The notes under the pieces were generated by a model. That model was not told the DNA's origin. It worked only from the letters and a program-made list of their open reading frames with translations, and did not search any database. Positions 1 through 64,000 of a DNA stretch of 64,000 nucleotides are shown one piece after another (position 1 is the first letter of the stretch; every line of letters starts with the position of its first letter). Origin of the DNA: Pandoraea pneumonica. GTDB lineage: Bacteria > Pseudomonadota > Gammaproteobacteria > Burkholderiales > Burkholderiaceae. The position numbers and the translations under genes are program-made. The DNA lies in NCBI RefSeq assembly GCF_902459645.1, contig NZ_CABPSK010000002.1, forward strand, positions 1,240,001-1,304,000, in the 5' to 3' direction.

Positions 1-289
1 ACTGGGGAACGTCGTGCTTGACCCACGCGTCTTGCACCGCTTTGCCGACGGCATCGGTGCCGACCGCTTCGATGGTCGTGACTTTTTTGCCCGCGACGGC
101 GGACACAGGTGTGATGCAGCTACGAATGGCCGTGCCGTCGAGATGCACGGTGCAGGCGCCGCACAGCGCCATGCCGCACCCGAACTTGGTGCCGGTCATC
201 GAGAGCGCATCGCGCAGGGTCCACAACAGGGGAGTGGCAGGGTCGACATCGACCTGCACGGGACGGCCGTTCAGTTGAAACGAGACCAT
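1..289 (-). CDS. (2Fe-2S)-binding subunit of a molybdenum hydroxylase (IorA/CoxS-like), 3'-truncated by the window edge
   Basis: Only the first 96 codons are in the window; the stop lies beyond position 1. The protein starts MVSFQLNGRPVQVDV and has the plant-type ferredoxin loop with Cys38, Cys43, Cys46 and Cys58 (FGCGMALCGACTVHLDG). This arrangement is typical of the small electron-transfer subunit of xanthine dehydrogenase-family enzymes such as isoquinoline 1-oxidoreductase, where it passes electrons from the molybdopterin subunit to the acceptor. The start is the ATG at 289-287, preceded on this strand by an AAGAGGTG Shine-Dalgarno-like stretch. The catalytic subunit would be expected downstream, outside the window. 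The substrate cannot be told from this fragment. Confidence 0.85.
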   Translation of the reverse strand, partial: MVSFQLNGRPVQVDVDPATPLLWTLRDALSMTGTKFGCGMALCGACTVHLDGTAIRSCITPVSAVAGKKVTTIEAVGTDAVGKAVQDAWVKHDVPQ

Positions 290-781
290 AAGACACCTCT
301 TGGCGGGTGAACGATTGGGGGATCGCGCCAACATACTCCTGTTCAAAGAATTTTTCAGCCCACGAATGCGGCTAAGTCGTTGTATTCAAACGGATATAGC
401 GGTCCGTTTTAGCGGAAATCGGGTTTTGGTCGCCGCTTGGGCCGTTTGCGGCGAGTTCGTTGCGGAGCCGACGTGTTGCGGTGCAATGAAGTACAATTCG
501 GCCTACATTCCCCTACCAACACTTTCCCAAGCCGGAAGAAAGATCTGGGCATGCGCATTTACTGCCACACCCCTCAGTGCTTCTGCTCGATGACCGAACA
601 AAATTCGGCATTGACGTCTTCGCACGGCAGTCGTCGATCTCGCTGATCGTCCTTGCCGGCCCGCGCGCACCCGTCGCCAGCGGCCGGTAATTCCAAGCGC
701 ATACCCGATTTTGACTTTCGGCGCGTCCCGCGAGACGAACGCCGACGGCGGATGCACCGCCGCATTGACGAGCCCGACAAG
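290..781. other. 492-bp divergent intergenic region
   Basis: This gap separates the leftward ferredoxin-subunit gene from the rightward FAD/Fe-S oxidoreductase gene, so it should hold both promoters. I see no convincing coding sequence. A TACAAT box at 492-497 could be a -10 element for the rightward gene, but no good -35 lies 17 bp upstream. The clearest structure is the inverted repeat at 388-409, listed separately. Confidence 0.4.
388..409. promoter_or_regulatory. Inverted repeat, candidate operator
   Basis: AAACGGA at 388-394 and TCCGTTT at 403-409 are perfect 7-bp inverted arms around an 8-nt spacer. The element lies in the divergent gap about 100 bp from the ferredoxin-subunit start. 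Its size and symmetry fit a dimeric regulator, but no regulator gene is adjacent and the binding protein is unknown. Confidence 0.3.
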
Positions 782-3700
782 ATGAACGCACCCTTGCCTG
801 CCTTCGAGCCGCACGACGCAAAACATGCCGTAGCCGCCCAACCCCCGCGACTGCGCGAAATTCCCTACAACTACACTTCGTTCTCGGACCGCGAGATCGT
901 CATCCGTCTGCTGGGCGCCGACGCCTGGGACATTCTCGACGAACTCCGCGCAGAGCGCCGCACCGGTCGCTCGGCCCGCATGCTCTACGAAGTGCTGGGC
1001 GATATCTGGGTGGTTCGCCGCAATCCGTATCTTCAGGACGACCTGCTCGACAACCCGAAGCGCCGCAAGCTGCTTATCGACGCGCTCAATCACCGTCTGA
1101 CGGAAATCGACAAGCGTCGCCGCGCCGACGTGGCCGAGCACGCCGACACGCACGGCCGTGAGCGCGCCGCCCGCGTGGAGCAACTGGAAGTGGCCGCGCG
1201 CCGCGCCGTTGCCGATTTCGCCGGTGAGTTCGAGAAGATGGCGGAACTGCGCCGCCGCGCGAAGAAGGTACTGGGCCGCACGACGGCTCACGACAACATC
1301 AAGTTCGACGGTCTGTCGCGCGTCTCGCACGTGACGGACGCGACCGACTGGCGCGTGGAATACCCGTTCGTCGTGCTCACACCCGACACCGAAGCCGAAA
1401 TGGCATCGCTTGTGAAGGGCTGCTTCGAACTGGGGCTCACCGTCATTCCGCGTGGGGGCGGCACGGGCTACACGGGCGGCGCGATTCCGCTCACGCCGTT
1501 CTCGGCCGTCATCAATACCGAAAAGCTGGAACAACTCGACGAAGTCGAATACTCGGACCTGCCGGGTGTCGACAAGCCGGTGCCGACGATTTTCTCGGGC
1601 GCCGGTGTGGTCACGCGCCGCGTGGCAGAAGCCGCCGAGCGCGCTGGTCTGGTGTTCGCGGTGGACCCGACGTCGATCGACGCATCGTGCATCGGCGGCA
1701 ACGTCGCCATGAACGCCGGTGGCAAGAAAGCCGTGTTGTGGGGCACTGCGCTCGACAACCTCGCGTGGTGGCGCATGGTCGACCCGCAAGGTAACTGGCT
1801 CGAAGTCACGCGCCTCGATCACAACCTCGGCAAGATTCACGACATTCCGGTCGCCCGCTTCGAACTGAAATGGTTCGACGGCAATCAGGCCCCGGGCGCG
1901 GTGCTGCTCAAGACGGAATTGCTCGATATCGAAGGCAAGCGCTTCCGTAAGGAAGGCCTCGGCAAGGACGTGACGGACAAGTTCCTCGCAGGCCTGCCTG
2001 GCATTCAGAAGGAAGGCTGCGACGGGCTGATCACGAGCGCGCGCTGGATTCTCCACAAGATGCCGGCGCACACGCGCACGGTGTGTCTGGAGTTCTTCGG
2101 CCAAGCGAAGGAAGCGATTCCGAGCATTGTCGAAATCAAGGACTACATGTTCGCGCAGACCGCTGCGGGCGGCGCCATTCTGGCCGGTCTGGAGCATTTG
2201 GACGAGCGCTATCTGCGCGCCGTGGGCTACGCCACGAAGTCGAAGCGCAATGCCTTCCCGAAGATGGTGCTGATCGGCGACATCGTCGGCGACGACGACA
2301 CCGCTGTGGCGCAAGCCACCTCGGAAGTGATTCGCATGGCCAACGGCAAGAGCGGCGAAGGTTTTGTCGCCGTGTCGGCCGAAGCCCGCAAGAAGTTCTG
2401 GCTCGACCGTTCGCGCACGGCCGCCATCGCGCGCCACACCAACGCCTTCAAGATCAATGAAGACGTGGTGATTCCGCTGCCGCGCATGGGCGAGTACACG
2501 GACCACATCGAGCGCATCAACATCGAGCTCTCGCTCAAGAACAAACTGCAACTGGTCGACGCGCTCGAACAGTTCTTCGAAGCGGGCAATCTGCCGCTGG
2601 GTAAGACCGACGACGCGAACGAGATTCCGTCGGCCGAGCTGCTCGAGGACCGCGTGCAGACCGCGCTCACGCTGCTGCGCGATGTGCGCGCACGCTGGGT
2701 ATTCCTGCGCGACAACTTCGAACTGTCGCTGAACGACGCGATTCCGCTGCTCAATCGCCACGGCATTCGCGATATGAATGTGGCGTTGAACGACCGCCTG
2801 AACAAGCATCCGGATACGCGCCTGATCGACCTGCTGCAAGACCGCACGGTGCGCGTGTCGTGGAAGCAGGAGATTCGCGCCGAACTGCGCCAGATTTTCT
2901 CGGGCGGGGAATTCAAGCCGATTCTCGACGAAGCGCAGGCGATTCATAAGCGCGTGCTGCACGGCCGCGTGTTCGTCGCGCTGCACATGCACGCGGGCGA
3001 CGGCAACGTGCACACGAACATCCCGGTGAACTCGGATAACTACGAGATGCTCCAGGATGCGCACAAGGCCGTGGCGCGCATCATGGATATCGCCCGTTCG
3101 CTCGACGGCGTGATCTCGGGCGAGCACGGTATCGGCATCACGAAGCTCGAATTCCTGACCGAAGAAGAGATCGGTGAATTCCGCGCGTACAAGCTGCGCG
3201 TCGATCCGGAAGGGCGCTTCAACAAGGGCAAGCTGCTCAACATGCCCGAGCTGCCTGCCGATCTGCGCAATGCCTATACGCCCAGCTTCGGGCTGATGGG
3301 CTTCGAATCGCTGATCATGCAGCAGTCGGACATCGGCGCCATTGCCGATAGCGTGAAAGACTGCCTGCGCTGCGGTAAGTGCAAGCCGGTGTGTGCGACA
3401 CACGTGCCGCGCGCGAACCTGCTGTACAGCCCGCGCAACAAGATTCTCGCGACCTCGCTGCTCATCGAAGCCTTCCTATACGAAGAGCAGACGCGCCGTG
3501 GTGTGTCGATCAAGCACTGGGACGAGTTCAACGACGTGGCCGATCACTGCACGGTTTGCCACAAGTGCGCAACGCCGTGCCCGGTGAAGATCGACTTCGG
3601 CGACGTGACGATGAACATGCGCAACCTGCTGCGCAAGATGGGGAAGAAGAAATTCAACCCGGGCGCCGCAGCTGGCATGTTCTTCCTGAACGCGACGAAC

Positions 3701-4777
3701 CCGGAGACGATCAATATCACCCGCAAGGTGATGATCGACTGGGGCTACAAGGCACAGCGCTTCGGTGCGGACATCTTCAAGAAACTCGCGAAGAAGCAGA
3801 TGGCGCACCCGCCGGCCACGGTCGGCAAGCCGCCGCTGCGCGAAGAGGTCATCCACTTCGTGAACAAGAAGATGCCGGGCAACTTGCCGAAGAAGACGGC
3901 GCGCGCGTTGCTCGATATCGAAGACAACAAGGTGGTGCCGATCATTCGCGACCCGAAGGCGACCTCGGTCGATTCGGAAGCGGTGTTCTACTTCCCGGGC
4001 TGCGGCTCGGAGCGCCTGTTCTCGCAAGTGGGCCTCGCCACGCAAGCCATGCTCTGGCATGTGGGCGTGCAAACGGTGCTGCCGCCGGGCTATCTGTGCT
4101 GCGGTTATCCGCAACGCGGCTCGGGTCAGGGCGAGAAGGCCGAGAAGATCGTCACGGATAACCGCGTGCTGTTCCACCGCGTGGCCAATACGCTGAATTA
4201 TCTCGATATCAAGACCGTCGTGGTGTCGTGCGGCACTTGCTACGATCAGCTCGCCGGCTACGAATTCGAGAAGATTTTCCCGGGCTGCCGCATCGTCGAC
4301 ATCCACGAGTATCTGCTCGAGAAGGGCGTGAAGCTCGAAGGCGTGGGCGGCACGCGCTACATGTATCACGACCCGTGCCACACGCCGATCAAGACGATGG
4401 ACCCGGTCAAGCTCGTGAACCAGTTGATGGGCAGCGAGAACGACGGCTACAAGATCGAGAAGAACGATCGCTGCTGTGGCGAATCGGGTACGCTGGCGGT
4501 CACGCGCCCGGATATCTCGACGCAAATCCGCTTCCGCAAGGAAGAAGAGATGCGCAAGGGCGCGGCCAAGCTGCGCGCCGACGGCAAGGTCGAGGAAGTG
4601 AAGATTCTCACCAGCTGCCCGTCGTGCCTGCAAGGCCTGTCGCGCTATAACGAAGACGCTGACGTCACCGCCGATTACATCGTCGTGGAAATCGCGAAGC
4701 ATGTGCTCGGTGAGCAGTGGATGGCCGACTACGTCAAGGATGCGAACAACGGCGGTATCGAACGCGTGCTGGTCTGA
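782..4777 (+). CDS. DUF3683 / FAD-linked oxidase / 4Fe-4S / CCG-domain oxidoreductase (1331 aa)
   Basis: Several modules are fused in one chain. The N-terminus (about residues 15-135) matches the DUF3683 region of betaproteobacterial proteins of this kind. A PCMH-type FAD-binding domain (from about 195, with [12 protein letters not shown]) and an FAD-oxidase C-terminal domain (to about 815, HGIGITK) resemble GlcD or D-lactate dehydrogenase. Two 4Fe-4S motifs follow (Cys861/864/867/871 and Cys923/926/929/933), then two CCG domains as in GlpC/HdrB (YFPGCGSE near 1074, YLCCGYP near 1106, DPCHTP near 1199, RCCGESGT near 1231). It probably oxidises a 2-hydroxy acid and passes electrons through Fe-S clusters to the quinone pool; the substrate is not known. 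I chose the ATG at 782; a TTG at 653 and an ATG at 752 are also in frame, and none has a strong Shine-Dalgarno. Confidence 0.88.
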
Positions 4778-4829
4778 TGCTTCTCTCGTGGACGCGGCCG
4801 ATGCCTGACCGACGGACCATGGAGGTGGC

Positions 4830-6518
4830 ATGGAAGTAGTCTTTACAGCGCTCATCCTGTTGTTCGTGGTGGCGCTCACCGGTGTGCTGGGCAGTTTCGT
4901 GCGGTTTCTCCCGATTCCGCTCGTCCAGATCGCGGTGGGCGCCGCGCTCGCTTATCCGGGCGCTGGCGTTCACATCGATCTCGATCCCGAGATCTTTTTC
5001 CTCCTGTTTATTCCGCCGCTGCTCTTCGCCGACGGCTGGCGCATGCCCAAGCGCGAGTTCTGGCACCTGCGCGTGCCGATCATCGCCATGGCGCTCGGTC
5101 TCGTGATCTTCACGGTGCTGGGCGTGGGCTATTTCATCCATTGGATGATTCCGTCGATTCCGCTCGCCGTGGCCTTCGCGCTCGGCGGCGTGCTCTCGCC
5201 GACCGATGCCGTTGCTGTCTCCGCCCTCACCGGGCGCATGCGCATGCCCACGCGGCTGATGCACGTGCTCGAAGGCGAGGCGATGATGAACGACGCCTCG
5301 GGCCTCGTCGTCTTCAAGTTCGCCCTCGTGGCCGCCACGACGGGCATCTTCTCGATCGGTAACGCGACGTTCTCGTTCTTCGTCATCGCACTCGGCGGGC
5401 TGCTCGCCGGTTGGGCCGTGACGTGGCTCTTTACGCAGTTTCACCGCCGCGTGATGGACGCCTCGACCGAGGAACCCGCCACGGTCGTGCTGTTGCTGCT
5501 GCTCATGCCGTTCGCCGCTTATCTGCTCGCGGAACACTTCGGCTTCTCGGGCATTCTCGCGGCGGTGGCCGCCGGGATGACGGTGAGTTCGACCGATTTG
5601 CTCAACACGCGTACGGTCACGCGCATTCTCGGCAACGGTGTCTGGTCGATGCTCGAATTCGTGTTCAACGGCGCCGTGTTCGTGCTGCTCGGGCTGCAAT
5701 TGCCCGACATCGTGCGCGCGGCACTGGGCCCCAACGAACACTTGTGGGCGGCGCTCACGAAGCTCTCTGAACTGATGTTCTACGTCGGCGCCATCTCGGC
5801 AGTGCTGATCGTCTTGCGCTTTTGCTGGGTGTGGGTGGCGTGGCGCGTGATGTATTTCATGGGCATGCGACGCGGCGAAATCACCCTCAAGCCGGGCATT
5901 CGCTTCACCGGTGTGACGGCCCTCTCGGGCGTGCGCGGCGCGGTGACGCTGGCCGGTGCGCTCTCGGTGCCGCTGGCACTGCCCGGCGGCGCACCGTTTC
6001 CCGGGCGCGATCTGCTGATTTTTCTGGCGGCGGGCGTGATTCTGCTCTCGCTGATCGGGGGCAGTCTCGGCTTGCCGATTCTGTTGCGCGGCGTGCGCTG
6101 GCCCGCCGAAGACCCGCGTAATCGTGAAATGGGCGAGGCCCGTGTGGCAGCGTCTGAAGCCGCCATTCGTGCAGTAGAGTCGCTGCAAAAGGTGATTGCG
6201 AAGTCGGGCGACGAACTCGATACCGCCGTGTGCGCCGAAGCGGCTGCACGCGTGATGGGGCGCTACCGCCGCACGCTCAATGCATCGACCGCCACCGACG
6301 AGACACGCGAGCGTGCCGTGCGCGAGGTGGAAGTCGAGCGCCGATTGCGCGCGGCGGCGATTCAGGCCGAACGGGTGGAGTTGTCGAGACTACGCATCAC
6401 GCATCGCATCAACGACGAAACGCTGCGCGAGATGCTGAGCGAAATCGATTTCGCCGAACTCGCCCTCGGGCCGGTCGACCCGGCGACGGGCAAGCGAACG
6501 AAAGGCAAGAAGCACTGA
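4830..6518 (+). CDS. Na+/H+ antiporter, CPA1 family
   Basis: This 562-residue protein has about twelve hydrophobic segments over residues 1-410, then a charged, helical cytoplasmic tail of about 150 residues. The family ion-binding motif is visible as EGEAMMNDASG, with Asn154-Asp155 as the ND pair of electroneutral CPA1 exchangers, and SPTDAVAVSAL precedes it. It should exchange cytoplasmic Na+ (or K+) for external H+ in the inner membrane, serving pH and sodium homeostasis. A good GGAGGTGGC Shine-Dalgarno sits just before the ATG. It follows the oxidoreductase gene by 52 bp and precedes the HIT gene by 27 bp, so the three could share a transcript. Confidence 0.9.
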   Translation: MEVVFTALILLFVVALTGVLGSFVRFLPIPLVQIAVGAALAYPGAGVHIDLDPEIFFLLFIPPLLFADGWRMPKREFWHLRVPIIAMALGLVIFTVLGVGYFIHWMIPSIPLAVAFALGGVLSPTDAVAVSALTGRMRMPTRLMHVLEGEAMMNDASGLVVFKFALVAATTGIFSIGNATFSFFVIALGGLLAGWAVTWLFTQFHRRVMDASTEEPATVVLLLLLMPFAAYLLAEHFGFSGILAAVAAGMTVSSTDLLNTRTVTRILGNGVWSMLEFVFNGAVFVLLGLQLPDIVRAALGPNEHLWAALTKLSELMFYVGAISAVLIVLRFCWVWVAWRVMYFMGMRRGEITLKPGIRFTGVTALSGVRGAVTLAGALSVPLALPGGAPFPGRDLLIFLAAGVILLSLIGGSLGLPILLRGVRWPAEDPRNREMGEARVAASEAAIRAVESLQKVIAKSGDELDTAVCAEAAARVMGRYRRTLNASTATDETRERAVREVEVERRLRAAAIQAERVELSRLRITHRINDETLREMLSEIDFAELALGPVDPATGKRTKGKKH

Positions 6519-6545
6519 CAAGTGCGGGGATCAAGGGAGAAGATC

Positions 6546-6989
6546 ATGGACTGTCCGTTTTGCGCAGGTGACGGCGGCGACGTCGTGTGGCGCGACCCGG
6601 TGCTGCGTGTGGTGCTGGCCAACGAGGCGGGGTATCCGGGCTTTGCGCGCGTGGTCTGGGGCGCGCACGTGGCCGAGATGAGCGATTTGCCCGAAGCCGC
6701 GCGCGAGCATGTGATGCGCGTAGTGTTTGCCGTCGAGACGGCGCAGCGCACGGTGATGTCGCCGCATAAGGTGAACGTGGCGAGCCTCGGCAACATGGTG
6801 CCGCACGTGCACTGGCACGTGATTCCGCGCTACCGCGACGATATCCATTTCCCGGGCTCGGTCTGGAGCGCGCCGCAACGTGAGCTGCCGCAGGCCGTGC
6901 TCGCGGAGCGGGCCGCGTGGCTCCCGGCGTTGCGTGAAGCGATCGTGGCAGAATTGAGCCGCATCCCGGCGTGGCCGACGTCGAACTGA
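6546..6989 (+). CDS. HIT family protein (histidine triad hydrolase)
   Basis: A 147-residue HIT protein. The active-site triad is HVHWHVI at His87, His89 and His91. The N-terminal MDCPFC carries a CxxC pair often seen in this bacterial subgroup. HIT proteins hydrolyse or transfer nucleotidyl groups from adenylated or dinucleoside polyphosphate substrates; the physiological substrate here is unknown. The ATG at 6546 is preferred because an AAGGGAGAAG Shine-Dalgarno precedes it at the right distance; an upstream in-frame start at 6522 would add residues unlike the family. Confidence 0.9.
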   Translation: MDCPFCAGDGGDVVWRDPVLRVVLANEAGYPGFARVVWGAHVAEMSDLPEAAREHVMRVVFAVETAQRTVMSPHKVNVASLGNMVPHVHWHVIPRYRDDIHFPGSVWSAPQRELPQAVLAERAAWLPALREAIVAELSRIPAWPTSN

Positions 6990-7056
6990 CGCGACTGAGC
7001 GGGCGCTGGGGCAGGCAGGCGCGTGCGCTTGCGTGGTCGGCAGCGACCTGAGCAGC

Positions 7057-7087
7057 TATACTTCCGGCCGGTGTGCGCGGCACACCG
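7057..7087. promoter_or_regulatory. -10-like box and perfect inverted repeat ahead of the DUF971-ubiE genes
   Basis: A TATACT box lies at 7057-7062, without a good -35. Seven bases further is the perfect palindrome CGGTGTGCGCGGCACACCG (7069-7087; 8-bp arms, 3-nt spacer), at or just after the expected transcription start. It may be an operator or a 5' hairpin of the transcript. The -10 call is weak; the palindrome itself is directly visible. Confidence 0.35.
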
Positions 7088-7110
7088 ACCGAATTTCTGG
7101 AGTCACACAC

Positions 7111-7527
7111 ATGGCAGGGCTGGAGAAAGACACGCCGATTCCGGTTTCCCTCACGCTGCATCGCACCTCGCGTGTGCTGGAGCTGGGATATGAAGACGGC
7201 AAAACCTACCGGCTGCCGTTCGAACTCCTGCGCGTGCTCTCGCCGTCGGCCGAAGTGCGCGGCCACGGCCCGGGGCAGGAAACGCTCCAGACCGGCAAGC
7301 GCGAAGTGACGCTCAACGGCCTCGAGCCGATCGGCAACTACGCCGTGCGGCCCGTCTTCTCGGACGGCCACGACACCGGCATCTATTCCTGGGATTACCT
7401 CTACGAGCTGTGCGTGCGTCAGGACGCGCTCTGGCAGGAGTATCTCGACAAGCTAGCCGCCGCAGGCGTCGATCGCGACACGCCGATGCCGTCGCCCGCC
7501 AGCGGCCACGGCTGCCACCACCATTGA
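7111..7527 (+). CDS. DUF971 / GBBH-like N-terminal domain protein
   Basis: A 138-residue protein with a stand-alone DUF971 fold, related to the N-terminal domain of gamma-butyrobetaine hydroxylase. Recognisable features are the early RTSRVLELGYEDGKTYRLPFE strands and the SDGHDTGIYSWDYLYEL segment. It lacks the dioxygenase domain, so it is probably not an enzyme of carnitine synthesis; related domains occur in Fe-S-related proteins. The tail ends GHGCHHH, a likely metal-binding cluster. It lies 72 bp upstream of ubiE, an arrangement common in betaproteobacteria. The ATG at 7111 follows a CTGGAG Shine-Dalgarno. Confidence 0.85.
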   Translation: MAGLEKDTPIPVSLTLHRTSRVLELGYEDGKTYRLPFELLRVLSPSAEVRGHGPGQETLQTGKREVTLNGLEPIGNYAVRPVFSDGHDTGIYSWDYLYELCVRQDALWQEYLDKLAAAGVDRDTPMPSPASGHGCHHH

Positions 7528-7599
7528 CGCGTTGGCGTATTGACGTACTGGGGCAACGGCGGCGCTGTGTGCGCCGCTTTGATGAATTGGGAGATTGCG

Positions 7600-8334
7600 A
7601 TGGGTGAACAGACCCACTTCGGTTACGAGACCGTCGACGAGAAGGAAAAGGCAGGCAAAGTCGCCGAAGTGTTCCATTCGGTAGCGAGCAAGTACGACGT
7701 CATGAACGACCTGATGTCGGGCGGTCTGCACCGCATCTGGAAAGCGTTCACGATCGGGCGCGCAGCGGTGCGACCGGGCTTCAAGGTGCTCGATATCGCG
7801 GGCGGCACGGGCGATCTGTCCAAGGCGTTTGCCCGCCAAGCGGGCCCGACCGGCGAAGTCTGGCTCACGGACATCAACGAGTCGATGCTGCGCGTGGGCC
7901 GCGACCGTCTGCTCGACGCTGGCATCGTGACGCCCGCCTTGCTGTGCGACGCCGAGAAGCTGCCGTTCCCGTCGAACTACTTCGATGTGGTGACCGTGGC
8001 CTTCGGCCTGCGCAACATGACGCACAAAGACGCCGCACTCGCCGAGATGCGCCGCGTGATCAAGCCGGGCGGCAAGGTCATGGTGCTGGAGTTCTCGAAG
8101 GTGTGGCAGCCGCTGGAGAAGGCCTACGACACGTACTCGTTCAAGGTGCTGCCGTGGCTGGGTTCGCGCATCGCGGGCGACGCCGACAGCTACCGCTATC
8201 TGGCCGAGTCGATTCGTATGCACCCGGATCAGGAAACGCTGAAGTCGATGATGGAAGACGTCGGGCTGGAGCGCGTGGAGTACCACAACCTGACCGCTGG
8301 CGTGGTTGCGCTGCACATCGGCCGCAAGTTCTGA
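7600..8334 (+). CDS. ubiE: Ubiquinone/menaquinone biosynthesis C-methyltransferase UbiE
   Basis: A 244-residue class I SAM methyltransferase that C-methylates 2-methoxy-6-polyprenyl-1,4-benzoquinol in ubiquinone synthesis, and demethylmenaquinol where menaquinone is made. SAM motif I is [13 protein letters not shown] from about residue 63; the signature [11 protein letters not shown] and the C-terminal [14 protein letters not shown] are typical of UbiE. The ATG at 7600 is chosen because a TTGGGAGA Shine-Dalgarno precedes it and [12 protein letters not shown] matches the family N-terminus. A terminator follows at 8410. The nearby ubiJ and ubiB act in the same pathway. Confidence 0.96.
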
Positions 8335-8409
8335 AGCTACTTAATTAGTAGCGAATTAGTCATTACTTAGTAGTGCAGCCGGGCGTGACAAGCCGGTCTG
8401 CTGCTGTAG

Positions 8410-8452
8410 ACGCCCCGATAGCCGGACTTTCGTTCCGACGCGGGGCGTTTTT
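8410..8452 (+). terminator. Rho-independent terminator after ubiE
   Basis: ACGCCCCG at 8410-8417 pairs with CGGGGCGT at 8441-8448, followed by a T run to 8452. It lies 75 bp after the ubiE stop and separates it from the Tim44-like gene. The rest of the 8335-8593 gap has no gene I can support; it should also contain the promoter of the next gene. Confidence 0.85.
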
Positions 8453-8593
8453 CATGCGCAGGGCATTTTCTCTGTGGCAGAATCGCCGCTCGACTTGCGG
8501 TTTGGTTTCATTACGTAAAAAAGTTTTGTGAACCATTCGAGTAGACGCCTGTCGATAGACAACACCTTATAACTCCACGGAGAGACCAGAGCG

Positions 8594-9586
8594 ATGTTCC
8601 AGTTCCTGAAAAACAAGCTGTTGTTGGGCGTGGTGGCCGGCGTATTGGCGGTCGGCATGACGATCGCGGACGCTGATGCCAAGCGCGTTGGCGGCGGCCG
8701 GAGCGTCGGCAAGCAGTCCAACACCGTGACGCAGCGTCAAGCCACGCCGCAACAACCGGCCCAAAGCCCGAGCGCGACCCCGAACCAAGCTGCCCCGGCA
8801 GCCGCTGGTGCCGGTGCCGCAGGTGCGGCCGCCGCTGCCAAGCCCGCCAACCGCTGGCTCGGCCCGATCGCCGGTCTCGCCGCCGGTCTGGGTATCGCAG
8901 CCCTGTTGTCGCACTTCGGCATGGGTGGCGCCTTCGCCAGCATGATGGCCAACGTCATCATCATCGCGTTGATCGCTTTCGCCGTGCTGTGGGTCATCCG
9001 TCGCTTCCGCGGCAATAAGTCGCAGTCGCAAACCCCGGCCTACGCTGGTGCCGGTGCAGGCAACGACGCGTCGAACAACTCCCTGCGTCAGTCGTGGGAT
9101 AACGCGTCGCAACCGGCTGCATCGTCCCAACCGACGCAATCGACGCTGTCGGCAGTGCCGGCTGCCGCCGGTGTCGCGGGTGCCGCAGCCGCTGCGGCCG
9201 GTCCGTTCGGCGTGCCGGCTGGCTTCGATGTCGAAGGCTTCCTGCGCAGCGCGAAGGTGTACTTCAACCGTCTGCAAGCCGCTTGGGATAAGGGCGATCA
9301 AGCCGACATCAACGAGTTCACCACGCCGCAGATGTTCGCGGAAATCAAGATGGACTTGGAAGAGCGCGGCAAGTCGACCAACCGTACCGACGTGGTCCAA
9401 CTCGACGCCGAACTGCTCGGCATCGAGCAAACCGCTGCCGAGTACATGGCCAGCGTGCGTTTCTCGGGTCTGATCCGTGAAGCCGAAGGCGCTGCGGCCG
9501 AGCCGTTCAACGAAGTCTGGAACCTGACCAAGCCGGTCACCGGCAACGCCGGTTGGGTGCTGGCCGGGATTCAGCAGCTGAACTAA
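8594..9586 (+). CDS. Tim44-like domain membrane protein
   Basis: A 330-residue protein. Residues 1-28 look like a signal peptide or membrane anchor (FLKNKLLLGVVAGVLAVGM). An Ala/Gln/Pro-rich low-complexity region follows. Two hydrophobic stretches lie around residues 90-140 (WLGPIAGLAAGLGIAALL and MMANVIIIALIAFAVLWVI). The C-terminal third (from about 210, VEGFLRSAKVYFNRLQAAWD) is a Tim44/MRP-L45-type domain of the NTF2-like fold. In bacteria such proteins are inner-membrane proteins of uncertain role. It sits between ubiE and ubiJ-ubiB, bounded by terminators on both sides, so it is probably a separate transcription unit. Confidence 0.88.
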   Translation: MFQFLKNKLLLGVVAGVLAVGMTIADADAKRVGGGRSVGKQSNTVTQRQATPQQPAQSPSATPNQAAPAAAGAGAAGAAAAAKPANRWLGPIAGLAAGLGIAALLSHFGMGGAFASMMANVIIIALIAFAVLWVIRRFRGNKSQSQTPAYAGAGAGNDASNNSLRQSWDNASQPAASSQPTQSTLSAVPAAAGVAGAAAAAAGPFGVPAGFDVEGFLRSAKVYFNRLQAAWDKGDQADINEFTTPQMFAEIKMDLEERGKSTNRTDVVQLDAELLGIEQTAAEYMASVRFSGLIREAEGAAAEPFNEVWNLTKPVTGNAGWVLAGIQQLN

Positions 9587-9622
9587 GCTCCCGCCGTTTT
9601 TGCCGTAACCTGCCTTACAATG

Positions 9623-9658
9623 AGAGCCCGCGTTTGAAGCGCGGGCTCTTTTGTTTTT
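9623..9658 (+). terminator. Rho-independent terminator after the Tim44-like gene
   Basis: AGAGCCCGCG at 9623-9632 pairs perfectly with CGCGGGCTCT at 9640-9649, followed by a T-rich tail. It lies 36 bp after the Tim44-like stop codon and before ubiJ. Confidence 0.9.
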
Positions 9659-9735
9659 GCCGCCCGCAGGCCGTTGTACTGCGGGCGACGTCTTTCGGTG
9701 CGACCGGTGTTCTGCGCCGGCCGGCCGCCAAGCTC

Positions 9736-10347
9736 ATGACCGTCGCCGCCAAAGCCTTTGCCGCCACCGTGAATCACTTGCTCGCCCGCGAACCGTGGGC
9801 GCGCGAACGCCTGCGCCATCATGTCGGCGCATCCGCCCGGCTGGCGATGTCGCCGTTCGACCTGCGCTTGCAGGTGGGCGACGACGGCTATCTCGCCGCC
9901 TTCGAGGCCGACACCCCCTGCGACGTCAGCATCGCCGTACCGCCTTCGGCCTTGGCCGACTTTGCGGGCGGCGGTCAGGCCGCTGTCATGCGTCACGTGA
10001 AAATCGAAGGCGATGCCGAGTTTGCGAATACGGTGTCCTATCTTGCCCAGCACCTGCGCTGGGAGGCCGCTGAAGACCTGAGCAAGGTCATTGGCGACGC
10101 GGCTGCCCATCGCGTGACCGAAACCGGTAAGGCCGCTGTGGCGGGTGCTCGCCGGACTGGCGCCACGTTCGCTCGTTCGCTGACCGATTACTTCGTCGAA
10201 GAAAATCCGCTGCTCGTGGCGCGGCCACGGCTCGATGCCATGCGTGCCGACATCGGCACCTTGCGCGACGACTTGGCACGGCTCGAAAAGCGTCTTGAAA
10301 AGCTCGAACGTCAGCCCGGCGTGCCGCGCTCGACCGGAGGCCGCTAA
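9736..10347 (+). CDS. ubiJ: Ubiquinone biosynthesis accessory protein UbiJ (SCP2 domain)
   Basis: A 203-residue protein with an N-terminal SCP2 sterol-carrier-like lipid-binding domain and a C-terminal helical part ending in a coiled coil (LRDDLARLEKRLEKLE). UbiJ is a scaffold of the soluble Ubi metabolon that binds isoprenoid quinone intermediates in aerobic ubiquinone synthesis. It abuts ubiB (3 bp between stop and start), the usual ubiJ-ubiB pair. The ATG at 9736 (MTVAAKAFAATVNH) is chosen over an upstream in-frame start that would overlap the preceding stop and terminator. No strong Shine-Dalgarno is visible. Confidence 0.9.
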   Translation: MTVAAKAFAATVNHLLAREPWARERLRHHVGASARLAMSPFDLRLQVGDDGYLAAFEADTPCDVSIAVPPSALADFAGGGQAAVMRHVKIEGDAEFANTVSYLAQHLRWEAAEDLSKVIGDAAAHRVTETGKAAVAGARRTGATFARSLTDYFVEENPLLVARPRLDAMRADIGTLRDDLARLEKRLEKLERQPGVPRSTGGR

Positions 10348-10350
10348 CCA

Positions 10351-11913
10351 ATGCGACTTCTGCGCCTCATCAAGATTCTCTTCGTCTGCTACCGCTACGG
10401 CCTCGACGAACTGGTGCTCTCGAGCATTCCGCATCCGTTTGCGCGCGGTCTCATGCGCGTGTTGTCGTTCGGGCGCGGTGGCTTGAAGGCACCGCGGGGC
10501 GAGCGTCTGCGTCTGGCGCTCGAAGCGCTCGGCCCCATTTTCGTGAAGTTCGGGCAGGTGCTCTCGACGCGCCGCGACCTGATGCCGCCCGATATCGCGC
10601 AGGAACTGGCGCGCTTGCAGGATCAGGTGCCGCCGTTCGATCCGGAATTGGCACGCGCTGCGATCGAGAAGTCGCTGGGCCGCCCACTCGAAGAAGTGTT
10701 CGTAGAGTTCGAGCGCACGCCGGTGGCCAGCGCGTCGATCGCGCAGGTGCACTTCGCGCGCATTCGCGAAGGGCAGCATGCGGGCAAGGAAGTCGCCGTC
10801 AAGGTGCTGCGTCCGAACATGCTGAGCGTGATCGACAGCGATCTGGCGCTCATGCGCGATTTGGCCGGTTGGGTGGAGCGCTTGTGGCCGGACGGCAAGC
10901 GCTTGAAGCCGCGCGAGGTCGTGGCCGAGTTCGACAAGTATCTGCATGACGAGCTCGATCTGATGCGCGAAGCGGCCAATGCCGCGCAACTGCGCCGCAA
11001 TTTCATCGATTCGGGCATGTTGATGGTGCCCGAGATGTATTGGGACTTGAGCTCCAGCACGGTGCTCGTGATGGAGCGCATGCGTGGCGTGCCGATTAGC
11101 CAGATCGAGGTACTGCGAGAGGCCGGTGTCGATCTGAAGAAGCTGGCGCGCGAGGGTGTCGAGATCTTCTTCACGCAGTTTTTGCGCGACGGGTTCTTCC
11201 ACGCCGACATGCACCCGGGCAACATTCTCGTGAGTCTCGATCCGGCCACGTTTGGGCGCTATATCGCGCTCGATTGCGGCATCGTCGGCGCGCTCTCCGA
11301 GTTCGACAAGAATTATCTGGCGCAGAACTTTCTCGCGTTTTTCCGCCGCGATTATCACCGGGTGGCATCGCTGCATCTGGAGTCGGGCTGGGTGCCGTCG
11401 GATACCCGCGTCGAAGAGTTGGAAGGGGCGATTCGCGCGGTTTGCGAGCCGTATTTCGACCGGCCGCTCAAGGAAATTTCGCTGGGGCTGGTGCTGATGC
11501 GTCTGTTTCAGACGTCGCGCCGCTTCAATGTCGAGATTCAGCCGCAATTGGTTTTGCTGCAAAAGACGTTGCTCAATATTGAAGGGCTGGGGCGTCAGCT
11601 CGACCCGGATCTCGATCTGTGGAAGACGGCCAAGCCGTTCCTCGAGCGCTGGATGGCCGAACAGATTGGCCCGCGCGGCTGGCTGGAACGGCTCAAGACC
11701 GAAGCGCCGCAATGGAGCAAGACGCTGCCACAACTGCCGCGTCTCATTCATCAGGCGCTCGCTGCCCACGCCCGCCCGCAAGACGACACGCTGTTGCTCG
11801 CGCTGCTTCAGGAGCAGCGCCGCACTAACCGGCTGCTGACCGGCGCGTTCTGTCTGGTCGGCGGTATCGCCATCGGTGTACTCGCTGCTTTTATCTGGCT
11901 CTATGGTGGATAA
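10351..11913 (+). CDS. ubiB: UbiB, atypical protein-kinase-like ATPase of ubiquinone biosynthesis
   Basis: A 520-residue ADCK/ABC1-family protein. Visible family features are the N-terminal [15 protein letters not shown] motif, an Ala-rich nucleotide loop region ([13 protein letters not shown]), EVAVKVLRP with the kinase-type lysine, HADMHPGN as catalytic loop and ALDCGIVG as metal-binding loop. The C-terminus holds membrane-spanning hydrophobic sequence ([20 protein letters not shown]) that anchors it in the inner membrane. UbiB is needed for aerobic ubiquinone synthesis, probably helping extract lipid precursors from the membrane. It is directly downstream of ubiJ. Confidence 0.96.
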
Positions 11914-11935
11914 ACCTCAACCGGAGGCGGGCGCT

Positions 11936-12577
11936 GTGAATTCTCCGGCGTCTGCCGCCCCTGCCGCGCCCGCCGCTCCGGCGTTCTCTCATCGCGACTC
12001 GTCACGTGCCGAGTTCTGGAACGAGCGCTTCGCGAGCGCCTTCATGCCTTGGGACGCCGCCGGCGTGCCGCGTGCACTGCGTGAGTTCGTCGCGAGCGAG
12101 GCCAAACCGCAGGCCACGCTGATTCCCGGCTGTGGCGCGGCGTACGAAGCCGCTTGGCTCGACGCGCAGCAATGGCCGGTCCGCGCCATCGACTTCTCGC
12201 CGGTGGCCGTGGCACAGGCGAAGGCCCAGTTGGGCGATCGTGCCGCGCTGGTGGAAGAGGCCGATTTCTTTGCCTACACGCCGCCGTTCGCGATCGACCT
12301 GATCTACGAACGGGCGTTTCTTTGCGCGCTGCCGCGCACGCTCTGGCAGGACTACGCCCGCCGCGTCGCGCAATTGCTGCCTAGCGGTGCGCGACTGGCG
12401 GGGTTCTTCTTCCTGCGCGAGACACCCAAGGGGCCGCCGTTCGGTATCGCCCCCGATGCGCTGGATGCACTGCTCACTCAAGACTTCATTTGCGAAGTGA
12501 ATCAGCCGGTCGATGCCGCCGATTCGGTCCCCGTGTTCGCCGGGGCCGAGCACTGGATGGTGTGGCGGCGGCGCTAA
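11936..12577 (+). CDS. TPMT-like SAM-dependent methyltransferase
   Basis: A 213-residue class I methyltransferase of the thiopurine S-methyltransferase type. Motif I is read as ATLIPGCGAAYEAAWL; YERAFLCALP and GGPPFGI-like PKGPPFGI follow in family order. It has an Ala/Pro-rich N-terminus. An ATG at 11903 overlaps the end of ubiB but has no Shine-Dalgarno, whereas the GTG at 11936 has a perfect GGAGG at 11923-11927 eight bases upstream, so I start at the GTG. The substrate is unknown. Bacterial members methylate thiols or metalloid species such as selenium, but nothing here points to one of these. Confidence 0.82.
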   Translation: MNSPASAAPAAPAAPAFSHRDSSRAEFWNERFASAFMPWDAAGVPRALREFVASEAKPQATLIPGCGAAYEAAWLDAQQWPVRAIDFSPVAVAQAKAQLGDRAALVEEADFFAYTPPFAIDLIYERAFLCALPRTLWQDYARRVAQLLPSGARLAGFFFLRETPKGPPFGIAPDALDALLTQDFICEVNQPVDAADSVPVFAGAEHWMVWRRR

Positions 12578-12645
12578 CTTTCCCGAAATCTGCAACGCCT
12601 GCCACCGGGATTTGTGATTTTTTCCCCGCGCGTGTCCCGCGCCGC

Positions 12646-12651
12646 TATAAT
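12646..12651 (+). promoter_or_regulatory. -10 element (TATAAT) for the symporter leader
   Basis: A perfect TATAAT in a GC-rich context. The best -35 match (TTTCCC at 12621-12626, 19-bp spacing) is poor. It would start a transcript near 12658 and leave a leader of about 210 nt before the symporter gene. Confidence 0.45.
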
Positions 12652-12718
12652 CGGCCCAAATTTTTTCGCCAGGTGGCAAAACGGGCGCCCCCGAGCGCTG
12701 AACAGCATCAGCCCCGTC

Positions 12719-12817
12719 ATGCTCGACCTGAATTTCTGTTGCCCGGAAGGCTGCGGCCCGCGGCACGGTTTCGTTAGTTCGCGTGTGCGGCCTCCTAGCG
12801 CCGGATCACGCCCCTGA
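12719..12817 (+). CDS. Possible 32-aa upstream leader ORF with a CCPEGC motif
   Basis: The short frame starts MLDLNFCCPEGCGPRHGF and ends 52 bp before the symporter start. It lies inside the predicted leader of the symporter transcript. Three Cys in a CCPEGC cluster near the N-terminus would suit a regulatory uORF that senses cysteine availability, metal or redox state through ribosome pausing, but no Shine-Dalgarno is evident and a longer in-frame version (from 12614) also exists. I do not recognise it as a named family. Treat it as a hypothesis. Confidence 0.3.
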   Translation: MLDLNFCCPEGCGPRHGFVSSRVRPPSAGSRP

Positions 12818-12869
12818 CACTGACGCCGCCGCCGTTACCGTCGCCCTGGGGCTTGGCTGGGGCCGCGTT

Positions 12870-14315
12870 ATGCTGATCTGGTTTGTCATTTTGTATTGGG
12901 TCATTTCGGTGGCCATCGGGCTGCTGGCCGCCCTCAAGGTCCGCAATACCAAAGATTTCACCGTCGCCGGACGCCGCCTGCCGTATGGCATGGTCATCGC
13001 CGTGGTGTTTGCCACGTGGTTCGGCTCGGAAGCCGTGCTCGGCATCCCGGCCACGTTCATCGGCGACGGCCTGCGCGGCATCGTGGCCGACCCGTTCGGC
13101 TCGTCGATGTGTCTGGTGCTCGTCGGGGTGTTCTTCGCCCGCAAGCTGTATCGCATGAACCTCATGACGATCGGCGACTTCTACAAGCTCAAATACAACC
13201 GCACCGTCGAAGTGGTGACGAGTATCGCCATCGTGATCTCGTACCTCGGCTGGGTGGGCGCGCAGATCAAGGCGCTGGGCCTCGTGTTCCATACGGTGTC
13301 GGGCGGGGCGATGTCCGAGCCGACAGGCATGATCATCGGTGCCGTCTCCGTACTCGCCTACACGCTGCTCGGCGGCATGATCTCGGTGGCAGTGACGGAC
13401 TTTATCCAGATGATCATCATCGTGGTCGGTCTGGTCTACATCGCCGTGGAAGTCTCCGGCATGGTGCCGGGCGGCGCGACGGCAGTGATCGCTCACGCCG
13501 CAGAAGCGGGCAAGTTCGTGTTCCTGCCTGAGATGAATCCGGCCGATGTGCTGGCGTTTATCGCGGCGGGCGTGACCATGATGTTCGGCTCGATCCCCCA
13601 GCAGGACGTGTTCCAGCGGGTGATGTCGTCGAAGACCGAAAACATCGCCGTGGCAGGTTCGGTGACGGGCGGCGTGCTGTACTTCTTCTTCACGTTCATC
13701 CCGATCTTCCTGGCTTACTCGGCGCTGCTGATCGCGCCGTCGATGGTGCAGAAGTACATCGGCACCGATCCGCAACAGATTCTGCCGCAGTTGGTGCTCA
13801 CCAGCGTGCCGATCGTGGCGCAGGTGATGTTCTTCGGCGCGTTGCTCTCGGCTATCAAGAGCTGTGCATCGGCCACGCTGCTGGCCCCGTCGGTCACGTT
13901 TGCCGAGAACATCATTCGCCCGATGCTGAGCGGCCAGATCGACGACAAGCATCTGCTGCGCCTGATGCGCATCGTTGTGCTGTGCTTCACCGCGCTGGTG
14001 CTGGTGTATGCGCTGAATTCGAAGGCGTCGATCTTCCAGATGGTCGAGAGCGCCTACAAGGTCACGCTGGTGTGCTGCTTCGTGCCGCTGGCCTTCGGCC
14101 TGTATTGGAAGCGCGCCAGCTCGCTGGGCGGCACGCTGGCCGTGTTTGCCGGGCTGATCGTCTGGATCGGCTGCGAAGTGATGGCCCCCGAGGGGCTGGT
14201 GCCTCCGCAACTGGCTGGTCTGCTGGCCTCGATTGGCGGCATGGTCGTGGGCTCGCTGCTGCAACCGGCCTCCGAGCGCGGTCAGCCGCCGGGGCAAGAG
14301 GTGTCGACGATCTAA
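12870..14315 (+). CDS. Sodium:solute symporter (SSS family)
   Basis: A 481-residue inner-membrane transporter with about thirteen hydrophobic segments. Family features include the N-terminal DFTVAGRRLPYG, the GSEAVLGIPATF stretch in TM2, TIGDFYKLKYNR and the Na+-site region ALLSAIKSCASATLLAPS. SSS proteins import sugars, amino acids, acetate, proline or other solutes with Na+; the substrate cannot be told here. The ATG at 12870 matches the family N-terminus (MLIWFVILYWVISVAIG). No obvious Shine-Dalgarno precedes it, which fits some form of leader control or coupling. Neighbours do not point to a substrate. Confidence 0.9.
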   Translation: MLIWFVILYWVISVAIGLLAALKVRNTKDFTVAGRRLPYGMVIAVVFATWFGSEAVLGIPATFIGDGLRGIVADPFGSSMCLVLVGVFFARKLYRMNLMTIGDFYKLKYNRTVEVVTSIAIVISYLGWVGAQIKALGLVFHTVSGGAMSEPTGMIIGAVSVLAYTLLGGMISVAVTDFIQMIIIVVGLVYIAVEVSGMVPGGATAVIAHAAEAGKFVFLPEMNPADVLAFIAAGVTMMFGSIPQQDVFQRVMSSKTENIAVAGSVTGGVLYFFFTFIPIFLAYSALLIAPSMVQKYIGTDPQQILPQLVLTSVPIVAQVMFFGALLSAIKSCASATLLAPSVTFAENIIRPMLSGQIDDKHLLRLMRIVVLCFTALVLVYALNSKASIFQMVESAYKVTLVCCFVPLAFGLYWKRASSLGGTLAVFAGLIVWIGCEVMAPEGLVPPQLAGLLASIGGMVVGSLLQPASERGQPPGQEVSTI

Positions 14316-14397
14316 GTGCCGGGCAGGGCGGCTATGTGAGCGCTCGCTCTTTTGCCGGGTGCCGTCACACGGTGCCATCGGCCAGAAACGTCGAATA

Positions 14398-14429
14398 CGG
14401 TGACGCCAGACCTTGATCTTGCGTCACCG
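14398..14429. promoter_or_regulatory. 9-bp perfect inverted repeat
   Basis: CGGTGACGC (14398-14406) and GCGTCACCG (14421-14429) are separated by 14 nt. There is no T run, so it is not a standard terminator for the symporter gene. It lies about 50 bp upstream of the -10 box of the next gene and could be an operator or a Rho-site hairpin. Confidence 0.3.
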
Positions 14430-14476
14430 CGTGCCCATATATCTCCGGACAAATCCCGAAAGCCTTGTGAAGCGGT

Positions 14477-14482
14477 TATAAT
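14477..14482 (+). promoter_or_regulatory. -10 element (TATAAT) for the FmdB-type gene
   Basis: A perfect TATAAT 38 bp upstream of the FmdB-type ATG. No convincing -35 lies at 16-18 bp. Confidence 0.45.
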
Positions 14483-14519
14483 TCAAGGCTTTGCGCGCCT
14501 TTTCCCGTCGGAAAGAATC

Positions 14520-14873
14520 ATGCCTATCTACGCCTATCGTTGCGAAACATGCGGTTTCGCGAAAGATGTGCTGCAAAAAATGAGCGATGACCCGCTCTCC
14601 CAATGCCCGGAATGCGGCAAGGACACGTTCCGCAAGCAGGTGACTGCGGCGGGCTTCCAGCTCAAGGGATCGGGTTGGTATGTCACGGATTTCCGCGGTG
14701 GCTCGGGCGGCGCGAGCGCACCGGCAGCGGGCGCATCGTCGACGGCGGTGGCTGCCTCGTCGGGTGAGAGCGCTTCGTCGTCGACGGAATCGGCATCGGC
14801 CTCGTCGTCTTCGGGCGGTGAATCGTCGAGCGCCCCGGCGGCAAGTTGCGGCGGCGGCTGCGCTTGTCACTAA
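14520..14873 (+). CDS. FmdB family zinc-ribbon protein
   Basis: A 117-residue protein. The N-terminal FmdB-type zinc ribbon has Cys8-x2-Cys11 and Cys29-x2-Cys32 (MPIYAYRCETCG, QCPECGK). A long Ser/Ala/Gly linker follows, ending CGGGCACH, which adds three Cys and a His. FmdB proteins are putative regulators or metal-handling factors with no settled function. In betaproteobacteria this gene commonly precedes the DUF502 and aspS genes, as here. The ATG at 14520 starts the canonical MPIYAY. Confidence 0.9.
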   Translation: MPIYAYRCETCGFAKDVLQKMSDDPLSQCPECGKDTFRKQVTAAGFQLKGSGWYVTDFRGGSGGASAPAAGASSTAVAASSGESASSSTESASASSSSGGESSSAPAASCGGGCACH

Positions 14874-14932
14874 GCATTGCCAGAATTGACCGCATTACCC
14901 GAATTAGCCGAATTAGCATTACCCGCGTTACC
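14873..14932. repeat. Degenerate 9-bp-period tandem repeat
   Basis: Right after the FmdB-type stop, successive 9-mers read AGCATTGCC, AGAATTGAC, CGCATTACC, CGAATTAGC, CGAATTAGC, a 6-base ATTACC and CGCGTTACC. They share an nGnATTnnC pattern. Confidence 0.55.
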
Positions 14933-15022
14933 CAGAAGAGCAGAACGACACGTCCGGCCCGGCGGCCTGGCGTGTGATTGACCCCGCTGACCCAGTAGCC
15001 GCCGACATTCGCGAGTCCTGCC

Positions 15023-15667
15023 ATGAGCGTCAAAAAACCCGCGTTGAAGACGATTTTCCTCACCGGCCTGCTGGTGCTGGTGCCGCTCGCCATCACGTTG
15101 TGGGTGCTGGGCCTGATTATCGGCACGATGGATCAGACGCTGTTGCTGCTGCCCGACGAATGGCAGCCGTCGCGACTGATTGGCATGCGCGTGCCGGGCT
15201 TCGGCGTGGTGGTCACGTTGGCTTTCGTGTTCGTCGTCGGCCTTCTGGCGCATAATTTCATCGGCCAGAAGCTGGTCGGCTGGTGGGAAGCGGTGTTGAC
15301 CCGCATTCCCGTGGTCGGGCCGCTGTACGGCAGCGTCAAGCAGGTGTCCGATACATTGCTCTCGAGCAATGGCAACGCGTTTCGCAAGGCGTTGCTCGTG
15401 CGCTATCCGCACGCGGACTCCTGGACCATCGCCTTCCTGACCGGCGCGCCGGGCGGCGACGTGGTCAACCACTTGCAGGGCGAGTATGTGAGCGTTTATG
15501 TCCCGACGACGCCGAACCCCACGTCAGGCTTCTTCCTGATGATGCGGGCGAGCGACGTTGTCGAGCTCGACATGACGGTCGATGCCGCCCTCAAGTACAT
15601 CGTATCGATGGGCGTGGTGGCGCCCGCCCACAACCCGCGCCAGCAACGTCCCGGCCCGCTCCTGTGA
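15023..15667 (+). CDS. DUF502 family inner-membrane protein
   Basis: A 214-residue protein with two N-terminal transmembrane helices (about 9-32 and 58-80) and the family segments RIPVVGPLYGSVKQV and GEYVSVYVPTTPNPTSGFF. The function of DUF502 proteins is not known. The gene lies 47 bp before aspS, a placement conserved in Burkholderiales, and probably shares its transcript. Confidence 0.88.
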   Translation: MSVKKPALKTIFLTGLLVLVPLAITLWVLGLIIGTMDQTLLLLPDEWQPSRLIGMRVPGFGVVVTLAFVFVVGLLAHNFIGQKLVGWWEAVLTRIPVVGPLYGSVKQVSDTLLSSNGNAFRKALLVRYPHADSWTIAFLTGAPGGDVVNHLQGEYVSVYVPTTPNPTSGFFLMMRASDVVELDMTVDAALKYIVSMGVVAPAHNPRQQRPGPLL

Positions 15668-15714
15668 GCCACCGGTGACTCCCGGCGTCATTTTTTGAAA
15701 ATCGGAACAGCAAA

Positions 15715-17517
15715 ATGTCCATGCGTACCTCCTACTGCGGTCTGGTGACCGAGCAACAACTGGGCCAAACGGTCAAGCTTTGTGGCTGGGTCAATCGCCG
15801 CCGTGATCACGGCGGGGTCATCTTCATCGACCTGCGCGATCGCGAAGGTCTGGTGCAGGTCGTGTGCGATCCGGACCGCGCAGAGATGTTCAAGGCCGCC
15901 GAAGGCCTGCGCAATGAGTTCTGCGTGCAGATTACCGGTCTGGTGCGCGCCCGTCCGGCAGGCACGGAAAACGCCAACCTGACGAGCGGCAAGATCGAAG
16001 TGCTGTGCCACGAGCTCCAAGTGCTCAACCCGTCGGTGACGCCCCCGTTCCCGCTCGACGACGAAAACCTGTCGGAAACCACGCGCCTCACGCATCGCGT
16101 GCTGGACCTGCGCCGCCCGCAGATGCAATACAACCTGCGCCTGCGCTACAAGGTGGCGATGGAAGTGCGCAAGTATCTGGACGCGCAAGGCTTCATCGAC
16201 ATCGAAACCCCGATGCTCACGAAGAGCACCCCGGAAGGCGCGCGCGACTACCTCGTGCCTTCGCGTGTGAACCCGGGCATGTTCTTCGCGCTGCCGCAGT
16301 CGCCGCAGCTCTTCAAGCAGTTGCTGATGGTGGCCGGCTTCGACCGTTACTACCAGATCACCAAGTGCTTCCGCGACGAAGACCTGCGTGCTGACCGTCA
16401 GCCGGAATTCACGCAGATCGACTGCGAAACCTCGTTCCTGTCGGAGCAAGAGATTCGCGATCTGTTCGAGAACATGATTCGTCACGTGTTCAAGGAAGCC
16501 ATCAACGTCGAGTTCGACGCCAAGGTGCCGGTCATGCAGTTCTCGGAAGCGATGCGCCGCTTCGGTTCGGACAAGCCGGACCTGCGCGTGAAGCTCGAAT
16601 TCACCGAGTTGACCGACGTGATGGGCGACGTGGACTTCAAGGTGTTCTCGGTGCCGGCTACGACCGAAGGCGGCCGTGTGGTTGCCCTGCGCGTGCCGGG
16701 CGGTGCCGAGATTTCGCGTAGCGAGATCGACGCTTACACCGACTTCGTGAAGATTTACGGCGCGAAGGGTCTGGCCTGGATCAAGGTCAACGAAGTGGCC
16801 AAGGGCCGCGACGGTCTGCAAAGCCCGATCGTGAAGAACCTGCACGACGCTGCGATTGCCTCGATTCTCGAGCGCACCGGCGCGCAAGACGGCGACATCA
16901 TCTTCTTCGGTGCCGACAAGGAAAAGGTCGTCAACGACGGTATCGGCGCGCTGCGTCTGAAGATCGGTCACTCGGAATTCGGCAAGAGCCACGGCCTGTT
17001 CGAAGCCGGCTGGCGTCCGCTGTGGGTGGTCGACTTCCCGATGTTCGAATACGACGAAGAAGATGCCCGCTGGGTGGCCTGCCATCACCCGTTCACGAGC
17101 CCGAAGGACGAGCACATCGACTATCTCGAAACCGACCCGGGCAAGTGCCTGGCGAAGGCTTACGACATGGTGCTCAACGGCTGGGAAATCGGTGGCGGTT
17201 CGGTCCGTATCTTCCAAGAGGAAGTGCAGAGCAAGGTGTTCCGCGCGCTCAAGCTGGGTGAAGAAGAAGCCCGTGCGAAGTTCGGCTTCCTGCTCGACGC
17301 GCTGCAATACGGCGCGCCGCCGCATGGCGGTATCGCGTTCGGTCTGGACCGCGTCATCACGATGATGGCCGGTGCTGATTCGATTCGCGACGTGATCGCC
17401 TTCCCGAAGACGCAACGCGCGCAAGATCTGCTCACGCAAGCCCCGTCGCCGGTCGACGAGCGCCAACTGCGCGATCTGCACATCCGTCTGCGTCAGACCG
17501 AAGCACCGAAGGCATAA
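15715..17517 (+). CDS. aspS: Aspartyl-tRNA synthetase
   Basis: A 600-residue class IIb synthetase that charges tRNA-Asp with aspartate. It has the N-terminal OB anticodon-binding domain (about 1-105, [21 protein letters not shown]), the flipping-loop region [13 protein letters not shown], motif 2 ([18 protein letters not shown]), the bacterial GAD insertion (about 280-420) and motif 3 ([18 protein letters not shown]). Length is normal for bacterial AspRS. The charging specificity (Asp only, or Asp and Asn) is not settled by inspection. It is followed by a clear terminator. Confidence 0.97.
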
Positions 17518-17554
17518 CGCATCTCACGAGCACTCGCTCGTGGCGAAACGTTCG

Positions 17555-17592
17555 AACCCCCTCTGCCGAAAGGCGAGGGGGTTTTTGTTTTT
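17555..17592 (+). terminator. Rho-independent terminator after aspS
   Basis: AACCCCCTC (17555-17563) pairs with GAGGGGGTT (17575-17583) and runs into a T-rich tail. It lies 37 bp after the aspS stop. Confidence 0.92.
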
Positions 17593-17621
17593 CAGATCGA
17601 TTATCCGAGGAGCGCGAAGCG

Positions 17622-17993
17622 ATGATAGTGAGTGCAAAGGCGATCATTCGTCGCAACGATACGGTGCTGTTCGCCCGTAACCCGCGCGAGGAATGGGAAC
17701 TGCCCGGCGGGCAGCCGGAGCCCGGTGAGTCTCTGGAATACGCCGTGCGGCGTGAGGTGCAAGAGGAGTGCGGCTGGCAAATCGCACAGGTGACTTACCA
17801 CGGTAGCGCCTCGTTCGAAGTGATTCCCGGGCGGTACGTGATGCTGGTCTTTTACGTTTGTGAGCAGGACCCGCAAGATCTGACGCCGCTGGTGACGAGC
17901 AACGAGCATTCGACGTTTGCGTGGATCGACGTCGGTGGCGTGCGCCCTGACGATCTGCCTGTGTGCTATTGGGATGCGGTCACGCGCGCGTAA
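17622..17993 (+). CDS. Nudix hydrolase
   Basis: A 123-residue protein with a complete Nudix box, GQPEPGESLEYAVRREVQEE followed by CGW, in the order G-x5-E-x7-REVQEEC. Nudix enzymes hydrolyse nucleoside diphosphates linked to another group; the substrate cannot be inferred. A GAGGAG Shine-Dalgarno precedes the ATG. It lies between aspS and nudB. Confidence 0.88.
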   Translation: MIVSAKAIIRRNDTVLFARNPREEWELPGGQPEPGESLEYAVRREVQEECGWQIAQVTYHGSASFEVIPGRYVMLVFYVCEQDPQDLTPLVTSNEHSTFAWIDVGGVRPDDLPVCYWDAVTRA

Positions 17994-18044
17994 TTCGAGA
18001 TAAGACGCGATGATGCTGAATGACCGATCGCACCGGTTGCCCAT

Positions 18045-18050
18045 TACAAT
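18045..18050 (+). promoter_or_regulatory. -10-like box (TACAAT) before nudB
   Basis: TACAAT lies 50 bp upstream of the nudB start. The best -35 (ATGACC at 18020-18025) is 19 bp away. The promoter is weakly supported. Confidence 0.3.
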
Positions 18051-18100
18051 GAGCCACCAGCGCACGGCATTCGCGCAGCCTTTCACCGTTCACCACTTGC

Positions 18101-18562
18101 ATGAAGCCTTTCAAGATTCCCGAATCCGTGCTCGTCGTCATTTACACGCCCGCACTCGACGTGTTGCTGATCGAGCGCGCCGATGCCGACAACTTCTGGC
18201 AATCGGTGACCGGCAGCAAAGACACGCTCGACGAACCGCTGATCGAGACGGCGATGCGTGAAGTGTTTGAAGAGACCGGGATTCGCGTGGGTGAGGGCGG
18301 TGTGCCAACCAGCGCACTGACGGACTGGCAGCATCAGATTCAATACAACATCTACCCGCGCTGGGCGCATCGCTATGCGCCGGATGTCACGCGCAACACC
18401 GAGCACTGGTTTGGTTTATGTGTGCCCGAGAACACGCCAGTGACGCTCGCGCCGCGCGAGCATGTCGCGTACGAGTGGTTGCCTTGGGAGGCCGCGGCCG
18501 CCCGGTGTTTCTCACCGTCGAACGGCGACGCCATCCGACAACTCCCCGCGCGCGTGCGCTGA
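18101..18562 (+). CDS. nudB: Dihydroneopterin triphosphate diphosphatase (NudB)
   Basis: A 153-residue Nudix protein. It starts MKPFKIPESVLVVIYTP and has the box GSKDTLDEPLIETAMREVFE followed by ETGI. FWQSVTGS, IYPRWAHRYAPDV and ENTPVTLAPREHVAYEWLPW match NudB. The enzyme removes pyrophosphate from 7,8-dihydroneopterin triphosphate in folate synthesis. Synteny with aspS upstream and clsB downstream is usual in this group. Confidence 0.92.
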   Translation: MKPFKIPESVLVVIYTPALDVLLIERADADNFWQSVTGSKDTLDEPLIETAMREVFEETGIRVGEGGVPTSALTDWQHQIQYNIYPRWAHRYAPDVTRNTEHWFGLCVPENTPVTLAPREHVAYEWLPWEAAAARCFSPSNGDAIRQLPARVR

Positions 18563-18577
18563 CGCCCCGCCGCGCCG

Positions 18578-19735
18578 ATGAGCAAGTACCTGCCGTTCTC
18601 CCACGAAAACGACCTGACGCTGCTCTACCTCGGCGCGGAGTACTTTAGCGCGCTGATCGCCGCCATCGACGCCGCCCGGCGCGAAGTGACGATCGAGACC
18701 TACATCTTCGAAGCCGACGAGGCCGGACAGAATGTCTCGGCCGCGCTGCAACGCGCCGCGCAACGCGGCGTTGCCGTGCGCGTGATTACCGACGGCGTGG
18801 GCACCAGCCGACGCCTGCCGCTCGCCGCCGAGTGGCGAGACAGCGGCGTGATGCATCGCATCTACAACCCGCATTTGTTCGGCAAGTTCGGCTTTTCTCG
18901 CACACATCGCAAGCTCGCCATCATCGACCACGAGGTCGCGTTCGTTGGCGGCATCAATATCATCGACGACTACAACGCAGGCGGTGGCACGCGTATGAGC
19001 GACCCGCGCTGGGATTTCGCCGTGCAATGCCGTGGCCCCATCGTCGCTGAAATCGCCATTGCGTTTCATATCCAATGGCTGCGTCTCGCACCCGGCTATC
19101 TGGGTACGCCGTTCCGCCATCGACGGCGTGGACAGCGCGGGCGACTGCATTCGTCTGTCGTCGGGCAGGCGGCTTTTGTCGCACGCGACAATCTCCACAA
19201 TCGCCGTTCGGTCGAAAAAGCCTATCTGATGGCACTGGGACGGGCGCGTCACGAAGTCTGGCTCGCGAACCCGTACTTCGTGCCAGGGCGGCGCTTGCGG
19301 CGTGCGCTCACGCAGGCGGCGCTACGCGGCGTGGCGGTCCATCTGCTCATCGGCCGCAAAGAGTTTCGCCTGCTCGACACGGCGGTGCCCTGGCTGTACG
19401 CCAAGATGCTCGAAGCCGGCGTGCGTATCGGCGAATACGACATGCGCCAATTGCACGGCAAGGTCGCGGTGGTGGATGACGTGTGGGCAACCGTGGGGTC
19501 GTCGAACCTCGATGCGCTGTCCCTCTTTCTCAATCACGAAGCCAACGTAGTCTTCTTGGACGATCCGGTTGTCATCCAATTGCGCGACCATATCCGCAAG
19601 GCGTTTGCCGAGGCGCGTCTGATCGATGCCGCCCGTTATGGCGAGCGCTCGGCATGGCGGCGCTTTCGCCAATGGGCGGCCTACCGGCTGTACCGTCTGG
19701 CGATGAAGGTGCTCACGCGCGGCAAGTACGACTGA
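18578..19735 (+). CDS. clsB: Cardiolipin synthase ClsB
   Basis: A 385-residue phospholipase D superfamily enzyme with two HKD motifs, HRKLAIID from about residue 110 and HGKVAVVD from about 293, each followed by the GG/GSxN element (VGGINI, VGSSNLD). ClsB makes cardiolipin by phosphatidyl transfer at the inner membrane. It lacks the N-terminal transmembrane helices of ClsA, as expected for ClsB. It starts 15 bp after the nudB stop. Confidence 0.92.
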   Translation: MSKYLPFSHENDLTLLYLGAEYFSALIAAIDAARREVTIETYIFEADEAGQNVSAALQRAAQRGVAVRVITDGVGTSRRLPLAAEWRDSGVMHRIYNPHLFGKFGFSRTHRKLAIIDHEVAFVGGINIIDDYNAGGGTRMSDPRWDFAVQCRGPIVAEIAIAFHIQWLRLAPGYLGTPFRHRRRGQRGRLHSSVVGQAAFVARDNLHNRRSVEKAYLMALGRARHEVWLANPYFVPGRRLRRALTQAALRGVAVHLLIGRKEFRLLDTAVPWLYAKMLEAGVRIGEYDMRQLHGKVAVVDDVWATVGSSNLDALSLFLNHEANVVFLDDPVVIQLRDHIRKAFAEARLIDAARYGERSAWRRFRQWAAYRLYRLAMKVLTRGKYD

Positions 19736-19909
19736 GCGCTCACCGGCATGGCGGCAGCCGGATTCCCTGGGCACTGCCAAAGGCATCTAGAAGCCCGCCC
19801 AGCGGCGCTCTCGCCGTGATTCCACGGGGCTTCCCCACGGAAACCGATTAGGTATTCCGATCTAATAAATTCCTTGTTCGCCCATGGGCGTCCCACAATA
19901 ATAGGACGG

Positions 19910-19949
19910 CCGTTCGATTTTATGGTTAGCATCGATGAACGGATAACCA
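19910..19949. promoter_or_regulatory. Overlapping inverted repeats, candidate TetR operator
   Basis: Two inverted repeats interlock just before the TetR gene: CCGTTC/GAACGG (19910-19915 and 19937-19942) and TGGTTA/TAACCA (19923-19928 and 19944-19949), with ATCGAT between. The position, 17 bp before the regulator start, suits autoregulation. Confidence 0.35.
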
Positions 19950-19965
19950 AAGCGATGCCATACAC

Positions 19966-20559
19966 ATGCGAAAGGGTGAACAGACACGTGCCGCGATCCT
20001 GAATGCCGCGCTTGAACTGGCGGGGCGGGATGGACTCGAAGGCCTGACGATCGGCTTATTGGCCGATCGCATGCAGATGAGCAAGAGCGGGGTATTTGCG
20101 CATTTCGGTTCGCGCGAAGACCTGCAAATTGAAGTGCTGCGCGAATATCACCGACGCTTCGAAGAAGAAGTGTTCGCCCCCAGCATGGACGTGCCGCGCG
20201 GCTTGCCGCGACTGCGCGCCCTGGTGGATCGCTGGATGGACAAGCGAATTCGTGAAGTGACGACGGGCTGTATCTATATCAGCGGTGCCGTCGAGTACGA
20301 CGATCGCGCAGCCAGCCCGGTGCGCGAAGCCTTGGTGAAGAGTGTGCGGTTGTGGCGATCGGCCCTGCTGCGCGCGATCACACAAGCAAAGGAGGAGGGA
20401 CATCTGCGCTCGGACACCGATCCGCGCCTGATGCTCTTTGAAATGTACAGTCTGACGCTCGGTCTGCATCACGACGCGCGGTTCCTGCGGGAGCCGGGTG
20501 CGGTAGAGATGACCCGGGTGGCACTGGAAAAACTGATTTCGTCTTATCAGCGCGGGTGA
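19966..20559 (+). CDS. TetR family transcriptional regulator
   Basis: A 197-residue regulator. Its N-terminal helix-turn-helix (about 8-52) reads QTRAAILNAALELAGRDG, then LTIGLLADRMQMSKSGVFAH and FGSRE, the canonical TetR pattern. The C-terminal domain should bind an effector. It lies 48 bp upstream of, and in the same direction as, the acyl-CoA dehydrogenase-FadN-FadA block, so it probably represses fatty-acid degradation and is released by acyl-CoA. That role is inferred from position only. Confidence 0.9.
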   Translation: MRKGEQTRAAILNAALELAGRDGLEGLTIGLLADRMQMSKSGVFAHFGSREDLQIEVLREYHRRFEEEVFAPSMDVPRGLPRLRALVDRWMDKRIREVTTGCIYISGAVEYDDRAASPVREALVKSVRLWRSALLRAITQAKEEGHLRSDTDPRLMLFEMYSLTLGLHHDARFLREPGAVEMTRVALEKLISSYQRG

Positions 20560-20607
20560 GGCGCGAGCCGTCCGCGATTCAATTCGAAGTGTTCGGAGGA
20601 GTAGGTC

Positions 20608-22395
20608 ATGGGACAGTACAACGCGCCGCTGCGCGACATGCAATTCGTCATGCACGAACTGCTGGGCGTGGAAAACGAATTGAAGGCATTGCCGAAACAC
20701 GCGGACATCGATGCCGACACCATCAATCAGGTGCTCGAAGAAGCCGGCAAATTCTGTAGCGAGGTGGTCTTCCCGCTCAATCAAGTGGGCGATCGCGAAG
20801 GCTGCAAATACGAAGGCGACGGCGTGGTCACCACGCCGACCGGCTTCAAAGAGGCTTATCAGAAATACGTCGAAGCCGGTTGGGCCTCGCTGGGCTGCGA
20901 TCCGGAATTCGGCGGTCAAGGCCTGCCGCAAGTCATCAACAACGCGCTGTACGAGATGCTGAACTCGGCGAATCAGGCGTGGACGATGTACCCGGGCCTC
21001 TCGCACGGCGCCTACGAATGTCTGCACGCGCACGGCACCCCCGAACAACAAGCTACCTACCTGCCGAAGATCGTCTCGGGCGAATGGACCGGCACGATGT
21101 GCCTGACCGAGCCGCATTGCGGCACCGACCTGGGCATGCTGCGCACGAAGGCTGAGCCGAACGGCGACGGTTCGTACTCGATCTCTGGCACCAAGATCTT
21201 CATCTCGGCCGGCGAGCACGACATGGCCGCCAACATCATTCACCTTGTGCTGGCACGTCTGCCGGATGCGCCTCCGGGCACCAAGGGCATTTCGCTGTTC
21301 GTCGTACCGAAGTTCATCCCCGATGCGAACGGCGCACCGGGCGAGCGCAACGGCATCAAGTGCGGCTCGATCGAACACAAGATGGGCATTCACGGCAATG
21401 CCACTTGCGTGATGAACCTCGACGGCGCGAAGGGCTGGCTCGTGGGCGAAGCGAACAAGGGCCTGAACGCCATGTTCGTGATGATGAACGCCGCACGTCA
21501 AGGCGTGGGCATGCAGGGTCTGGGCCTGACGGAAGTCGCTTATCAGAACTCGCTGGTGTACGCGAAGGAACGCATTCAGATGCGCTCGCTCACCGGCCCG
21601 AAGGCACCGGACAAGCCCGCCGACCCGATCATCGTGCACCCCGATGTGCGCCGTATGCTGCTCACGCAGAAGGCTTATGTCGAAGGCGGCCGTGCGTTCT
21701 CGTACTGGACGGCACTGCACATCGATAAGGAACTCTCGCACGGCGACGAAGCCGAGCGTAAGGAAGCGGCCGATCTCGTGGCACTGCTCACGCCGATCAT
21801 CAAGGCCTTCCTGACCGACAACGCGTTCGAGTGCACGAACCACGCGATGCAGATTTACGGTGGCCACGGCTACATCGCCGAGTGGGGCATGGAGCAATAC
21901 GTGCGTGACGCGCGTATCAACATGATCTACGAAGGCACGAACACGATTCAGGCACTCGACCTGCTGGGCCGCAAGGTGCTGGGCGACATGGGCGCGAAGC
22001 TCAAGAAGTTCGGCAAGCTGGTGCAAGACTTCGTCGAAGCTGAAGGCGTGCGCGAAGACATGCAAGAGTTCGTCAACCCGCTCGCGGACATTGGCGACAA
22101 GGTGCAGAAGCTGACGATGGAAATCGGCATGAAGGCGATGGCCAACCCCGACGAAGTCGGTGCGGCTGCCGTGCCGTATCAACGTGTGGTCGGCCATCTC
22201 GTGTTCGCCTACTTCTGGGCGCGCATGGCAAAGATTGCGCTCGACAAGCAAGGCAGCGGCGACAAGTTCTACGAATCGAAACTCGCCACGGCGCGTTTCT
22301 ACTTCGCCAAGCTGCTGCCCGAGACTGCATATCACATCCGCGTGGCTCGCGCCGGCGCGAAGACGCAAATGGAAGTCGACGTCGACCTGTTCTGA
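20608..22395 (+). CDS. Acyl-CoA dehydrogenase (FadE-type, 595 aa)
   Basis: An FAD enzyme that makes trans-2-enoyl-CoA from acyl-CoA. Besides the usual dehydrogenase domains it has the extra N-terminal segment (APLRDMQFVMHELL) and the extra C-terminal helical domain (from about 470) of the long prokaryotic acyl-CoA dehydrogenases. Flavin and substrate motifs visible are MCLTEPHCGTDLG, GTKIFISAGEHD and YGGHGYIAEWGMEQYVRDAR. The likely catalytic base is the Glu in MIYEGTNTIQ (about residue 442). A GGAGGAGTAG Shine-Dalgarno precedes the ATG. It is the first enzyme gene of the block. Confidence 0.93.
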   Translation: MGQYNAPLRDMQFVMHELLGVENELKALPKHADIDADTINQVLEEAGKFCSEVVFPLNQVGDREGCKYEGDGVVTTPTGFKEAYQKYVEAGWASLGCDPEFGGQGLPQVINNALYEMLNSANQAWTMYPGLSHGAYECLHAHGTPEQQATYLPKIVSGEWTGTMCLTEPHCGTDLGMLRTKAEPNGDGSYSISGTKIFISAGEHDMAANIIHLVLARLPDAPPGTKGISLFVVPKFIPDANGAPGERNGIKCGSIEHKMGIHGNATCVMNLDGAKGWLVGEANKGLNAMFVMMNAARQGVGMQGLGLTEVAYQNSLVYAKERIQMRSLTGPKAPDKPADPIIVHPDVRRMLLTQKAYVEGGRAFSYWTALHIDKELSHGDEAERKEAADLVALLTPIIKAFLTDNAFECTNHAMQIYGGHGYIAEWGMEQYVRDARINMIYEGTNTIQALDLLGRKVLGDMGAKLKKFGKLVQDFVEAEGVREDMQEFVNPLADIGDKVQKLTMEIGMKAMANPDEVGAAAVPYQRVVGHLVFAYFWARMAKIALDKQGSGDKFYESKLATARFYFAKLLPETAYHIRVARAGAKTQMEVDVDLF

Positions 22396-22412
22396 GAGCG
22401 GAGGAGATCACC

Positions 22413-24857
22413 GTGAGTCAAACCAACAAACCCCTGGTCGTGCGCAAGGTTGCTGTGCTCGGCGCCGGCGTGATGGGCGCGCAAATTGCCGCGCATCTGG
22501 TCAACGCGAAAGTGCCGGTCGTGCTGTTCGACCTGCCCGCGAAAGAAGGCCCGAAGAACGGCATCGTGCTGCGCGCTATCGACGGCCTGAAGAAGCTGAG
22601 CCCCGCACCGTTCGCCGATAAGGCCGACGCGCAATACATCGAAGTCGCCAACTACGAGGACGACCTCGAGAAGCTGGCCGGCTGCGACGTGGTGATCGAA
22701 GCGATCGCCGAGCGCATGGACTGGAAGCACGATCTGTACAAGAAGGTTGCGCCGCATCTGGCCAAGCACGCGATTTTCGCGTCGAATACCTCGGGCCTGT
22801 CGATCACCGAACTCTCGGAAGGCTTCGACGCCGAACTGAAGGCACGCTTCTGCGGCGTGCACTTCTTCAACCCGCCGCGTTATATGCATCTGGTCGAACT
22901 GATTCCGACCGCTGCCACCGAGCCGGCCATTCTCGATCAACTCGAAACGTTCCTCACCTCCACGCTCGGCAAGGGCGTGGTGCGCGCGAAGGACACGCCG
23001 AACTTCATCGCAAACCGTGTCGGTGTCTTCTCGATTCTGGCGGTGTTCGCCGAAGCGCAGAAGTACGGCATTCCGTTCGACGTCGTCGACGACCTGACCG
23101 GCAGCAAGCTGGGCCGCGCCAAGTCGGCCACGTTCCGCACCGCCGATGTGGTCGGTCTGGACACGATGGCGCACGTCATCAAGACGATGCAAGACGGCCT
23201 CAAGGACGATCCGTTCGCCCCGACCTACGCCACGCCGCCGGTGCTCAAAGCGCTGGTCGAGAAGGGTGCGCTGGGTCAGAAGACCGGCGCTGGCTTCTAC
23301 AAGAAGGACGGCAAGGTCATCAAGGTGCTCGACCCGCAAACGGGCGAGTACGTCGAGTCGGGCAAGAAGGCCGACGAGATGGTGGTGCGCATTCTGAAGA
23401 AGGCCCCGGCCGAACGTCTGCGCCTGCTGCGTGAATCGACCAACCCGCAAGCCCAGTTCCTGTGGGCCGTGTTCCGCGACGTGTTCCACTACATCGGCGT
23501 GTATCTCGAGCAGATTGCCGATAACGCGCGTGAAGTCGACTTCGCGATTCGCTGGGGCTTCGGCTGGACCACCGGTCCGTTCGAAGACTGGCAAGCCGCC
23601 GGCTGGAAGGACGTGGCCCAGTGGGTCAAGGAAGACATCGACGCGGGCAAGGCCCTGTCGAACGCACCGCTGCCCGCTTGGGTGACGGGCGGCAAGGTGG
23701 CGGAAGCCGGTGGCGTGCATACGGCCGCTGGTTCGTACGCCCCCGCGAAGGACGCCTTCGTGCCGCGCAGCACGCTGCCGGTGTATCAGCGACAGGTGTT
23801 CCCGGCGGCGCTCGTGGGCGAAGCCGGCAACGATCCGCGCAAGTTCGGCAAGACCATCGAAGAGAACGACGCCGTGCGCCTGTGGGTCGACGAGACCCCG
23901 GGCCAGGACGACGTGCTGATCGTCTCGTTCAAGTCGAAGATGAACACGATTGGGCCAGCCGTCATCGACGGTCTGGTGCGCGCCATCGATCTGGCCGAGC
24001 AGCAGTATCGCGGCGTGGTCGTGTGGCAACCGACGTCGCTCAAGCTCGGCGCGCCGGGCGGCCCGTTCTCGGCCGGTGCCGATCTGGAAGCCGCCATGCC
24101 GGCCTTCATGATGGGCGGTGCCAAGGGCATCGAGCCGTTTATCAAGAAGTTCCAAGACGGCATGATGCGCGTGAAATACGCGCAGGTGCCGGTTGTCTCC
24201 GCAGTGTCGGGCATTGCGCTCGGCGGCGGCTGCGAGTTGCTGCTGCATAGCGCTAAGCGCGTGGCGGCCCTCGAAAGCTACATCGGTCTGGTGGAAGTCG
24301 GCGTCGGCCTCGTGCCGGGCGGCGGCGGTCTGAAGGAAGCCGCGATTCGTGCGGCCGAAGCGGCCACCGCAGCGGGCAGCGTGCAGTATCTCCAGTTCGT
24401 CACCAAGTCGTTCACCAACGCCGCCATGGCGAAGGTCTCGGCTTCGGCGATCGACGCACGCGACATGGGCTATCTGAAGCCGACCGACACCATCGTCTAC
24501 AACGTGCACGAGTTGCTGTCGGTGGCGCGTAACGAAGCCCGCGCGCTGTCGCTGGCCGGTTACCGTCCGCCGCTCAAGCCCGCCGGTATTCCGGTGGCAG
24601 GCCGCTCGGGCGTGTCGACGATCAAGGCGCAACTGGTGAACATGCGCGACGGCAACTTCATCTCGGCGCACGACTTCCTGATCGCTTCGCGCATCGCGGA
24701 AGCCGTGTGCGGTGGCGACGTGGAAGCCGGCAGCCTCGTGAACGAAGAATGGCTGCTCGCTCTGGAGCGTCGCGCCTTCATCGAACTGCTGGGCACGTCG
24801 AAGACCCAGGAACGCATCATGGGCATGCTGCAAACCGGCAAGCCGGTGCGCAACTAA
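22413..24857 (+). CDS. 3-hydroxyacyl-CoA dehydrogenase / enoyl-CoA hydratase, FadN-type (814 aa)
   Basis: A bifunctional beta-oxidation protein with the dehydrogenase first: GAGVMGAQIAAHL (NAD loop, about residue 15) and the NTSGLSITELSEG and HFFNPPRYMHLVE motifs. The crotonase domain is at the C-terminal side (FSAGADLEAAMP, GIALGGGCELLLHS, EVGVGLVPGGGG). This order is that of Bacillus FadN, the reverse of E. coli FadB. Both crotonase glutamates (GGGCE and LVEVG) are present, consistent with hydratase activity. The start is a GTG with a GGAGGAG Shine-Dalgarno, 17 bp after the preceding stop. FadA follows after 17 bp. Confidence 0.92.
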   Translation: MSQTNKPLVVRKVAVLGAGVMGAQIAAHLVNAKVPVVLFDLPAKEGPKNGIVLRAIDGLKKLSPAPFADKADAQYIEVANYEDDLEKLAGCDVVIEAIAERMDWKHDLYKKVAPHLAKHAIFASNTSGLSITELSEGFDAELKARFCGVHFFNPPRYMHLVELIPTAATEPAILDQLETFLTSTLGKGVVRAKDTPNFIANRVGVFSILAVFAEAQKYGIPFDVVDDLTGSKLGRAKSATFRTADVVGLDTMAHVIKTMQDGLKDDPFAPTYATPPVLKALVEKGALGQKTGAGFYKKDGKVIKVLDPQTGEYVESGKKADEMVVRILKKAPAERLRLLRESTNPQAQFLWAVFRDVFHYIGVYLEQIADNAREVDFAIRWGFGWTTGPFEDWQAAGWKDVAQWVKEDIDAGKALSNAPLPAWVTGGKVAEAGGVHTAAGSYAPAKDAFVPRSTLPVYQRQVFPAALVGEAGNDPRKFGKTIEENDAVRLWVDETPGQDDVLIVSFKSKMNTIGPAVIDGLVRAIDLAEQQYRGVVVWQPTSLKLGAPGGPFSAGADLEAAMPAFMMGGAKGIEPFIKKFQDGMMRVKYAQVPVVSAVSGIALGGGCELLLHSAKRVAALESYIGLVEVGVGLVPGGGGLKEAAIRAAEAATAAGSVQYLQFVTKSFTNAAMAKVSASAIDARDMGYLKPTDTIVYNVHELLSVARNEARALSLAGYRPPLKPAGIPVAGRSGVSTIKAQLVNMRDGNFISAHDFLIASRIAEAVCGGDVEAGSLVNEEWLLALERRAFIELLGTSKTQERIMGMLQTGKPVRN

Positions 24858-24874
24858 GCCGATCGGAGACTGAC

Positions 24875-26074
24875 ATGAGCAAACAATTGCAAGACGCCTA
24901 CATCGTCGCCGCCACGCGCGCCCCGATCGGCAAGGCACCCAAGGGCAGCTACAAGAACACCCGTCCGGACGATCTGCTGGCGATGATTCTCAAGAGCGCA
25001 CTCGCCCAGGTGCCCGACCTCGATCCGAAAGTGATCGAAGACGCCATCATCGGCTGCGCGATTCCCGAAGCCCAGCAGGGCCTGAACGTGGCGCGTATCG
25101 GTGCGCTGCTCTCGGGCCTGCCGAACACGGTGGGCGGTGTGACCGTCAACCGTTTCTGCGCCTCGGGCCTCACGGCCCTTGCGATGGCTGCCGACCGCAT
25201 TCGTGTGGGCGAAGCCGACGCAATGATCGCCGGTGGTATCGAAAGCATGAGCATGGTGCCGATGATGGGCAACACGCCGTCGCTCTCGCCGTCGATCTTC
25301 GAGCGCGACGAGAACGTGGGTATCGCCTACGGCATGGGCCTGACCGCCGAGAAGGTGGCGCAGCAGTGGAAGGTCTCGCGTGAGGAGCAGGATGCCTTCG
25401 CGCTGGCTTCGCACCAGAAGGCCATCGCGGCGCAGCAGCGCGGCGAGTTCGCCAACGAAATCACGCCGATCGAGATCGTCGAACGGTTCCCGAATCTCGC
25501 CACCGGCGAAGTGTCGATCAAGACGCGCACGCTCTCGCTGGACGAAGGCCCGCGTCCCGACACGACGATCGAAGGGCTGGGCAAGCTGCGTCCGGTGTTC
25601 GCCAACAAGGGCTCGGTCACGGCAGGCAACAGCTCGCAGACGTCGGACGGCGCCGGTGCGCTGCTCGTCGTGAGCGAGAAGATCCTCAAGCAATTCAACC
25701 TCACGCCGCTCGCGCGTTTCGTGTCGTTCGCCGTGCGCGGCGTGCCGCCCGAAATCATGGGTATCGGTCCGAAGGAAGCGATTCCAGCGGCATTGCGCGC
25801 AGCAGGTCTCAAGCAGTCGGACATGGACTGGATCGAGTTGAACGAAGCGTTCGCCGCGCAGGCGCTCGCCGTCATCAAGGATCTGGATCTCGACACGAGC
25901 CGCGTCAACCCGATGGGCGGCGCCATTGCGCTGGGTCACCCGCTGGGTGCCACCGGTGCGATCCGTGCCGCCACGGTCGTGCACGCGCTTCGCCGCCATA
26001 ACCTGAAGTACGGCATGGTGTCGATGTGCGTGGGCACGGGCATGGGCGCTGCGGGGATTATCGAGCGCATGTAA
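24875..26074 (+). CDS. fadA: Acetyl-CoA C-acyltransferase (thiolase, FadA-type)
   Basis: A 399-residue degradative thiolase. The nucleophile lies in NRFCASGLTALAMA, and the C-terminal active site in GGAIALGHPLGATGA and CVGTGMGAAGI. It cleaves 3-ketoacyl-CoA to acetyl-CoA and a shortened acyl-CoA. A CGGAGAC Shine-Dalgarno precedes the ATG at 24875. It works with the dehydrogenase and FadN-type proteins encoded directly upstream. Confidence 0.93.
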   Translation: MSKQLQDAYIVAATRAPIGKAPKGSYKNTRPDDLLAMILKSALAQVPDLDPKVIEDAIIGCAIPEAQQGLNVARIGALLSGLPNTVGGVTVNRFCASGLTALAMAADRIRVGEADAMIAGGIESMSMVPMMGNTPSLSPSIFERDENVGIAYGMGLTAEKVAQQWKVSREEQDAFALASHQKAIAAQQRGEFANEITPIEIVERFPNLATGEVSIKTRTLSLDEGPRPDTTIEGLGKLRPVFANKGSVTAGNSSQTSDGAGALLVVSEKILKQFNLTPLARFVSFAVRGVPPEIMGIGPKEAIPAALRAAGLKQSDMDWIELNEAFAAQALAVIKDLDLDTSRVNPMGGAIALGHPLGATGAIRAATVVHALRRHNLKYGMVSMCVGTGMGAAGIIERM

Positions 26075-26094
26075 GGGACGGGGCCGGACAGTCA

Positions 26095-26108
26095 GATGAC
26101 CGGTCATC
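26095..26108. promoter_or_regulatory. 14-bp perfect palindrome GATGACCGGTCATC
   Basis: It lies in the 120-bp gap between fadA and the crotonase gene, 21 bp after the fadA stop. It could be an operator for separate control of the last gene. Confidence 0.3.
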
Positions 26109-26194
26109 AAGCGCCGGGGTGTGGATTGCGCAGTACGCGCGTCTGCCCCCGGCGTTTGTCGTGAGACGAACGCGATATTCAGGAGACAGTGGAG

Positions 26195-26962
26195 ATGGAC
26201 GACGTATTGGTGCAACGCCAGGGCGCGGTACAGGTGCTGACCTTCAACCGTGCACATAAGAAGAATGCGATCACTGCCGGGATGTATCAGGCATTGGCCG
26301 ACGCGCTGGGCGAGGCCGAGGCCGACCCCGCGGTTCGCGTCATCCTGATTCAGGGACATCCGGAGGCGTTTTCGGCCGGTAACGACCTTGAAGACTTCCT
26401 GAAGAACCCGCCGAAGGACGACGACGCCCCGGTGTTCCAGTTCCTGCATCGGATCAGCCAAGCGACCAAGCCGATTGTCGCGGCGGTCGCGGGCAACGCC
26501 GTAGGCGTGGGCACGACGATGTTGCTGCACTGCGATGTGGTGTACGCCGCCGAGACGGCACGCTTCTCGCTGCCGTTCTCGCAACTGGCGCTGTGCCCGG
26601 AAGCCGCATCGAGCTTGCTGCTGCCGCGCGTGGCCGGCTATCACCGTGCGGCGGAGAAGTTGCTCTTCGGTGAGCCGTTCGATGTGAACGAGGCCGTGGC
26701 GATGGGGTTCGTGAACCGGATCGTGCCCGCGGCCGAACTCGCGGAGTATGCGGCCAAGCGTGCGGCGCAGTTGGCCGCCATGCCCGCCGGGTCGCTGCGT
26801 GTGACCAAGCAACTGATGAAGGGCGATAGCGCGCGCGAAGTGCAGGAGCGCATTCGAGACGAGGCGCTCGAATTCGGTAAGCGCCTGCTCTCGCCCGAGG
26901 CGCGCGAAGCGTTCACCGCGTTCTTCGAGAAGCGTAAGCCGGACTTCAGCCAGTTCTCGTAA
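26195..26962 (+). CDS. Enoyl-CoA hydratase/isomerase (crotonase) family protein
   Basis: A 255-residue crotonase-fold protein. The oxyanion-hole motifs are FSAGNDLEDF and AVAGNAVGVGTTMLLH. Only one of the two hydratase glutamates is obvious, in ALCPEAASSLLLPRV; this pattern is closer to delta3,delta2-enoyl-CoA isomerases (ECI type) than to classic hydratases. It may therefore help degrade unsaturated fatty acids. The ATG at 26195 follows an AGGAGA Shine-Dalgarno by 8 bases. A bidirectional terminator follows. Confidence 0.88.
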   Translation: MDDVLVQRQGAVQVLTFNRAHKKNAITAGMYQALADALGEAEADPAVRVILIQGHPEAFSAGNDLEDFLKNPPKDDDAPVFQFLHRISQATKPIVAAVAGNAVGVGTTMLLHCDVVYAAETARFSLPFSQLALCPEAASSLLLPRVAGYHRAAEKLLFGEPFDVNEAVAMGFVNRIVPAAELAEYAAKRAAQLAAMPAGSLRVTKQLMKGDSAREVQERIRDEALEFGKRLLSPEAREAFTAFFEKRKPDFSQFS

Positions 26963-26989
26963 TTTACGGGCTGCACGTGCTGCGCTGAC

Positions 26990-27026
26990 AAAAAAGGCTG
27001 GCCGCCATTGGGCGCCAGCCTTTTTT
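26990..27026. terminator. Bidirectional Rho-independent terminator
   Basis: AAAAAAGGCTGGC and GCCAGCCTTTTTT form a stem with A and T runs on both sides. It separates the rightward crotonase gene from the leftward thioesterase gene. Confidence 0.93.
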
Positions 27027-27052
27027 GCGTTTTCTACGTTCTACGCTGCCGT

Positions 27053-27472
27053 TCAGCCCAGCGTTTCGAGCTTGGGCAACTGACGGGGACGGCGGTCCTC
27101 ATCGGTCGCCACGTAGGTGACCATGGCCTCGGTCACTTTCACGATCTCGTGCGACAGGCGCATGCGCTGGGCATAAGCCTCGACGTAGACGGTGATCGAC
27201 GTGTTGCCGGTCTTGACGATCTTGGCGTAGAAACTGAGCAAATCGCCGACGAAGACCGGTTGTTTGAACAGGAACGAGTTGACGGCGATGGTCGCCACGC
27301 GGCCGTTGGCACGCTGGGCGGCGGGAATCGAACCGGCGATGTCGACCTGCGACATGATCCAGCCGCCGAATACGTCGCCATGGGCGTTGGCGTCGGCGGG
27401 CATCGGCATCACGCGCAACGCCAGTTCTTTTTCTTCGGGCAGCGCCGTGAGGGCAGGGGTCGGGGTACTCAT
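27053..27472 (-). CDS. Acyl-CoA thioesterase, YciA-type hotdog
   Basis: A 139-residue hotdog thioesterase that hydrolyses acyl-CoA to free acid and CoA. The active-site region is NAHGDVFGGWIMSQVDIAGS, with the catalytic Asp and Asn of YciA-like enzymes. The ATG at 27472 (MSTPTPALTALP) follows an AAGGAA Shine-Dalgarno; an upstream in-frame start at 27520 would add 16 residues without support. It is convergent with the beta-oxidation block and could limit acyl-CoA build-up. Confidence 0.92.
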   Translation of the reverse strand: MSTPTPALTALPEEKELALRVMPMPADANAHGDVFGGWIMSQVDIAGSIPAAQRANGRVATIAVNSFLFKQPVFVGDLLSFYAKIVKTGNTSITVYVEAYAQRMRLSHEIVKVTEAMVTYVATDEDRRPRQLPKLETLG

Positions 27473-27681
27473 GGGGTTCCTTGCGTGAGCCATCAAGCGG
27501 GGGAAAACTCGGGAGAGCACCGCCGGACGGTGGCCTCCGAGGGGCGCCCACGGTGGGGAAGCCCGCCCGGCGCTGGCTCAGCATGAGACGCCGGGTTCTG
27601 CGAAAATACGCCATTGACGATTCTAGCGGAAAGCCCCCCACCGGACCTGTCGCCCGGGCAGGACCCCGCCCCCCAAGCATC

Positions 27682-29604
27682 ATGAGACGTTTCACTCCGG
27701 CCGAGCCTGCGCCGGCGGCGGCTAATGCCCCGAATGCGAAGAACACGCCGAAACCGCCGCGCAACGACTGGCAAGTGCTCAAGTCGTTGCTGCCGTATCT
27801 GCTCGAATTCCGTGGGCGGGTGACGCTCGCGCTGTCGTGCCTGATTCTCGCCAAGGTCGCCAACCTCGGCGTGCCGATCCTGATGAAGCACATCGTCGAC
27901 GCGCTGGGCCCGGTGGCCGCGCTCTCGGCGACGGCGCGCGCGACGGCCGACCCGAGCCTGATCGTTGTGGGCGGACTGGGTATGCTGGTGATCGCTTACG
28001 GGGTGGTGCGTCTGTCGACGTCGCTATTCACCGAATTGCGGGAAATGCTGTTCTCGAAGGTGACGGAGAGCGCCGTGCGGCAAATCGCGCTGCGCGTGTT
28101 CCGCCATCTGCATGCACTGTCGCTGCGCTTTCATCTGGAGCGTCAGACGGGTGGGATGAGCCGCGACATCGAGCGTGGCACGCGCGGCATCCAGTCGATG
28201 ATTTCGTACTCGCTATACAGCATCCTGCCGACGCTCATCGAAGTCACGCTCGTGCTCGGCTTTTTCGTCGTGCGCTACGACGCGTTCTACGCGCTGGTCA
28301 CGCTCGGCGCACTCGTGTTCTACATCGCCTTCACGGTGAAGGTGACCGAGTGGCGCACGCACTTCCGCCGCACGATGAACGAACTCGATTCGAAGGCCAA
28401 CGCACGCGCCATCGACTCGCTCATCAACTACGAGACGGTGAAGTACTTCGGCAACGAGGCTTTCGAGACGGAGCGCTACGACGAGAACCTGAAGCGCTAT
28501 CGCGCCGCCGCCATCCGCTCGCAAAACTCGCTCTCGGTGCTGAATTTCGGGCAGCAGGTGATTATCGCTACGGGCCTGATTCTGATTCTGTGGCACGCCA
28601 CGCAAGGCGTGATGAGCGGGAAGATGACGTTGGGCGATCTGGTGCTCGTCAACACGTTCATGTTGCAGCTCTATATCCCACTGAATTTCCTCGGTGTGAT
28701 CTATCGCGAACTCAAGCAGGCGATGACGGACATGGACCGCATGTTCACGCTGCTCGACGTCAATCGCGAAGTGGCCGATCCGCCCGGTGCGCCCGCGTTG
28801 GTTTGCAGCGGTGGCACCGTGCGCTTCGAGCACGTGAATTTCGGCTACGAGGCGACGCGCCAGATTCTGCACGACGTCGATTTCACCATTGCGGCGGGCA
28901 CGACGACGGCGGTTGTGGGCCACAGCGGTTCGGGCAAATCGACGCTCTCGCGCCTGCTATTCCGCTTCTACGACGTAGGGTTCCCGGGCGCGTCGGCCGG
29001 GCGCATCACCATCGACGGGCAGGATATCCGCGATGTGACGCAAGACTCGCTGCGCGCGGCGATCGGCATCGTGCCGCAGGACACGGTGCTGTTCAACGAC
29101 ACGATCTACTACAACATCGCCTACGGGAATCCGTCGGCATCGCGCGAGCAGGTCATTGCGGCGGCGCGCGCGGCGCATATTCACGACTTCATCGAAAGCC
29201 TGCCCGCGGGCTATGAATCGATGGTGGGCGAGCGCGGACTCAAGCTCTCGGGCGGCGAAAAGCAACGGGTAGCGATCGCACGCACGATTCTGAAAAATCC
29301 GCACATTCTGATTTTCGACGAAGCGACCTCGGCGCTGGATTCGCGCTCGGAGCAGGCGATTCAGACGGAACTGCGCAATATCGCTCGGGAGCGCACCACG
29401 CTCGTGATCGCGCACCGCCTCTCGACGGTGGTGCATGCGGCGCAGATCATCGTGCTCGACAAAGGGCGCATCGTCGAGCGCGGCACGCACGACGAATTGC
29501 TGCACGCGGAAGGGCTTTACGCCCAGATGTGGGCGCTGCAACAACAGCGCCGCGGCGGCGAGGGGGATGCCGAAGCGTCGCACTTCGCGACGGTCGTTTC
29601 CTGA
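27682..29604 (+). CDS. ABC transporter, ATM1-type (heavy metal / Fe-S-related) permease-ATPase
   Basis: A 640-residue half-transporter with six transmembrane helices (about 35-330) and a C-terminal ATPase: Walker A GHSGSGKST near 413, signature LSGGEKQR near 522, Walker B ILIFDEATSALD near 543 and the H-loop IAHRLSTV. ETVKYFGNEAFE and RYDENLKRYRAAA are typical of the ATM1/HMT1 subfamily, which exports glutathione-linked or metal-thiol species. The ATG at 27682 matches relatives; a longer in-frame start at 27481 overlaps the divergent thioesterase promoter. Confidence 0.92.
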   Translation: MRRFTPAEPAPAAANAPNAKNTPKPPRNDWQVLKSLLPYLLEFRGRVTLALSCLILAKVANLGVPILMKHIVDALGPVAALSATARATADPSLIVVGGLGMLVIAYGVVRLSTSLFTELREMLFSKVTESAVRQIALRVFRHLHALSLRFHLERQTGGMSRDIERGTRGIQSMISYSLYSILPTLIEVTLVLGFFVVRYDAFYALVTLGALVFYIAFTVKVTEWRTHFRRTMNELDSKANARAIDSLINYETVKYFGNEAFETERYDENLKRYRAAAIRSQNSLSVLNFGQQVIIATGLILILWHATQGVMSGKMTLGDLVLVNTFMLQLYIPLNFLGVIYRELKQAMTDMDRMFTLLDVNREVADPPGAPALVCSGGTVRFEHVNFGYEATRQILHDVDFTIAAGTTTAVVGHSGSGKSTLSRLLFRFYDVGFPGASAGRITIDGQDIRDVTQDSLRAAIGIVPQDTVLFNDTIYYNIAYGNPSASREQVIAAARAAHIHDFIESLPAGYESMVGERGLKLSGGEKQRVAIARTILKNPHILIFDEATSALDSRSEQAIQTELRNIARERTTLVIAHRLSTVVHAAQIIVLDKGRIVERGTHDELLHAEGLYAQMWALQQQRRGGEGDAEASHFATVVS

Positions 29605-29619
29605 GCTCGGGGGCTCCGC

Positions 29620-30576
29620 ATGGAAATCAAATGGCTCGAAGACTTCGTGTCGCTCGCCAAGACGCACAGTTTCAGCCGCTCGGCCGAGTTGCGTCATGTG
29701 ACGCAACCGGCCTTCTCGCGCCGCATTCAGGCGCTCGAAGCGTGGCTCGGTAGTGAACTGATCGACCGTTCGAGCTATCCGACGCGGCTCACGCCCGCCG
29801 GAGAGGTCTTCTACGAGCAAGCGCTGGCGCTGCTCTCGCAGGCGCAAGAGGCCCGGGCGCTGCTGCGCGAACAACGTTCTGCCGACCATTCGGTGCTCGA
29901 CTTTGCGGTGCCGCACACGCTGTCGATGACGTTCTTTCCGCGCTGGCTCAAGACGCTGGAAAAGCGTCTGGGCTTGCTGCGCAGCCGTCTGCGCGCGCTC
30001 AACGTGCACGATGCGGCCATGTCGCTCACCGACGGCGGCTGCGATCTGCTCATGTGCTACTACCATCCCAGCCAGCCGTTGCAGCTCGACGTGGCGCGCT
30101 ATGAGATGGTCGTCTTGGGCACTGAACGTTTCAGTCCCTACAGCGCGCCGACACCGCAAAAGCGGGCGCGCTTCAAACTGCCGGGCACGGCCGAAGCGCC
30201 GGTGCCTTATCTGGCCTACACCTCGAACGCCTACCTCGGGCGGATGGCCGACCTGCTGGTGGGCGACACGACGAGCCCGCCCCATCTCGACAAGGTCTAC
30301 GAGACCGACATGGCCGAGGCGCTCAAGGCGATGGTGCTGGCCGGTCACGGCGTGGCGTTCCTGCCGGAGAGTGCAGTGGTCGACTCCGTCGCCCGGGAGG
30401 AGCTGATCGACCTCGCCCCGCCGGGTAAAACCGCCGCGCCGTGGCATCTGGACATGGAAATTCGGCTCTACCGCGACCGTCTGGCCTATGCCGACGCCAG
30501 CAACCGGCGCGAGAAGACCAAACGCGAAGCCGTCGAGGCGTTCTGGCAGGCGGTGCGCGATCAGGTCAAGGGATGA
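29620..30576 (+). CDS. LysR family transcriptional regulator, HypT-like
   Basis: A 318-residue LysR regulator. The N-terminal winged helix-turn-helix is KWLEDFVSLAKTHSFSRSAE followed by LRHVTQPAFSRRIQALEAWL. The effector domain contains NVHDAAMSLTDGGCDLLMCY and GVAFLPESAV, as in the HypT/YjiE (QseD) group; E. coli HypT responds to hypochlorite. Whether this one senses oxidants is inference. It starts 15 bp after the ABC transporter gene and may be co-transcribed with it. Confidence 0.88.
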   Translation: MEIKWLEDFVSLAKTHSFSRSAELRHVTQPAFSRRIQALEAWLGSELIDRSSYPTRLTPAGEVFYEQALALLSQAQEARALLREQRSADHSVLDFAVPHTLSMTFFPRWLKTLEKRLGLLRSRLRALNVHDAAMSLTDGGCDLLMCYYHPSQPLQLDVARYEMVVLGTERFSPYSAPTPQKRARFKLPGTAEAPVPYLAYTSNAYLGRMADLLVGDTTSPPHLDKVYETDMAEALKAMVLAGHGVAFLPESAVVDSVAREELIDLAPPGKTAAPWHLDMEIRLYRDRLAYADASNRREKTKREAVEAFWQAVRDQVKG

Positions 30577-30625
30577 AAGCGGGGGAAAGCCGGGCAGGGG
30601 GAGGCAATAAAGAAAGCTTGGAACT

Positions 30626-30648
30626 AACTATGCACGAAATGCATAGTT
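30626..30648. promoter_or_regulatory. 23-bp perfect inverted repeat upstream of gdhA
   Basis: AACTATGCA (30626-30634) and TGCATAGTT (30640-30648) are perfect 9-bp arms around CGAAA. It lies 114 bp before the gdhA start and about 50 bp after the LysR stop. There is no T run, so it is a candidate operator rather than a terminator. Confidence 0.55.
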
Positions 30649-30761
30649 ACATGTTTATTCGGCATTGGATTGTTCTTTGCGGGTCTAGGTAAAGTGCGTG
30701 CCATTCGTGTCGCAAGCACGGTGTGTGCGTGCGGCGCCGATTGAAGCCGGAGAATCCAAAG

Positions 30762-32051
30762 ATGTCGCAACCGTCACAGCATGCCTTGCCTTCCTACCTT
30801 CAGGCCGACGATCTCGGCCCCTGGGGTAACTATCTTCAACAGGTCGATCGCGTCACGCCCTATCTGGGCGGCCTCTCGCGTTGGGTCGAAACCCTCAAGC
30901 GCCCGAAGCGCATTCTGATCGTCGACTGCCCGATCGAACTCGACAACGGCACCATCGCCCACTTCGAGGGCTATCGTGTCCAGCACAACACCTCGCGCGG
31001 CCCCGGCAAGGGCGGTGTGCGCTTCCACCAAGACGTTACGCTCTCCGAAGTCATGGCCCTGTCGGCCTGGATGTCGGTCAAGAACGCCGCTGTGAACGTG
31101 CCGTACGGCGGTGCCAAGGGCGGTATTCGCGTCGACCCGCGCAAGCTCTCGCGCGGCGAACTCGAGCGCCTGACGCGCCGTTACACCAGCGAAATCAACA
31201 TCATCATCGGGCCGACGAAGGACATTCCGGCACCGGACGTCAACACCAATGAGCAGATCATGGCGTGGATGATGGACACGTACTCGATGAACGAGGGCTC
31301 CACGGCCACGGGCGTCGTGACCGGCAAGCCGATCTCGCTGGGTGGCTCGCTGGGCCGTCGCGAAGCGACCGGCCGCGGCGTGTTCGTGGTGAGCTGCGAA
31401 GCGGCCCGCCGTCTGGGCATGGACGTGCGCGGAGCGCGCGTGATCGTGCAGGGCTTCGGTAACGTGGGCGGCATTGCTGCACGCCTGTTCGCAGAAGCCG
31501 GCGCACATGTCATCGGCGTGCAAGATCACACCGGTACGATCTACAAGTCGGACGGCCTCGATGTGCCGAACCTGCTCAAGCACGTGGCCGAAACTGGCGG
31601 CGTGGGCGGCTTCCCGGCGGCTGAAGCCATCAAGGACGACGAATTCTGGTCGCTCGACTGCGAATTCCTGATCCCGGCCGCACTGGAAAACCAGATTACC
31701 GAGAAGAACGCCGACAAGATTCGTGCGAAGGTGGTGGTCGAAGGCGCCAACGGCCCGACGACGACCGCTGCGGACGACATTCTGCGTGCCAAGAACATCC
31801 TCGTGGTGCCCGACGTGGTGGCCAACGCCGGCGGCGTGACCGTCTCGTACTTCGAATGGGTGCAGGACTTCTCGAGCTTCTTCTGGACCGAGGAAGAGAT
31901 CAATCACCGCCTGGAGCGCATCATGCGCGAAGCGTTCGACGGCGTGTGGCATGTGTCGCAGGAGCACGGCGTGTCGCTGCGTACGGCGGCATTCATCGTG
32001 GCATGTAGCCGTATCCTGCAAGCCCGTGAGATGCGCGGCCTGTACCCCTGA
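30762..32051 (+). CDS. gdhA: Glutamate dehydrogenase (Glu/Leu/Phe/Val dehydrogenase family)
   Basis: A 429-residue dehydrogenase that interconverts glutamate and 2-oxoglutarate plus ammonia. Substrate-domain motifs are [11 protein letters not shown] and [16 protein letters not shown] with the catalytic Lys. The cofactor domain has [14 protein letters not shown], and [14 protein letters not shown] follows. The start ATG at 30762 has a CCGGAGAA Shine-Dalgarno. In context, directly before the glutamate importer, a catabolic (NAD-linked) role is plausible; cofactor preference cannot be fixed by eye. Confidence 0.93.
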
Positions 32052-32080
32052 TCTGGCGGTGGTTTCGCTCTAAGTAGTAA

Positions 32081-32096
32081 TACGCACTATTGCGTA
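32081..32096. promoter_or_regulatory. Inverted repeat TACGCA-N4-TGCGTA
   Basis: A perfect 6-bp inverted repeat 29 bp after the gdhA stop. Its half-site TACGCA resembles the TATGCA core of the palindrome upstream of gdhA, though the spacer is 4 rather than 5 nt. Confidence 0.35.
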
Positions 32097-32101
32097 AAAA
32101 A

Positions 32102-32152
32102 CGAATGTTCGGGGCGAAATACGTCAAAAAAGACGTACGTTCCGAACATTCG
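32102..32152. promoter_or_regulatory. Nested inverted repeat upstream of gltI
   Basis: Outer arms CGAATGTTCGG (32102-32112) and CCGAACATTCG (32142-32152) are perfect over 11 bp. Inside them TACGTC (32120-32125) and GACGTA (32132-32137) form a second hairpin around AAAAAA. No T run follows on the plus strand, so it is not a normal gdhA terminator. It ends 26 bp upstream of the gltI extended -10 and could be an operator or cruciform-type regulatory site. Confidence 0.5.
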
Positions 32153-32177
32153 AGAATAAAAAAACAGGCAATTGCAG

Positions 32178-32186
32178 TGCTAAAAT
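32178..32186 (+). promoter_or_regulatory. Extended -10 promoter (TGCTAAAAT) for gltI
   Basis: TG-n-TAAAAT fits an extended -10, which can work without a -35. It lies 30 bp upstream of the gltI ATG. Confidence 0.5.
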
Positions 32187-32216
32187 GCATTCGTTTTGTG
32201 CCAAGGAGACCAAGGA

Positions 32217-33125
32217 ATGACCCTCTCGAAAATTGCATTGGCGGTGTGTTGTGTGGGCCTGATGGCAGGTGCTGCACAAGCGCAGGAAAGCGGTACGCTC
32301 AAGAAGATCAAGGACACCGGCGTTATTTCGCTGGGTAACCGGGAGTCGTCGATCCCGTTCTCGTTCTATGACAACAACCACAATGTCGTTGGCTACGCGA
32401 ACGATGTCGCGATGGCTATCGTCGCTGAAGTCAAGAAAGAACTGAAGCTTACGAAGCTGGACGTGAAGCAAACCCCGATCACGTCGCAGAACCGTATTCC
32501 GCTGGTGCAAAACGGCACGATCGATATCGAGTGCGGTTCGACCACCAACAACGCTGATCGCCAAAAGCAAGCAGCGTTCTCGAACACCTTCTTCATCATC
32601 GGCACGCGTCTGCTGACCAAGAACAGCTCGGGCGTGAAGGATTTCGACGATCTGAAGGGCAAGAACGTCGTGACCACCGCTGGCACGACCTCTGAGCGTC
32701 TGCTGCGTCAGATGGATCAGGACAAGAAGATGGGCATGAACATCATCAGCGCGAAGGACCACGGCGAAGCAGCGATCACGCTGCATCAAGGCCGTGCCGT
32801 CGCCTTCATGATGGACGACGCCCTGCTCGCCGGTGAGCGCGCCAAGTTCAAGGACGCCAAGGACTACAGCATCGTCGGCAAGCCGCAATCGTACGAAGCC
32901 TACGGCTGCATGATGCGCAAGGACGACCCGCAATTCAAGAAGGTGGTGGACACGGCCGTGGCCAACTACCAGAAGTCGGGCCAGGCGTTCACGGACTACA
33001 AGAAGTGGTTCCAGTCGCCGATCCCCGCGTTGAACGGCACGAACATGGACTTCCCGCCGTCGGCTGAAATGGCCGCCCTGTGGAAGGCGCCGAACGACAG
33101 CGCTGATGTGACGCCGGCCAAGTAA
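32217..33125 (+). CDS. gltI: Glutamate/aspartate ABC transporter substrate-binding protein
   Basis: A 302-residue periplasmic binding protein with a Sec signal peptide (MTLSKIALAVCCVGLMAGAA, cleaved after QA at about residue 22). TGVISLGNRESSIPFSFYD, PLVQNGTIDIECGSTTNNAD and FAFMMDD-like VAFMMDD are characteristic of GltI. It captures glutamate and aspartate for GltJKL. AAGGAG at 32203-32208 is a near-ideal Shine-Dalgarno for the ATG at 32217. Confidence 0.95.
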   Translation: MTLSKIALAVCCVGLMAGAAQAQESGTLKKIKDTGVISLGNRESSIPFSFYDNNHNVVGYANDVAMAIVAEVKKELKLTKLDVKQTPITSQNRIPLVQNGTIDIECGSTTNNADRQKQAAFSNTFFIIGTRLLTKNSSGVKDFDDLKGKNVVTTAGTTSERLLRQMDQDKKMGMNIISAKDHGEAAITLHQGRAVAFMMDDALLAGERAKFKDAKDYSIVGKPQSYEAYGCMMRKDDPQFKKVVDTAVANYQKSGQAFTDYKKWFQSPIPALNGTNMDFPPSAEMAALWKAPNDSADVTPAK

Positions 33126-33172
33126 GCCTCATGGGCTTGCAGCAACGCTGAGCATGATCAGTAAGTAATGCC

Positions 33173-33206
33173 GAAGCGGAAGGAGTCAATCCTTCCGCTT
33201 CTTTTT
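33173..33206 (+). terminator. Attenuating terminator between gltI and gltJ
   Basis: GAAGCGGAAGGA (33173-33184) pairs perfectly with TCCTTCCGCTTC (33190-33201), followed by TTTTT. It lies after the binding-protein gene and before the permease genes, and probably keeps binding protein in excess over the membrane parts. Confidence 0.88.
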
Positions 33207-33234
33207 AAGCAAGACAAGTAGAAAAGGGGAGATC

Positions 33235-33975
33235 ATGGCTCTCGGTCTCGATTTCAGTTTTTTCTTCCAGCCGGTAGCCACCGGTGAGAACACCACCTAT
33301 TTCGGGTGGCTGCTCTCGGGCTTCAAGCTCACGCTTGAAGTCGGCATTGGCGGCTGGATCATTGCGTTGGTCGTCGGCTCCGTGCTCGGCGTGATGCGCA
33401 CCGTTCCCAATAAGTGGATCTCGGGCTTCGCGGCGGGGTACGTCGAGTTGTTCCGTAACATCCCATTGCTGGTGCAGTTGTTCTTCTGGTACTACGTGGC
33501 GCCCGACTTCTTGCCTGAATCGGTCCGTCAATGGCTGTTCTCGCTCAATCCGGCCAGCGTCTCGCTGCTCACCGGTGTGGTTGGCCTGGGTCTGTTTACG
33601 GCTGCCCGGGTGTGTGAGCAAGTGCGCTCCGGTATCAATTCGCTGCCTAAAGGTCAGAAGAACGCCGGTCTGGCCATGGGGCTCACGCTGCCGCAGACGT
33701 ACCGCTTCGTGCTGCTGCCGGTGGCTTTCCGCGTGGTGATCCCGCCGATTACCTCTGAATTCGTCAACATCTTCAAGAACTCGGCCGTGATCTCGACAGT
33801 GAACCTGCTCGAGCTGACCGGTCAGGGCAAGCAGCTGATCGACTACACGGCGCATAGCTACGAGTCGTTCATCGCCGTGACGGTTGCCTACATGATCATC
33901 AACATCGTCGTGCTCACGTTCATGCGTTGGCTCGAATCGAAGACCCGCCTGCCGGGCTACATCGGGGGCAAATAA
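33235..33975 (+). CDS. gltJ: Glutamate/aspartate ABC transporter permease GltJ
   Basis: A 246-residue His/Glu/Gln/Arg-type permease with about five transmembrane segments. The EAA-type loop that contacts the ATPase is [20 protein letters not shown], followed by [20 protein letters not shown]. With GltK it forms the membrane channel. A GGGGAGA Shine-Dalgarno precedes the ATG; the stop overlaps the gltK start by one base. Confidence 0.94.
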
Positions 33976-34655
33976 TGGGTGAGATCTTCGCTTGGGGCGG
34001 CGTGGTTGACGCGTGGCCGCTGTTGGTCAAGGGCATGGTCACCACGTTGCAGATCACGGCGCTCGCCGTGATCGTGGGCATCGTGTGGGGCACGTTGCTC
34101 GCGATGATGCGCCTGTCCGGCGTGGCACCGTTGAAGTGGTTCGCGGATCTGTACGTGAACGTGTTCCGCTCGATTCCGCTGCTGATGGTGCTGCTGTGGT
34201 TCTTCCTGATCGTGCCGCAGGTGCTGCGCTCGTTGCTCGACGTGCCGCCCACGTGGGACATCCGGATGGTCTCGGCGCTCGTGGCCTTCTCGCTGTTTGA
34301 AGCAGCGTATTATTCGGAAATCATTCGCGCCGGTATTCAGAGCGTGTCGCGCGGCCAGATGTCGGCAGCGTTTGCGCTCGGTATGTCGTACTGGCAGGCA
34401 ATGGGTCTCGTGGTGCTGCCGCAGGCCTTCCGCAACATGGTGCCGTTGCTGCTCACGCAGGGCATCATCTTGTTCCAGGATACGTCGCTCGTGTATGCGA
34501 TCGCCCTGTCCGACTTCTTCGGGATGTCGTATCAGGTGGGTCAGCGCGACGGCACTTTGCCTGCAATGATTGTGTTTGCCGGAGCGGTCTACTTTGTGAT
34601 CTGCTTCACGGTTTCGATGTTGGTTAAACGTCTTCAAAAGAGGTTGGCGAAATGA
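33975..34655 (+). CDS. gltK: Glutamate/aspartate ABC transporter permease GltK
   Basis: A 226-residue second permease of the same type. The EAA loop is [20 protein letters not shown], followed by [18 protein letters not shown]. The ATG at 33975 overlaps the gltJ stop (TAATG), implying translational coupling, and its own stop overlaps gltL (ATGA). An upstream in-frame start at 33927 lies inside gltJ and is not supported. Confidence 0.94.
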
Positions 34656-35377
34656 TTTCCCTCAAAAACGTCTCCAAGTGGTACGGCCAGTTCCAGGTGC
34701 TCACGGACTGTTCCACTGAAGTCAAGAAGGGTGAAGTCGTGGTGGTGTGCGGCCCGTCGGGTTCGGGCAAGTCCACGCTCATCAAGACCGTCAACGGTCT
34801 GGAGCCGATCCAGCAAGGCGAGATCATCGTCGACGGCACCTCGGTCGCAGACCCGAAGACGAACCTGGCCAAGCTCCGCTCGCGCGTGGGCATGGTGTTC
34901 CAGCACTTCGAACTGTTCCCGCATCTGTCGATTACCGAAAACCTGACGCTCGCGCAGGTCAAGGTGCTCGGCCGCCGCAAGGACGAAGCCACCGACAAGG
35001 GTTTGAAGTTGCTTGAACGTGTGGGCCTGAAGGCTCATGCGCACAAGTTCCCGGGCCAACTGTCGGGCGGTCAGCAGCAGCGTGTCGCAATTGCCCGTGC
35101 CCTGTGCATGGACCCGATCGCCATGCTGTTCGACGAGCCGACCTCGGCACTCGACCCGGAAATGATTAACGAAGTGCTCGACGTGATGGTCGAACTGGCG
35201 CATGAAGGCATGACCATGATGGTGGTCACGCACGAAATGGGCTTCGCCAAGAAGGTCGCCAACCGCGTGATCTTCATGGATCAGGGCCTGATCGTCGAAG
35301 ACGACAAGAAGGAAGAGTTCTTCGAAAACCCGAAGTCGGATCGCGCCAAGGACTTCCTGGCCAAGATCCTGCACTGA
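34652..35377 (+). CDS. gltL: Glutamate/aspartate ABC transporter ATP-binding protein GltL
   Basis: A 241-residue ATPase. Walker A is GPSGSGKST, the signature [15 protein letters not shown], Walker [14 protein letters not shown], and the H-loop [10 protein letters not shown]. It powers GltJK. It overlaps gltK by 4 bases and ends the operon at a strong terminator. Confidence 0.95.
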
Positions 35378-35425
35378 TCGGACGCGGCACGTTTCAGGAC
35401 GTGCCGCGGCGTTGGTCGAGGAAAG

Positions 35426-35457
35426 AAAAAAGCGTGCCTTCGGGCACGCTTTTTTTA
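35426..35457. terminator. Bidirectional Rho-independent terminator
   Basis: AAAAAAGCGTGCC, a TTCG tetraloop, then GGCACGCTTTTTTT. It serves gltL on the plus strand and the convergent amidotransferase gene on the minus strand. Confidence 0.95.
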
Positions 35458-35490
35458 TGGGCGGTTCGGCCACCTGAGTGGCCGACGGCC

Positions 35491-36321
35491 TTACTGGCAG
35501 GCCGTGTTCTGCTCGTTGCGCAGGCGCACGGCTTCCGGAATCGGCACGACGGCGCGCTTCGTCGGTGCGCCGTTTTCGAAGAGGATCAATTCGCCCGGCT
35601 CGAAGGTCGTCCAGACTTCGTTGTCGGTCAGCGGCACGGTGGCGATGACCGCCACGCGATCGGCCGGCGTCGTGAACTTGGCGAAATCGATTTCCCAGTC
35701 GGCGTCGATCAAGTGCGCCTTCGCGAACGGCCACTGGCGCGCGATGAAATGCAGGCGCGTGGAGCAATGGGCAATCAGCGCTTGGCCGTTCGAGAGCACG
35801 AAGTTGAAGACGCCGTGGCGCGTGATCGTGCGGGTGATGTCTTCGACCGCGTGGAACAGCTCGTCGAGCGGCGGCTGCGAGCCGGGGAAGCGCTTGCGCA
35901 GGCCTTGCATGATGTCGCAGAACGCCCGTTCGCTGTCGGTCGTGCCGACCGGCTGGTAGACGCCGGAGAGGAACGGGTCGTAGTCGTGCAGGTCGCCGTT
36001 GTGCGCGAAGATCCAGTGACGTCCCCACAGTTCTCGCTGGAATGGGTGGCAGTTCTCGAGCTCAACGATGCCTTGCGTCGCTTTGCGGATGTGCGCGATG
36101 ACGTTTTTCGACTTGATCGGGTATTTTTTGACCAGTTCGGCAATCGGCGAATTGGCCGCGGCCTGATGATCGATGAAGAGACGGCAGGCTTTGTCTTCGA
36201 AGAAGGCGATACCCCACCCGTCGGCATGATGGTCCGTGCCGCCCCCGCGCGCCGCAAAACCGGTAAATGAGAACGTGATGTCGGTCGGTTCCGCGCAATT
36301 CATTCCAAGCAGTTGGCACAT
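35491..36321 (-). CDS. Class II glutamine amidotransferase (YafJ-like)
   Basis: A 276-residue stand-alone Ntn-type glutaminase domain. Cys2, exposed after removal of Met1 (MCQLLGMNCAEP), is the expected nucleophile. HHADGWGIAFFED, HIRKATQG and FAHNGDLHDY match the glutamine-binding loop and oxyanion residues. YafJ-like proteins have no known synthetase partner, so the acceptor is unknown. It is divergent from pyrC and convergent with gltL. Confidence 0.9.
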   Translation of the reverse strand: MCQLLGMNCAEPTDITFSFTGFAARGGGTDHHADGWGIAFFEDKACRLFIDHQAAANSPIAELVKKYPIKSKNVIAHIRKATQGIVELENCHPFQRELWGRHWIFAHNGDLHDYDPFLSGVYQPVGTTDSERAFCDIMQGLRKRFPGSQPPLDELFHAVEDITRTITRHGVFNFVLSNGQALIAHCSTRLHFIARQWPFAKAHLIDADWEIDFAKFTTPADRVAVIATVPLTDNEVWTTFEPGELILFENGAPTKRAVVPIPEAVRLRNEQNTACQ

Positions 36322-36376
36322 GGGACGGGTAAATCTCGGATTGGCAGCTCGCGTCGTGTCAGTGCGCTGCTGCCGT

Positions 36377-36382
36377 TACAAT
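36377..36382 (+). promoter_or_regulatory. -10-like box (TACAAT) upstream of pyrC
   Basis: TACAAT lies 113 bp before the pyrC ATG, in the divergent gap. No good -35 is visible. Confidence 0.3.
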
Positions 36383-36494
36383 ATGGGGTTGCACAAGCAT
36401 AGCACCGGCCCCTGTGCACGTACATTCCCGCCCTAAAAGTTCGTCGCGCCGACGCCTCACTCGCCGGCACGGCCCAGCAGCCCCGGAAACGATC

Positions 36495-37532
36495 ATGACC
36501 ACCGAACTGACTATCACCCGTCCCGATGACTGGCACCTGCACGTGCGCGATGGCGCCGTGCTCAAGAGCGTGCTGCCCGACAGCGCCCGCCAGTTCGGCC
36601 GCGCGATCATCATGCCGAACCTCAAGCCGCCGGTCACCACGACCGAACACGCGGCGGCTTATCGCGAGCGCATTCTCGCGGCCCGCCCGGCCGGCAATAC
36701 GTTCGAGCCGCTCATGACGTTGTATCTGACCGACAACACGCCGGGCGACGAGATTCGCCGCGCCAAGGCGTCGGGCTTCGTGCACGGCGTGAAGCTGTAT
36801 CCGGCAGGCGCCACGACGAACTCGGACGCGGGCGTGACCGATCTGGCCAAGTGCCGTGGTGCACTCGAAGCCATGCAGGAAGTCGGCATGCCGCTGCTCG
36901 TGCACGGTGAGGTGACGAGTTCCGACATCGATATTTTCGATCGCGAGAAGGTGTTCATCGATAAGGTCATGATCCCGCTGCGCCGCGATTTCCCGGGGCT
37001 CAAGGTGGTGTTCGAGCACATCACCACGAAGGACGCCGCCGAATACGTCGCGCAGGCAGAAGGCCCGATCGGCGCCACGATCACCGCCCATCACCTGCTG
37101 TACAACCGCAACGCCATCTTCACCGGCGGTATCCGCCCGCATTACTACTGCCTGCCGGTGCTCAAGCGCGAGATTCACCGCGAAGCGCTGGTGAAGGCCG
37201 CCACGTCGGGCAGCACTCGCTTCTTCCTCGGCACCGATAGCGCCCCGCATGCCCGTGGCGCCAAGGAAATGGCGTGCGGCTGCGCCGGTTGCTACACGGC
37301 CCTGCACGCGGTGGAGTTGTACGCCGAAGCGTTCGACAACGCAGGCGCGCTCGACAAGCTCGAAGGCTTCGCCAGCTTCCACGGCCCGGATTTCTACGAA
37401 CTGCCGCGCAACGCCGACAAGATCACGCTGGTGCGCGAAGACTGGGAACTGCCCGCCGAACTGCCGATGGGCGACGCGACCGTCGTGCCGTTGCGCGGCG
37501 GCGAAGTGATCGGCTGGAAGCTCAAGGACTGA
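36495..37532 (+). CDS. pyrC: Dihydroorotase
   Basis: A 345-residue type II (E. coli-like) dihydroorotase, which forms dihydroorotate from carbamoyl aspartate in pyrimidine synthesis. Zinc ligands are visible in [10 protein letters not shown] (His14, His16), the carbamylated Lys in [10 protein letters not shown], histidines in LLVHGEV and FEHITTKDA, and the Asp in GTDSAPH. The ATG at 36495 starts the family N-terminus [16 protein letters not shown]; an upstream GTG in frame at 36414 is not needed. Confidence 0.95.
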
Positions 37533-37540
37533 GGCAGGGC

Positions 37541-37603
37541 GTTGTCCGTGTCGCGCACGTTGCCCGTGTTGCCGGTGTTATCCGCTTCGGCCGAGTCGGC
37601 CGG
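37541..37603. repeat. Degenerate 9-bp-period tandem repeat after pyrC
   Basis: Seven consecutive 9-mers begin 9 bases after the pyrC stop: GTTGTCCGT, GTCGCGCAC, GTTGCCCGT, GTTGCCGGT, GTTATCCGC, TTCGGCCGA, GTCGGCCGG. They overlap the predicted start of the DUF3025 gene. Confidence 0.5.
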
Positions 37604-38429
37604 ACCGTACGGGGCGGACTCGCTGACAGAAATCGACTGGCCGCAGCCATGGTTCGCTGCGGTCAGGGCGCACGGGCAGGGTGCGCTCGCCAGCGGCGAC
37701 TGGCGTGCAGCGCTGTCCTCGCGCGCGAGGGCGGCCGCCCAGGTCAGCGGGCACGGCGAGCCGCTGTGCTTCGTCGAACAAGCGGATTTGCCCGAAGGGA
37801 CGGCTTACGAAGCGTTCATCGCCGCGACCGGCGGGGTGCCGACCCGGCCCAATCTGCACGACTTCTTCAATGGACTGATCTGGCTGGCCTATCCGCGCAG
37901 CAAGGCGGCGCTCAACGCCCGGCAGGCCGCGGCCATCGCGGCTGATGGCGTGCAAGCCACCCGTGGGGCGACCCGCGATGCGGCAACCTTGTTCGACGAA
38001 AACGCGGTCATTTTTGCCTGTAGCGACCCGGCCTTGGGCGCCGCGCTGCGTGGCTTCGACTGGCAAACCTTGTTCGTCACACGCCGCGCCGACTGGGGGC
38101 ACGCGTGTGAGGTGCAGCCGTTCGGGCATGCCTTGCTGGAAAAGCTGGTCACGCCCTACAAGGCGATCACGGCGCACGCATGGATTGTCGATGTGCCGGG
38201 CGACTACTTCGATCTGACCCTCGCTGAACGCCTCGAATGGCTCGACGCCCAGTTGGCGCCGGGACTGGCGGGCATCCCGTTCACGCCGCGCGACTTCGCG
38301 CCGCTGCCTGTGCTCGGCATCCCGGGCTGGTCGCCAGCGAACGGCGATCCGGACTATTACCGCGACACTTCGGTGTTTCGCCCGGGGCGACGGGCCGATT
38401 TGCCAAGCGGGACGCCGTCAGGGCGGTAA
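37548..38429 (+). CDS. DUF3025 domain protein
   Basis: A protein of about 293 residues containing the DUF3025 region: NLHDFFNGLIWLAYPRSKAA, LFDENAVIFACSDPAL, FGHALLEKLVTPYKAITAHA and YRDTSVFRPGRRA. The function is unknown. The start is uncertain because it lies in a 9-bp repeat with several GTG/TTG codons; I chose the GTG at 37548, 8 bases after an AGGG, over the TTG at 37542. It follows pyrC by 15 bp. Confidence 0.8.
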   Translation: MSRTLPVLPVLSASAESAGPYGADSLTEIDWPQPWFAAVRAHGQGALASGDWRAALSSRARAAAQVSGHGEPLCFVEQADLPEGTAYEAFIAATGGVPTRPNLHDFFNGLIWLAYPRSKAALNARQAAAIAADGVQATRGATRDAATLFDENAVIFACSDPALGAALRGFDWQTLFVTRRADWGHACEVQPFGHALLEKLVTPYKAITAHAWIVDVPGDYFDLTLAERLEWLDAQLAPGLAGIPFTPRDFAPLPVLGIPGWSPANGDPDYYRDTSVFRPGRRADLPSGTPSGR

Positions 38430-38479
38430 TCCGGGGCGATCGGGCGTGGGCCGGGCGTGCGCGTGATACACTTCGGCCC

Positions 38480-38888
<409 letters not shown>

Positions 38889-38903
38889 ATCGATACAAAA
38901 GCG

Positions 38904-38934
38904 AAAGGCTCCCGTGAGGGAGCCTTTTGTCTTT
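38904..38934 (+). terminator. Rho-independent terminator after rnpB
   Basis: AAAGGCTCCC (38904-38913), loop GTGA, GGGAGCCTTTT (38918-38928), then a T-rich tail. Confidence 0.9.
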
Positions 38935-39005
38935 CTGCGCTTGCGCTACGTTGGCAGCCTCGCGGCGAGGCAGAGCTTGCGCTCGCCGTCAGTCTGCCGC
39001 GAGCT

Positions 39006-39428
39006 TTAGCCTTCGACGATTTCCACGCTGTGCGTGAGCTCCGCCGTCTTGGCGAGCATGATCGACGCCGAGCAGTACTTGTCGTGCGAGAGCGTCACGG
39101 CGCGCTCGACGGTGGCCGGGTTCAGGTTGCGGCCCGTCACGGTGAAGTGGAAGTGAATCTTCGTGAAGACCTTGGGATCTTCGCTGGCGCGCTCGGCCTT
39201 GAGCGTCACGCTGCAATCCTTGACCTCGGCACGGCTCTTCTTGAGGATCAGCACCACGTCGTACGCCGTGCACCCGCCGGTGCCGACCAGCAGCATCTCC
39301 ATCGGACGCGGCGCCTGATTGTGGCCACCTCCCTCCGGCGCTCCGTCCATCGCGACAATGTGACCGCTTCCCGTCTGCGCGATGAAGGCCATGCCATCCT
39401 GGCCCATCCAGCTAACCTTGCATTCCAT
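39006..39428 (-). CDS. OsmC family protein (peroxide reductase-like)
   Basis: A 140-residue OsmC/Ohr-fold protein. The two family cysteines are in LLVGTGGCTAYDVVLILKKS and HDKYCSASIML. It probably reduces organic peroxides with these thiols, but YhfA-like members of the family have no proven activity, and the spacing resembles that subgroup. The ATG at 39428 (MECKVSWMGQDGM) is preferred to a TTG at 39455. An ATTGTA at 39462-39467 reads TACAAT on this strand and could be its -10. Confidence 0.88.
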   Translation of the reverse strand: MECKVSWMGQDGMAFIAQTGSGHIVAMDGAPEGGGHNQAPRPMEMLLVGTGGCTAYDVVLILKKSRAEVKDCSVTLKAERASEDPKVFTKIHFHFTVTGRNLNPATVERAVTLSHDKYCSASIMLAKTAELTHSVEIVEG

Positions 39429-39733
39429 ATCTTGATACCCCGAATTCTCGTTCAAGCAAAAATTGTAGCGGCTTCCGCAATAGTGCGTACGATGCCGTCC
39501 GACATGCGCCGCAGGCCCCAGAAATAGCCTCGGTTGTTGCGTCGCAATATTGGCGCTTTTTTGATCGCATTTTCAGGGGGAAAAACCCTAAATTTAGGCG
39601 GAAGCCTCTAGGGGAGGGCGCAGATTGCGGAGTGATTGTGTTGCAACTTATTGAATTTGAATGGATATTCGTCGATTCATGATTTTTGCGTTGATTTCAC
39701 ATTGTGGTGTTGTATTTCGCACTATAAATTTTC

Positions 39734-39762
39734 TTGCAACGCACCATCGTCTTTGCTAGACT
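39734..39762 (+). promoter_or_regulatory. Sigma70-type promoter of the predicted small RNA
   Basis: TTGCAA (39734-39739), a 17-bp spacer, TAGACT (39757-39762). This is the best-spaced -35/-10 pair in the region and predicts a start near 39769. Confidence 0.6.
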
Positions 39763-39768
39763 TCAGTC

Positions 39769-39867
39769 ATTGGTTGTTGTGCTTCACAGCAATTCTGCAA
39801 GTGTCTCCTCCACCCTCCTCCTTTGGTGGATTTAACCCGGACCCAATGAGGTTCGGGTTTTTTTTTG
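39769..39867 (+). ncRNA. Predicted ~100-nt small RNA with an anti-Shine-Dalgarno hairpin loop
   Basis: Three stem-loops follow the predicted start. The first is TTGTTGTG/CACAGCAA with a CTT loop (39774-39792). The second is TCCACC/GGTGGA (39809-39814 and 39825-39830), whose 10-nt loop CTCCTCCTTT contains CCTCCTTT, the same as the 3' end of 16S rRNA. The third is an intrinsic terminator (39834-39859) with a run of T. Such a loop could pair with Shine-Dalgarno sequences of mRNAs. I recall an Rfam family of betaproteobacterial toxic small RNAs with an anti-SD, and this may belong to it; that is not verified. It lies just upstream of the rplM-rpsI ribosomal protein genes. Confidence 0.65.
39834..39867 (+). 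terminator. Strong intrinsic terminator of the predicted small RNA
   Basis: AACCCGGACC (39834-39843) pairs with GGTTCGGGTT (39850-39859, one G-U), followed by at least seven further T. Confidence 0.93.
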
Positions 39868-39879
39868 TGCGCCCGAAAA

Positions 39880-39910
39880 GTCCGGTTTACCTAAGTGCGT
39901 TTACCGGACG
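39880..39910. promoter_or_regulatory. Inverted repeat overlapping the rplM -35
   Basis: GTCCGGT (39880-39886) and ACCGGAC (39904-39910) are perfect 7-bp arms. The right arm covers the putative -35 (39902-39907) of rplM, so a bound protein would block the promoter. Confidence 0.35.
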
Positions 39911-39930
39911 GGTGTTTTTTCTGTATAATC
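39902..39930 (+). promoter_or_regulatory. rplM promoter
   Basis: A perfect -10 TATAAT at 39925-39930 with a weak -35 (TTACCG, 39902-39907) 17 bp upstream. It predicts a leader of about 140 nt before rplM, long enough for ribosomal-protein feedback control. Confidence 0.6.
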
Positions 39931-40077
39931 AACGGCTTTTCCGGAAATGCCCACGGAAAAAGCATCAGGGAGAGCCTGCAAGCACAGGACTGCGCCATGC
40001 AACTCGCAAGGACGCGGCCGGCAGACAAGCAGGAAGTTGGTGTCTATGGGGCAAGAAGTTTTTTAATTGGATCGATC

Positions 40078-40506
40078 ATGAAGACGTTTTCCGCTAAGCC
40101 GGCAGAGGTGACGCGCGAATGGTTTGTGATTGACGCGACGGACAAAGTCCTCGGCCGTGTCGCCAGCGAAGTGGCACGCCGTCTGCGCGGCAAGCACAAA
40201 CCGGAATTCACGCCGCACGTTGACACGGGTGATTACATCATCATCGTCAATGCTGCCAAGCTGAAGGTCACGGGCGCAAAGCAAACCGATAAGAAGTACT
40301 ACCGTCACACGGGTTACCCGGGCGGTATCTACGAAACCACGTTTGGCAAGATGCAAGAGCGTTTCCCGGGCCGTGCGCTCGAGAAAGCCGTGAAGGGCAT
40401 GCTGCCGAAGGGTCCGCTGGGCTACGCGATGATCAAGAAGCTGAAGGTTTACGCCGACGGCAACCATCCGCACGAAGCTCAGCAACCGAAGTCGCTCGAG
40501 ATCTAA
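40078..40506 (+). CDS. rplM: 50S ribosomal protein L13
   Basis: A 142-residue L13. It starts [53 protein letters not shown] and HPHEAQQP are characteristic. L13 is an early assembly protein of the large subunit. It is followed after 10 bp by rpsI, the standard L13-S9 operon. Confidence 0.98.
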
Positions 40507-40516
40507 GGGCCACGCC

Positions 40517-40912
40517 ATGTTCAAAAACGATTGGAATTACGGCACCGGCCGTCGCAAGAGCGCAGTTGCTCGTGTGTTCATCAAGGCTGGCAAGGGCGAC
40601 ATCGTCGTCAATGGCAAGCCGATCAAAGAGTACTTCGCTCGCGAAACGTCGCTGATGATCGTTCGTCAGCCGCTCGAGTTGACCAACCACGCTGAAACGT
40701 TCGACATCAAAGTCAACGTGTCGGGCGGCGGTGAAACGGGTCAAGCCGGTGCGGTTCGTCACGGCATCACGCGTGCACTGATCGACTACGACGCGACCCT
40801 CAAGCCGTCGCTGTCGACCGCTGGTTTCGTTACCCGCGATGCTCGTGAAGTCGAACGTAAGAAGGTTGGTCTGCACAAGGCCCGCCGTCGCAAGCAATTC
40901 TCGAAGCGTTAA
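40517..40912 (+). CDS. rpsI: 30S ribosomal protein S9
   Basis: A 131-residue S9 with the basic C-terminal tail ending FSKR that reaches the P-site t[23 protein letters not shown] and [14 protein letters not shown] are diagnostic. It is co-transcribed with rplM and is followed by a hairpin and a terminator. Confidence 0.98.
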
Positions 40913-40932
40913 TCGCACGAGTGTGCTTGTTG

Positions 40933-40957
40933 GGATCTGTCGAGACTCGGCAGATCC
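40933..40957. repeat. 7-bp inverted repeat after rpsI
   Basis: GGATCTG (40933-40939) and CAGATCC (40951-40957), directly before the terminator. It may add structure to the 3' end of the rplM-rpsI mRNA. Confidence 0.4.
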
Positions 40958-40961
40958 GGAG

Positions 40962-40990
40962 AAAGGCCGCCTCGCGCGGCCTTTTTTCTT
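40962..40990 (+). terminator. Rho-independent terminator after rpsI
   Basis: AAAGGCCGC (40962-40970) pairs with GCGGCCTTT (40976-40984), followed by a T-rich tail. Confidence 0.9.
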
Positions 40991-41085
40991 TGGTATTTCC
41001 GTTGTGATGTTTTCCGCGTGGCGCCGCCTCACACGTGTCGTCGAAGCTTGATAGAATCGCGGTTCCGATTTAGTAGGGGTGGGAC

Positions 41086-42129
41086 ATGGTCAAGGTAGGT
41101 ATCGTAGGCGGCACCGGCTATACCGGTGTGGAACTGCTCCGTTTGCTGGCACAGCACCCGGAAGTGAAACTGACGGCGATTACCTCGCGCAAAGAAGCGG
41201 GCACGTTGGTCGCCGACATGTATCCGAACCTGCGCGGCCGTGTCGATCTGGCGTTTTGCACGCCCGATGACGCCCGTCTGACCGATTGCGACGTGGTCTT
41301 CTTCGCCACCCCGCACGGCGTGGCGATGGCGCAAGCGCGCGAATTGCTCGCCGCCGGTGTGCGCGTGATCGACCTGGCCGCCGACTTCCGTCTCAAGGAC
41401 ACGGCCACGTTCGAGAAGTGGTACGGCATGCCGCACGCCTGCCCCGATATTCTCGAAGAAGCCGTGTACGGCCTGCCCGAAATCAATCGTGAGCAGATCA
41501 AACAGGCGCGTGTCATCGGCCTGCCGGGCTGCTATCCGACGTCGGTGCAACTCGGTTACGCGCCGCTGTTCGCCGGTGGCCGTAAGCTGGTCGATCCGAA
41601 GCACCTGATCGCCGACGCCAAGTCGGGCGCGAGCGGTGCCGGTCGCAAGGGCGAGACGTCGTTGATCCTGGCCGAGACGCTGGACAATTTCAAGGCGTAT
41701 GGCGTGAAGGGCCATCGCCACCATCCGGAAATCAAGCAGGGGCTGGAAGCGATCGCTGGCTACGATGTCGGCCTGACGTTCGTGCCGCACCTGCTGCCGA
41801 CGATTCGCGGTATCCACTCGACGCTGTACGCGACGATTCTGCCCGAAGCGCGCGATACCGATTTCCAGCAGTTGTTTGAAACGTATTACGAGAATGAGCC
41901 GTTCGTTGACGTGCTGCCGGCGGGTTCGATGCCGGAAACGCGTTGGGTGCGCGCGTCGAACTATGTGCGCATGGCGGTGCATCGCCCGGGCAATGAAGAC
42001 ACGCTGGTTATCCTCGTGGTCGAGGACAACCTGGTCAAGGGCGCGTCCGGTCAGGGCGTGCAGTGTATGAACCTGATGTTCGGCTTGCCGGAGAACATGG
42101 GTCTGACCCATATTCCCGTACTGCCGTAA
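41086..42129 (+). CDS. argC: N-acetyl-gamma-glutamyl-phosphate reductase
   Basis: A 347-residue reductase of arginine synthesis (third step, NADPH-dependent). The N-terminal nucleotide loop is [20 protein letters not shown]. The catalytic Cys149 lies in [13 protein letters not shown], and the catalytic His region is GHRHHPEI. Type I length is normal. The order rplM-rpsI-argC-erpA is usual in Burkholderiales. Confidence 0.96.
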
Positions 42130-42226
42130 CGGTATTTTTTGTCCCTAAGCTCTTGATTTTTCTGCCGTCGGCACGATTTCGGAATAGGGAATAGAATGGT
42201 ACCCAACCGAATTATGGAGATTTGCG

Positions 42227-42592
42227 ATGAACGCACCGCTTGAGGCCGCCGTCACGGAAATGCCCGCGTTTCTGGTCTTTACCGACAGCGCCGCGGACAA
42301 GGTCAAGCAACTGATCGACGAAGAAGGCAACCCGGAACTCAAACTGCGCGTTTTCGTGCAGGGTGGCGGTTGCTCCGGCTTTCAGTATGGTTTCACCTTC
42401 GACGAAGACGTGAACGAAGATGACACCGTGCTCGACAAGAACGGCGTTTCGCTGCTGATCGACTCGATGAGCTACCAATACCTGGTGGGCGCCGAGATCG
42501 ACTACAAAGAAGATATCAACGGCGCACAGTTCGTGATCAAGAACCCGAACGCTTCCACGACCTGTGGTTGCGGCTCGTCGTTCTCGGTCTGA
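42227..42592 (+). CDS. erpA: Iron-sulfur cluster insertion protein ErpA
   Basis: A 121-residue A-type Fe-S carrier. The three ligand cysteines are Cys49 ([11 protein letters not shown]) and Cys113/Cys115 (TTCGCGSSF). ErpA delivers Fe-S clusters to apoproteins such as IspG/IspH. A TATGGAGAT Shine-Dalgarno precedes the ATG. It is monocistronic or follows argC by 97 bp, and ends at a bidirectional terminator. Confidence 0.95.
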
Positions 42593-42623
42593 GCGACACG
42601 ACGGCAGCATCCGGAAGTACACA

Positions 42624-42653
42624 GAGAAAAGGGCCCGCAAGGGCCCTTTTCTC
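42624..42653. terminator. Bidirectional Rho-independent terminator
   Basis: GAGAAAAGGGCCC, loop GCAA, GGGCCCTTTTCTC: a perfect 13-bp stem between convergent erpA and anmK. Confidence 0.95.
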
Positions 42654-42684
42654 GTTAACGCGCTATTCGTGCGATGCCTCGCCG

Positions 42685-43842
42685 TCAGCGCGGGTAGATC
42701 GCCCCGAGGACGCGCAAACCGGCTGCGCCGGTCACCGACGGCAGATTCCCCGGCAGGCGCGCCAGACAGCGCTCGGCGAGCCACGCGAACGCTAGGGCTT
42801 CGACCTGATGCGGGGGCACGCCCAGTGCATCGGTGGTCGCGACCGTGACGCCCGGTAGGCGGGCCGCGATGGCCTGCATCAACGCCTGATTGCGCGTGCC
42901 GCCACCGCAGGCGTAGAAGCCTTTGCAGTCCGGTGCATAACGCAGCACGTCCGCAGCCACGCACGCTGCCGTCAGGGCGACGAGCGTTGCCTGCACGTCC
43001 ACTGGCGCAATGCCCGGGAAGGCGGCCAAATGGGCGTCCAACCACGCGGCGTGAAAGAGATCGCGTCCGGTGCTCTTGGGCGGTGTCTGCGCGAAATAGG
43101 GTTCGCTAAGCAATGCAGCGAGCAGGGCGTCGTGAACGCGTCCGCTGGCACCCCACTGACCGCCCTCGTCATAGGGCTTGCCGATATGCCGAGCCGCCCA
43201 GCCATCGAGCAGAGCATTGCCCGGGCCGCAGTCGAAACCGGTCACCGGTTTGCCTGAGGCTGCCGCAGGCAGAATCGTCACGTTGCTGATGCCGCCGAGA
43301 TTGCACACGACGCGCGTCTCGCCAGCCTCCGAAAACTTTGCTTGGTGATAGGCGGGCACCAACGGCGCACCTTGCCCGCCCGCGGCAACGTCACGGCTGC
43401 GTATGTCAGCGACGATGTCGATGCCCGTCAACTCGGCAATCAGCGCTGGCGCGTTCAACTGGCGTGTGTAACCGACCCCGTCAAACTCCCCGGGACGATG
43501 GCGAATCGTCTGCCCGTGCGCACCGACCGCGGTAATGGCGGACGCAGGCAAACCGGCGCGCTCAAGCAAGGCTTTCACGCAGTCGGCGTAATGACGCGCG
43601 AGGGCGTTGGCCGCGAGCGCTTCCCGATGCAGTTCGTTCTCGGATGGGGCTTGCAGCACCATCAGCGTTTCACGCAAATCCGCGGGAAACGCGATGTACG
43701 CCTCGGCGAGCACTTTGCCGCTGGGCGACGCAACGAGCACGCCGTCGACACCGTCGAGGCTGGTGCCGGACATGAGGCCGATAAAGTGGGAAGTTGCTGC
43801 GATGGCGGCCGGATGGGCGCCTTGGGAAGCGGTGTCAGTCAT
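42685..43842 (-). CDS. anmK: Anhydro-N-acetylmuramic acid kinase
   Basis: A 385-residue kinase of cell-wall recycling, which opens and phosphorylates anhydroMurNAc to give MurNAc-6-P. The ATP-binding [16 protein letters not shown] opens the fold; [34 protein letters not shown] and [14 protein letters not shown] are diagnostic. It lies 126 bp downstream of the M23 peptidase gene on the same strand, a functional pairing in murein turnover. Confidence 0.95.
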
Positions 43843-43968
43843 GAGCGGAGCGCAGACGTTCAGGGGAAGCCGGAGGACGTTTCACACCGTCCGGCGGTGC
43901 GTGCATATTGCAAAAATCATCGCAAAATATTGCACGCAACCACCGCACGGTGCGGCCTCCAGCATACC

Positions 43969-45339
43969 TTAATCGCGCTCGGCGACTTGCACGGTTCGCA
44001 TCAGATCGATGCGCTTGAGCAGGTTGGCTGCATACATATCGAACAGCTTCAGGCGCGGGCCCGCGAGCGGTGCCACGGCGGCCACATCGGTGGCAAACGG
44101 ATTGCGCGGCACGTTCTTGTAGCGCAGTTCGTAATGCAGATGCGGGCCGGTGGCCCAGCCGGTCTGGCCGACAAAGCCGATGACCTGACCTTGCGTCACA
44201 CGGGCGCCCGGCTTCAGGCCGGAACTGAAGCCCGACAAGTGGGCGTAGCGCGTCTGGTAATCACCGGCATGGTTGATCTCGATGAGATTGCCGTAACCGT
44301 TTTGCTTGCCGACGAACTTCACCACACCGTCGCCCGCCGCAAACACGCGCGTGCCGACAGGTGCGGCGAGATCGACGCCTTCGTGCTTCTTCCACTGGTG
44401 CTGGAACGGATGCTCACGGCCACCGAACGCCGACGAGATACGCGAGAACTCCACCGGGGTGCGCAGGAAGGCCTGCTTGAGATTGCGCCCGTCGAAGCCG
44501 TAATACGCGCCGTCTGCCGAGCCTTGCGGGTCGGCGTACCAAATGGCCTGATGTGTCTTGCCTTGGTTGATGAACTCGATGGCGAGAATGCGGCCGGTGC
44601 GCACGGTGCGGTCTTGCTGCTTGACCACTTCGTACACGAGCCGGAAGCGATCGCCACGGCGCACGTCGCGCTGGAAGTTGATCACACCGGAGAAGATATT
44701 GACCATCTGCGCGACGACGGCATCGGGCACGCCCGCGTCGTCCATGGCCGTGAAGAAGTTACCCGCGATGGCACCCGAGCGCATGGCCCATTCGGTGTCG
44801 CTCGCGAGCTGATCGATGCGCGCGCCCAGCTTGCCGCTGTCGTTGCGCTCGATCACCAGCTGCTGGCCATTGGCCGTGCCGGTCGAGATAACGGTGGAGA
44901 GTGTGACGAGCTTGCCGTCGTCGTCGGTTTCGGCCTGAACGACCTGACCGGCGGGCACGCCGATGAGACGCCGTGCAACGGCATTCTCGCGGATGAAGCG
45001 CTCGGCAGCGGGGTCTTGAATCGACAGGCGTGAAAGCATGTCGCCAAGCGTCTCGCCGCGCCGCAGCGCCACTTGATGGATGAAGGTCTGAGGTTGCGCG
45101 TCGAGCTGCTGGATTTGTCGGGCCAGATCGGGGAAGGTGAGCGGCAGCGTGATGCTTGCACCATTGCGTGCCGAGTCCGGCACCATGGGAGCCACGCCGA
45201 ATGCGGTCACCATTCCCAACGTCAGGGCCGAACCGACCGTCGCCACGATTTGCACCTTTCTGCGACGGTGCTTCGGCTGCGTGGGATCGATCAGGGTCAG
45301 CAGTTCACGCGCAAAAAAATCACGGAGTTTTGGCCACAT
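43969..45339 (-). CDS. M23 family murein DD-endopeptidase
   Basis: A 456-residue protein with one N-terminal transmembrane segment (about 30-50, VQIVATVGSALTLGMVTAFG), an OapA/LysM-like middle part (RRGETLGDMLSRLSI) and a C-terminal LytM domain. Zinc ligands appear in HEGVDLAAPVGTRVFAAGDG and the GPHLHYELR motif. It should cut peptidoglycan cross-links in the periplasm, like MepM. It is divergent from tyrS and upstream of anmK. The ATG at 45339 (MWPKLRDFF) is chosen over a start at 45387 that would add a non-conserved segment. Confidence 0.92.
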   Translation of the reverse strand: MWPKLRDFFARELLTLIDPTQPKHRRRKVQIVATVGSALTLGMVTAFGVAPMVPDSARNGASITLPLTFPDLARQIQQLDAQPQTFIHQVALRRGETLGDMLSRLSIQDPAAERFIRENAVARRLIGVPAGQVVQAETDDDGKLVTLSTVISTGTANGQQLVIERNDSGKLGARIDQLASDTEWAMRSGAIAGNFFTAMDDAGVPDAVVAQMVNIFSGVINFQRDVRRGDRFRLVYEVVKQQDRTVRTGRILAIEFINQGKTHQAIWYADPQGSADGAYYGFDGRNLKQAFLRTPVEFSRISSAFGGREHPFQHQWKKHEGVDLAAPVGTRVFAAGDGVVKFVGKQNGYGNLIEINHAGDYQTRYAHLSGFSSGLKPGARVTQGQVIGFVGQTGWATGPHLHYELRYKNVPRNPFATDVAAVAPLAGPRLKLFDMYAANLLKRIDLMRTVQVAERD

Positions 45340-45515
45340 CACGTAAAATTCTGCGCAACTTACGAAAAAGCCCGGGCGGAGCGACACGCTTCGAATTGCC
45401 TTCCGGCAACCCGGCGGCGCCTTGGCCCGAGCCGAGAATTGAGCGGCGATTATAGCAGACGCGCCAACATCTCTTGCGTTGGGGGAAATCCCAACGCAGT
45501 CTGGATATAGAAGTT

Positions 45516-46760
45516 ATGACAAGTGAACACACACTCACCCCGGAAAAGACGTACCCAGTGACTGACGCCACGCGGGCCGCTATGGCGATCGCCAAGCGCG
45601 GCTGCGACGAGCTGCTGGTGGAGGAGGAGTTCCTCCAGAAGCTGGCTCGCAGCGAAGCCACCGGCAAGCCGTTGCGTATCAAGCTGGGCCTGGACCCGAC
45701 CGCGCCGGACATCCACATCGGCCACACGGTGGTGCTCAACAAGATGCGCCAGTTGCAGGATCTGGGGCACACGGTCATTTTCCTGATCGGCGACTTCACC
45801 TCGCTGATCGGCGACCCGTCGGGCCGTAACAGCACCCGCCCGCCGCTCACGCGCGAGCAGATCGAGGCGAACGCCAAGACCTATTTCGAGCAGGCCGCGC
45901 TGGTGCTCGACCGCAGCAAGACCGAGATTCGCTACAACAGCGAGTGGTCGATGAAGCTGGGCGCCGACGGCATGATCAAGCTCGCGTCGCGCTACACCAT
46001 GGCGCGCATGCTCGAGCGTGAAGACTTCACCAAGCGTTTCCAAGGTGGCGTGCCGATCGCGATTCACGAATTCCTGTACCCGCTCATGCAGGGTTACGAC
46101 TCGGTGGCACTGGAGTCGGATCTGGAACTGGGCGGCACCGACCAGAAGTTCAATCTGCTGGTGGGCCGCGAGCTGCAAAAGCAATACGGTCAGGAGCCGC
46201 AGTGCATTCTGACGATGCCGCTGCTCGTGGGGCTCGACGGCGTCGAGAAGATGTCGAAGTCCAAGGGCAACTACATCGGTATCAGCGAAAAGCCGAGCGA
46301 GATGTTCGGCAAGCTGATGAGCATCTCGGACGACCTGATGTGGCGCTACTACGAGCTGCTGTCGTTCCGCACGCTCGAAGAGATTGCGCAGCTCAAGCAG
46401 GATGTCGACGGCGGGCGTAACCCGCGCGACGTGAAGGTGTTGCTGGCGCAGGAAATCGTCGCACGCTTCCATTCGCAAGCCGACGCCGAGCGTGCGCTCG
46501 AAGACTTCAACGCACGCGCCAAGGGCGGCGTGCCGGACGACATTCCGGACGTCTCGCTCGACGGCGCGCCGCTGGGCATCGGCCAACTGCTCAAGCAAGC
46601 GGGTCTCGTGCCGTCCACGTCGGAAGCCAACCGCAACATCGATCAAGGCGGTGTGCGCGTCGATGGCGAAGTGGTGTCCGACAAGGGCGCAAAGATCGAG
46701 GCTGGCACCTACGTGGTGCAGGTCGGCAAGCGCCGCTTCGCTCGCGTCACCCTCGCGTAA
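45516..46760 (+). CDS. tyrS: Tyrosyl-tRNA synthetase
   Basis: A 414-residue class I synthetase, TyrRS of the TyrZ-like length. The HIGH signature is at about residue 67 ([12 protein letters not shown]) and KMSKS at about 245. The C-terminal S4 domain is [20 protein letters not shown]. The ATG at 45516 is preferred; an in-frame start at 45474 has no family support. It is divergent from the M23 gene with 176 bp between. Confidence 0.95.
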
Positions 46761-46764
46761 TGGT

Positions 46765-46836
46765 GCCTTCGCGTCGCCATTCGTCGGTTGTGCGGGTTTT
46801 GCTGCTCTCGCGGGTTTCGCCGATTTCACCGGTAGG
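46765..46836. repeat. Degenerate 9-bp-period tandem repeat between tyrS and dtd
   Basis: Eight 9-mers in a row: GCCTTCGCG, TCGCCATTC, GTCGGTTGT, GCGGGTTTT, GCTGCTCTC, GCGGGTTTC, GCCGATTTC, ACCGGTAGG. It fills nearly the whole 85-bp gap. Confidence 0.5.
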
Positions 46837-46845
46837 TAGCCGCGC

Positions 46846-47313
46846 ATGATCGCGCTCATTCAACGCGTGCTGGAAGCCGCGGTGACGGTCGATGGCCGCA
46901 CCGTGGGTGCCATCGGCCCGGGCCTGCTGGCGCTGGTGTGCGCCGAGCGCGGCGATACCGAAGCGAGCGCGGACAAACTGCTCACGAAGTTGCTCGGCTA
47001 CCGCGTCTTTTCAGACGAAGCTGGCAAGATGAACCGCAGCGTGAGCAGTCTCGACGGCAATGGACAGGCGGGCGGGCTGCTGCTCGTCTCGCAGTTCACG
47101 CTCGCTGCCGACACCAACAGCGGCACACGCCCGAGCTTCACGCCTGCGGCGAGCCCGGCGGATGGCAAGCGATTGTTCGATCATTTCGTCGCCCAGGCGC
47201 GCTCGCGCCACGCGATTGTCGAGACGGGCGAGTTCGGTGCGCATATGCGCGTTTCGCTCGTGAACGACGGTCCGGTCACCTTCTGGCTGCAAACGCGTCC
47301 CGACAACGTGTAA
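46846..47313 (+). CDS. dtd: D-aminoacyl-tRNA deacylase
   Basis: A 155-residue DTD that removes D-amino acids (and glycine from tRNA-Ala) from mischarged tRNA. The SQFTLAADT motif and the C-terminal NDGPVTFWL motif (the usual NGPVT with an inserted-looking D) form the proofreading site. It follows tyrS, whose product is the classic source of D-Tyr-tRNA. The start is MIALIQRV. Confidence 0.94.
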
Positions 47314-47394
47314 TTCAGACTCGGCATCTCACGCGATACCCGACGGTGTGATACCGTCGTTGGGTTTTGAAATGACATCGCAAGGGAGAAGCTG

Positions 47395-48021
47395 ATGAAA
47401 GTCTGGAGTGACTCGTTCGCCGACAATGCGGCGATAGACGAACAGTTCGCGTTCGGCAAGCCGGACGCGCAGTCGCATGTGGCGCTGTCGCAGAATAAGA
47501 ATCCGCATCTGGCCTGGTCCGACGTGCCCGCTGGTACGCGTTCGTTTGTCGTGATTTGTACCGACAGCGACGTGCCGAGCCAAGGCGACGACGTCAACAA
47601 GGAAGGCCGCGAAGTGCCGGCCGATCTGCCGCGCGTCGATTTCTATCACTGGGTGCTGGTCGACGTACCGGCATCGATCAACGAAATTCCCGCTGCCAGC
47701 CATAGCAATCACGTCACGCCGCGCGGCAAGTTCGGCCCGGACGCGCTCGACGGCATGCGTCACGGCATTAACGACTACACCGCGTGGTTTGCTGGCGACG
47801 ACAGCATGAAGGGCGATTACTACGGCTATGACGGCCCGTGCCCGCCGTGGAACGACACGATCGTTCACCACTACCACTTCACCGTGTATGCCCTCGACGT
47901 CGCCCGTGTGCCGCTCGATGGCCGCTTTGGCGGCGATGACGTCTTGAAGGCGATCCAACCGCACGTGCTCGGCAAGGCGAGCGTCACTGGCACTTACACC
48001 CTGAATCCGAAGGCAGAATGA
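47395..48021 (+). CDS. YbhB/YbcL family (PEBP-like) protein
   Basis: A 208-residue phosphatidylethanolamine-binding-protein fold. NPHLAWSDVPAGTRSFVVIC, DFYHWVLVDVPA, YDGPCPPWNDTIVHHYHFTV and ALDV are the ligand-pocket elements. No signal peptide is seen, so it is probably cytoplasmic. The function in bacteria is not known. An AGGGAG Shine-Dalgarno precedes the ATG. Its stop overlaps the next start by 4 bases (ATGA). Confidence 0.9.
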   Translation: MKVWSDSFADNAAIDEQFAFGKPDAQSHVALSQNKNPHLAWSDVPAGTRSFVVICTDSDVPSQGDDVNKEGREVPADLPRVDFYHWVLVDVPASINEIPAASHSNHVTPRGKFGPDALDGMRHGINDYTAWFAGDDSMKGDYYGYDGPCPPWNDTIVHHYHFTVYALDVARVPLDGRFGGDDVLKAIQPHVLGKASVTGTYTLNPKAE

Positions 48022-48728
48022 CTGGCAAGACGACGACGCTGACCCTGATTCGCCACGGCGAGACCGATTGGAATCGCGTAAAGCGCATTCAGGGACACAC
48101 CGACATTCCGCTCTCGGCTGAGGGCGAGCATCAGGCCGCGCGACTGGGTGCGCGCGTGGCGCGTGAATTCGCCGCGCGGGGGCACTTGTTCGATCAGGTG
48201 CTCACGAGCGATTTGCAGCGCGCCGTGCAGACGGCTGAACCAGTGGCGCAGGCCTGCGGGCTGCCGCTGGTGCGCACCGCGAACCTGCGCGAGCGCCATT
48301 ACGGTGTTTTCGAGACGCGCTCGCCCGATGAAATTCAGGCGCAGTTTCCCGAGGACTATGCACGCTGGCAAACGCGCGACCCGGATTTCACGATCCCGGG
48401 TGGCGAGTCGACACGTGCGTTCTATACGCGGATTACCGGCTTCGTTGCGCAATTGCTGCGCGACCACGCAGGGCAGCATCTCGCGCTTGTCGCACACGGC
48501 GGCGTGCTCGATTGCTGCTATCGGCTGGCGACGGGGCTTGAGTTGTCTGCGCCGCGTTCGTACCCGCTACTGAACGCGAGTGTGAATCGCATCGCATTCG
48601 ACGGCGAGCATTGGCAGGTACTCAGTTGGGGCGACGTCACGCATTTGGACGACGCTGTGCGCGACGAGATCAACGACAAGCCCGCAGAAGGGAGTTCGTC
48701 AGATCGCGTGGACCCACGCGTGGTTTGA
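48018..48728 (+). CDS. Histidine phosphatase (phosphoglycerate-mutase-like) family protein
   Basis: A 236-residue protein. The catalytic motif is LIRHGETDWN near the N-terminus; VLTSDLQRAVQTAEP and VAHGGVLDC complete the pocket. The active-site histidine forms a phosphohistidine. Family members include phosphoglycerate mutase and alpha-ribazole or other phosphatases; the substrate here is not clear. It overlaps the YbhB-like gene and is probably translated by coupling. Confidence 0.9.
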   Translation: MTGKTTTLTLIRHGETDWNRVKRIQGHTDIPLSAEGEHQAARLGARVAREFAARGHLFDQVLTSDLQRAVQTAEPVAQACGLPLVRTANLRERHYGVFETRSPDEIQAQFPEDYARWQTRDPDFTIPGGESTRAFYTRITGFVAQLLRDHAGQHLALVAHGGVLDCCYRLATGLELSAPRSYPLLNASVNRIAFDGEHWQVLSWGDVTHLDDAVRDEINDKPAEGSSSDRVDPRVV

Positions 48729-48819
48729 TGTGAATGATTTGCTGCGTCGCCGGTTCATGAGGCGCGGCGTGGTGTCGTGACGATGCGCGCTTTTACCAAG
48801 GCGCTCCGGATTCGCCGTA

Positions 48820-49806
48820 TTACCGCTCCATCGACGGCGCTTGTGCGACGACATCGGGTGTCGCCAGCGCCCGTCGTCGCGCTCGGTGCGCAACGCTGTT
48901 GCGCATCGCCCAGCGCGCGACCTGCGCCGTGTGACGCACGGCCGGGCGTACGGTCAGGCGGCGCACGATAGCGCCGTCTTCGAAGCCGAGCATGCCTTGC
49001 GCCCAATCGGGCAGCAAATCGACCCCCGCACGAAACAACAATCCCCCGAACACACGCGCCCCGGCAAATGGCGACGGCAGGTTGCGTAGCACGCGCACCA
49101 CTTCGTCCGTGCGCTCGCTCACGGCTAATTCGGGGCGAATCGCAGCGAAATAGGCTTCGATGCCATCGACGCTCGTCGGCACGTCGCGTGCGCCGAGCGC
49201 AATCGCGATGCGGGCGACTTCCGCGTAATAGCGATCTTGTTCGCTGCGCGGGAACGCCGGGTTCTTGTAGACCAGATAGCTGCGCAGAAAACTCGATGTC
49301 TCTGCGACATGCACCCACGTGAGCAAATCAGGATCGTACGCGGCATAAGGTCTGCCGTCGGGCGCGGTGCCTTTGACTTGCAGATGGATGCGGCGCACGC
49401 GATCGAGCAACGCTTCGGCGTCGGCCGTATTTCCGAACGTGGTGCCGCCGATGAAGGTGGCGGTGCGGCGCAGGCGGCCGATCACGTCTTGCCGGAAGCT
49501 GGAGTGATCCCAGACGCCCGCCATGGCAAGCGGATGCAGTGACTGCATCAGCAGCGCGCTGATGCCACCGATCATCATCGAGGTGAAGTCGCCATGCACG
49601 TGCCAGCAGGCGGCGTCCGGGCCGAACAGGCCGGGGTCGCCGTTGGGCGTGTCGTAATTGAGGCGCGGCGCACCGGGGCCGGACGTGAGGCTCACGAGCC
49701 GCATCGCAATCGCGTGTCGCACGCGGCCCGACAGCCCGACAACGGGGCCAGCGGGCTGAAGCGGGGTTTTCGGCGGCGGGGTGGGGAGATCGTCAGGCGA
49801 GCTCAT
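48820..49806 (-). CDS. MpaB-like oxygenase (DUF2236)
   Basis: A 328-residue protein of the latex-clearing-protein/MpaB heme oxygenase group. HVHGDFTSMMIGGISALLMQ followed by SLHPLAMAGVWDHS holds the conserved Arg/His region, and LLTWVHVAETSSFLRSY has a likely heme-binding His. The physiological substrate is unknown. It lies between the convergent histidine phosphatase gene and ruvB on the same strand. Confidence 0.85.
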   Translation of the reverse strand: MSSPDDLPTPPPKTPLQPAGPVVGLSGRVRHAIAMRLVSLTSGPGAPRLNYDTPNGDPGLFGPDAACWHVHGDFTSMMIGGISALLMQSLHPLAMAGVWDHSSFRQDVIGRLRRTATFIGGTTFGNTADAEALLDRVRRIHLQVKGTAPDGRPYAAYDPDLLTWVHVAETSSFLRSYLVYKNPAFPRSEQDRYYAEVARIAIALGARDVPTSVDGIEAYFAAIRPELAVSERTDEVVRVLRNLPSPFAGARVFGGLLFRAGVDLLPDWAQGMLGFEDGAIVRRLTVRPAVRHTAQVARWAMRNSVAHRARRRALATPDVVAQAPSMER

Positions 49807-49921
49807 GCGCGACGGGCTCCGGCAGGATGGCGCACCCTGACGGCTTCACAGGGACGGATGCAAAGGCTGACGTGGGCCGACATGATAGTTGGCGCGAGGC
49901 GCTGAGGGGCGGTGCCCGCCG

Positions 49922-50995
49922 TCAATTCCCGCCCGGGGTGTCGGGCGACCAGAGCGAGCCGCTCTCCGGCGCGCTGCCCGGGGCCGACAGCCCGAAGTGG
50001 CGATAGGCGGCCAGCGTGGCGACGCGCCCGCGCGGCGTGCGTTGCAGAAAACCTTGCTGGATCAGATACGGCTCGATCACGTCTTCGATGGTGTCGCGCT
50101 CTTCGCCAATGGCGGCCGCCAGATTGTCGACACCCACCGGGCCGCCGTCGAACTTGTGCAGCACGGCTTCGAGCAACTTGCGGTCCATCACGTCGAGGCC
50201 GACCGCGTCGACGTCGAGCATCGAGAGCGCCGCATCGGCCACGGCTGCCGTAATGCGGCCATCGGCCCGCACTTCGGCGTAGTCGCGCACACGACGCAGC
50301 AAACGGTTCGCGATACGTGGCGTGCCGCGTGCACGGCGTGCGATTTCGAACGCGCCATCGTCGGCGATCACCGCGCCCAACAGCCCGGCAGAACGGCGCA
50401 CGATCCCGGCGAGTTCGTCGGCCGAATAAAACTCCAGACGCGCCACGATGCCGAAGCGATCGCGCAGCGGGTTGGTCAGCATGCCGGCGCGGGTGGTCGC
50501 ACCGACGAGCGTGAACGGCTGAAGGTCGAGCTTGACGCTGCGCGCCGCCGGGCCTTCACCGATCATGATGTCGATCTGATAGTCCTCGAGTGCCGGATAC
50601 AGAATTTCTTCGACGACCGGCGAGAGCCGGTGAATTTCGTCGATGAACAGCACATCGTTGGCTTCGAGATTGGTGAGCAGGGCGGCGAGGTCGCCCGGAC
50701 GTTCGAGCACCGGGCCCGACGTCTGGCGAAGATGCACGCCCATTTCGCGCGCGATGATGTGCGCGAGGGTGGTCTTGCCCAGACCCGGCGGGCCGAAGAG
50801 CAGCACGTGGTCGAGCGGCTCGGCGCGTTTGCGGGCTGCCTCGATGAAGATTTCCAACTGGCCGCGCACCTTGCGCTGACCGACGTATTCGTCGAGCAGC
50901 TTGGGGCGCAGCGCGCGCTCGAAGGCTTCTTCGTTGGGCGAGGCCGGTGTCGGCGCAATGATGCGCTCGGCGGCGAGTTTGTCGGTTTCGATCAT
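49922..50995 (-). CDS. ruvB: Holliday junction branch-migration ATPase RuvB
   Basis: A 357-residue AAA+ motor that drives branch migration. Walker A is [14 protein letters not shown], Walker [13 protein letters not shown], sensor 1 LVGATTRAG, and the winged helix ends [16 protein letters not shown]. It acts on RuvA-bound junctions. On this strand a TACAAT box lies about 8 bases upstream of the start codon, so the leader could be very short. RuvA, its obligate partner, is not next to it as expected. Confidence 0.96.
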
Positions 50996-51100
50996 GGCAG
51001 CATTGTAGCGCTTCGGGCGTCGCTTGCCCGTCCAGTGAGCCGGTTATCCTGCGGCGCCACGGTGTGCGCCGATGATGGCGCGCGGATGTCCCGGCTGGCC

Positions 51101-51643
51101 TCAGCCGACCAGTCGGCCACGTCGCACGCGCATCGCTTTACCTGTCAGCGCTTGCGACACATCGGCCAATGCCGCGAAGGTTTCGCCGCAGTGGGCATGG
51201 CAGATCGCGACGCCCAGCGCGTCGGACGCGTCGGTGCCCGGCGTGCCGGTCAGCGCGAGCAGGCGGGTCACCATGTCCTGCACTTGTTCTTTACGCGCGC
51301 GGCCCGTGCCGACCACGGCTTGTTTGAGTTGCGACGGGGTGTATTCGAAGACTTCCAGTCCGCCGACCGACAGCGCCGTGATGGCCGCGCCGCGCGCTTG
51401 CCCGAGCAGCAGCGTCGATTGCGGGTTCACATTGACGAAGACTTTTTCAACGGCGGCTTGATCGGGCTGATACGTGGCGACCAGTTCCGACACACTTTCG
51501 AAGATGATGCGCAGGCGTGCGGACAGCGTGCCTTCGCCGGAGCGGATGACGCCACTCGTCACGTATTGCAGACGGTTGCCGTGCTTTTCGAGCACGCCGA
51601 AGCCAGTGACGCGCAGGCCGGGGTCGATACCAAGAATTCTCAT
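51101..51643 (-). CDS. ruvC: Holliday junction resolvase RuvC
   Basis: A 180-residue RNase H-fold endonuclease. It starts [17 protein letters not shown] with the first catalytic Asp; the Glu in AAVEKVFVN and the acidic [14 protein letters not shown] complete the active site. It resolves Holliday junctions as a dimer. The ATG at 51643 matches the family; an in-frame start at 51763 would add 40 unrelated residues. Only 105 bp separate it from ruvB. Confidence 0.95.
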
Positions 51644-51866
51644 GCAGGGGCCAGTGGCCGGCGCGCAGGGCGCCGAGCGGGATAAAACGGCGTCGGAAGC
51701 CGATATGGCTCGTATTCTGGCACAGCCGAGAGGGGGCGTCGCGTCGATTTGCCGCAGGCCCACGGGCTGCCGCTACCTGTGAGCGCCCCCTCGCGAGCCG
51801 GCGGATTGTTGTACATTGCTTGCTGTTCAAAATATTCGATGGCCCGCCCGCGGCCGCCTGTCCCCA

Positions 51867-52283
51867 ATGCTCTGGATCAAAGCGTTTCACATCGTTTTCA
51901 TTGCCTCATGGTTCGCGGGTCTGTTCTATCTGCCGCGCATCTTCGTCAATCTGGCGATGGAAACCGATCCCAATGCCACGCAGCGCCTGCTGCTCATGGC
52001 CCGAAAGCTGTATCGCTTCATGACGATGCTCGCTGTGCCCGCACTCGCTTTCGGGCTGGTGCTGTGGCTGTACTACGGCATCGGCCGTCAGAGCGGCTGG
52101 CTGCACGCGAAGCTGCTGATCGTCGTGCTGCTGCTCGGTTATCACCATGCGTGCGGGCGTCTGCTGCGCAAGTTCGAAACCGGCCAAAACACGCATTCGC
52201 ACCGCTGGTATCGCTATTTCAATGAAGTCCCCGTGCTTGGGCTGCTCGCCGCCGTGATTCTCGCGGTCGTCAAGCCGTTCTGA
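51867..52283 (+). CDS. hemJ: HemJ-like protoporphyrinogen oxidase (CopD/UPF0093 family)
   Basis: A 138-residue membrane protein with four hydrophobic helices. MLWIKAFHIVFIASWFAGLF followed by YLPRIFVNLAM holds the conserved His and Arg of HemJ; KLLIVVLLLGYHHACGRLL and HSHRWYRYFNEVP are also family marks. HemJ oxidises protoporphyrinogen IX to protoporphyrin IX in heme synthesis. It is divergent from ruvC. Confidence 0.85.
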   Translation: MLWIKAFHIVFIASWFAGLFYLPRIFVNLAMETDPNATQRLLLMARKLYRFMTMLAVPALAFGLVLWLYYGIGRQSGWLHAKLLIVVLLLGYHHACGRLLRKFETGQNTHSHRWYRYFNEVPVLGLLAAVILAVVKPF

Positions 52284-52389
52284 CACGACCACAGACAAAT
52301 CGCACGAACGATTTGCATCGATAACAACACCGCTTCGCACACGCACCGTATCAATTCAGATATCTATCGAGCACCGAGAGGAGCCTGCC

Positions 52390-53010
52390 GTGAGCCTGAC
52401 CTGCGATTACTATCTCGCCCCGCCGTCGCCCTATGTGTATATGGGCCATGCGCGGTTCCTCGAACTGGTACGCCGTTACGACGTGCAGGTTCAGCTCAAG
52501 CCCGTCGATCTGGGGCGCGTGTTCGCCGTCTCGGGTGGCCTGCCGCTCGCCAAGCGCACGCCGCAGCGTCAGGCGTATCGTCTGGTGGAATTGGCGCGCT
52601 GGTCGAAGTATCTCGACCTGCCGCTCAACCCGCAGCCCAAGTTCTTCCCGGTAGCGGGTGACCCGGCCGCGCGCCTGATCATCGCCACACAACTCGCGCA
52701 CGGCACGGCAAAGGCGCTCGAACTCTCGGGCGCCATTTCCAGCGCGCTGTGGACGCAAGAGTGCAATATCGCCGATGACGACACGCTGCTGAGCATTGCC
52801 AATGATCTGTCGCTCGACGGCAAGTCGCTGCTCACCGCGTCGCAAGGCGCGAGCGTGCAGGCCGCGTTCGACGCGAATACCGAAGATGCGATGTCGGCCG
52901 GTGTCTACGGCGTACCCTGGTTCGTGTTCGAAGGCGAGCCGTATTGGGGGCAAGATCGTCTCGACTTTCTCGAACGCGCGTTTGCACTCGCGCGCGCCAA
53001 GCAAGGCTGA
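52390..53010 (+). CDS. 2-hydroxychromene-2-carboxylate isomerase-like protein (DsbA/GST kappa fold)
   Basis: A 206-residue thioredoxin-fold protein. The N-terminal DYYLAPPSPYVYMGHARFLE has the Ser of the SPY motif in place of a CxxC, and the C-terminal VYGVPWFVFEGEPYWGQDRL is characteristic. Known members isomerise 2-hydroxychromene-2-carboxylate in naphthalene degradation, but no such pathway is next to it, so the substrate is open. The start is a GTG with a GAGAGGAG-type Shine-Dalgarno. Confidence 0.85.
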   Translation: MSLTCDYYLAPPSPYVYMGHARFLELVRRYDVQVQLKPVDLGRVFAVSGGLPLAKRTPQRQAYRLVELARWSKYLDLPLNPQPKFFPVAGDPAARLIIATQLAHGTAKALELSGAISSALWTQECNIADDDTLLSIANDLSLDGKSLLTASQGASVQAAFDANTEDAMSAGVYGVPWFVFEGEPYWGQDRLDFLERAFALARAKQG

Positions 53011-53061
53011 TGGCAAGCCATCGACAGAACACCCACTGAGCATTCGCAGGGAGTCATTAGG

Positions 53062-54042
53062 ATGAGTCGTCCGGAAGTTGTGTTGTACAAGAGCGTGCCC
53101 GCCGACGTGCGCGCGCGTCTGGCCGAGCATTTCGAGCTGAATGAATTCGACGGTGTGAACGACGCCAATCGCGCGGCGTTCACGGCGGCGCTCGGCCGTG
53201 CCGACGGGGCCATCGGCGTGGGGGTGAATGTCACGCCCGCAATGCTCGACGCCGCACCGAAGCTGCATGCGTGGGCCACCATCTCGGTGGGCTACGACCA
53301 GTTCGATGTGCCCGATCTCACGCGTCGCGGCGTCGTGCTGATGAACACGCCCGACGTGCTCACCGAAACGACCGCCGACACCGTTTTCTCGCTGATTCTT
53401 GCGAGCGCACGGCGTGTGGTCGAGCTGGCTGAATTGGTGAAAGCGGGCGGCTGGAAGGGCAGTCTTGGCGAGGCGTATTTCGGCACCGACGTGCAGGGCA
53501 AAATGCTCGGCATCGTGGGCATGGGGCGTATCGGTGGTGCAGTGGCACGCCGCGCAGCGCTCGGCTTCGGCATGAAGGTGCTGTACAGCAACCGTTCGCG
53601 CAACGAGGCGGCGGAAGCAGCTTATGCCGCGCAGCACCGCGCGCTGCCGGACTTGCTGGCCCAGTCCGATTTCGTCGTGACGTTGGTGCCGCTGTCGCCC
53701 GCCACCGAGCGTCTGATCGGTGCGAAGGAATTCGCGCAGATGAAGCCGGGGGCCATTTTCATCAATGCCGCACGCGGCAAGGTGATCGACGAAGCGGCGT
53801 TGATCGAGTCGCTGGCGTCTGGCCATTTGCGTGCCGCAGGCCTCGACGTTTTCGAGCGCGAACCGGTGTCGGTCGATTCGCCGCTGCTTAAGATGAAGAA
53901 CGTGGTGGCGTTGCCGCACATCGGCTCGGCGACGCATGAAACGCGTTACGCGATGGCATCGTGTGCCGCCGACAACCTGATCGCTGCGCTGACCGGCAAA
54001 GCGCTGCAAAACGCAGTGAATCCGGACGCAAAGCGGGGGTAA
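53062..54042 (+). CDS. 2-hydroxyacid dehydrogenase (GhrB/2-ketogluconate reductase-like)
   Basis: A 326-residue NAD(P)-dependent D-2-hydroxyacid dehydrogenase. The Rossmann loop is GMGRIGGAVARRA; INAARGKVIDEAAL holds the catalytic Arg and VALPHIGSATHET the catalytic His. It reduces glyoxylate, hydroxypyruvate or 2-ketogluconate. Its position beside a gluconate/Entner-Doudoroff cluster favours a 2-ketogluconate reductase role, but that is inference. A GGGAG Shine-Dalgarno precedes the ATG. Confidence 0.88.
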   Translation: MSRPEVVLYKSVPADVRARLAEHFELNEFDGVNDANRAAFTAALGRADGAIGVGVNVTPAMLDAAPKLHAWATISVGYDQFDVPDLTRRGVVLMNTPDVLTETTADTVFSLILASARRVVELAELVKAGGWKGSLGEAYFGTDVQGKMLGIVGMGRIGGAVARRAALGFGMKVLYSNRSRNEAAEAAYAAQHRALPDLLAQSDFVVTLVPLSPATERLIGAKEFAQMKPGAIFINAARGKVIDEAALIESLASGHLRAAGLDVFEREPVSVDSPLLKMKNVVALPHIGSATHETRYAMASCAADNLIAALTGKALQNAVNPDAKRG

Positions 54043-54055
54043 GCCGCTCTCCCGT

Positions 54056-54901
54056 CTATTGACCGTCGCTAGCGGTACGGCGACGGTTGATGACTTCCTT
54101 CGCTCGGGCGAGCTGCGCGGGCAGTCGATCGCCCAGTCGCAGCGCCATCCCCACTGCCAGCACGTCGCCGATGGCCAAGTGCGCGATGCGCGAGGTCAGT
54201 GGCGAGTACACATCGGTGTCTTCGTCCACGTCGGCAAACAACGCCACACTGGCGAGCCGCGCCAACGGCGAATTGCTGTGCGTGATCGCAATGACGGTAG
54301 CGCCCGCTGTACGCGCGAGTTGCGCGGCTTCGAGCAAATCTTGCGTGCGTCCCGTGTTGGAAATCGCAATCACCACATCGCCTTCACGCAGCAGCGCGGC
54401 AGACATGCCATACACGTGCGGATCGCTATAAGCCACCGCCGGCACACCGAGCCGGAAGAACTTGTGCTGCATGTCCTGCGCAGCAATGCCCGAGGCTCCC
54501 GCGCCATAGAACTCGATGCGGCGCGCATTCGCCAGCAGATCGATGGCTTGTCCAATGCTGTCGGGCGAGAGGTTGTTGCGCACTTGCATGAGGCTGCCGA
54601 TGGTGCGATCGAGCACTTTGCTGGCAATGCCCGGCACCGGTTCGTCGGGACGCACGTCGCGATGGACGAACGGCACACCCTGCGCGATGCCTTGTGCGAG
54701 CCGAATCTTGAATTCCCGATACCCGCTGCATCCGACGGCCTGACAAAAACGGGCGATGGTCGGCTGGCTGACGTTGGCGCGCTCGGCCAGTTCGTTCATC
54801 GATAAATCGACAACTTCACGCGGCGCGTCCAGCACATAGGTGGCGAGTTTGCGCTCTGAAGGGCGCAATTGAGTCAGTGTGGCTTCGATTCGGTTCAGCA
54901 T
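54056..54901 (-). CDS. hexR: RpiR-family regulator, HexR-like
   Basis: A 281-residue RpiR regulator. The N-terminal helix-turn-helix (about 1-77; LATYVLDAPREVVDLSMNEL and VSQPTIARFCQAVGCSGYRE) is followed by a C-terminal SIS domain (RRIEFYGAGASGIAAQDMQH, VVIAISNTGRT) that binds sugar phosphate. HexR proteins repress the Entner-Doudoroff genes and are released by KDPG. It is divergent from edd, and candidate operators lie between. The ATG at 54901 is preferred to a GTG at 54919. Confidence 0.9.
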   Translation of the reverse strand: MLNRIEATLTQLRPSERKLATYVLDAPREVVDLSMNELAERANVSQPTIARFCQAVGCSGYREFKIRLAQGIAQGVPFVHRDVRPDEPVPGIASKVLDRTIGSLMQVRNNLSPDSIGQAIDLLANARRIEFYGAGASGIAAQDMQHKFFRLGVPAVAYSDPHVYGMSAALLREGDVVIAISNTGRTQDLLEAAQLARTAGATVIAITHSNSPLARLASVALFADVDEDTDVYSPLTSRIAHLAIGDVLAVGMALRLGDRLPAQLARAKEVINRRRTASDGQ

Positions 54902-55004
54902 GGCAGGGCAGCAACCCACATAAGCAGTCGCCCACTATAGCACCGGCTACGGCACGCGCCGCATGGCTTTCCCGGCAGTTCTGCTCGGTTGGGAACGATG
55001 GGAA

Positions 55005-55019
55005 TGTACAAAAACTACA
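55005..55019. promoter_or_regulatory. Candidate HexR site TGTA-N7-TACA
   Basis: A dyad TGTACAAAAACTACA about 100 bp upstream of hexR, in the hexR-edd gap. It shares TGTA-N7-TAC with the site at 55134. Confidence 0.5.
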
Positions 55020-55058
55020 AAAATATGGCGTTTCATATGGCGGTGAACAGTTTCTCAA

Positions 55059-55077
55059 TACGGTAATAATTGCCGTA
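55059..55077. promoter_or_regulatory. 19-bp near-perfect palindrome between hexR and edd
   Basis: TACGGTAATAATTGCCGTA reads almost the same on both strands; only the bases at the two T/G positions and the centre differ. Its centre differs from the TGTA-N7-TACA sites, so it could bind a second regulator of the gluconate genes. Confidence 0.45.
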
Positions 55078-55133
55078 ACTCATGGAAAACACTCAGTAAA
55101 ACCCCGTATGCCGATGGCTTTTGATTGATGGGA

Positions 55134-55148
55134 TGTAGAATTTCTACT
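55134..55148. promoter_or_regulatory. Candidate HexR site in the edd promoter
   Basis: TGTAGAATTTCTACT contains the perfect dyad GTAGAA-T-TTCTAC (55135-55147). It lies 57 bp before the edd ATG, where a repressor would block transcription. Confidence 0.5.
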
Positions 55149-55204
55149 AAACTCCGCTCCCAATCGTGCCCAACCTGGGCACACCCCATTTCAGCCGAGC
55201 CGGC

Positions 55205-57040
55205 ATGACGTCTGAGCAAACCAAGCCCCTGCACCCGACCCTGATGGCCGTCACCGCGCGCATTGCCGCGCGTAGCCGCGATTCGCGCTCGGCCTACCTT
55301 GCGCGTATCGAGGCCAGCCGAGGCAGCTTCCCGCAACGCGGCGCGCTCTCGTGCGCCAACCTTGCCCACGGCTTTGCCGCCATGCCCGCCAACGACAAGC
55401 TGATGCTGCGCGAGCAGCGTCGCCCGAACGTGGGCATCGTCACGGCGTACAACGACATGCTCTCGGCGCACCAGCCGTACGAGCAATACCCGGCCCGCCT
55501 GCGCGACGCCGCCCGCAAGTTGGGCGCGACGGCGCAAGTCGCCGGTGGCGTGCCCGCCATGTGCGATGGCGTGACGCAGGGCAACGCCGGTATGGAGTTG
55601 TCGCTGTTCTCGCGCGAAATCATCGCGATGAGCACCGCCGTGGCGCTCTCGCACAACATGTTCGATGCAGCGCTCATGCTCGGTGTGTGCGACAAGATCG
55701 TGCCGGGTCTAGTGATCGGTGCGCTGCAATTCGGTCATCTGCCGACGATCTTTGTGCCCGCCGGTCCGATGGCGAGCGGCCTGTCGAACGACGAGAAGGC
55801 CCGTATCCGCCAGTTGTACGCCACCGGCAAAGTCGGTCGCGACGCGCTGCTCGAAGCCGAGTCGCAGGCGTATCACGGCGCGGGCACTTGCACGTTCTAC
55901 GGCACGGCCAACAGCAATCAGTTGCTCATGGAAGTGATGGGACTGCATTTGCCCGGCGCCGCTTTCGTACACCCGCATATGCCGCTTCGCGACGCGCTCA
56001 CCGAAGCGGCCCTCGCGCGCGTGCTGGCCATCGGTGCCGATACCGCTGAGTACACGCCCATCGGCCACGTGGTCGACGAGCGCGCGGTCGTCAACGGCAT
56101 CGTCGGGTTGCTCGCCACGGGCGGCTCGACCAATCACACGCTGCACTTGGTGGCGATGGCGCGCGCGGCAGGCGTGGTGATCGACTGGGACGATTTCGAT
56201 GCGCTTTCGGCCGTCGTGCCGCTGCTCGCGCGCGTGTATCCGAACGGCAAGGCCGACGTGAATCATTTCCACGCGGCGGGCGGCATGGGCTTCCTGATCG
56301 GCGAATTGCTCGACGCGGGGCTGCTGCACGAAGACGTACAAACCGTGGCCGGTCCGGGCTTGTCGCGCTATCGCCAAGAGCCGTGGCTCTCGGAGCAGGG
56401 GCTGGCATGGCGCGACGGTAGCGCCTACAGTGGTGATCGTGACGTATTGCGCGGCCATGCCGAGCCGTTCGCCCCCGATGGCGGACTGCGCCTCATGCAT
56501 GGCAATCTGGGTCGCGGTGTCATCAAGGTGTCGGCGGTCAAGCCGGAACATCGGCGTGTGGCCGCGACGGCTCGCGTATTTACTTCGCAGGAAGCGGTCA
56601 AGGCCGCGTTTGACGCTGGCGAGTTGCATCGCGACGTGGTGGTGGTGCTGCGCGGTCAGGGCCCGCGCGCGAACGGCATGCCCGAGTTGCATCGCTTGAC
56701 GCCGCTGCTGGGCGCGTTGCAGGACGAAGGCTTTGCCGTGGCGCTGGTGACCGACGGCCGCATGTCGGGCGCGTCAGGCAAGGTACCGGCGGTGATTCAC
56801 GTCTCGCCGGAGGCTGCCGGCGGCGGTCCGCTCGCCCGCGTGTGCGACGGCGATCTGATCGTGCTCGACGCCGCGTCTGGCATGTTGCACGCCGAAGTGA
56901 GCCCCGATGTGTGGGCCGCGCGCGAGATTGCGCCGGTGCCAGCGTCGGGCGACGACACCGGCCGCCTGCTGTTCGGCCACATGCGCGCCGCTGTCGGCGC
57001 TGCGGAAGCGGGCGCTTCCGTGTTCTTCGGATCTGTTTGA
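55205..57040 (+). CDS. edd: Phosphogluconate dehydratase
   Basis: A 611-residue IlvD/Edd-family [4Fe-4S] dehydratase that turns 6-phosphogluconate into 2-keto-3-deoxy-6-phosphogluconate. [40 protein letters not shown] and [20 protein letters not shown] carry the cluster cysteines; [20 protein letters not shown] is the C-terminal signature. The ATG at 55205 ([11 protein letters not shown]) is preferred. It is the first gene of edd-eda-gntP-gntK. Confidence 0.95.
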
Positions 57041-57094
57041 GCGCAATGGCTCGAGCGGTGCGCTGGCCGCACCGCTGACTTCAAGGAAAACGCA

Positions 57095-57721
57095 ATGGAT
57101 ATCAATGACATCGTTCGTGCCGGTCCCGTAGTGCCGGTGCTCCAGTTCGACGACGTAGCGCAGGGCGAAAACGTCGCTCGCGCGTTGCTCGCGGGTGGCG
57201 TGCGAGTCCTCGAAATCACGCTGCGCACGCCGGCTGCGATGGACGTCATCAAGCACGTGGCCAGCCTGTCGGACGAACTGATCGTTGGCGTGGGCACGCT
57301 CACGCGCCCCGAAGAGATGGCGCAGGCCGTGGCCGCCGGTGCGCGCTTCGGCGTGTCGCCGGGCTACACCCCCGCATTGGGCGCCGCGGCCAAAGCGGCC
57401 GGTCTGCCGTTGCTGCCGGGCGTGGTCACGCCCTCGGACATTCTCGCGGCGCTGGCCGATGGCTACGAAACCGTGAAGTTCTTCCCGGCCGAGCCCTCGG
57501 GTGGCGTGCCGATGCTCAAGGCGCTGTACGGCCCGTTCCGCCATGTGCGCTTCTGCCCGACGGGCGGCATCAGCGCCGAGTCGGCACCGTCGTATCTGGC
57601 GCAACCGAATGTGGTGTGCGTGGGCGGTTCGTGGCTCACGCCCAAGGCGCTGGTCGACGCGAAGGACTGGGACGGCATCACGCGTCTGGCCCGTGCGGCG
57701 AGCGCGCTGCCGCGTGGTTGA
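57095..57721 (+). CDS. eda: KDPG aldolase (KHG/KDPG aldolase)
   Basis: A 208-residue class I aldolase that splits KDPG into pyruvate and glyceraldehyde-3-phosphate. The catalytic Glu lies in VLEITLRTPAA and the Schiff-base Lys in YETVKFFPAEPSGG; GVSPGYTPAL is also diagnostic. AAGGAAAAC precedes the ATG. It is 54 bp downstream of edd. Confidence 0.95.
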   Translation: MDINDIVRAGPVVPVLQFDDVAQGENVARALLAGGVRVLEITLRTPAAMDVIKHVASLSDELIVGVGTLTRPEEMAQAVAAGARFGVSPGYTPALGAAAKAAGLPLLPGVVTPSDILAALADGYETVKFFPAEPSGGVPMLKALYGPFRHVRFCPTGGISAESAPSYLAQPNVVCVGGSWLTPKALVDAKDWDGITRLARAASALPRG

Positions 57722-57755
57722 TTGAAGCAGGTTGATTGAAGCGTGGTTGACTGAA
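57716..57755. repeat. Tandem repeat over the eda stop
   Basis: GGTTGATTGAAGC occurs at 57716-57728 and 57730-57742, and a partial copy GGTTGACTGAA at 57745-57755. The first copy contains the eda stop codon. Confidence 0.75.
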
Positions 57756-57826
57756 TAACAGGATTCCAACAATCGGGGCGTTAGCCCCACGGGCAGCCGC
57801 CCATCTAGCCAATCGAGGAGACCCCC

Positions 57827-59182
57827 ATGGCTGCGGTGCAAGGTAACTTGCTGCTGGTGTACGCGCTTGTCGCGGTAATTGCGCTGATCGTACTGATCGC
57901 GAAATTCAAACTGAACCCGTTCATTACCCTGATCGTCGTCTCGCTCGTGCTTGGGCTGGCGGTGGGTATGCCCATGGGCGGCATCGTCAAGGCGTTCGAG
58001 ACCGGCGTGGGCAACACGCTCGGCCACATTGCGCTGGTGGTGGGCTTAGGGACGATGCTCGGCAAGATGATGGCCGAGTCGGGCGGGGCCGAGCGCATTG
58101 CGCGCACGCTCATCGGCTTCTTCGGTGAGAAGAACGTGCACTGGGCGATGGTCGTGATCGCGTTCATCGTCGGCCTGCCGGTGTTCTTCGAAGTCGGCTT
58201 CGTGCTGCTGATTCCGATCGCGTTCAACGTGGCCAAGCGCACCGGTACGTCGATGGTGCTCGTGGGCATTCCGATGGTTGCGGGCTTGTCGGTCGTGCAC
58301 GGTCTGATTCCGCCGCACCCGGCAGCGTTGCTCGCGGTGACCGCTTACAACGCGGACATCGGCCACACCATCATGTACGCGCTGATCGTCGGCATTCCGA
58401 CGGCGGCCATCGCGGGCCCGCTTTTCGCCAAGCTGATGGCGCGTCACGTTGTGCCGAATCCGGATAACCCGCTGCTGGCGCAGTTCGTCGACGAAGACCG
58501 TCCGATGAGCGAGCTGCCGGGCTTCGGTATCACCCTGTTCACGATTCTGTTGCCGGTCATTCTGATGCTGATCGGTAGCTGGGCCGACCTGTTCTTCGCC
58601 CCGAAGACGTTCGCGAACGACTTCCTGCGCCTGATCGGCAATTCGGTCATGGCGCTGCTCATCGCGACGCTGGTGAGCTTCTTCACGTTCGGCAAGCAGC
58701 GCGGCTTTAACCGCGACCAGATTCTGAAGTTCACCAACGAGTGTCTGGCCCCGATTGCCACGATTACCCTCGTGGTGGGCGCAGGCGGCGGCTTCGGGCG
58801 TATTCTCATGGACGGCGGCGTGTCGAAGGCGATTGTCGATGTCGCCACGCACGCCAGCCTCTCGCCGCTGTTGCTCGGCTGGCTGGTGGCGGCGCTCATT
58901 CGGGTGGCGACGGGCTCGGCGACGGTAGCGATGACCACGGCTTGCGGTATCGTGGCACCGATTGCTGCCGCAGCCGGGGCGACGGTCAAGCCGGAGTTGA
59001 TGGTGTTGGCCACGGGCGCGGGTTCGCTGATCCTGTCGCACGTGAACGACGGCGGCTTCTGGCTGGTTAAGGAATACTTCAACATGACCGTGCCGCAGAC
59101 GTTCAAGACCTGGACGGTTTGCGAGACGATCATTTCGGTGGTGGCGCTGCTGCTCACGCTCGGCTTGGCCAGCGTGCTGTGA
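57827..59182 (+). CDS. Gluconate permease, GntP family
   Basis: A 451-residue inner-membrane permease with about twelve hydrophobic segments. PVFFEVGFVLLIPIAFNVAK and HGLIPPHPAALLAVTAYNAD are GntP signatures; RVATGSATVAMTTACGIVAP lies in the later half. It imports gluconate with protons, which fits the adjacent gluconokinase, edd and eda. A CGAGGAGAC Shine-Dalgarno precedes the ATG. Confidence 0.94.
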   Translation: MAAVQGNLLLVYALVAVIALIVLIAKFKLNPFITLIVVSLVLGLAVGMPMGGIVKAFETGVGNTLGHIALVVGLGTMLGKMMAESGGAERIARTLIGFFGEKNVHWAMVVIAFIVGLPVFFEVGFVLLIPIAFNVAKRTGTSMVLVGIPMVAGLSVVHGLIPPHPAALLAVTAYNADIGHTIMYALIVGIPTAAIAGPLFAKLMARHVVPNPDNPLLAQFVDEDRPMSELPGFGITLFTILLPVILMLIGSWADLFFAPKTFANDFLRLIGNSVMALLIATLVSFFTFGKQRGFNRDQILKFTNECLAPIATITLVVGAGGGFGRILMDGGVSKAIVDVATHASLSPLLLGWLVAALIRVATGSATVAMTTACGIVAPIAAAAGATVKPELMVLATGAGSLILSHVNDGGFWLVKEYFNMTVPQTFKTWTVCETIISVVALLLTLGLASVL

Positions 59183-59252
59183 GGTAACGATGCAGGGCAC
59201 GCAACACCCGCAACACGCTGACGCGAGTCAGCCGGTCACAAGGAGACGAGCC

Positions 59253-59795
59253 ATGATCGTCGTGGTAATGGGCGTATCGGGCAGCGGCAAGAGCACGGTC
59301 GGGCAGATGTTGGCCGACCGTCTGGGCTGCGGGTTTTCCGACGCAGATTCGTTTCACAGCGCGGCGAACATCGAGAAGATGCGCCGTGGCGAAGCGCTTA
59401 ACGACAGCGACCGCGCGCCGTGGCTCGCCGCTATTCGCGAGGCGATCGTCGCGCGCCGTGTGGCGGGGCGTCATCATGTGTTCGCGTGTTCGGCGTTGCG
59501 TTCGCGCTATCGCGACGTGCTGGGCGAGCACGACGGCGATGTCGTGTTCGTCTACTTGAAGGGCGCGCCCGAGGTGATCGGTGAGCGTTTGGCGTCGCGC
59601 GCGGGGCATTTTTTCGATCCGGCACTGCTGCAAAGCCAGTTCGATACGCTCGAAGAACCGCGCGACGCGCTCATCATCGACATCCGCGAGACGCCCGAGG
59701 CGATTGTCGACACGCTGCTGCACAAACTCGCCGCCTGCCCGGGCGGTGCGCTGCTCACGCCAATCTCGCCGGCCGGTCCGGCACGCGTACAATAG
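59253..59795 (+). CDS. gntK: Gluconokinase
   Basis: A 180-residue P-loop gluconokinase that converts gluconate to 6-phosphogluconate. Walker A is GVSGSGKSTVGQ; SDADSFHSAANIEKMRRGEA and LNDSDRAPWL, then FACSALRSRYRD and FVYLKG, are the GntK markers. The ATG at 59253 follows AAGGAGA. It is the last gene of the gluconate cluster. Its stop overlaps a TACAAT box (59788-59793), a possible weak -10 for the next gene. Confidence 0.93.
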   Translation: MIVVVMGVSGSGKSTVGQMLADRLGCGFSDADSFHSAANIEKMRRGEALNDSDRAPWLAAIREAIVARRVAGRHHVFACSALRSRYRDVLGEHDGDVVFVYLKGAPEVIGERLASRAGHFFDPALLQSQFDTLEEPRDALIIDIRETPEAIVDTLLHKLAACPGGALLTPISPAGPARVQ

Positions 59796-59844
59796 CGCTT
59801 TATTCCCTCAGCCGGCGCCCCGTGCGCCGGCCGTACGCATCGCT

Positions 59845-61155
59845 ATGGCTTCCTTCGAATTTTTCGCGCCCTGTCCTCGTGGACTGGAAGAGGCGCTTGC
59901 CGCCGAACTGGCTGAACTCGGGCGTCTCGCGCCTTTGTCCGTCGGCAAACAGGTGCCTGGCGGCGTGCACTTTGCCGGCCCGTGGGCGGCCGGCATGGCA
60001 GCCAACCTGCATTCGCGTATCGCGAGCCGTGTGTTGCTGCGCATCGCGCAACAAGGCTATCGCACCGAACAGGACATCTACGCCTTCGCGCTCTCGCAGC
60101 GCTGGGAAGACTGGTTCGGTTATCAGCAAACCCTGCGCGTCGACGTCACGGGCATCAAAGCCCCCGTGCGCAGTCTCGAATTCGTCACGCTGCGCATCAA
60201 GGATGCCGTGTGCGACCGTCTGCGCGAGAAGACCGGCTCTCGTCCGAACATCGACACGTCCGAACCGGATGTGCGCGTGTTCGCGTTCCTGACGGCGACC
60301 GACGCGACGCTTTATCTCGATACTTCCGGTGAAGCGCTGTTCAAGCGCGGCTGGCGTCTGGACAAGGGCGCAGCACCGTTGCGCGAGAACCTTGCCGCAG
60401 GCATTTTGCGTCTGGCCGGTTGGCGCACGGATACGGCAGCCGACATGGTGCTGTACGACCCGATGTGCGGCAGCGGCACGTTCCTCGCCGAAGCGGCACA
60501 GATTGCACTGGGCGTGCCCGCCGGTGTGGCGCGTCGTTTCGGTTTCGAGAAGCTCAAGGGATACGACATCAACGCTTGGCAATCGCTCAAGGTGCAGGCG
60601 CAGGACGCGCAACGCGATGCCCGCGTGCGTGGCGTGCCGCCGACGATTTTCGGCAGCGACATTTCGGGCGACATGCTGGTGAAAGCGCGCGCCAATCTGG
60701 AGCGCGCCGGTGTGGGGGACGTGGGCCTGAAACAGGTGGATGCACGCGACATGGCGCCGCCGGTCGATCGTCCGGGCATCATCGTGGCAAACCCGCCGTA
60801 CGGCGAGCGTATCGAGGTGCGTGGCCGCCGTTCGCCGCGCGATGCGGGCGACGATGGCGATTTCGAGTCGTCAGGCGGACGCGGCCAGTTCCAGCGCGTG
60901 CAGCCGGACGGCGTCGATGCGCAGTTCTTCAAGGCCTTCGGCGACGTGCTCAAGCAACGCTTCACGGGCTGGAGCGCTTACCTGCTGACGGCCGACATGA
61001 GCTTGCCCGGGCAAATGCGCCTGCGCGAATCGCGCCGCACGCCGCTATTCAATGGCGCGCTCGAATGCCGTCTGTTCCGCTTCGATCTGATTGCAGGCTC
61101 GGTGCGCAAGCGTCCTCAAGAAGGCGAGGGCGAAGGCAGCAAGCCGCAAGCGTGA
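59845..61155 (+). CDS. rlmL: 23S rRNA (guanine-N2)-methyltransferase RlmL-like
   Basis: A 436-residue protein with an N-terminal ferredoxin-like/THUMP RNA-binding region (about 1-165) and a SAM methyltransferase domain: YDPMCGSGTFLAEAAQIALG (motif I) and IVANPPYGERIEV (the NPPY motif for guanine N2). It corresponds to the N-terminal half of E. coli RlmKL, without the RlmK half. A Gly/Arg/Asp-rich insertion lies just after NPPYGERIEVRG. It starts 49 bp after gntK and ends at a strong terminator. Confidence 0.9.
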   Translation: MASFEFFAPCPRGLEEALAAELAELGRLAPLSVGKQVPGGVHFAGPWAAGMAANLHSRIASRVLLRIAQQGYRTEQDIYAFALSQRWEDWFGYQQTLRVDVTGIKAPVRSLEFVTLRIKDAVCDRLREKTGSRPNIDTSEPDVRVFAFLTATDATLYLDTSGEALFKRGWRLDKGAAPLRENLAAGILRLAGWRTDTAADMVLYDPMCGSGTFLAEAAQIALGVPAGVARRFGFEKLKGYDINAWQSLKVQAQDAQRDARVRGVPPTIFGSDISGDMLVKARANLERAGVGDVGLKQVDARDMAPPVDRPGIIVANPPYGERIEVRGRRSPRDAGDDGDFESSGGRGQFQRVQPDGVDAQFFKAFGDVLKQRFTGWSAYLLTADMSLPGQMRLRESRRTPLFNGALECRLFRFDLIAGSVRKRPQEGEGEGSKPQA

Positions 61156-61195
61156 CCCGAGTTCGGGGCAGCGTGCGGATAGACGCGACGCCATG

Positions 61196-61225
61196 AAAAA
61201 AGACCGGCCATTGGCCGGTCTTTTT
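61196..61225. terminator. Bidirectional Rho-independent terminator
   Basis: AAAAAGACCGGCCA and its complement TGGCCGGTCTTTTT form a near-continuous palindrome between convergent rlmL and mtnN. Confidence 0.93.
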
Positions 61226-61237
61226 CGTTATGCGGTG

Positions 61238-62005
61238 TTAGCTTCGGCGCTGCAAGAATCGTGTGAGGATGCCGTGCGAATACACGCTCGCGACATCGCG
61301 CAGGAAACGCGGGAAATCGACATGTGCCGCGTCATCCGCCGAATCGGAGAGTGTGCGCATGACCGCGAACGGCACGCCGTATTCGTGGCAGATTTGTGCC
61401 ACGGCGGCGCCTTCCATTTCGACGGCAAGCGTTTGCGGCAACGCTTCACGCAGTCGGGCCACTTCGCGGGCGCTGCTGATGAACTGATCGCCACTCGCGA
61501 TTTGTCCGATGTGCACGCGCGGCGAGGTCATCCTGAGTTCGCTTCGAACCTCTGGTGCTACGTGGTTCGGCATCGCTTCTGAAAGCCAATCGCGGGCGGC
61601 CTGTGCGAGCGCCTCGCGCAATGACGGATCGGTGTCGAACGTTGCGCGCCCGAGCAGTGGGACTTCAAAGCGGGGAAAGAGCGGACTGGCGTCGAGATCG
61701 TGTTGCACGAGCGTGTCGGCGATGACCATGTCGCCGACAGCGAGGCCATGAGCGAGTCCGCCCGCCAAGCCGGTGAAGACGATTTCGCTGACGCCGAAAC
61801 GGTGGATGAGCGCCGTTGTCGTGGCGGCTGCGGCGACCTTGCCGATGCGCGCGAGCACGATCACGCAGTCTTGTCCGTGGAGCGTGCCCACGTGATAGTC
61901 GCGCATGCCGATGTGTTCGACACGGGCACCCGGGGCCATCTCGGCCAGCAGGTCGGCAATTTCTTCGTGCAGAGCGGCAACAATGCCGAGCGGGCCGGAC
62001 GTCAT
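61238..62005 (-). CDS. mtnN: 5'-methylthioadenosine/S-adenosylhomocysteine nucleosidase
   Basis: A 255-residue purine-nucleosidase-fold protein. It starts MTSGPLGIVAALHEEI; VFTGLAGGLAHGLAVGDMVI, SGDQFISSA and the catalytic VEMEGAAVAQ / RTLSDSADD segments match MTA/SAH nucleosidases. It frees adenine from MTA and SAH in methyl-cycle recycling. The ATG at 62005 is preferred to a start at 62053. Confidence 0.9.
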   Translation of the reverse strand: MTSGPLGIVAALHEEIADLLAEMAPGARVEHIGMRDYHVGTLHGQDCVIVLARIGKVAAAATTTALIHRFGVSEIVFTGLAGGLAHGLAVGDMVIADTLVQHDLDASPLFPRFEVPLLGRATFDTDPSLREALAQAARDWLSEAMPNHVAPEVRSELRMTSPRVHIGQIASGDQFISSAREVARLREALPQTLAVEMEGAAVAQICHEYGVPFAVMRTLSDSADDAAHVDFPRFLRDVASVYSHGILTRFLQRRS

Positions 62006-62095
62006 AGCGCGATTCCGTAGAGCAGTAGAGCAGGGACAGGAACGAGCGCGCATTGTAGCGCGGGGCGACTCTCGCCGCCCCGCGTGTCATGCATC

Positions 62096-62114
62096 GTGCG
62101 CCGTTGCGGCGCAC
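62096..62114. repeat. Hairpin after pntB
   Basis: GTGCGCCG-TTG-CGGCGCAC (8-bp arms) lies just after the pntB stop on the minus strand. There is no T run, so it is either a Rho-dependent end or an mRNA-stabilising hairpin. Confidence 0.4.
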
Positions 62115-62128
62115 GTGTCGGTATTGCT

Positions 62129-63571
62129 TTAGTCGACTGCTTTGACCATCTCTTCGACGACCTTCTTCGCGTCGCCGAACACCATCATCGTCTTGTCGAG
62201 ATAGAACAACTCGTTGTCCAGGCCGGCGTAACCGGCGGCCATCGAGCGCTTGTTCACGATGATCGTCTTGGCCTTATAGGCTTCGAGAATCGGCATGCCT
62301 GCGATCGGTGACTGCGGATCGTTCTTTGCGGCCGGGTTGACCACGTCGTTCGCGCCCAGCACCAGCACCACGTCGGTCTGACCGAATTCGCCGTTGATCT
62401 CGTCCATTTCCAGCACTTGATCGTAGGGGACTTCGGCTTCCGCGAGCAACACGTTCATGTGCCCCGGCATACGGCCTGCGACCGGGTGAATGGCGTAGCG
62501 CACTTGCACACCTTTCTCGGAGAGCTTGTCGGTCAGTTCCTTGAGCGCGTGCTGGGCGCGGGCGACGGCCAGACCGTAGCCCGGCACGATCACCAGCGAT
62601 TCTGCGTTGCTCATGAGGAACGCTGCGTCGTCAGGCGAGCCCGACTTCACCGGGCGTTGCTGTTGTTCGCCACCCGCTGCCGCTGCCCCCGGTTGTGCAC
62701 CGAAGCCGCCCAGAATCACGTTGAAGAACGAGCGATTCATCGCCTTGCACATGATGTACGACAGAATCGCACCCGACGAACCCACCAGCGAACCGGCGAT
62801 GATGAGCATCGGGTTGTTCAGCGAGAAGCCGATGCCTGCCGCTGCCCAGCCTGAATACGAGTTCAGCATCGACACCACCACCGGCATGTCGGCACCGCCA
62901 ATCGGGATGATGATCAGCACGCCCAGCACGAAGGCGATAGCGGCCATCAGAATGAACGGCAGCCAGCTTTGCGACAGGAAGAAGATCACGCCGAAGCCAA
63001 GCATGGCGATGGCGAGCAGCAGGTTGATCGTGTGCTGGCCCGTGAACTGCACCGGTGCGCCCTGGAACAGGCGGAACTTGTACTTGCCCGAGAGCTTGCC
63101 GAATGCGATGACCGACCCCGAGAACGTAATCGCGCCGACGAACGTACCGATGAACAACTCGATACGGTTGCCCGGCGGCAGCAGCGTCTCACCCGCTGGC
63201 ACGATACCGAAGGCAGCCGGTTCAGCGACCGCTGCGACAGCGATACACACGGCGGCTAGACCGATCAGCGAGTGCATTGCTGCGACCAGTTCCGGCATCT
63301 TCGTCATCTCGACCTTACGAGCGACGAAAGCACCGATACCGCCACCGACGACCAACCCCGCGAGAATCAAGGCAAGACCCGAGTAATTACCGCCCGAGAG
63401 ACGGCGCAATTCGTAAATCAGCGCAATGGTGGTGACGGCGGCGATGGCCATACCGATCATGCCGAACGCGTTGCCGCGTCGCGCCATCTTCGGATTCGAC
63501 AGGCCTTTGAGTGCCTGAATGAAACAGACCGACGCGACCAGATACAGCAGCGTGACGAGATTCATGCTCAT
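62129..63571 (-). CDS. pntB: NAD(P) transhydrogenase subunit beta
   Basis: A 480-residue protein. About nine transmembrane helices fill the first 275 residues ([20 protein letters not shown] at the start), followed by the NADP(H)-binding domain [43 protein letters not shown] and [14 protein letters not shown]. With the alpha subunits it moves hydride from NADH to NADP+ using the proton gradient. It overlaps the preceding small subunit gene by 4 bases. Confidence 0.95.
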
Positions 63572-63888
63572 TGCTTGCTCTCCTCAGCCTTTACCGGCTT
63601 GTCTTTCTTCTTGAACATCTCGAGCATGCGTTGCGTAACGAGGAAGCCCCCGAACACATTCACGGCGGCCAGTGCCACAGCAATAACGCCCATCGTCTTG
63701 CCCAGACCGCCTTCGGTCAGCCCAGCCGCGAGCATCGCGCCCACGATGACGATGGCCGAAATGGCGTTGGTCACCGCCATGAGCGGCGTGTGCAGCGCCG
63801 GTGTGACGTTCCATACCACGTGATAGCCGACGTACACCGCCAGCACAAAGATGATCAGATTGATCACCGTGTGATTGATCATTTCCAT
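63568..63888 (-). CDS. pntAB: NAD(P) transhydrogenase subunit alpha, part 2 (membrane)
   Basis: A 106-residue protein with three transmembrane segments ([36 protein letters not shown]-like and [18 protein letters not shown]). It is the split membrane part of the alpha subunit, as found in three-subunit transhydrogenases. A GGGGGA Shine-Dalgarno precedes the ATG, and its stop overlaps pntB. Confidence 0.93.
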
Positions 63889-63904
63889 TCTTATGTCCCC
63901 CTTC

Positions 63905-64000
63905 TTATGCGGCGCGTAATACCTGACCGTCGCGGCACATCAGGCACGCGGCGACGATGTCGTCGTTGGTATCGATGACGAGCTTGTTTTCCTTGTCGAT
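63905..64000 (-). CDS. pntAA: NAD(P) transhydrogenase subunit alpha, part 1 (C-terminal end only)
   Basis: Only the last 31 codons are in the window; the start is beyond position 64000. The visible end reads [20 protein letters not shown], then [11 protein letters not shown] and a TAA stop at 63907-63905, which fits the end of the NAD-binding domain I polypeptide. It lies 16 bp upstream of the pntAB start in a pntAA-pntAB-pntB operon. Confidence 0.85.

Follow-up and report, generated by a model that had tools for sequence, protein, structure and literature searches.

The small RNAs closest to the one described here are NcS27, of the double-hairpin type, from Burkholderia cenocepacia and S17 from Bordetella pertussis, and control of selected uptake and catabolic mRNAs is the role reported for both. 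NcS27 is a 92-nt RNA, its 3' end confirmed by RACE, which is processed to a shorter form and adjoins BCAL3349 in opposite orientation; three B. cenocepacia homologues rise 4.3- to 8.0-fold in glucose medium and 2.9- to 9.7-fold in biofilm, and share a common upstream motif (Fig. S3 of that paper), and the authors state that the regulator of accumulation of their sRNAs is unknown (PMC5688073). Homologues have been tied to metabolic shutdown. S17 is processed by RNase E to a form of 67 nt, and its -35 is reported as TTGCAT with a 17-bp spacer (PMC11722255). Expression, processing, growth effects and some target repression have thus been shown by others in relatives. For carbon storage as PHB, the reference regulator is PhbF (PhaR) of Herbaspirillum, whose motif TG[N]TGC[N]3GCAA is reported to rest on a footprint at the phbF promoter; PhbF represses phbF and phaP1 fusions in Escherichia coli and binds granules. 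The PhaR core of S. meliloti is YGCRNYGCR, and PhaR represses there the sRNA MmgR (PMC12542648, PMC8401924).

The window, that is, the whole stretch of 64,000 nucleotides analysed, contains upstream of rplM a match to the Betaproteobacteria toxic sRNA family (RF02278) at 39802-39866 (+), which covers the full model (1-64) and scores 69.3 bits against a cut-off of 50 bits (E = 6.7e-12 over the whole window). The original prediction had pointed to an Rfam family of betaproteobacterial toxic sRNAs for this region, and the covariance model identified it as RF02278. The host is betaproteobacterial and resembles Pandoraea, its rplM being 100% identical to that of Pandoraea aquatica. Scores for the NmsR (RF02877; 37.7 bits, gathering score 52) and MmgR (RF00519; 17.0 bits, gathering score 41) models were both under the gathering cut-offs, and membership of either family was rejected. 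The RNA at 39802-39866 adds a member to this known family and probably corresponds, as orthologue, to NcS27 of B. cenocepacia; what is new is its proposed link to the PHB repressor. The segment 39734-39867 looks like a complete small-RNA gene with promoter, 5' hairpin, anti-Shine-Dalgarno (anti-SD) hairpin and terminator, and its parts and neighbours are as follows:

39734..39746, +, putative PhaR/PhbF operator TTGCAACGCACCA, overlapping the -35 hexamer TTGCAA (39734-39739); motif fit and conservation in relatives
39757..39762, +, -10 hexamer TAGACT; sequence, with a 17-bp spacer from TTGCAA; TATAAT in many relatives (by eye)
39769..39866, +, predicted primary transcript of ~98 nt; fold, with the start placed by distance from the -10
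39772..39794, +, 5' hairpin that processing probably removes; fold, and processing reported for NcS27 and S17
39802..39866, +, RF02278 core, the predicted mature double-hairpin RNA; covariance match and fold
39802..39812, +, 5' seed UGUCUCCUCCA, anti-SD and most conserved, unpaired first and then running into the stem; aligned copies
39809..39830, +, anti-SD hairpin with arms UCCACC/GGUGGA and the 10-nt loop CUCCUCCUUU at 39815-39824; fold and pair counts
39834..39866, +, intrinsic terminator with U run (hairpin 39834-39859); fold, and compensatory changes in relatives
39900..39929, +, promoter-like TTTACC-18-TATAAT, possibly serving rplM-rpsI; near chance, one found in the region and 0.6 expected in shuffles
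40078..40506, +, rplM (L13), a neighbour and not a predicted target; TIGR01066, PF00572
40517..40912, +, rpsI (S9), a neighbour and not a predicted target; open reading frame, named by eye and from the original prediction

The promoter TTGCAA-17-TAGACT had been proposed from the outset. The pair was absent from the promoter list of a consensus scan of the region, and it is backed by conservation, since TTGC(G/A)... and TATAAT-like hexamers are seen by eye at the same place in relatives. Folding also recovered the three predicted structures, namely the 5' hairpin, the TCCACC/GGTGGA hairpin with its 10-nt loop and the terminator. This fold has a minimum free energy of -32.9 kcal/mol (z = -3.1; one of 200 shuffles equally good), and the core 39802-39866 folded alone reaches z = -3.5, a value equalled by none of 200 shuffles. 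In 40 aligned copies, standard pairs occupy 89.6% of the named pair cells against 76.4% after shuffling, and double-change cells number 53 against a shuffled mean of 14.9. Stems with compensatory changes are thus conserved. These changes lie mostly in the terminator stem; in the anti-SD stem a single pair is compensated, C-G being replaced by U-A in 11 copies. RNAalifold, run unaided on the aligned copies, predicted the terminator stem only and not the anti-SD stem, and two of the five covariation measures, how many pairs vary and how many pair types occur, gave no higher values in the 40 copies than in shuffles.

Four RF02278 matches were found in this genome, scoring 69.3 (the window copy), 67.3, 53.8 and 46.1 bits, the last under the cut-off, and the three other copies sit away from rplM. 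Matches occur in 107 of 120 genomes of the bacterial family (over the cut-off in 104); among the 11 genomes of the genus, the single one lacking a match has a size of 1.2 Mb. Among the best 80 named rplM loci, 32 show a same-strand match upstream of the gene, and in this set of 80 L084, L099, L117 and L138 have less than ~270 bp of upstream sequence; beyond these 32, the core was seen in L118 and L132 by pattern only. With 32 of 80 loci carrying the copy, the place before rplM is old, though not universal. The site of NcS27 beside BCAL3349 is presumably the osmC-rplM gap, and the rplM-linked copies of the Burkholderia loci L070 and L073 fit this.

Other elements were observed around the gene. 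The start of rplM (40078) lies 212 nt past the end of the RF02278 core, and the TTTACC-18-TATAAT site sits between the sRNA terminator and rplM; a leader running from that site to the ATG (39930-40077) would be ~140 nt long, and no Rfam family reached its gathering score in it. RNase P RNA (RF00010, 292 bits) is located upstream of the sRNA at 38482-38890, as it is in 12 of 15 relatives' loci with an RF02278 match from one batch of rplM loci. In genome G023, which has no RF02278 match, an operator, a TATAAT-like hexamer and a GTCTCCTCCA match occur ~1.1 kb upstream of rplM (contig C12, L063), and this element on the rplM contig is perhaps a diverged sRNA copy. A match to Rfam Sphinx_1 at 56019-56117 (34.3 bits, cut-off 34, E = 0.024) is probably due to chance.

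The original prediction centred on a loop displaying CCTCCTTT, presumably the 3' end of 16S rRNA, and expected relatives to keep both the place beside rplM and this loop. The RNA is indeed of the anti-SD type, and the place is kept to the extent given above; the loop, however, is not the best conserved anti-SD segment, as it retains CCTCC in 26 of the 32 rplM-linked copies (three Polynucleobacter loci have CCAAACATA instead), against 32 of 32 with CTCCTCC at the unpaired 5' end. This weakened the loop as the key conserved element and singled out the 5' seed UGUCUCCUCCA as the best-kept target-reading part. Targets were sought genome-wide with one 11-nt seed complement only (TGGAGGAGACA), which yielded six matches (one in the control). 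Three of them are sRNA genes themselves, and the other three are perfect over 11 nt and end 0-4 nt before an ATG, in front of genes for an ABC permease (PF00528), an MFS transporter (PF07690; best NCBIfam model HpaX, under its cut-off) and a Phenol_MetA_deg protein (PF13557). Although few and found with a single seed, these candidate targets would fit the effects on uptake and catabolism reported for NcS27 and S17.

The element overlapping the -35 resembles an operator of the PHB regulator. TTGCNNNGCANCA is the reverse complement of the PhbF motif (TGNTGCNNNGCAA), and TTGCAACGCACCA agrees with it at 9 of the 9 positions specified, which places a PhaR/PhbF operator motif in the promoter. It contains the S. 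meliloti PhaR core and extends past the -35 hexamer. The strict core was found within 250 nt upstream in 26 of the 32 rplM-linked copies, whereas 200 shuffled sets averaged 0.2 and never exceeded 2. Its spacing is also kept: among the 30 family loci with the highest scores (L005-L034, several from one genus), 25 have it beginning 34-35 nt ahead of the RNA core, and the remaining five deviate from the operator by one or two bases. An earlier pass with looser criteria had located a site no more than 130 nt away in 44 of 63 copies found by pattern; this set is redundant, and some of its sites lie elsewhere. Within this genome, the strongest paralogue carries the operator inverted (TGGTGCATCGCAA), and at the two weaker copies (L003, L004) it was not found. 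Among the three rplM loci titled Burkholderia, the operator is lost in L070 and L073 and kept in L072; NcS27 itself may therefore not be PhaR-controlled. A second PhaR-like core, CGCGATGCA or CGCAATGCA, was seen by eye ~17 bp upstream of the operator in L072, L075 and L076, and its counterpart in the window looks degenerate (TTTCGCACTATAAAT).

The operator 13-mer is not specific, since it occurs 62 times in the genome and its reversed pattern 17 times, and 27 of 44 examined sites fell inside predicted genes (the first 30 listed of the 62 plus 14 picked for RNY fit, with genes called by a home-made codon score), making it by itself a poor finder of regulon members. Sites outside predicted genes include L145 (G000:C1:126187), L148 (C1:566590), L185 (C3:91539) and L168 (C2:20024), whose neighbours are, respectively, kup, an enoyl-CoA hydratase/benzoate-regulator pair, ugpB and a weakly acetyltransferase-like gene; these are possible further PhaR targets. 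At phasin genes, the core occurred within 300 nt upstream in all 29 loci with a located start (30 were examined and L208 was dropped), with 75 core sites against 7 in reversed sequence and often two per promoter. The phasin promoter of the window has the core and no perfect 13-mer, and no perfect 13-mer was present within ~580 bp upstream of the open reading frame taken by eye for phaC.

This genome encodes PhaR (TIGR01848, 162.7 bits; PF07879 and PF05233), and PF07879 is present in 103 of the 120 family genomes. The genomes were searched for the pattern TTGCNNNGCA-gap-GTCTCCTCCA, the strict form of which also requires the RNY core; its matches were not all paired individually with RF02278 hits. 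With a gap of 20-50 the operator preceded GTCTCCTCCA in 65 of 120 genomes (0 for the reversed-pattern control) and with a gap of 51-81 in 45 (control 1). The strict pattern was present in 87 of 103 genomes with PhaR against 1 of 17 without it, the exception being G053, which is 83% complete; these counts were compiled by hand from search tables, and the genomes are not independent. Omitting the RNY filter changed the figures to 89 of 103 and 3 of 17, and the two additional PhaR-lacking genomes, G036 and G086, carry their pattern matches and their RF02278 hits on different contigs. When the count was confined to genomes that bear the sRNA and are at least 90% complete, the strict pattern occurred in 86 of 99 with PhaR against 0 of 4 without (Fisher 5e-4, kinship ignored), leaving 13 of the 99 without it.

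Comparisons within genera were also made. Genus g21 offers the best contrast: each of the PhaR-bearing genomes G021, G056, G066 and G076 has the operator at one copy, whereas PhaR-lacking G041 (99% complete) has none at its copies; G086, where PhaR was not found and which is 85% complete, was unreadable for this purpose and left out of the contrast. The operator was not found at the sRNA copies of PhaR-lacking G001 and G036 either, and PhaR-lacking G060 has a weak sRNA match only (35 bits). Genus g3 gave no strict match in seven of nine genomes, which belong to the 13 exceptions just counted, and in genus g15 the parsed copies were without operator with or without PhaR, two of its genomes having PhaR. 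The joint absence of PhaR and sRNA in 11 genomes is partly genome reduction.

The explanation we favour, with a probability of roughly 0.7, is that the locus encodes a trans-acting RF02278 sRNA of the NcS27/double-hairpin/S17 type that is repressed by PhaR, released by PHB and lowers translation of uptake and catabolic genes. The 5' end UGUCUCCUCCA and the loop CUCCUCCUUU would pair with the Shine-Dalgarno regions of selected mRNAs and block initiation, the targets being mostly mRNAs for taking up and breaking down carbon and nitrogen sources. PhaR (PhbF), a repressor that binds PHB, would hold the promoter down through the operator covering the -35. Under carbon excess, accumulating PHB granules would sequester PhaR, the sRNA promoter would open and the sRNA would rise, so that a full carbon store would reduce further carbon intake, a negative feedback from storage to intake. 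For this organism we infer PhaR binding, the response to PHB and target repression. The rise of the B. cenocepacia homologues in glucose and biofilm is compatible with this model and no proof of it, because L070 and L073 have lost the operator (L072 keeps it).

It is unlikely, yet worth weighing, that the same sRNA acts on the same targets and that its -35 element is read by some other transcription factor or reflects mere promoter preference. Such a reading would accommodate the 13 largely complete genomes that have PhaR and the sRNA but not the strict element, and genus g15, where the element is missing though PhaR is present. It accounts less readily for an element that fits a footprinted PhbF motif at every specified position, reaches past the -35 hexamer, is inverted in one paralogue and shares its core with phasin promoters, and that was not found at the sRNAs of four complete PhaR-lacking genomes keeping an sRNA.

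The original prediction had suggested that the RNA tunes translation globally or matches L13/S9 output to ribosome numbers, given its place before rplM-rpsI. Its anti-SD sequence and the retention of that place in 32 of 80 loci speak for a ribosomal role, but when duplex energies with the first 27 nt of the core were ranked for the 57 gene starts called in the window, rplM came 46th and rpsI 40th, and feedback on these genes was rejected on this basis. With three other copies of this genome located elsewhere, a promoter-like site, albeit weak, belonging to rplM-rpsI itself and uptake and catabolic genes as the reported targets of homologues, we regard tuning of ribosomal protein or global translation output as highly improbable; control of a chosen set of mRNAs for uptake and catabolism, as reported for NcS27 and S17, is more likely than a global effect. 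There is similarly little to recommend a toxic or growth-arrest RNA that sequesters Shine-Dalgarno sequences unselectively: the family owes its name to cloned copies that inhibited growth of E. coli, and overexpression of ncS27 slows B. cenocepacia (PMC5688073), but NcS27 overexpression is reported to alter growth on some substrates and to leave it unaffected on others.

We consider it probable that in Burkholderiales RF02278 represents the RNA arm of the PHB regulon, in which PhaR, leaving the promoter as PHB granules form, would derepress a family of anti-SD sRNAs that shut down carbon uptake and catabolism. The proposed link of the sRNA to the PHB repressor PhaR is the new and testable part, and a PhaR operator would make the storage of carbon as PHB the specific signal. 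The link would also matter for the biotechnological use of PHB-producing Burkholderiales, in which these RNAs may restrict the uptake of substrate when granules have filled. No link between RF02278 and PhaR or PHB was found among the literature matches listed, nor in the searchable text of PMC5688073, PMC11722255, PMC6337395, PMC7011215, PMC4603805, PMC8401924 and PMC5760752; Fig. S3 of PMC5688073 may show the same motif, unassigned to PhaR.

Compared with the known systems, the RNA is most like the NcS27/double-hairpin RNAs of B. cenocepacia, with which it shares two core hairpins, a longer 5' part, CU-rich anti-SD parts, a size of ~92-98 nt, several copies per genome and a full-model covariance match; it differs in host genus and in having the operator that Burkholderia L070 and L073 lost. 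S17/S17S of Bordetella pertussis similarly uses its 5' seed (Site 1) and loop as target sites, and differs in its 190-nt precursor and higher level in Bvg+ mode (PMC11722255). The NmsR (RcoF) sRNAs of Neisseria resemble it in CU-rich anti-SD stretches and control of metabolism, but they are arranged in tandem in the genome (PMC5688073) and their model scores the window RNA below its gathering score. MmgR of S. meliloti is, like the RNA proposed here, a small RNA repressed by PhaR (AniA) and tied to PHB, and it is Hfq-dependent (PMC12542648, PMC8401924); unlike it, MmgR is alphaproteobacterial, is also controlled by NtrC and acts on phasins, and homology is not supported by the covariance score. 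Since PhaR represses MmgR in S. meliloti, alphaproteobacteria and betaproteobacteria would share a feedback from storage through PhaR to an sRNA, whether through common descent or through convergence.
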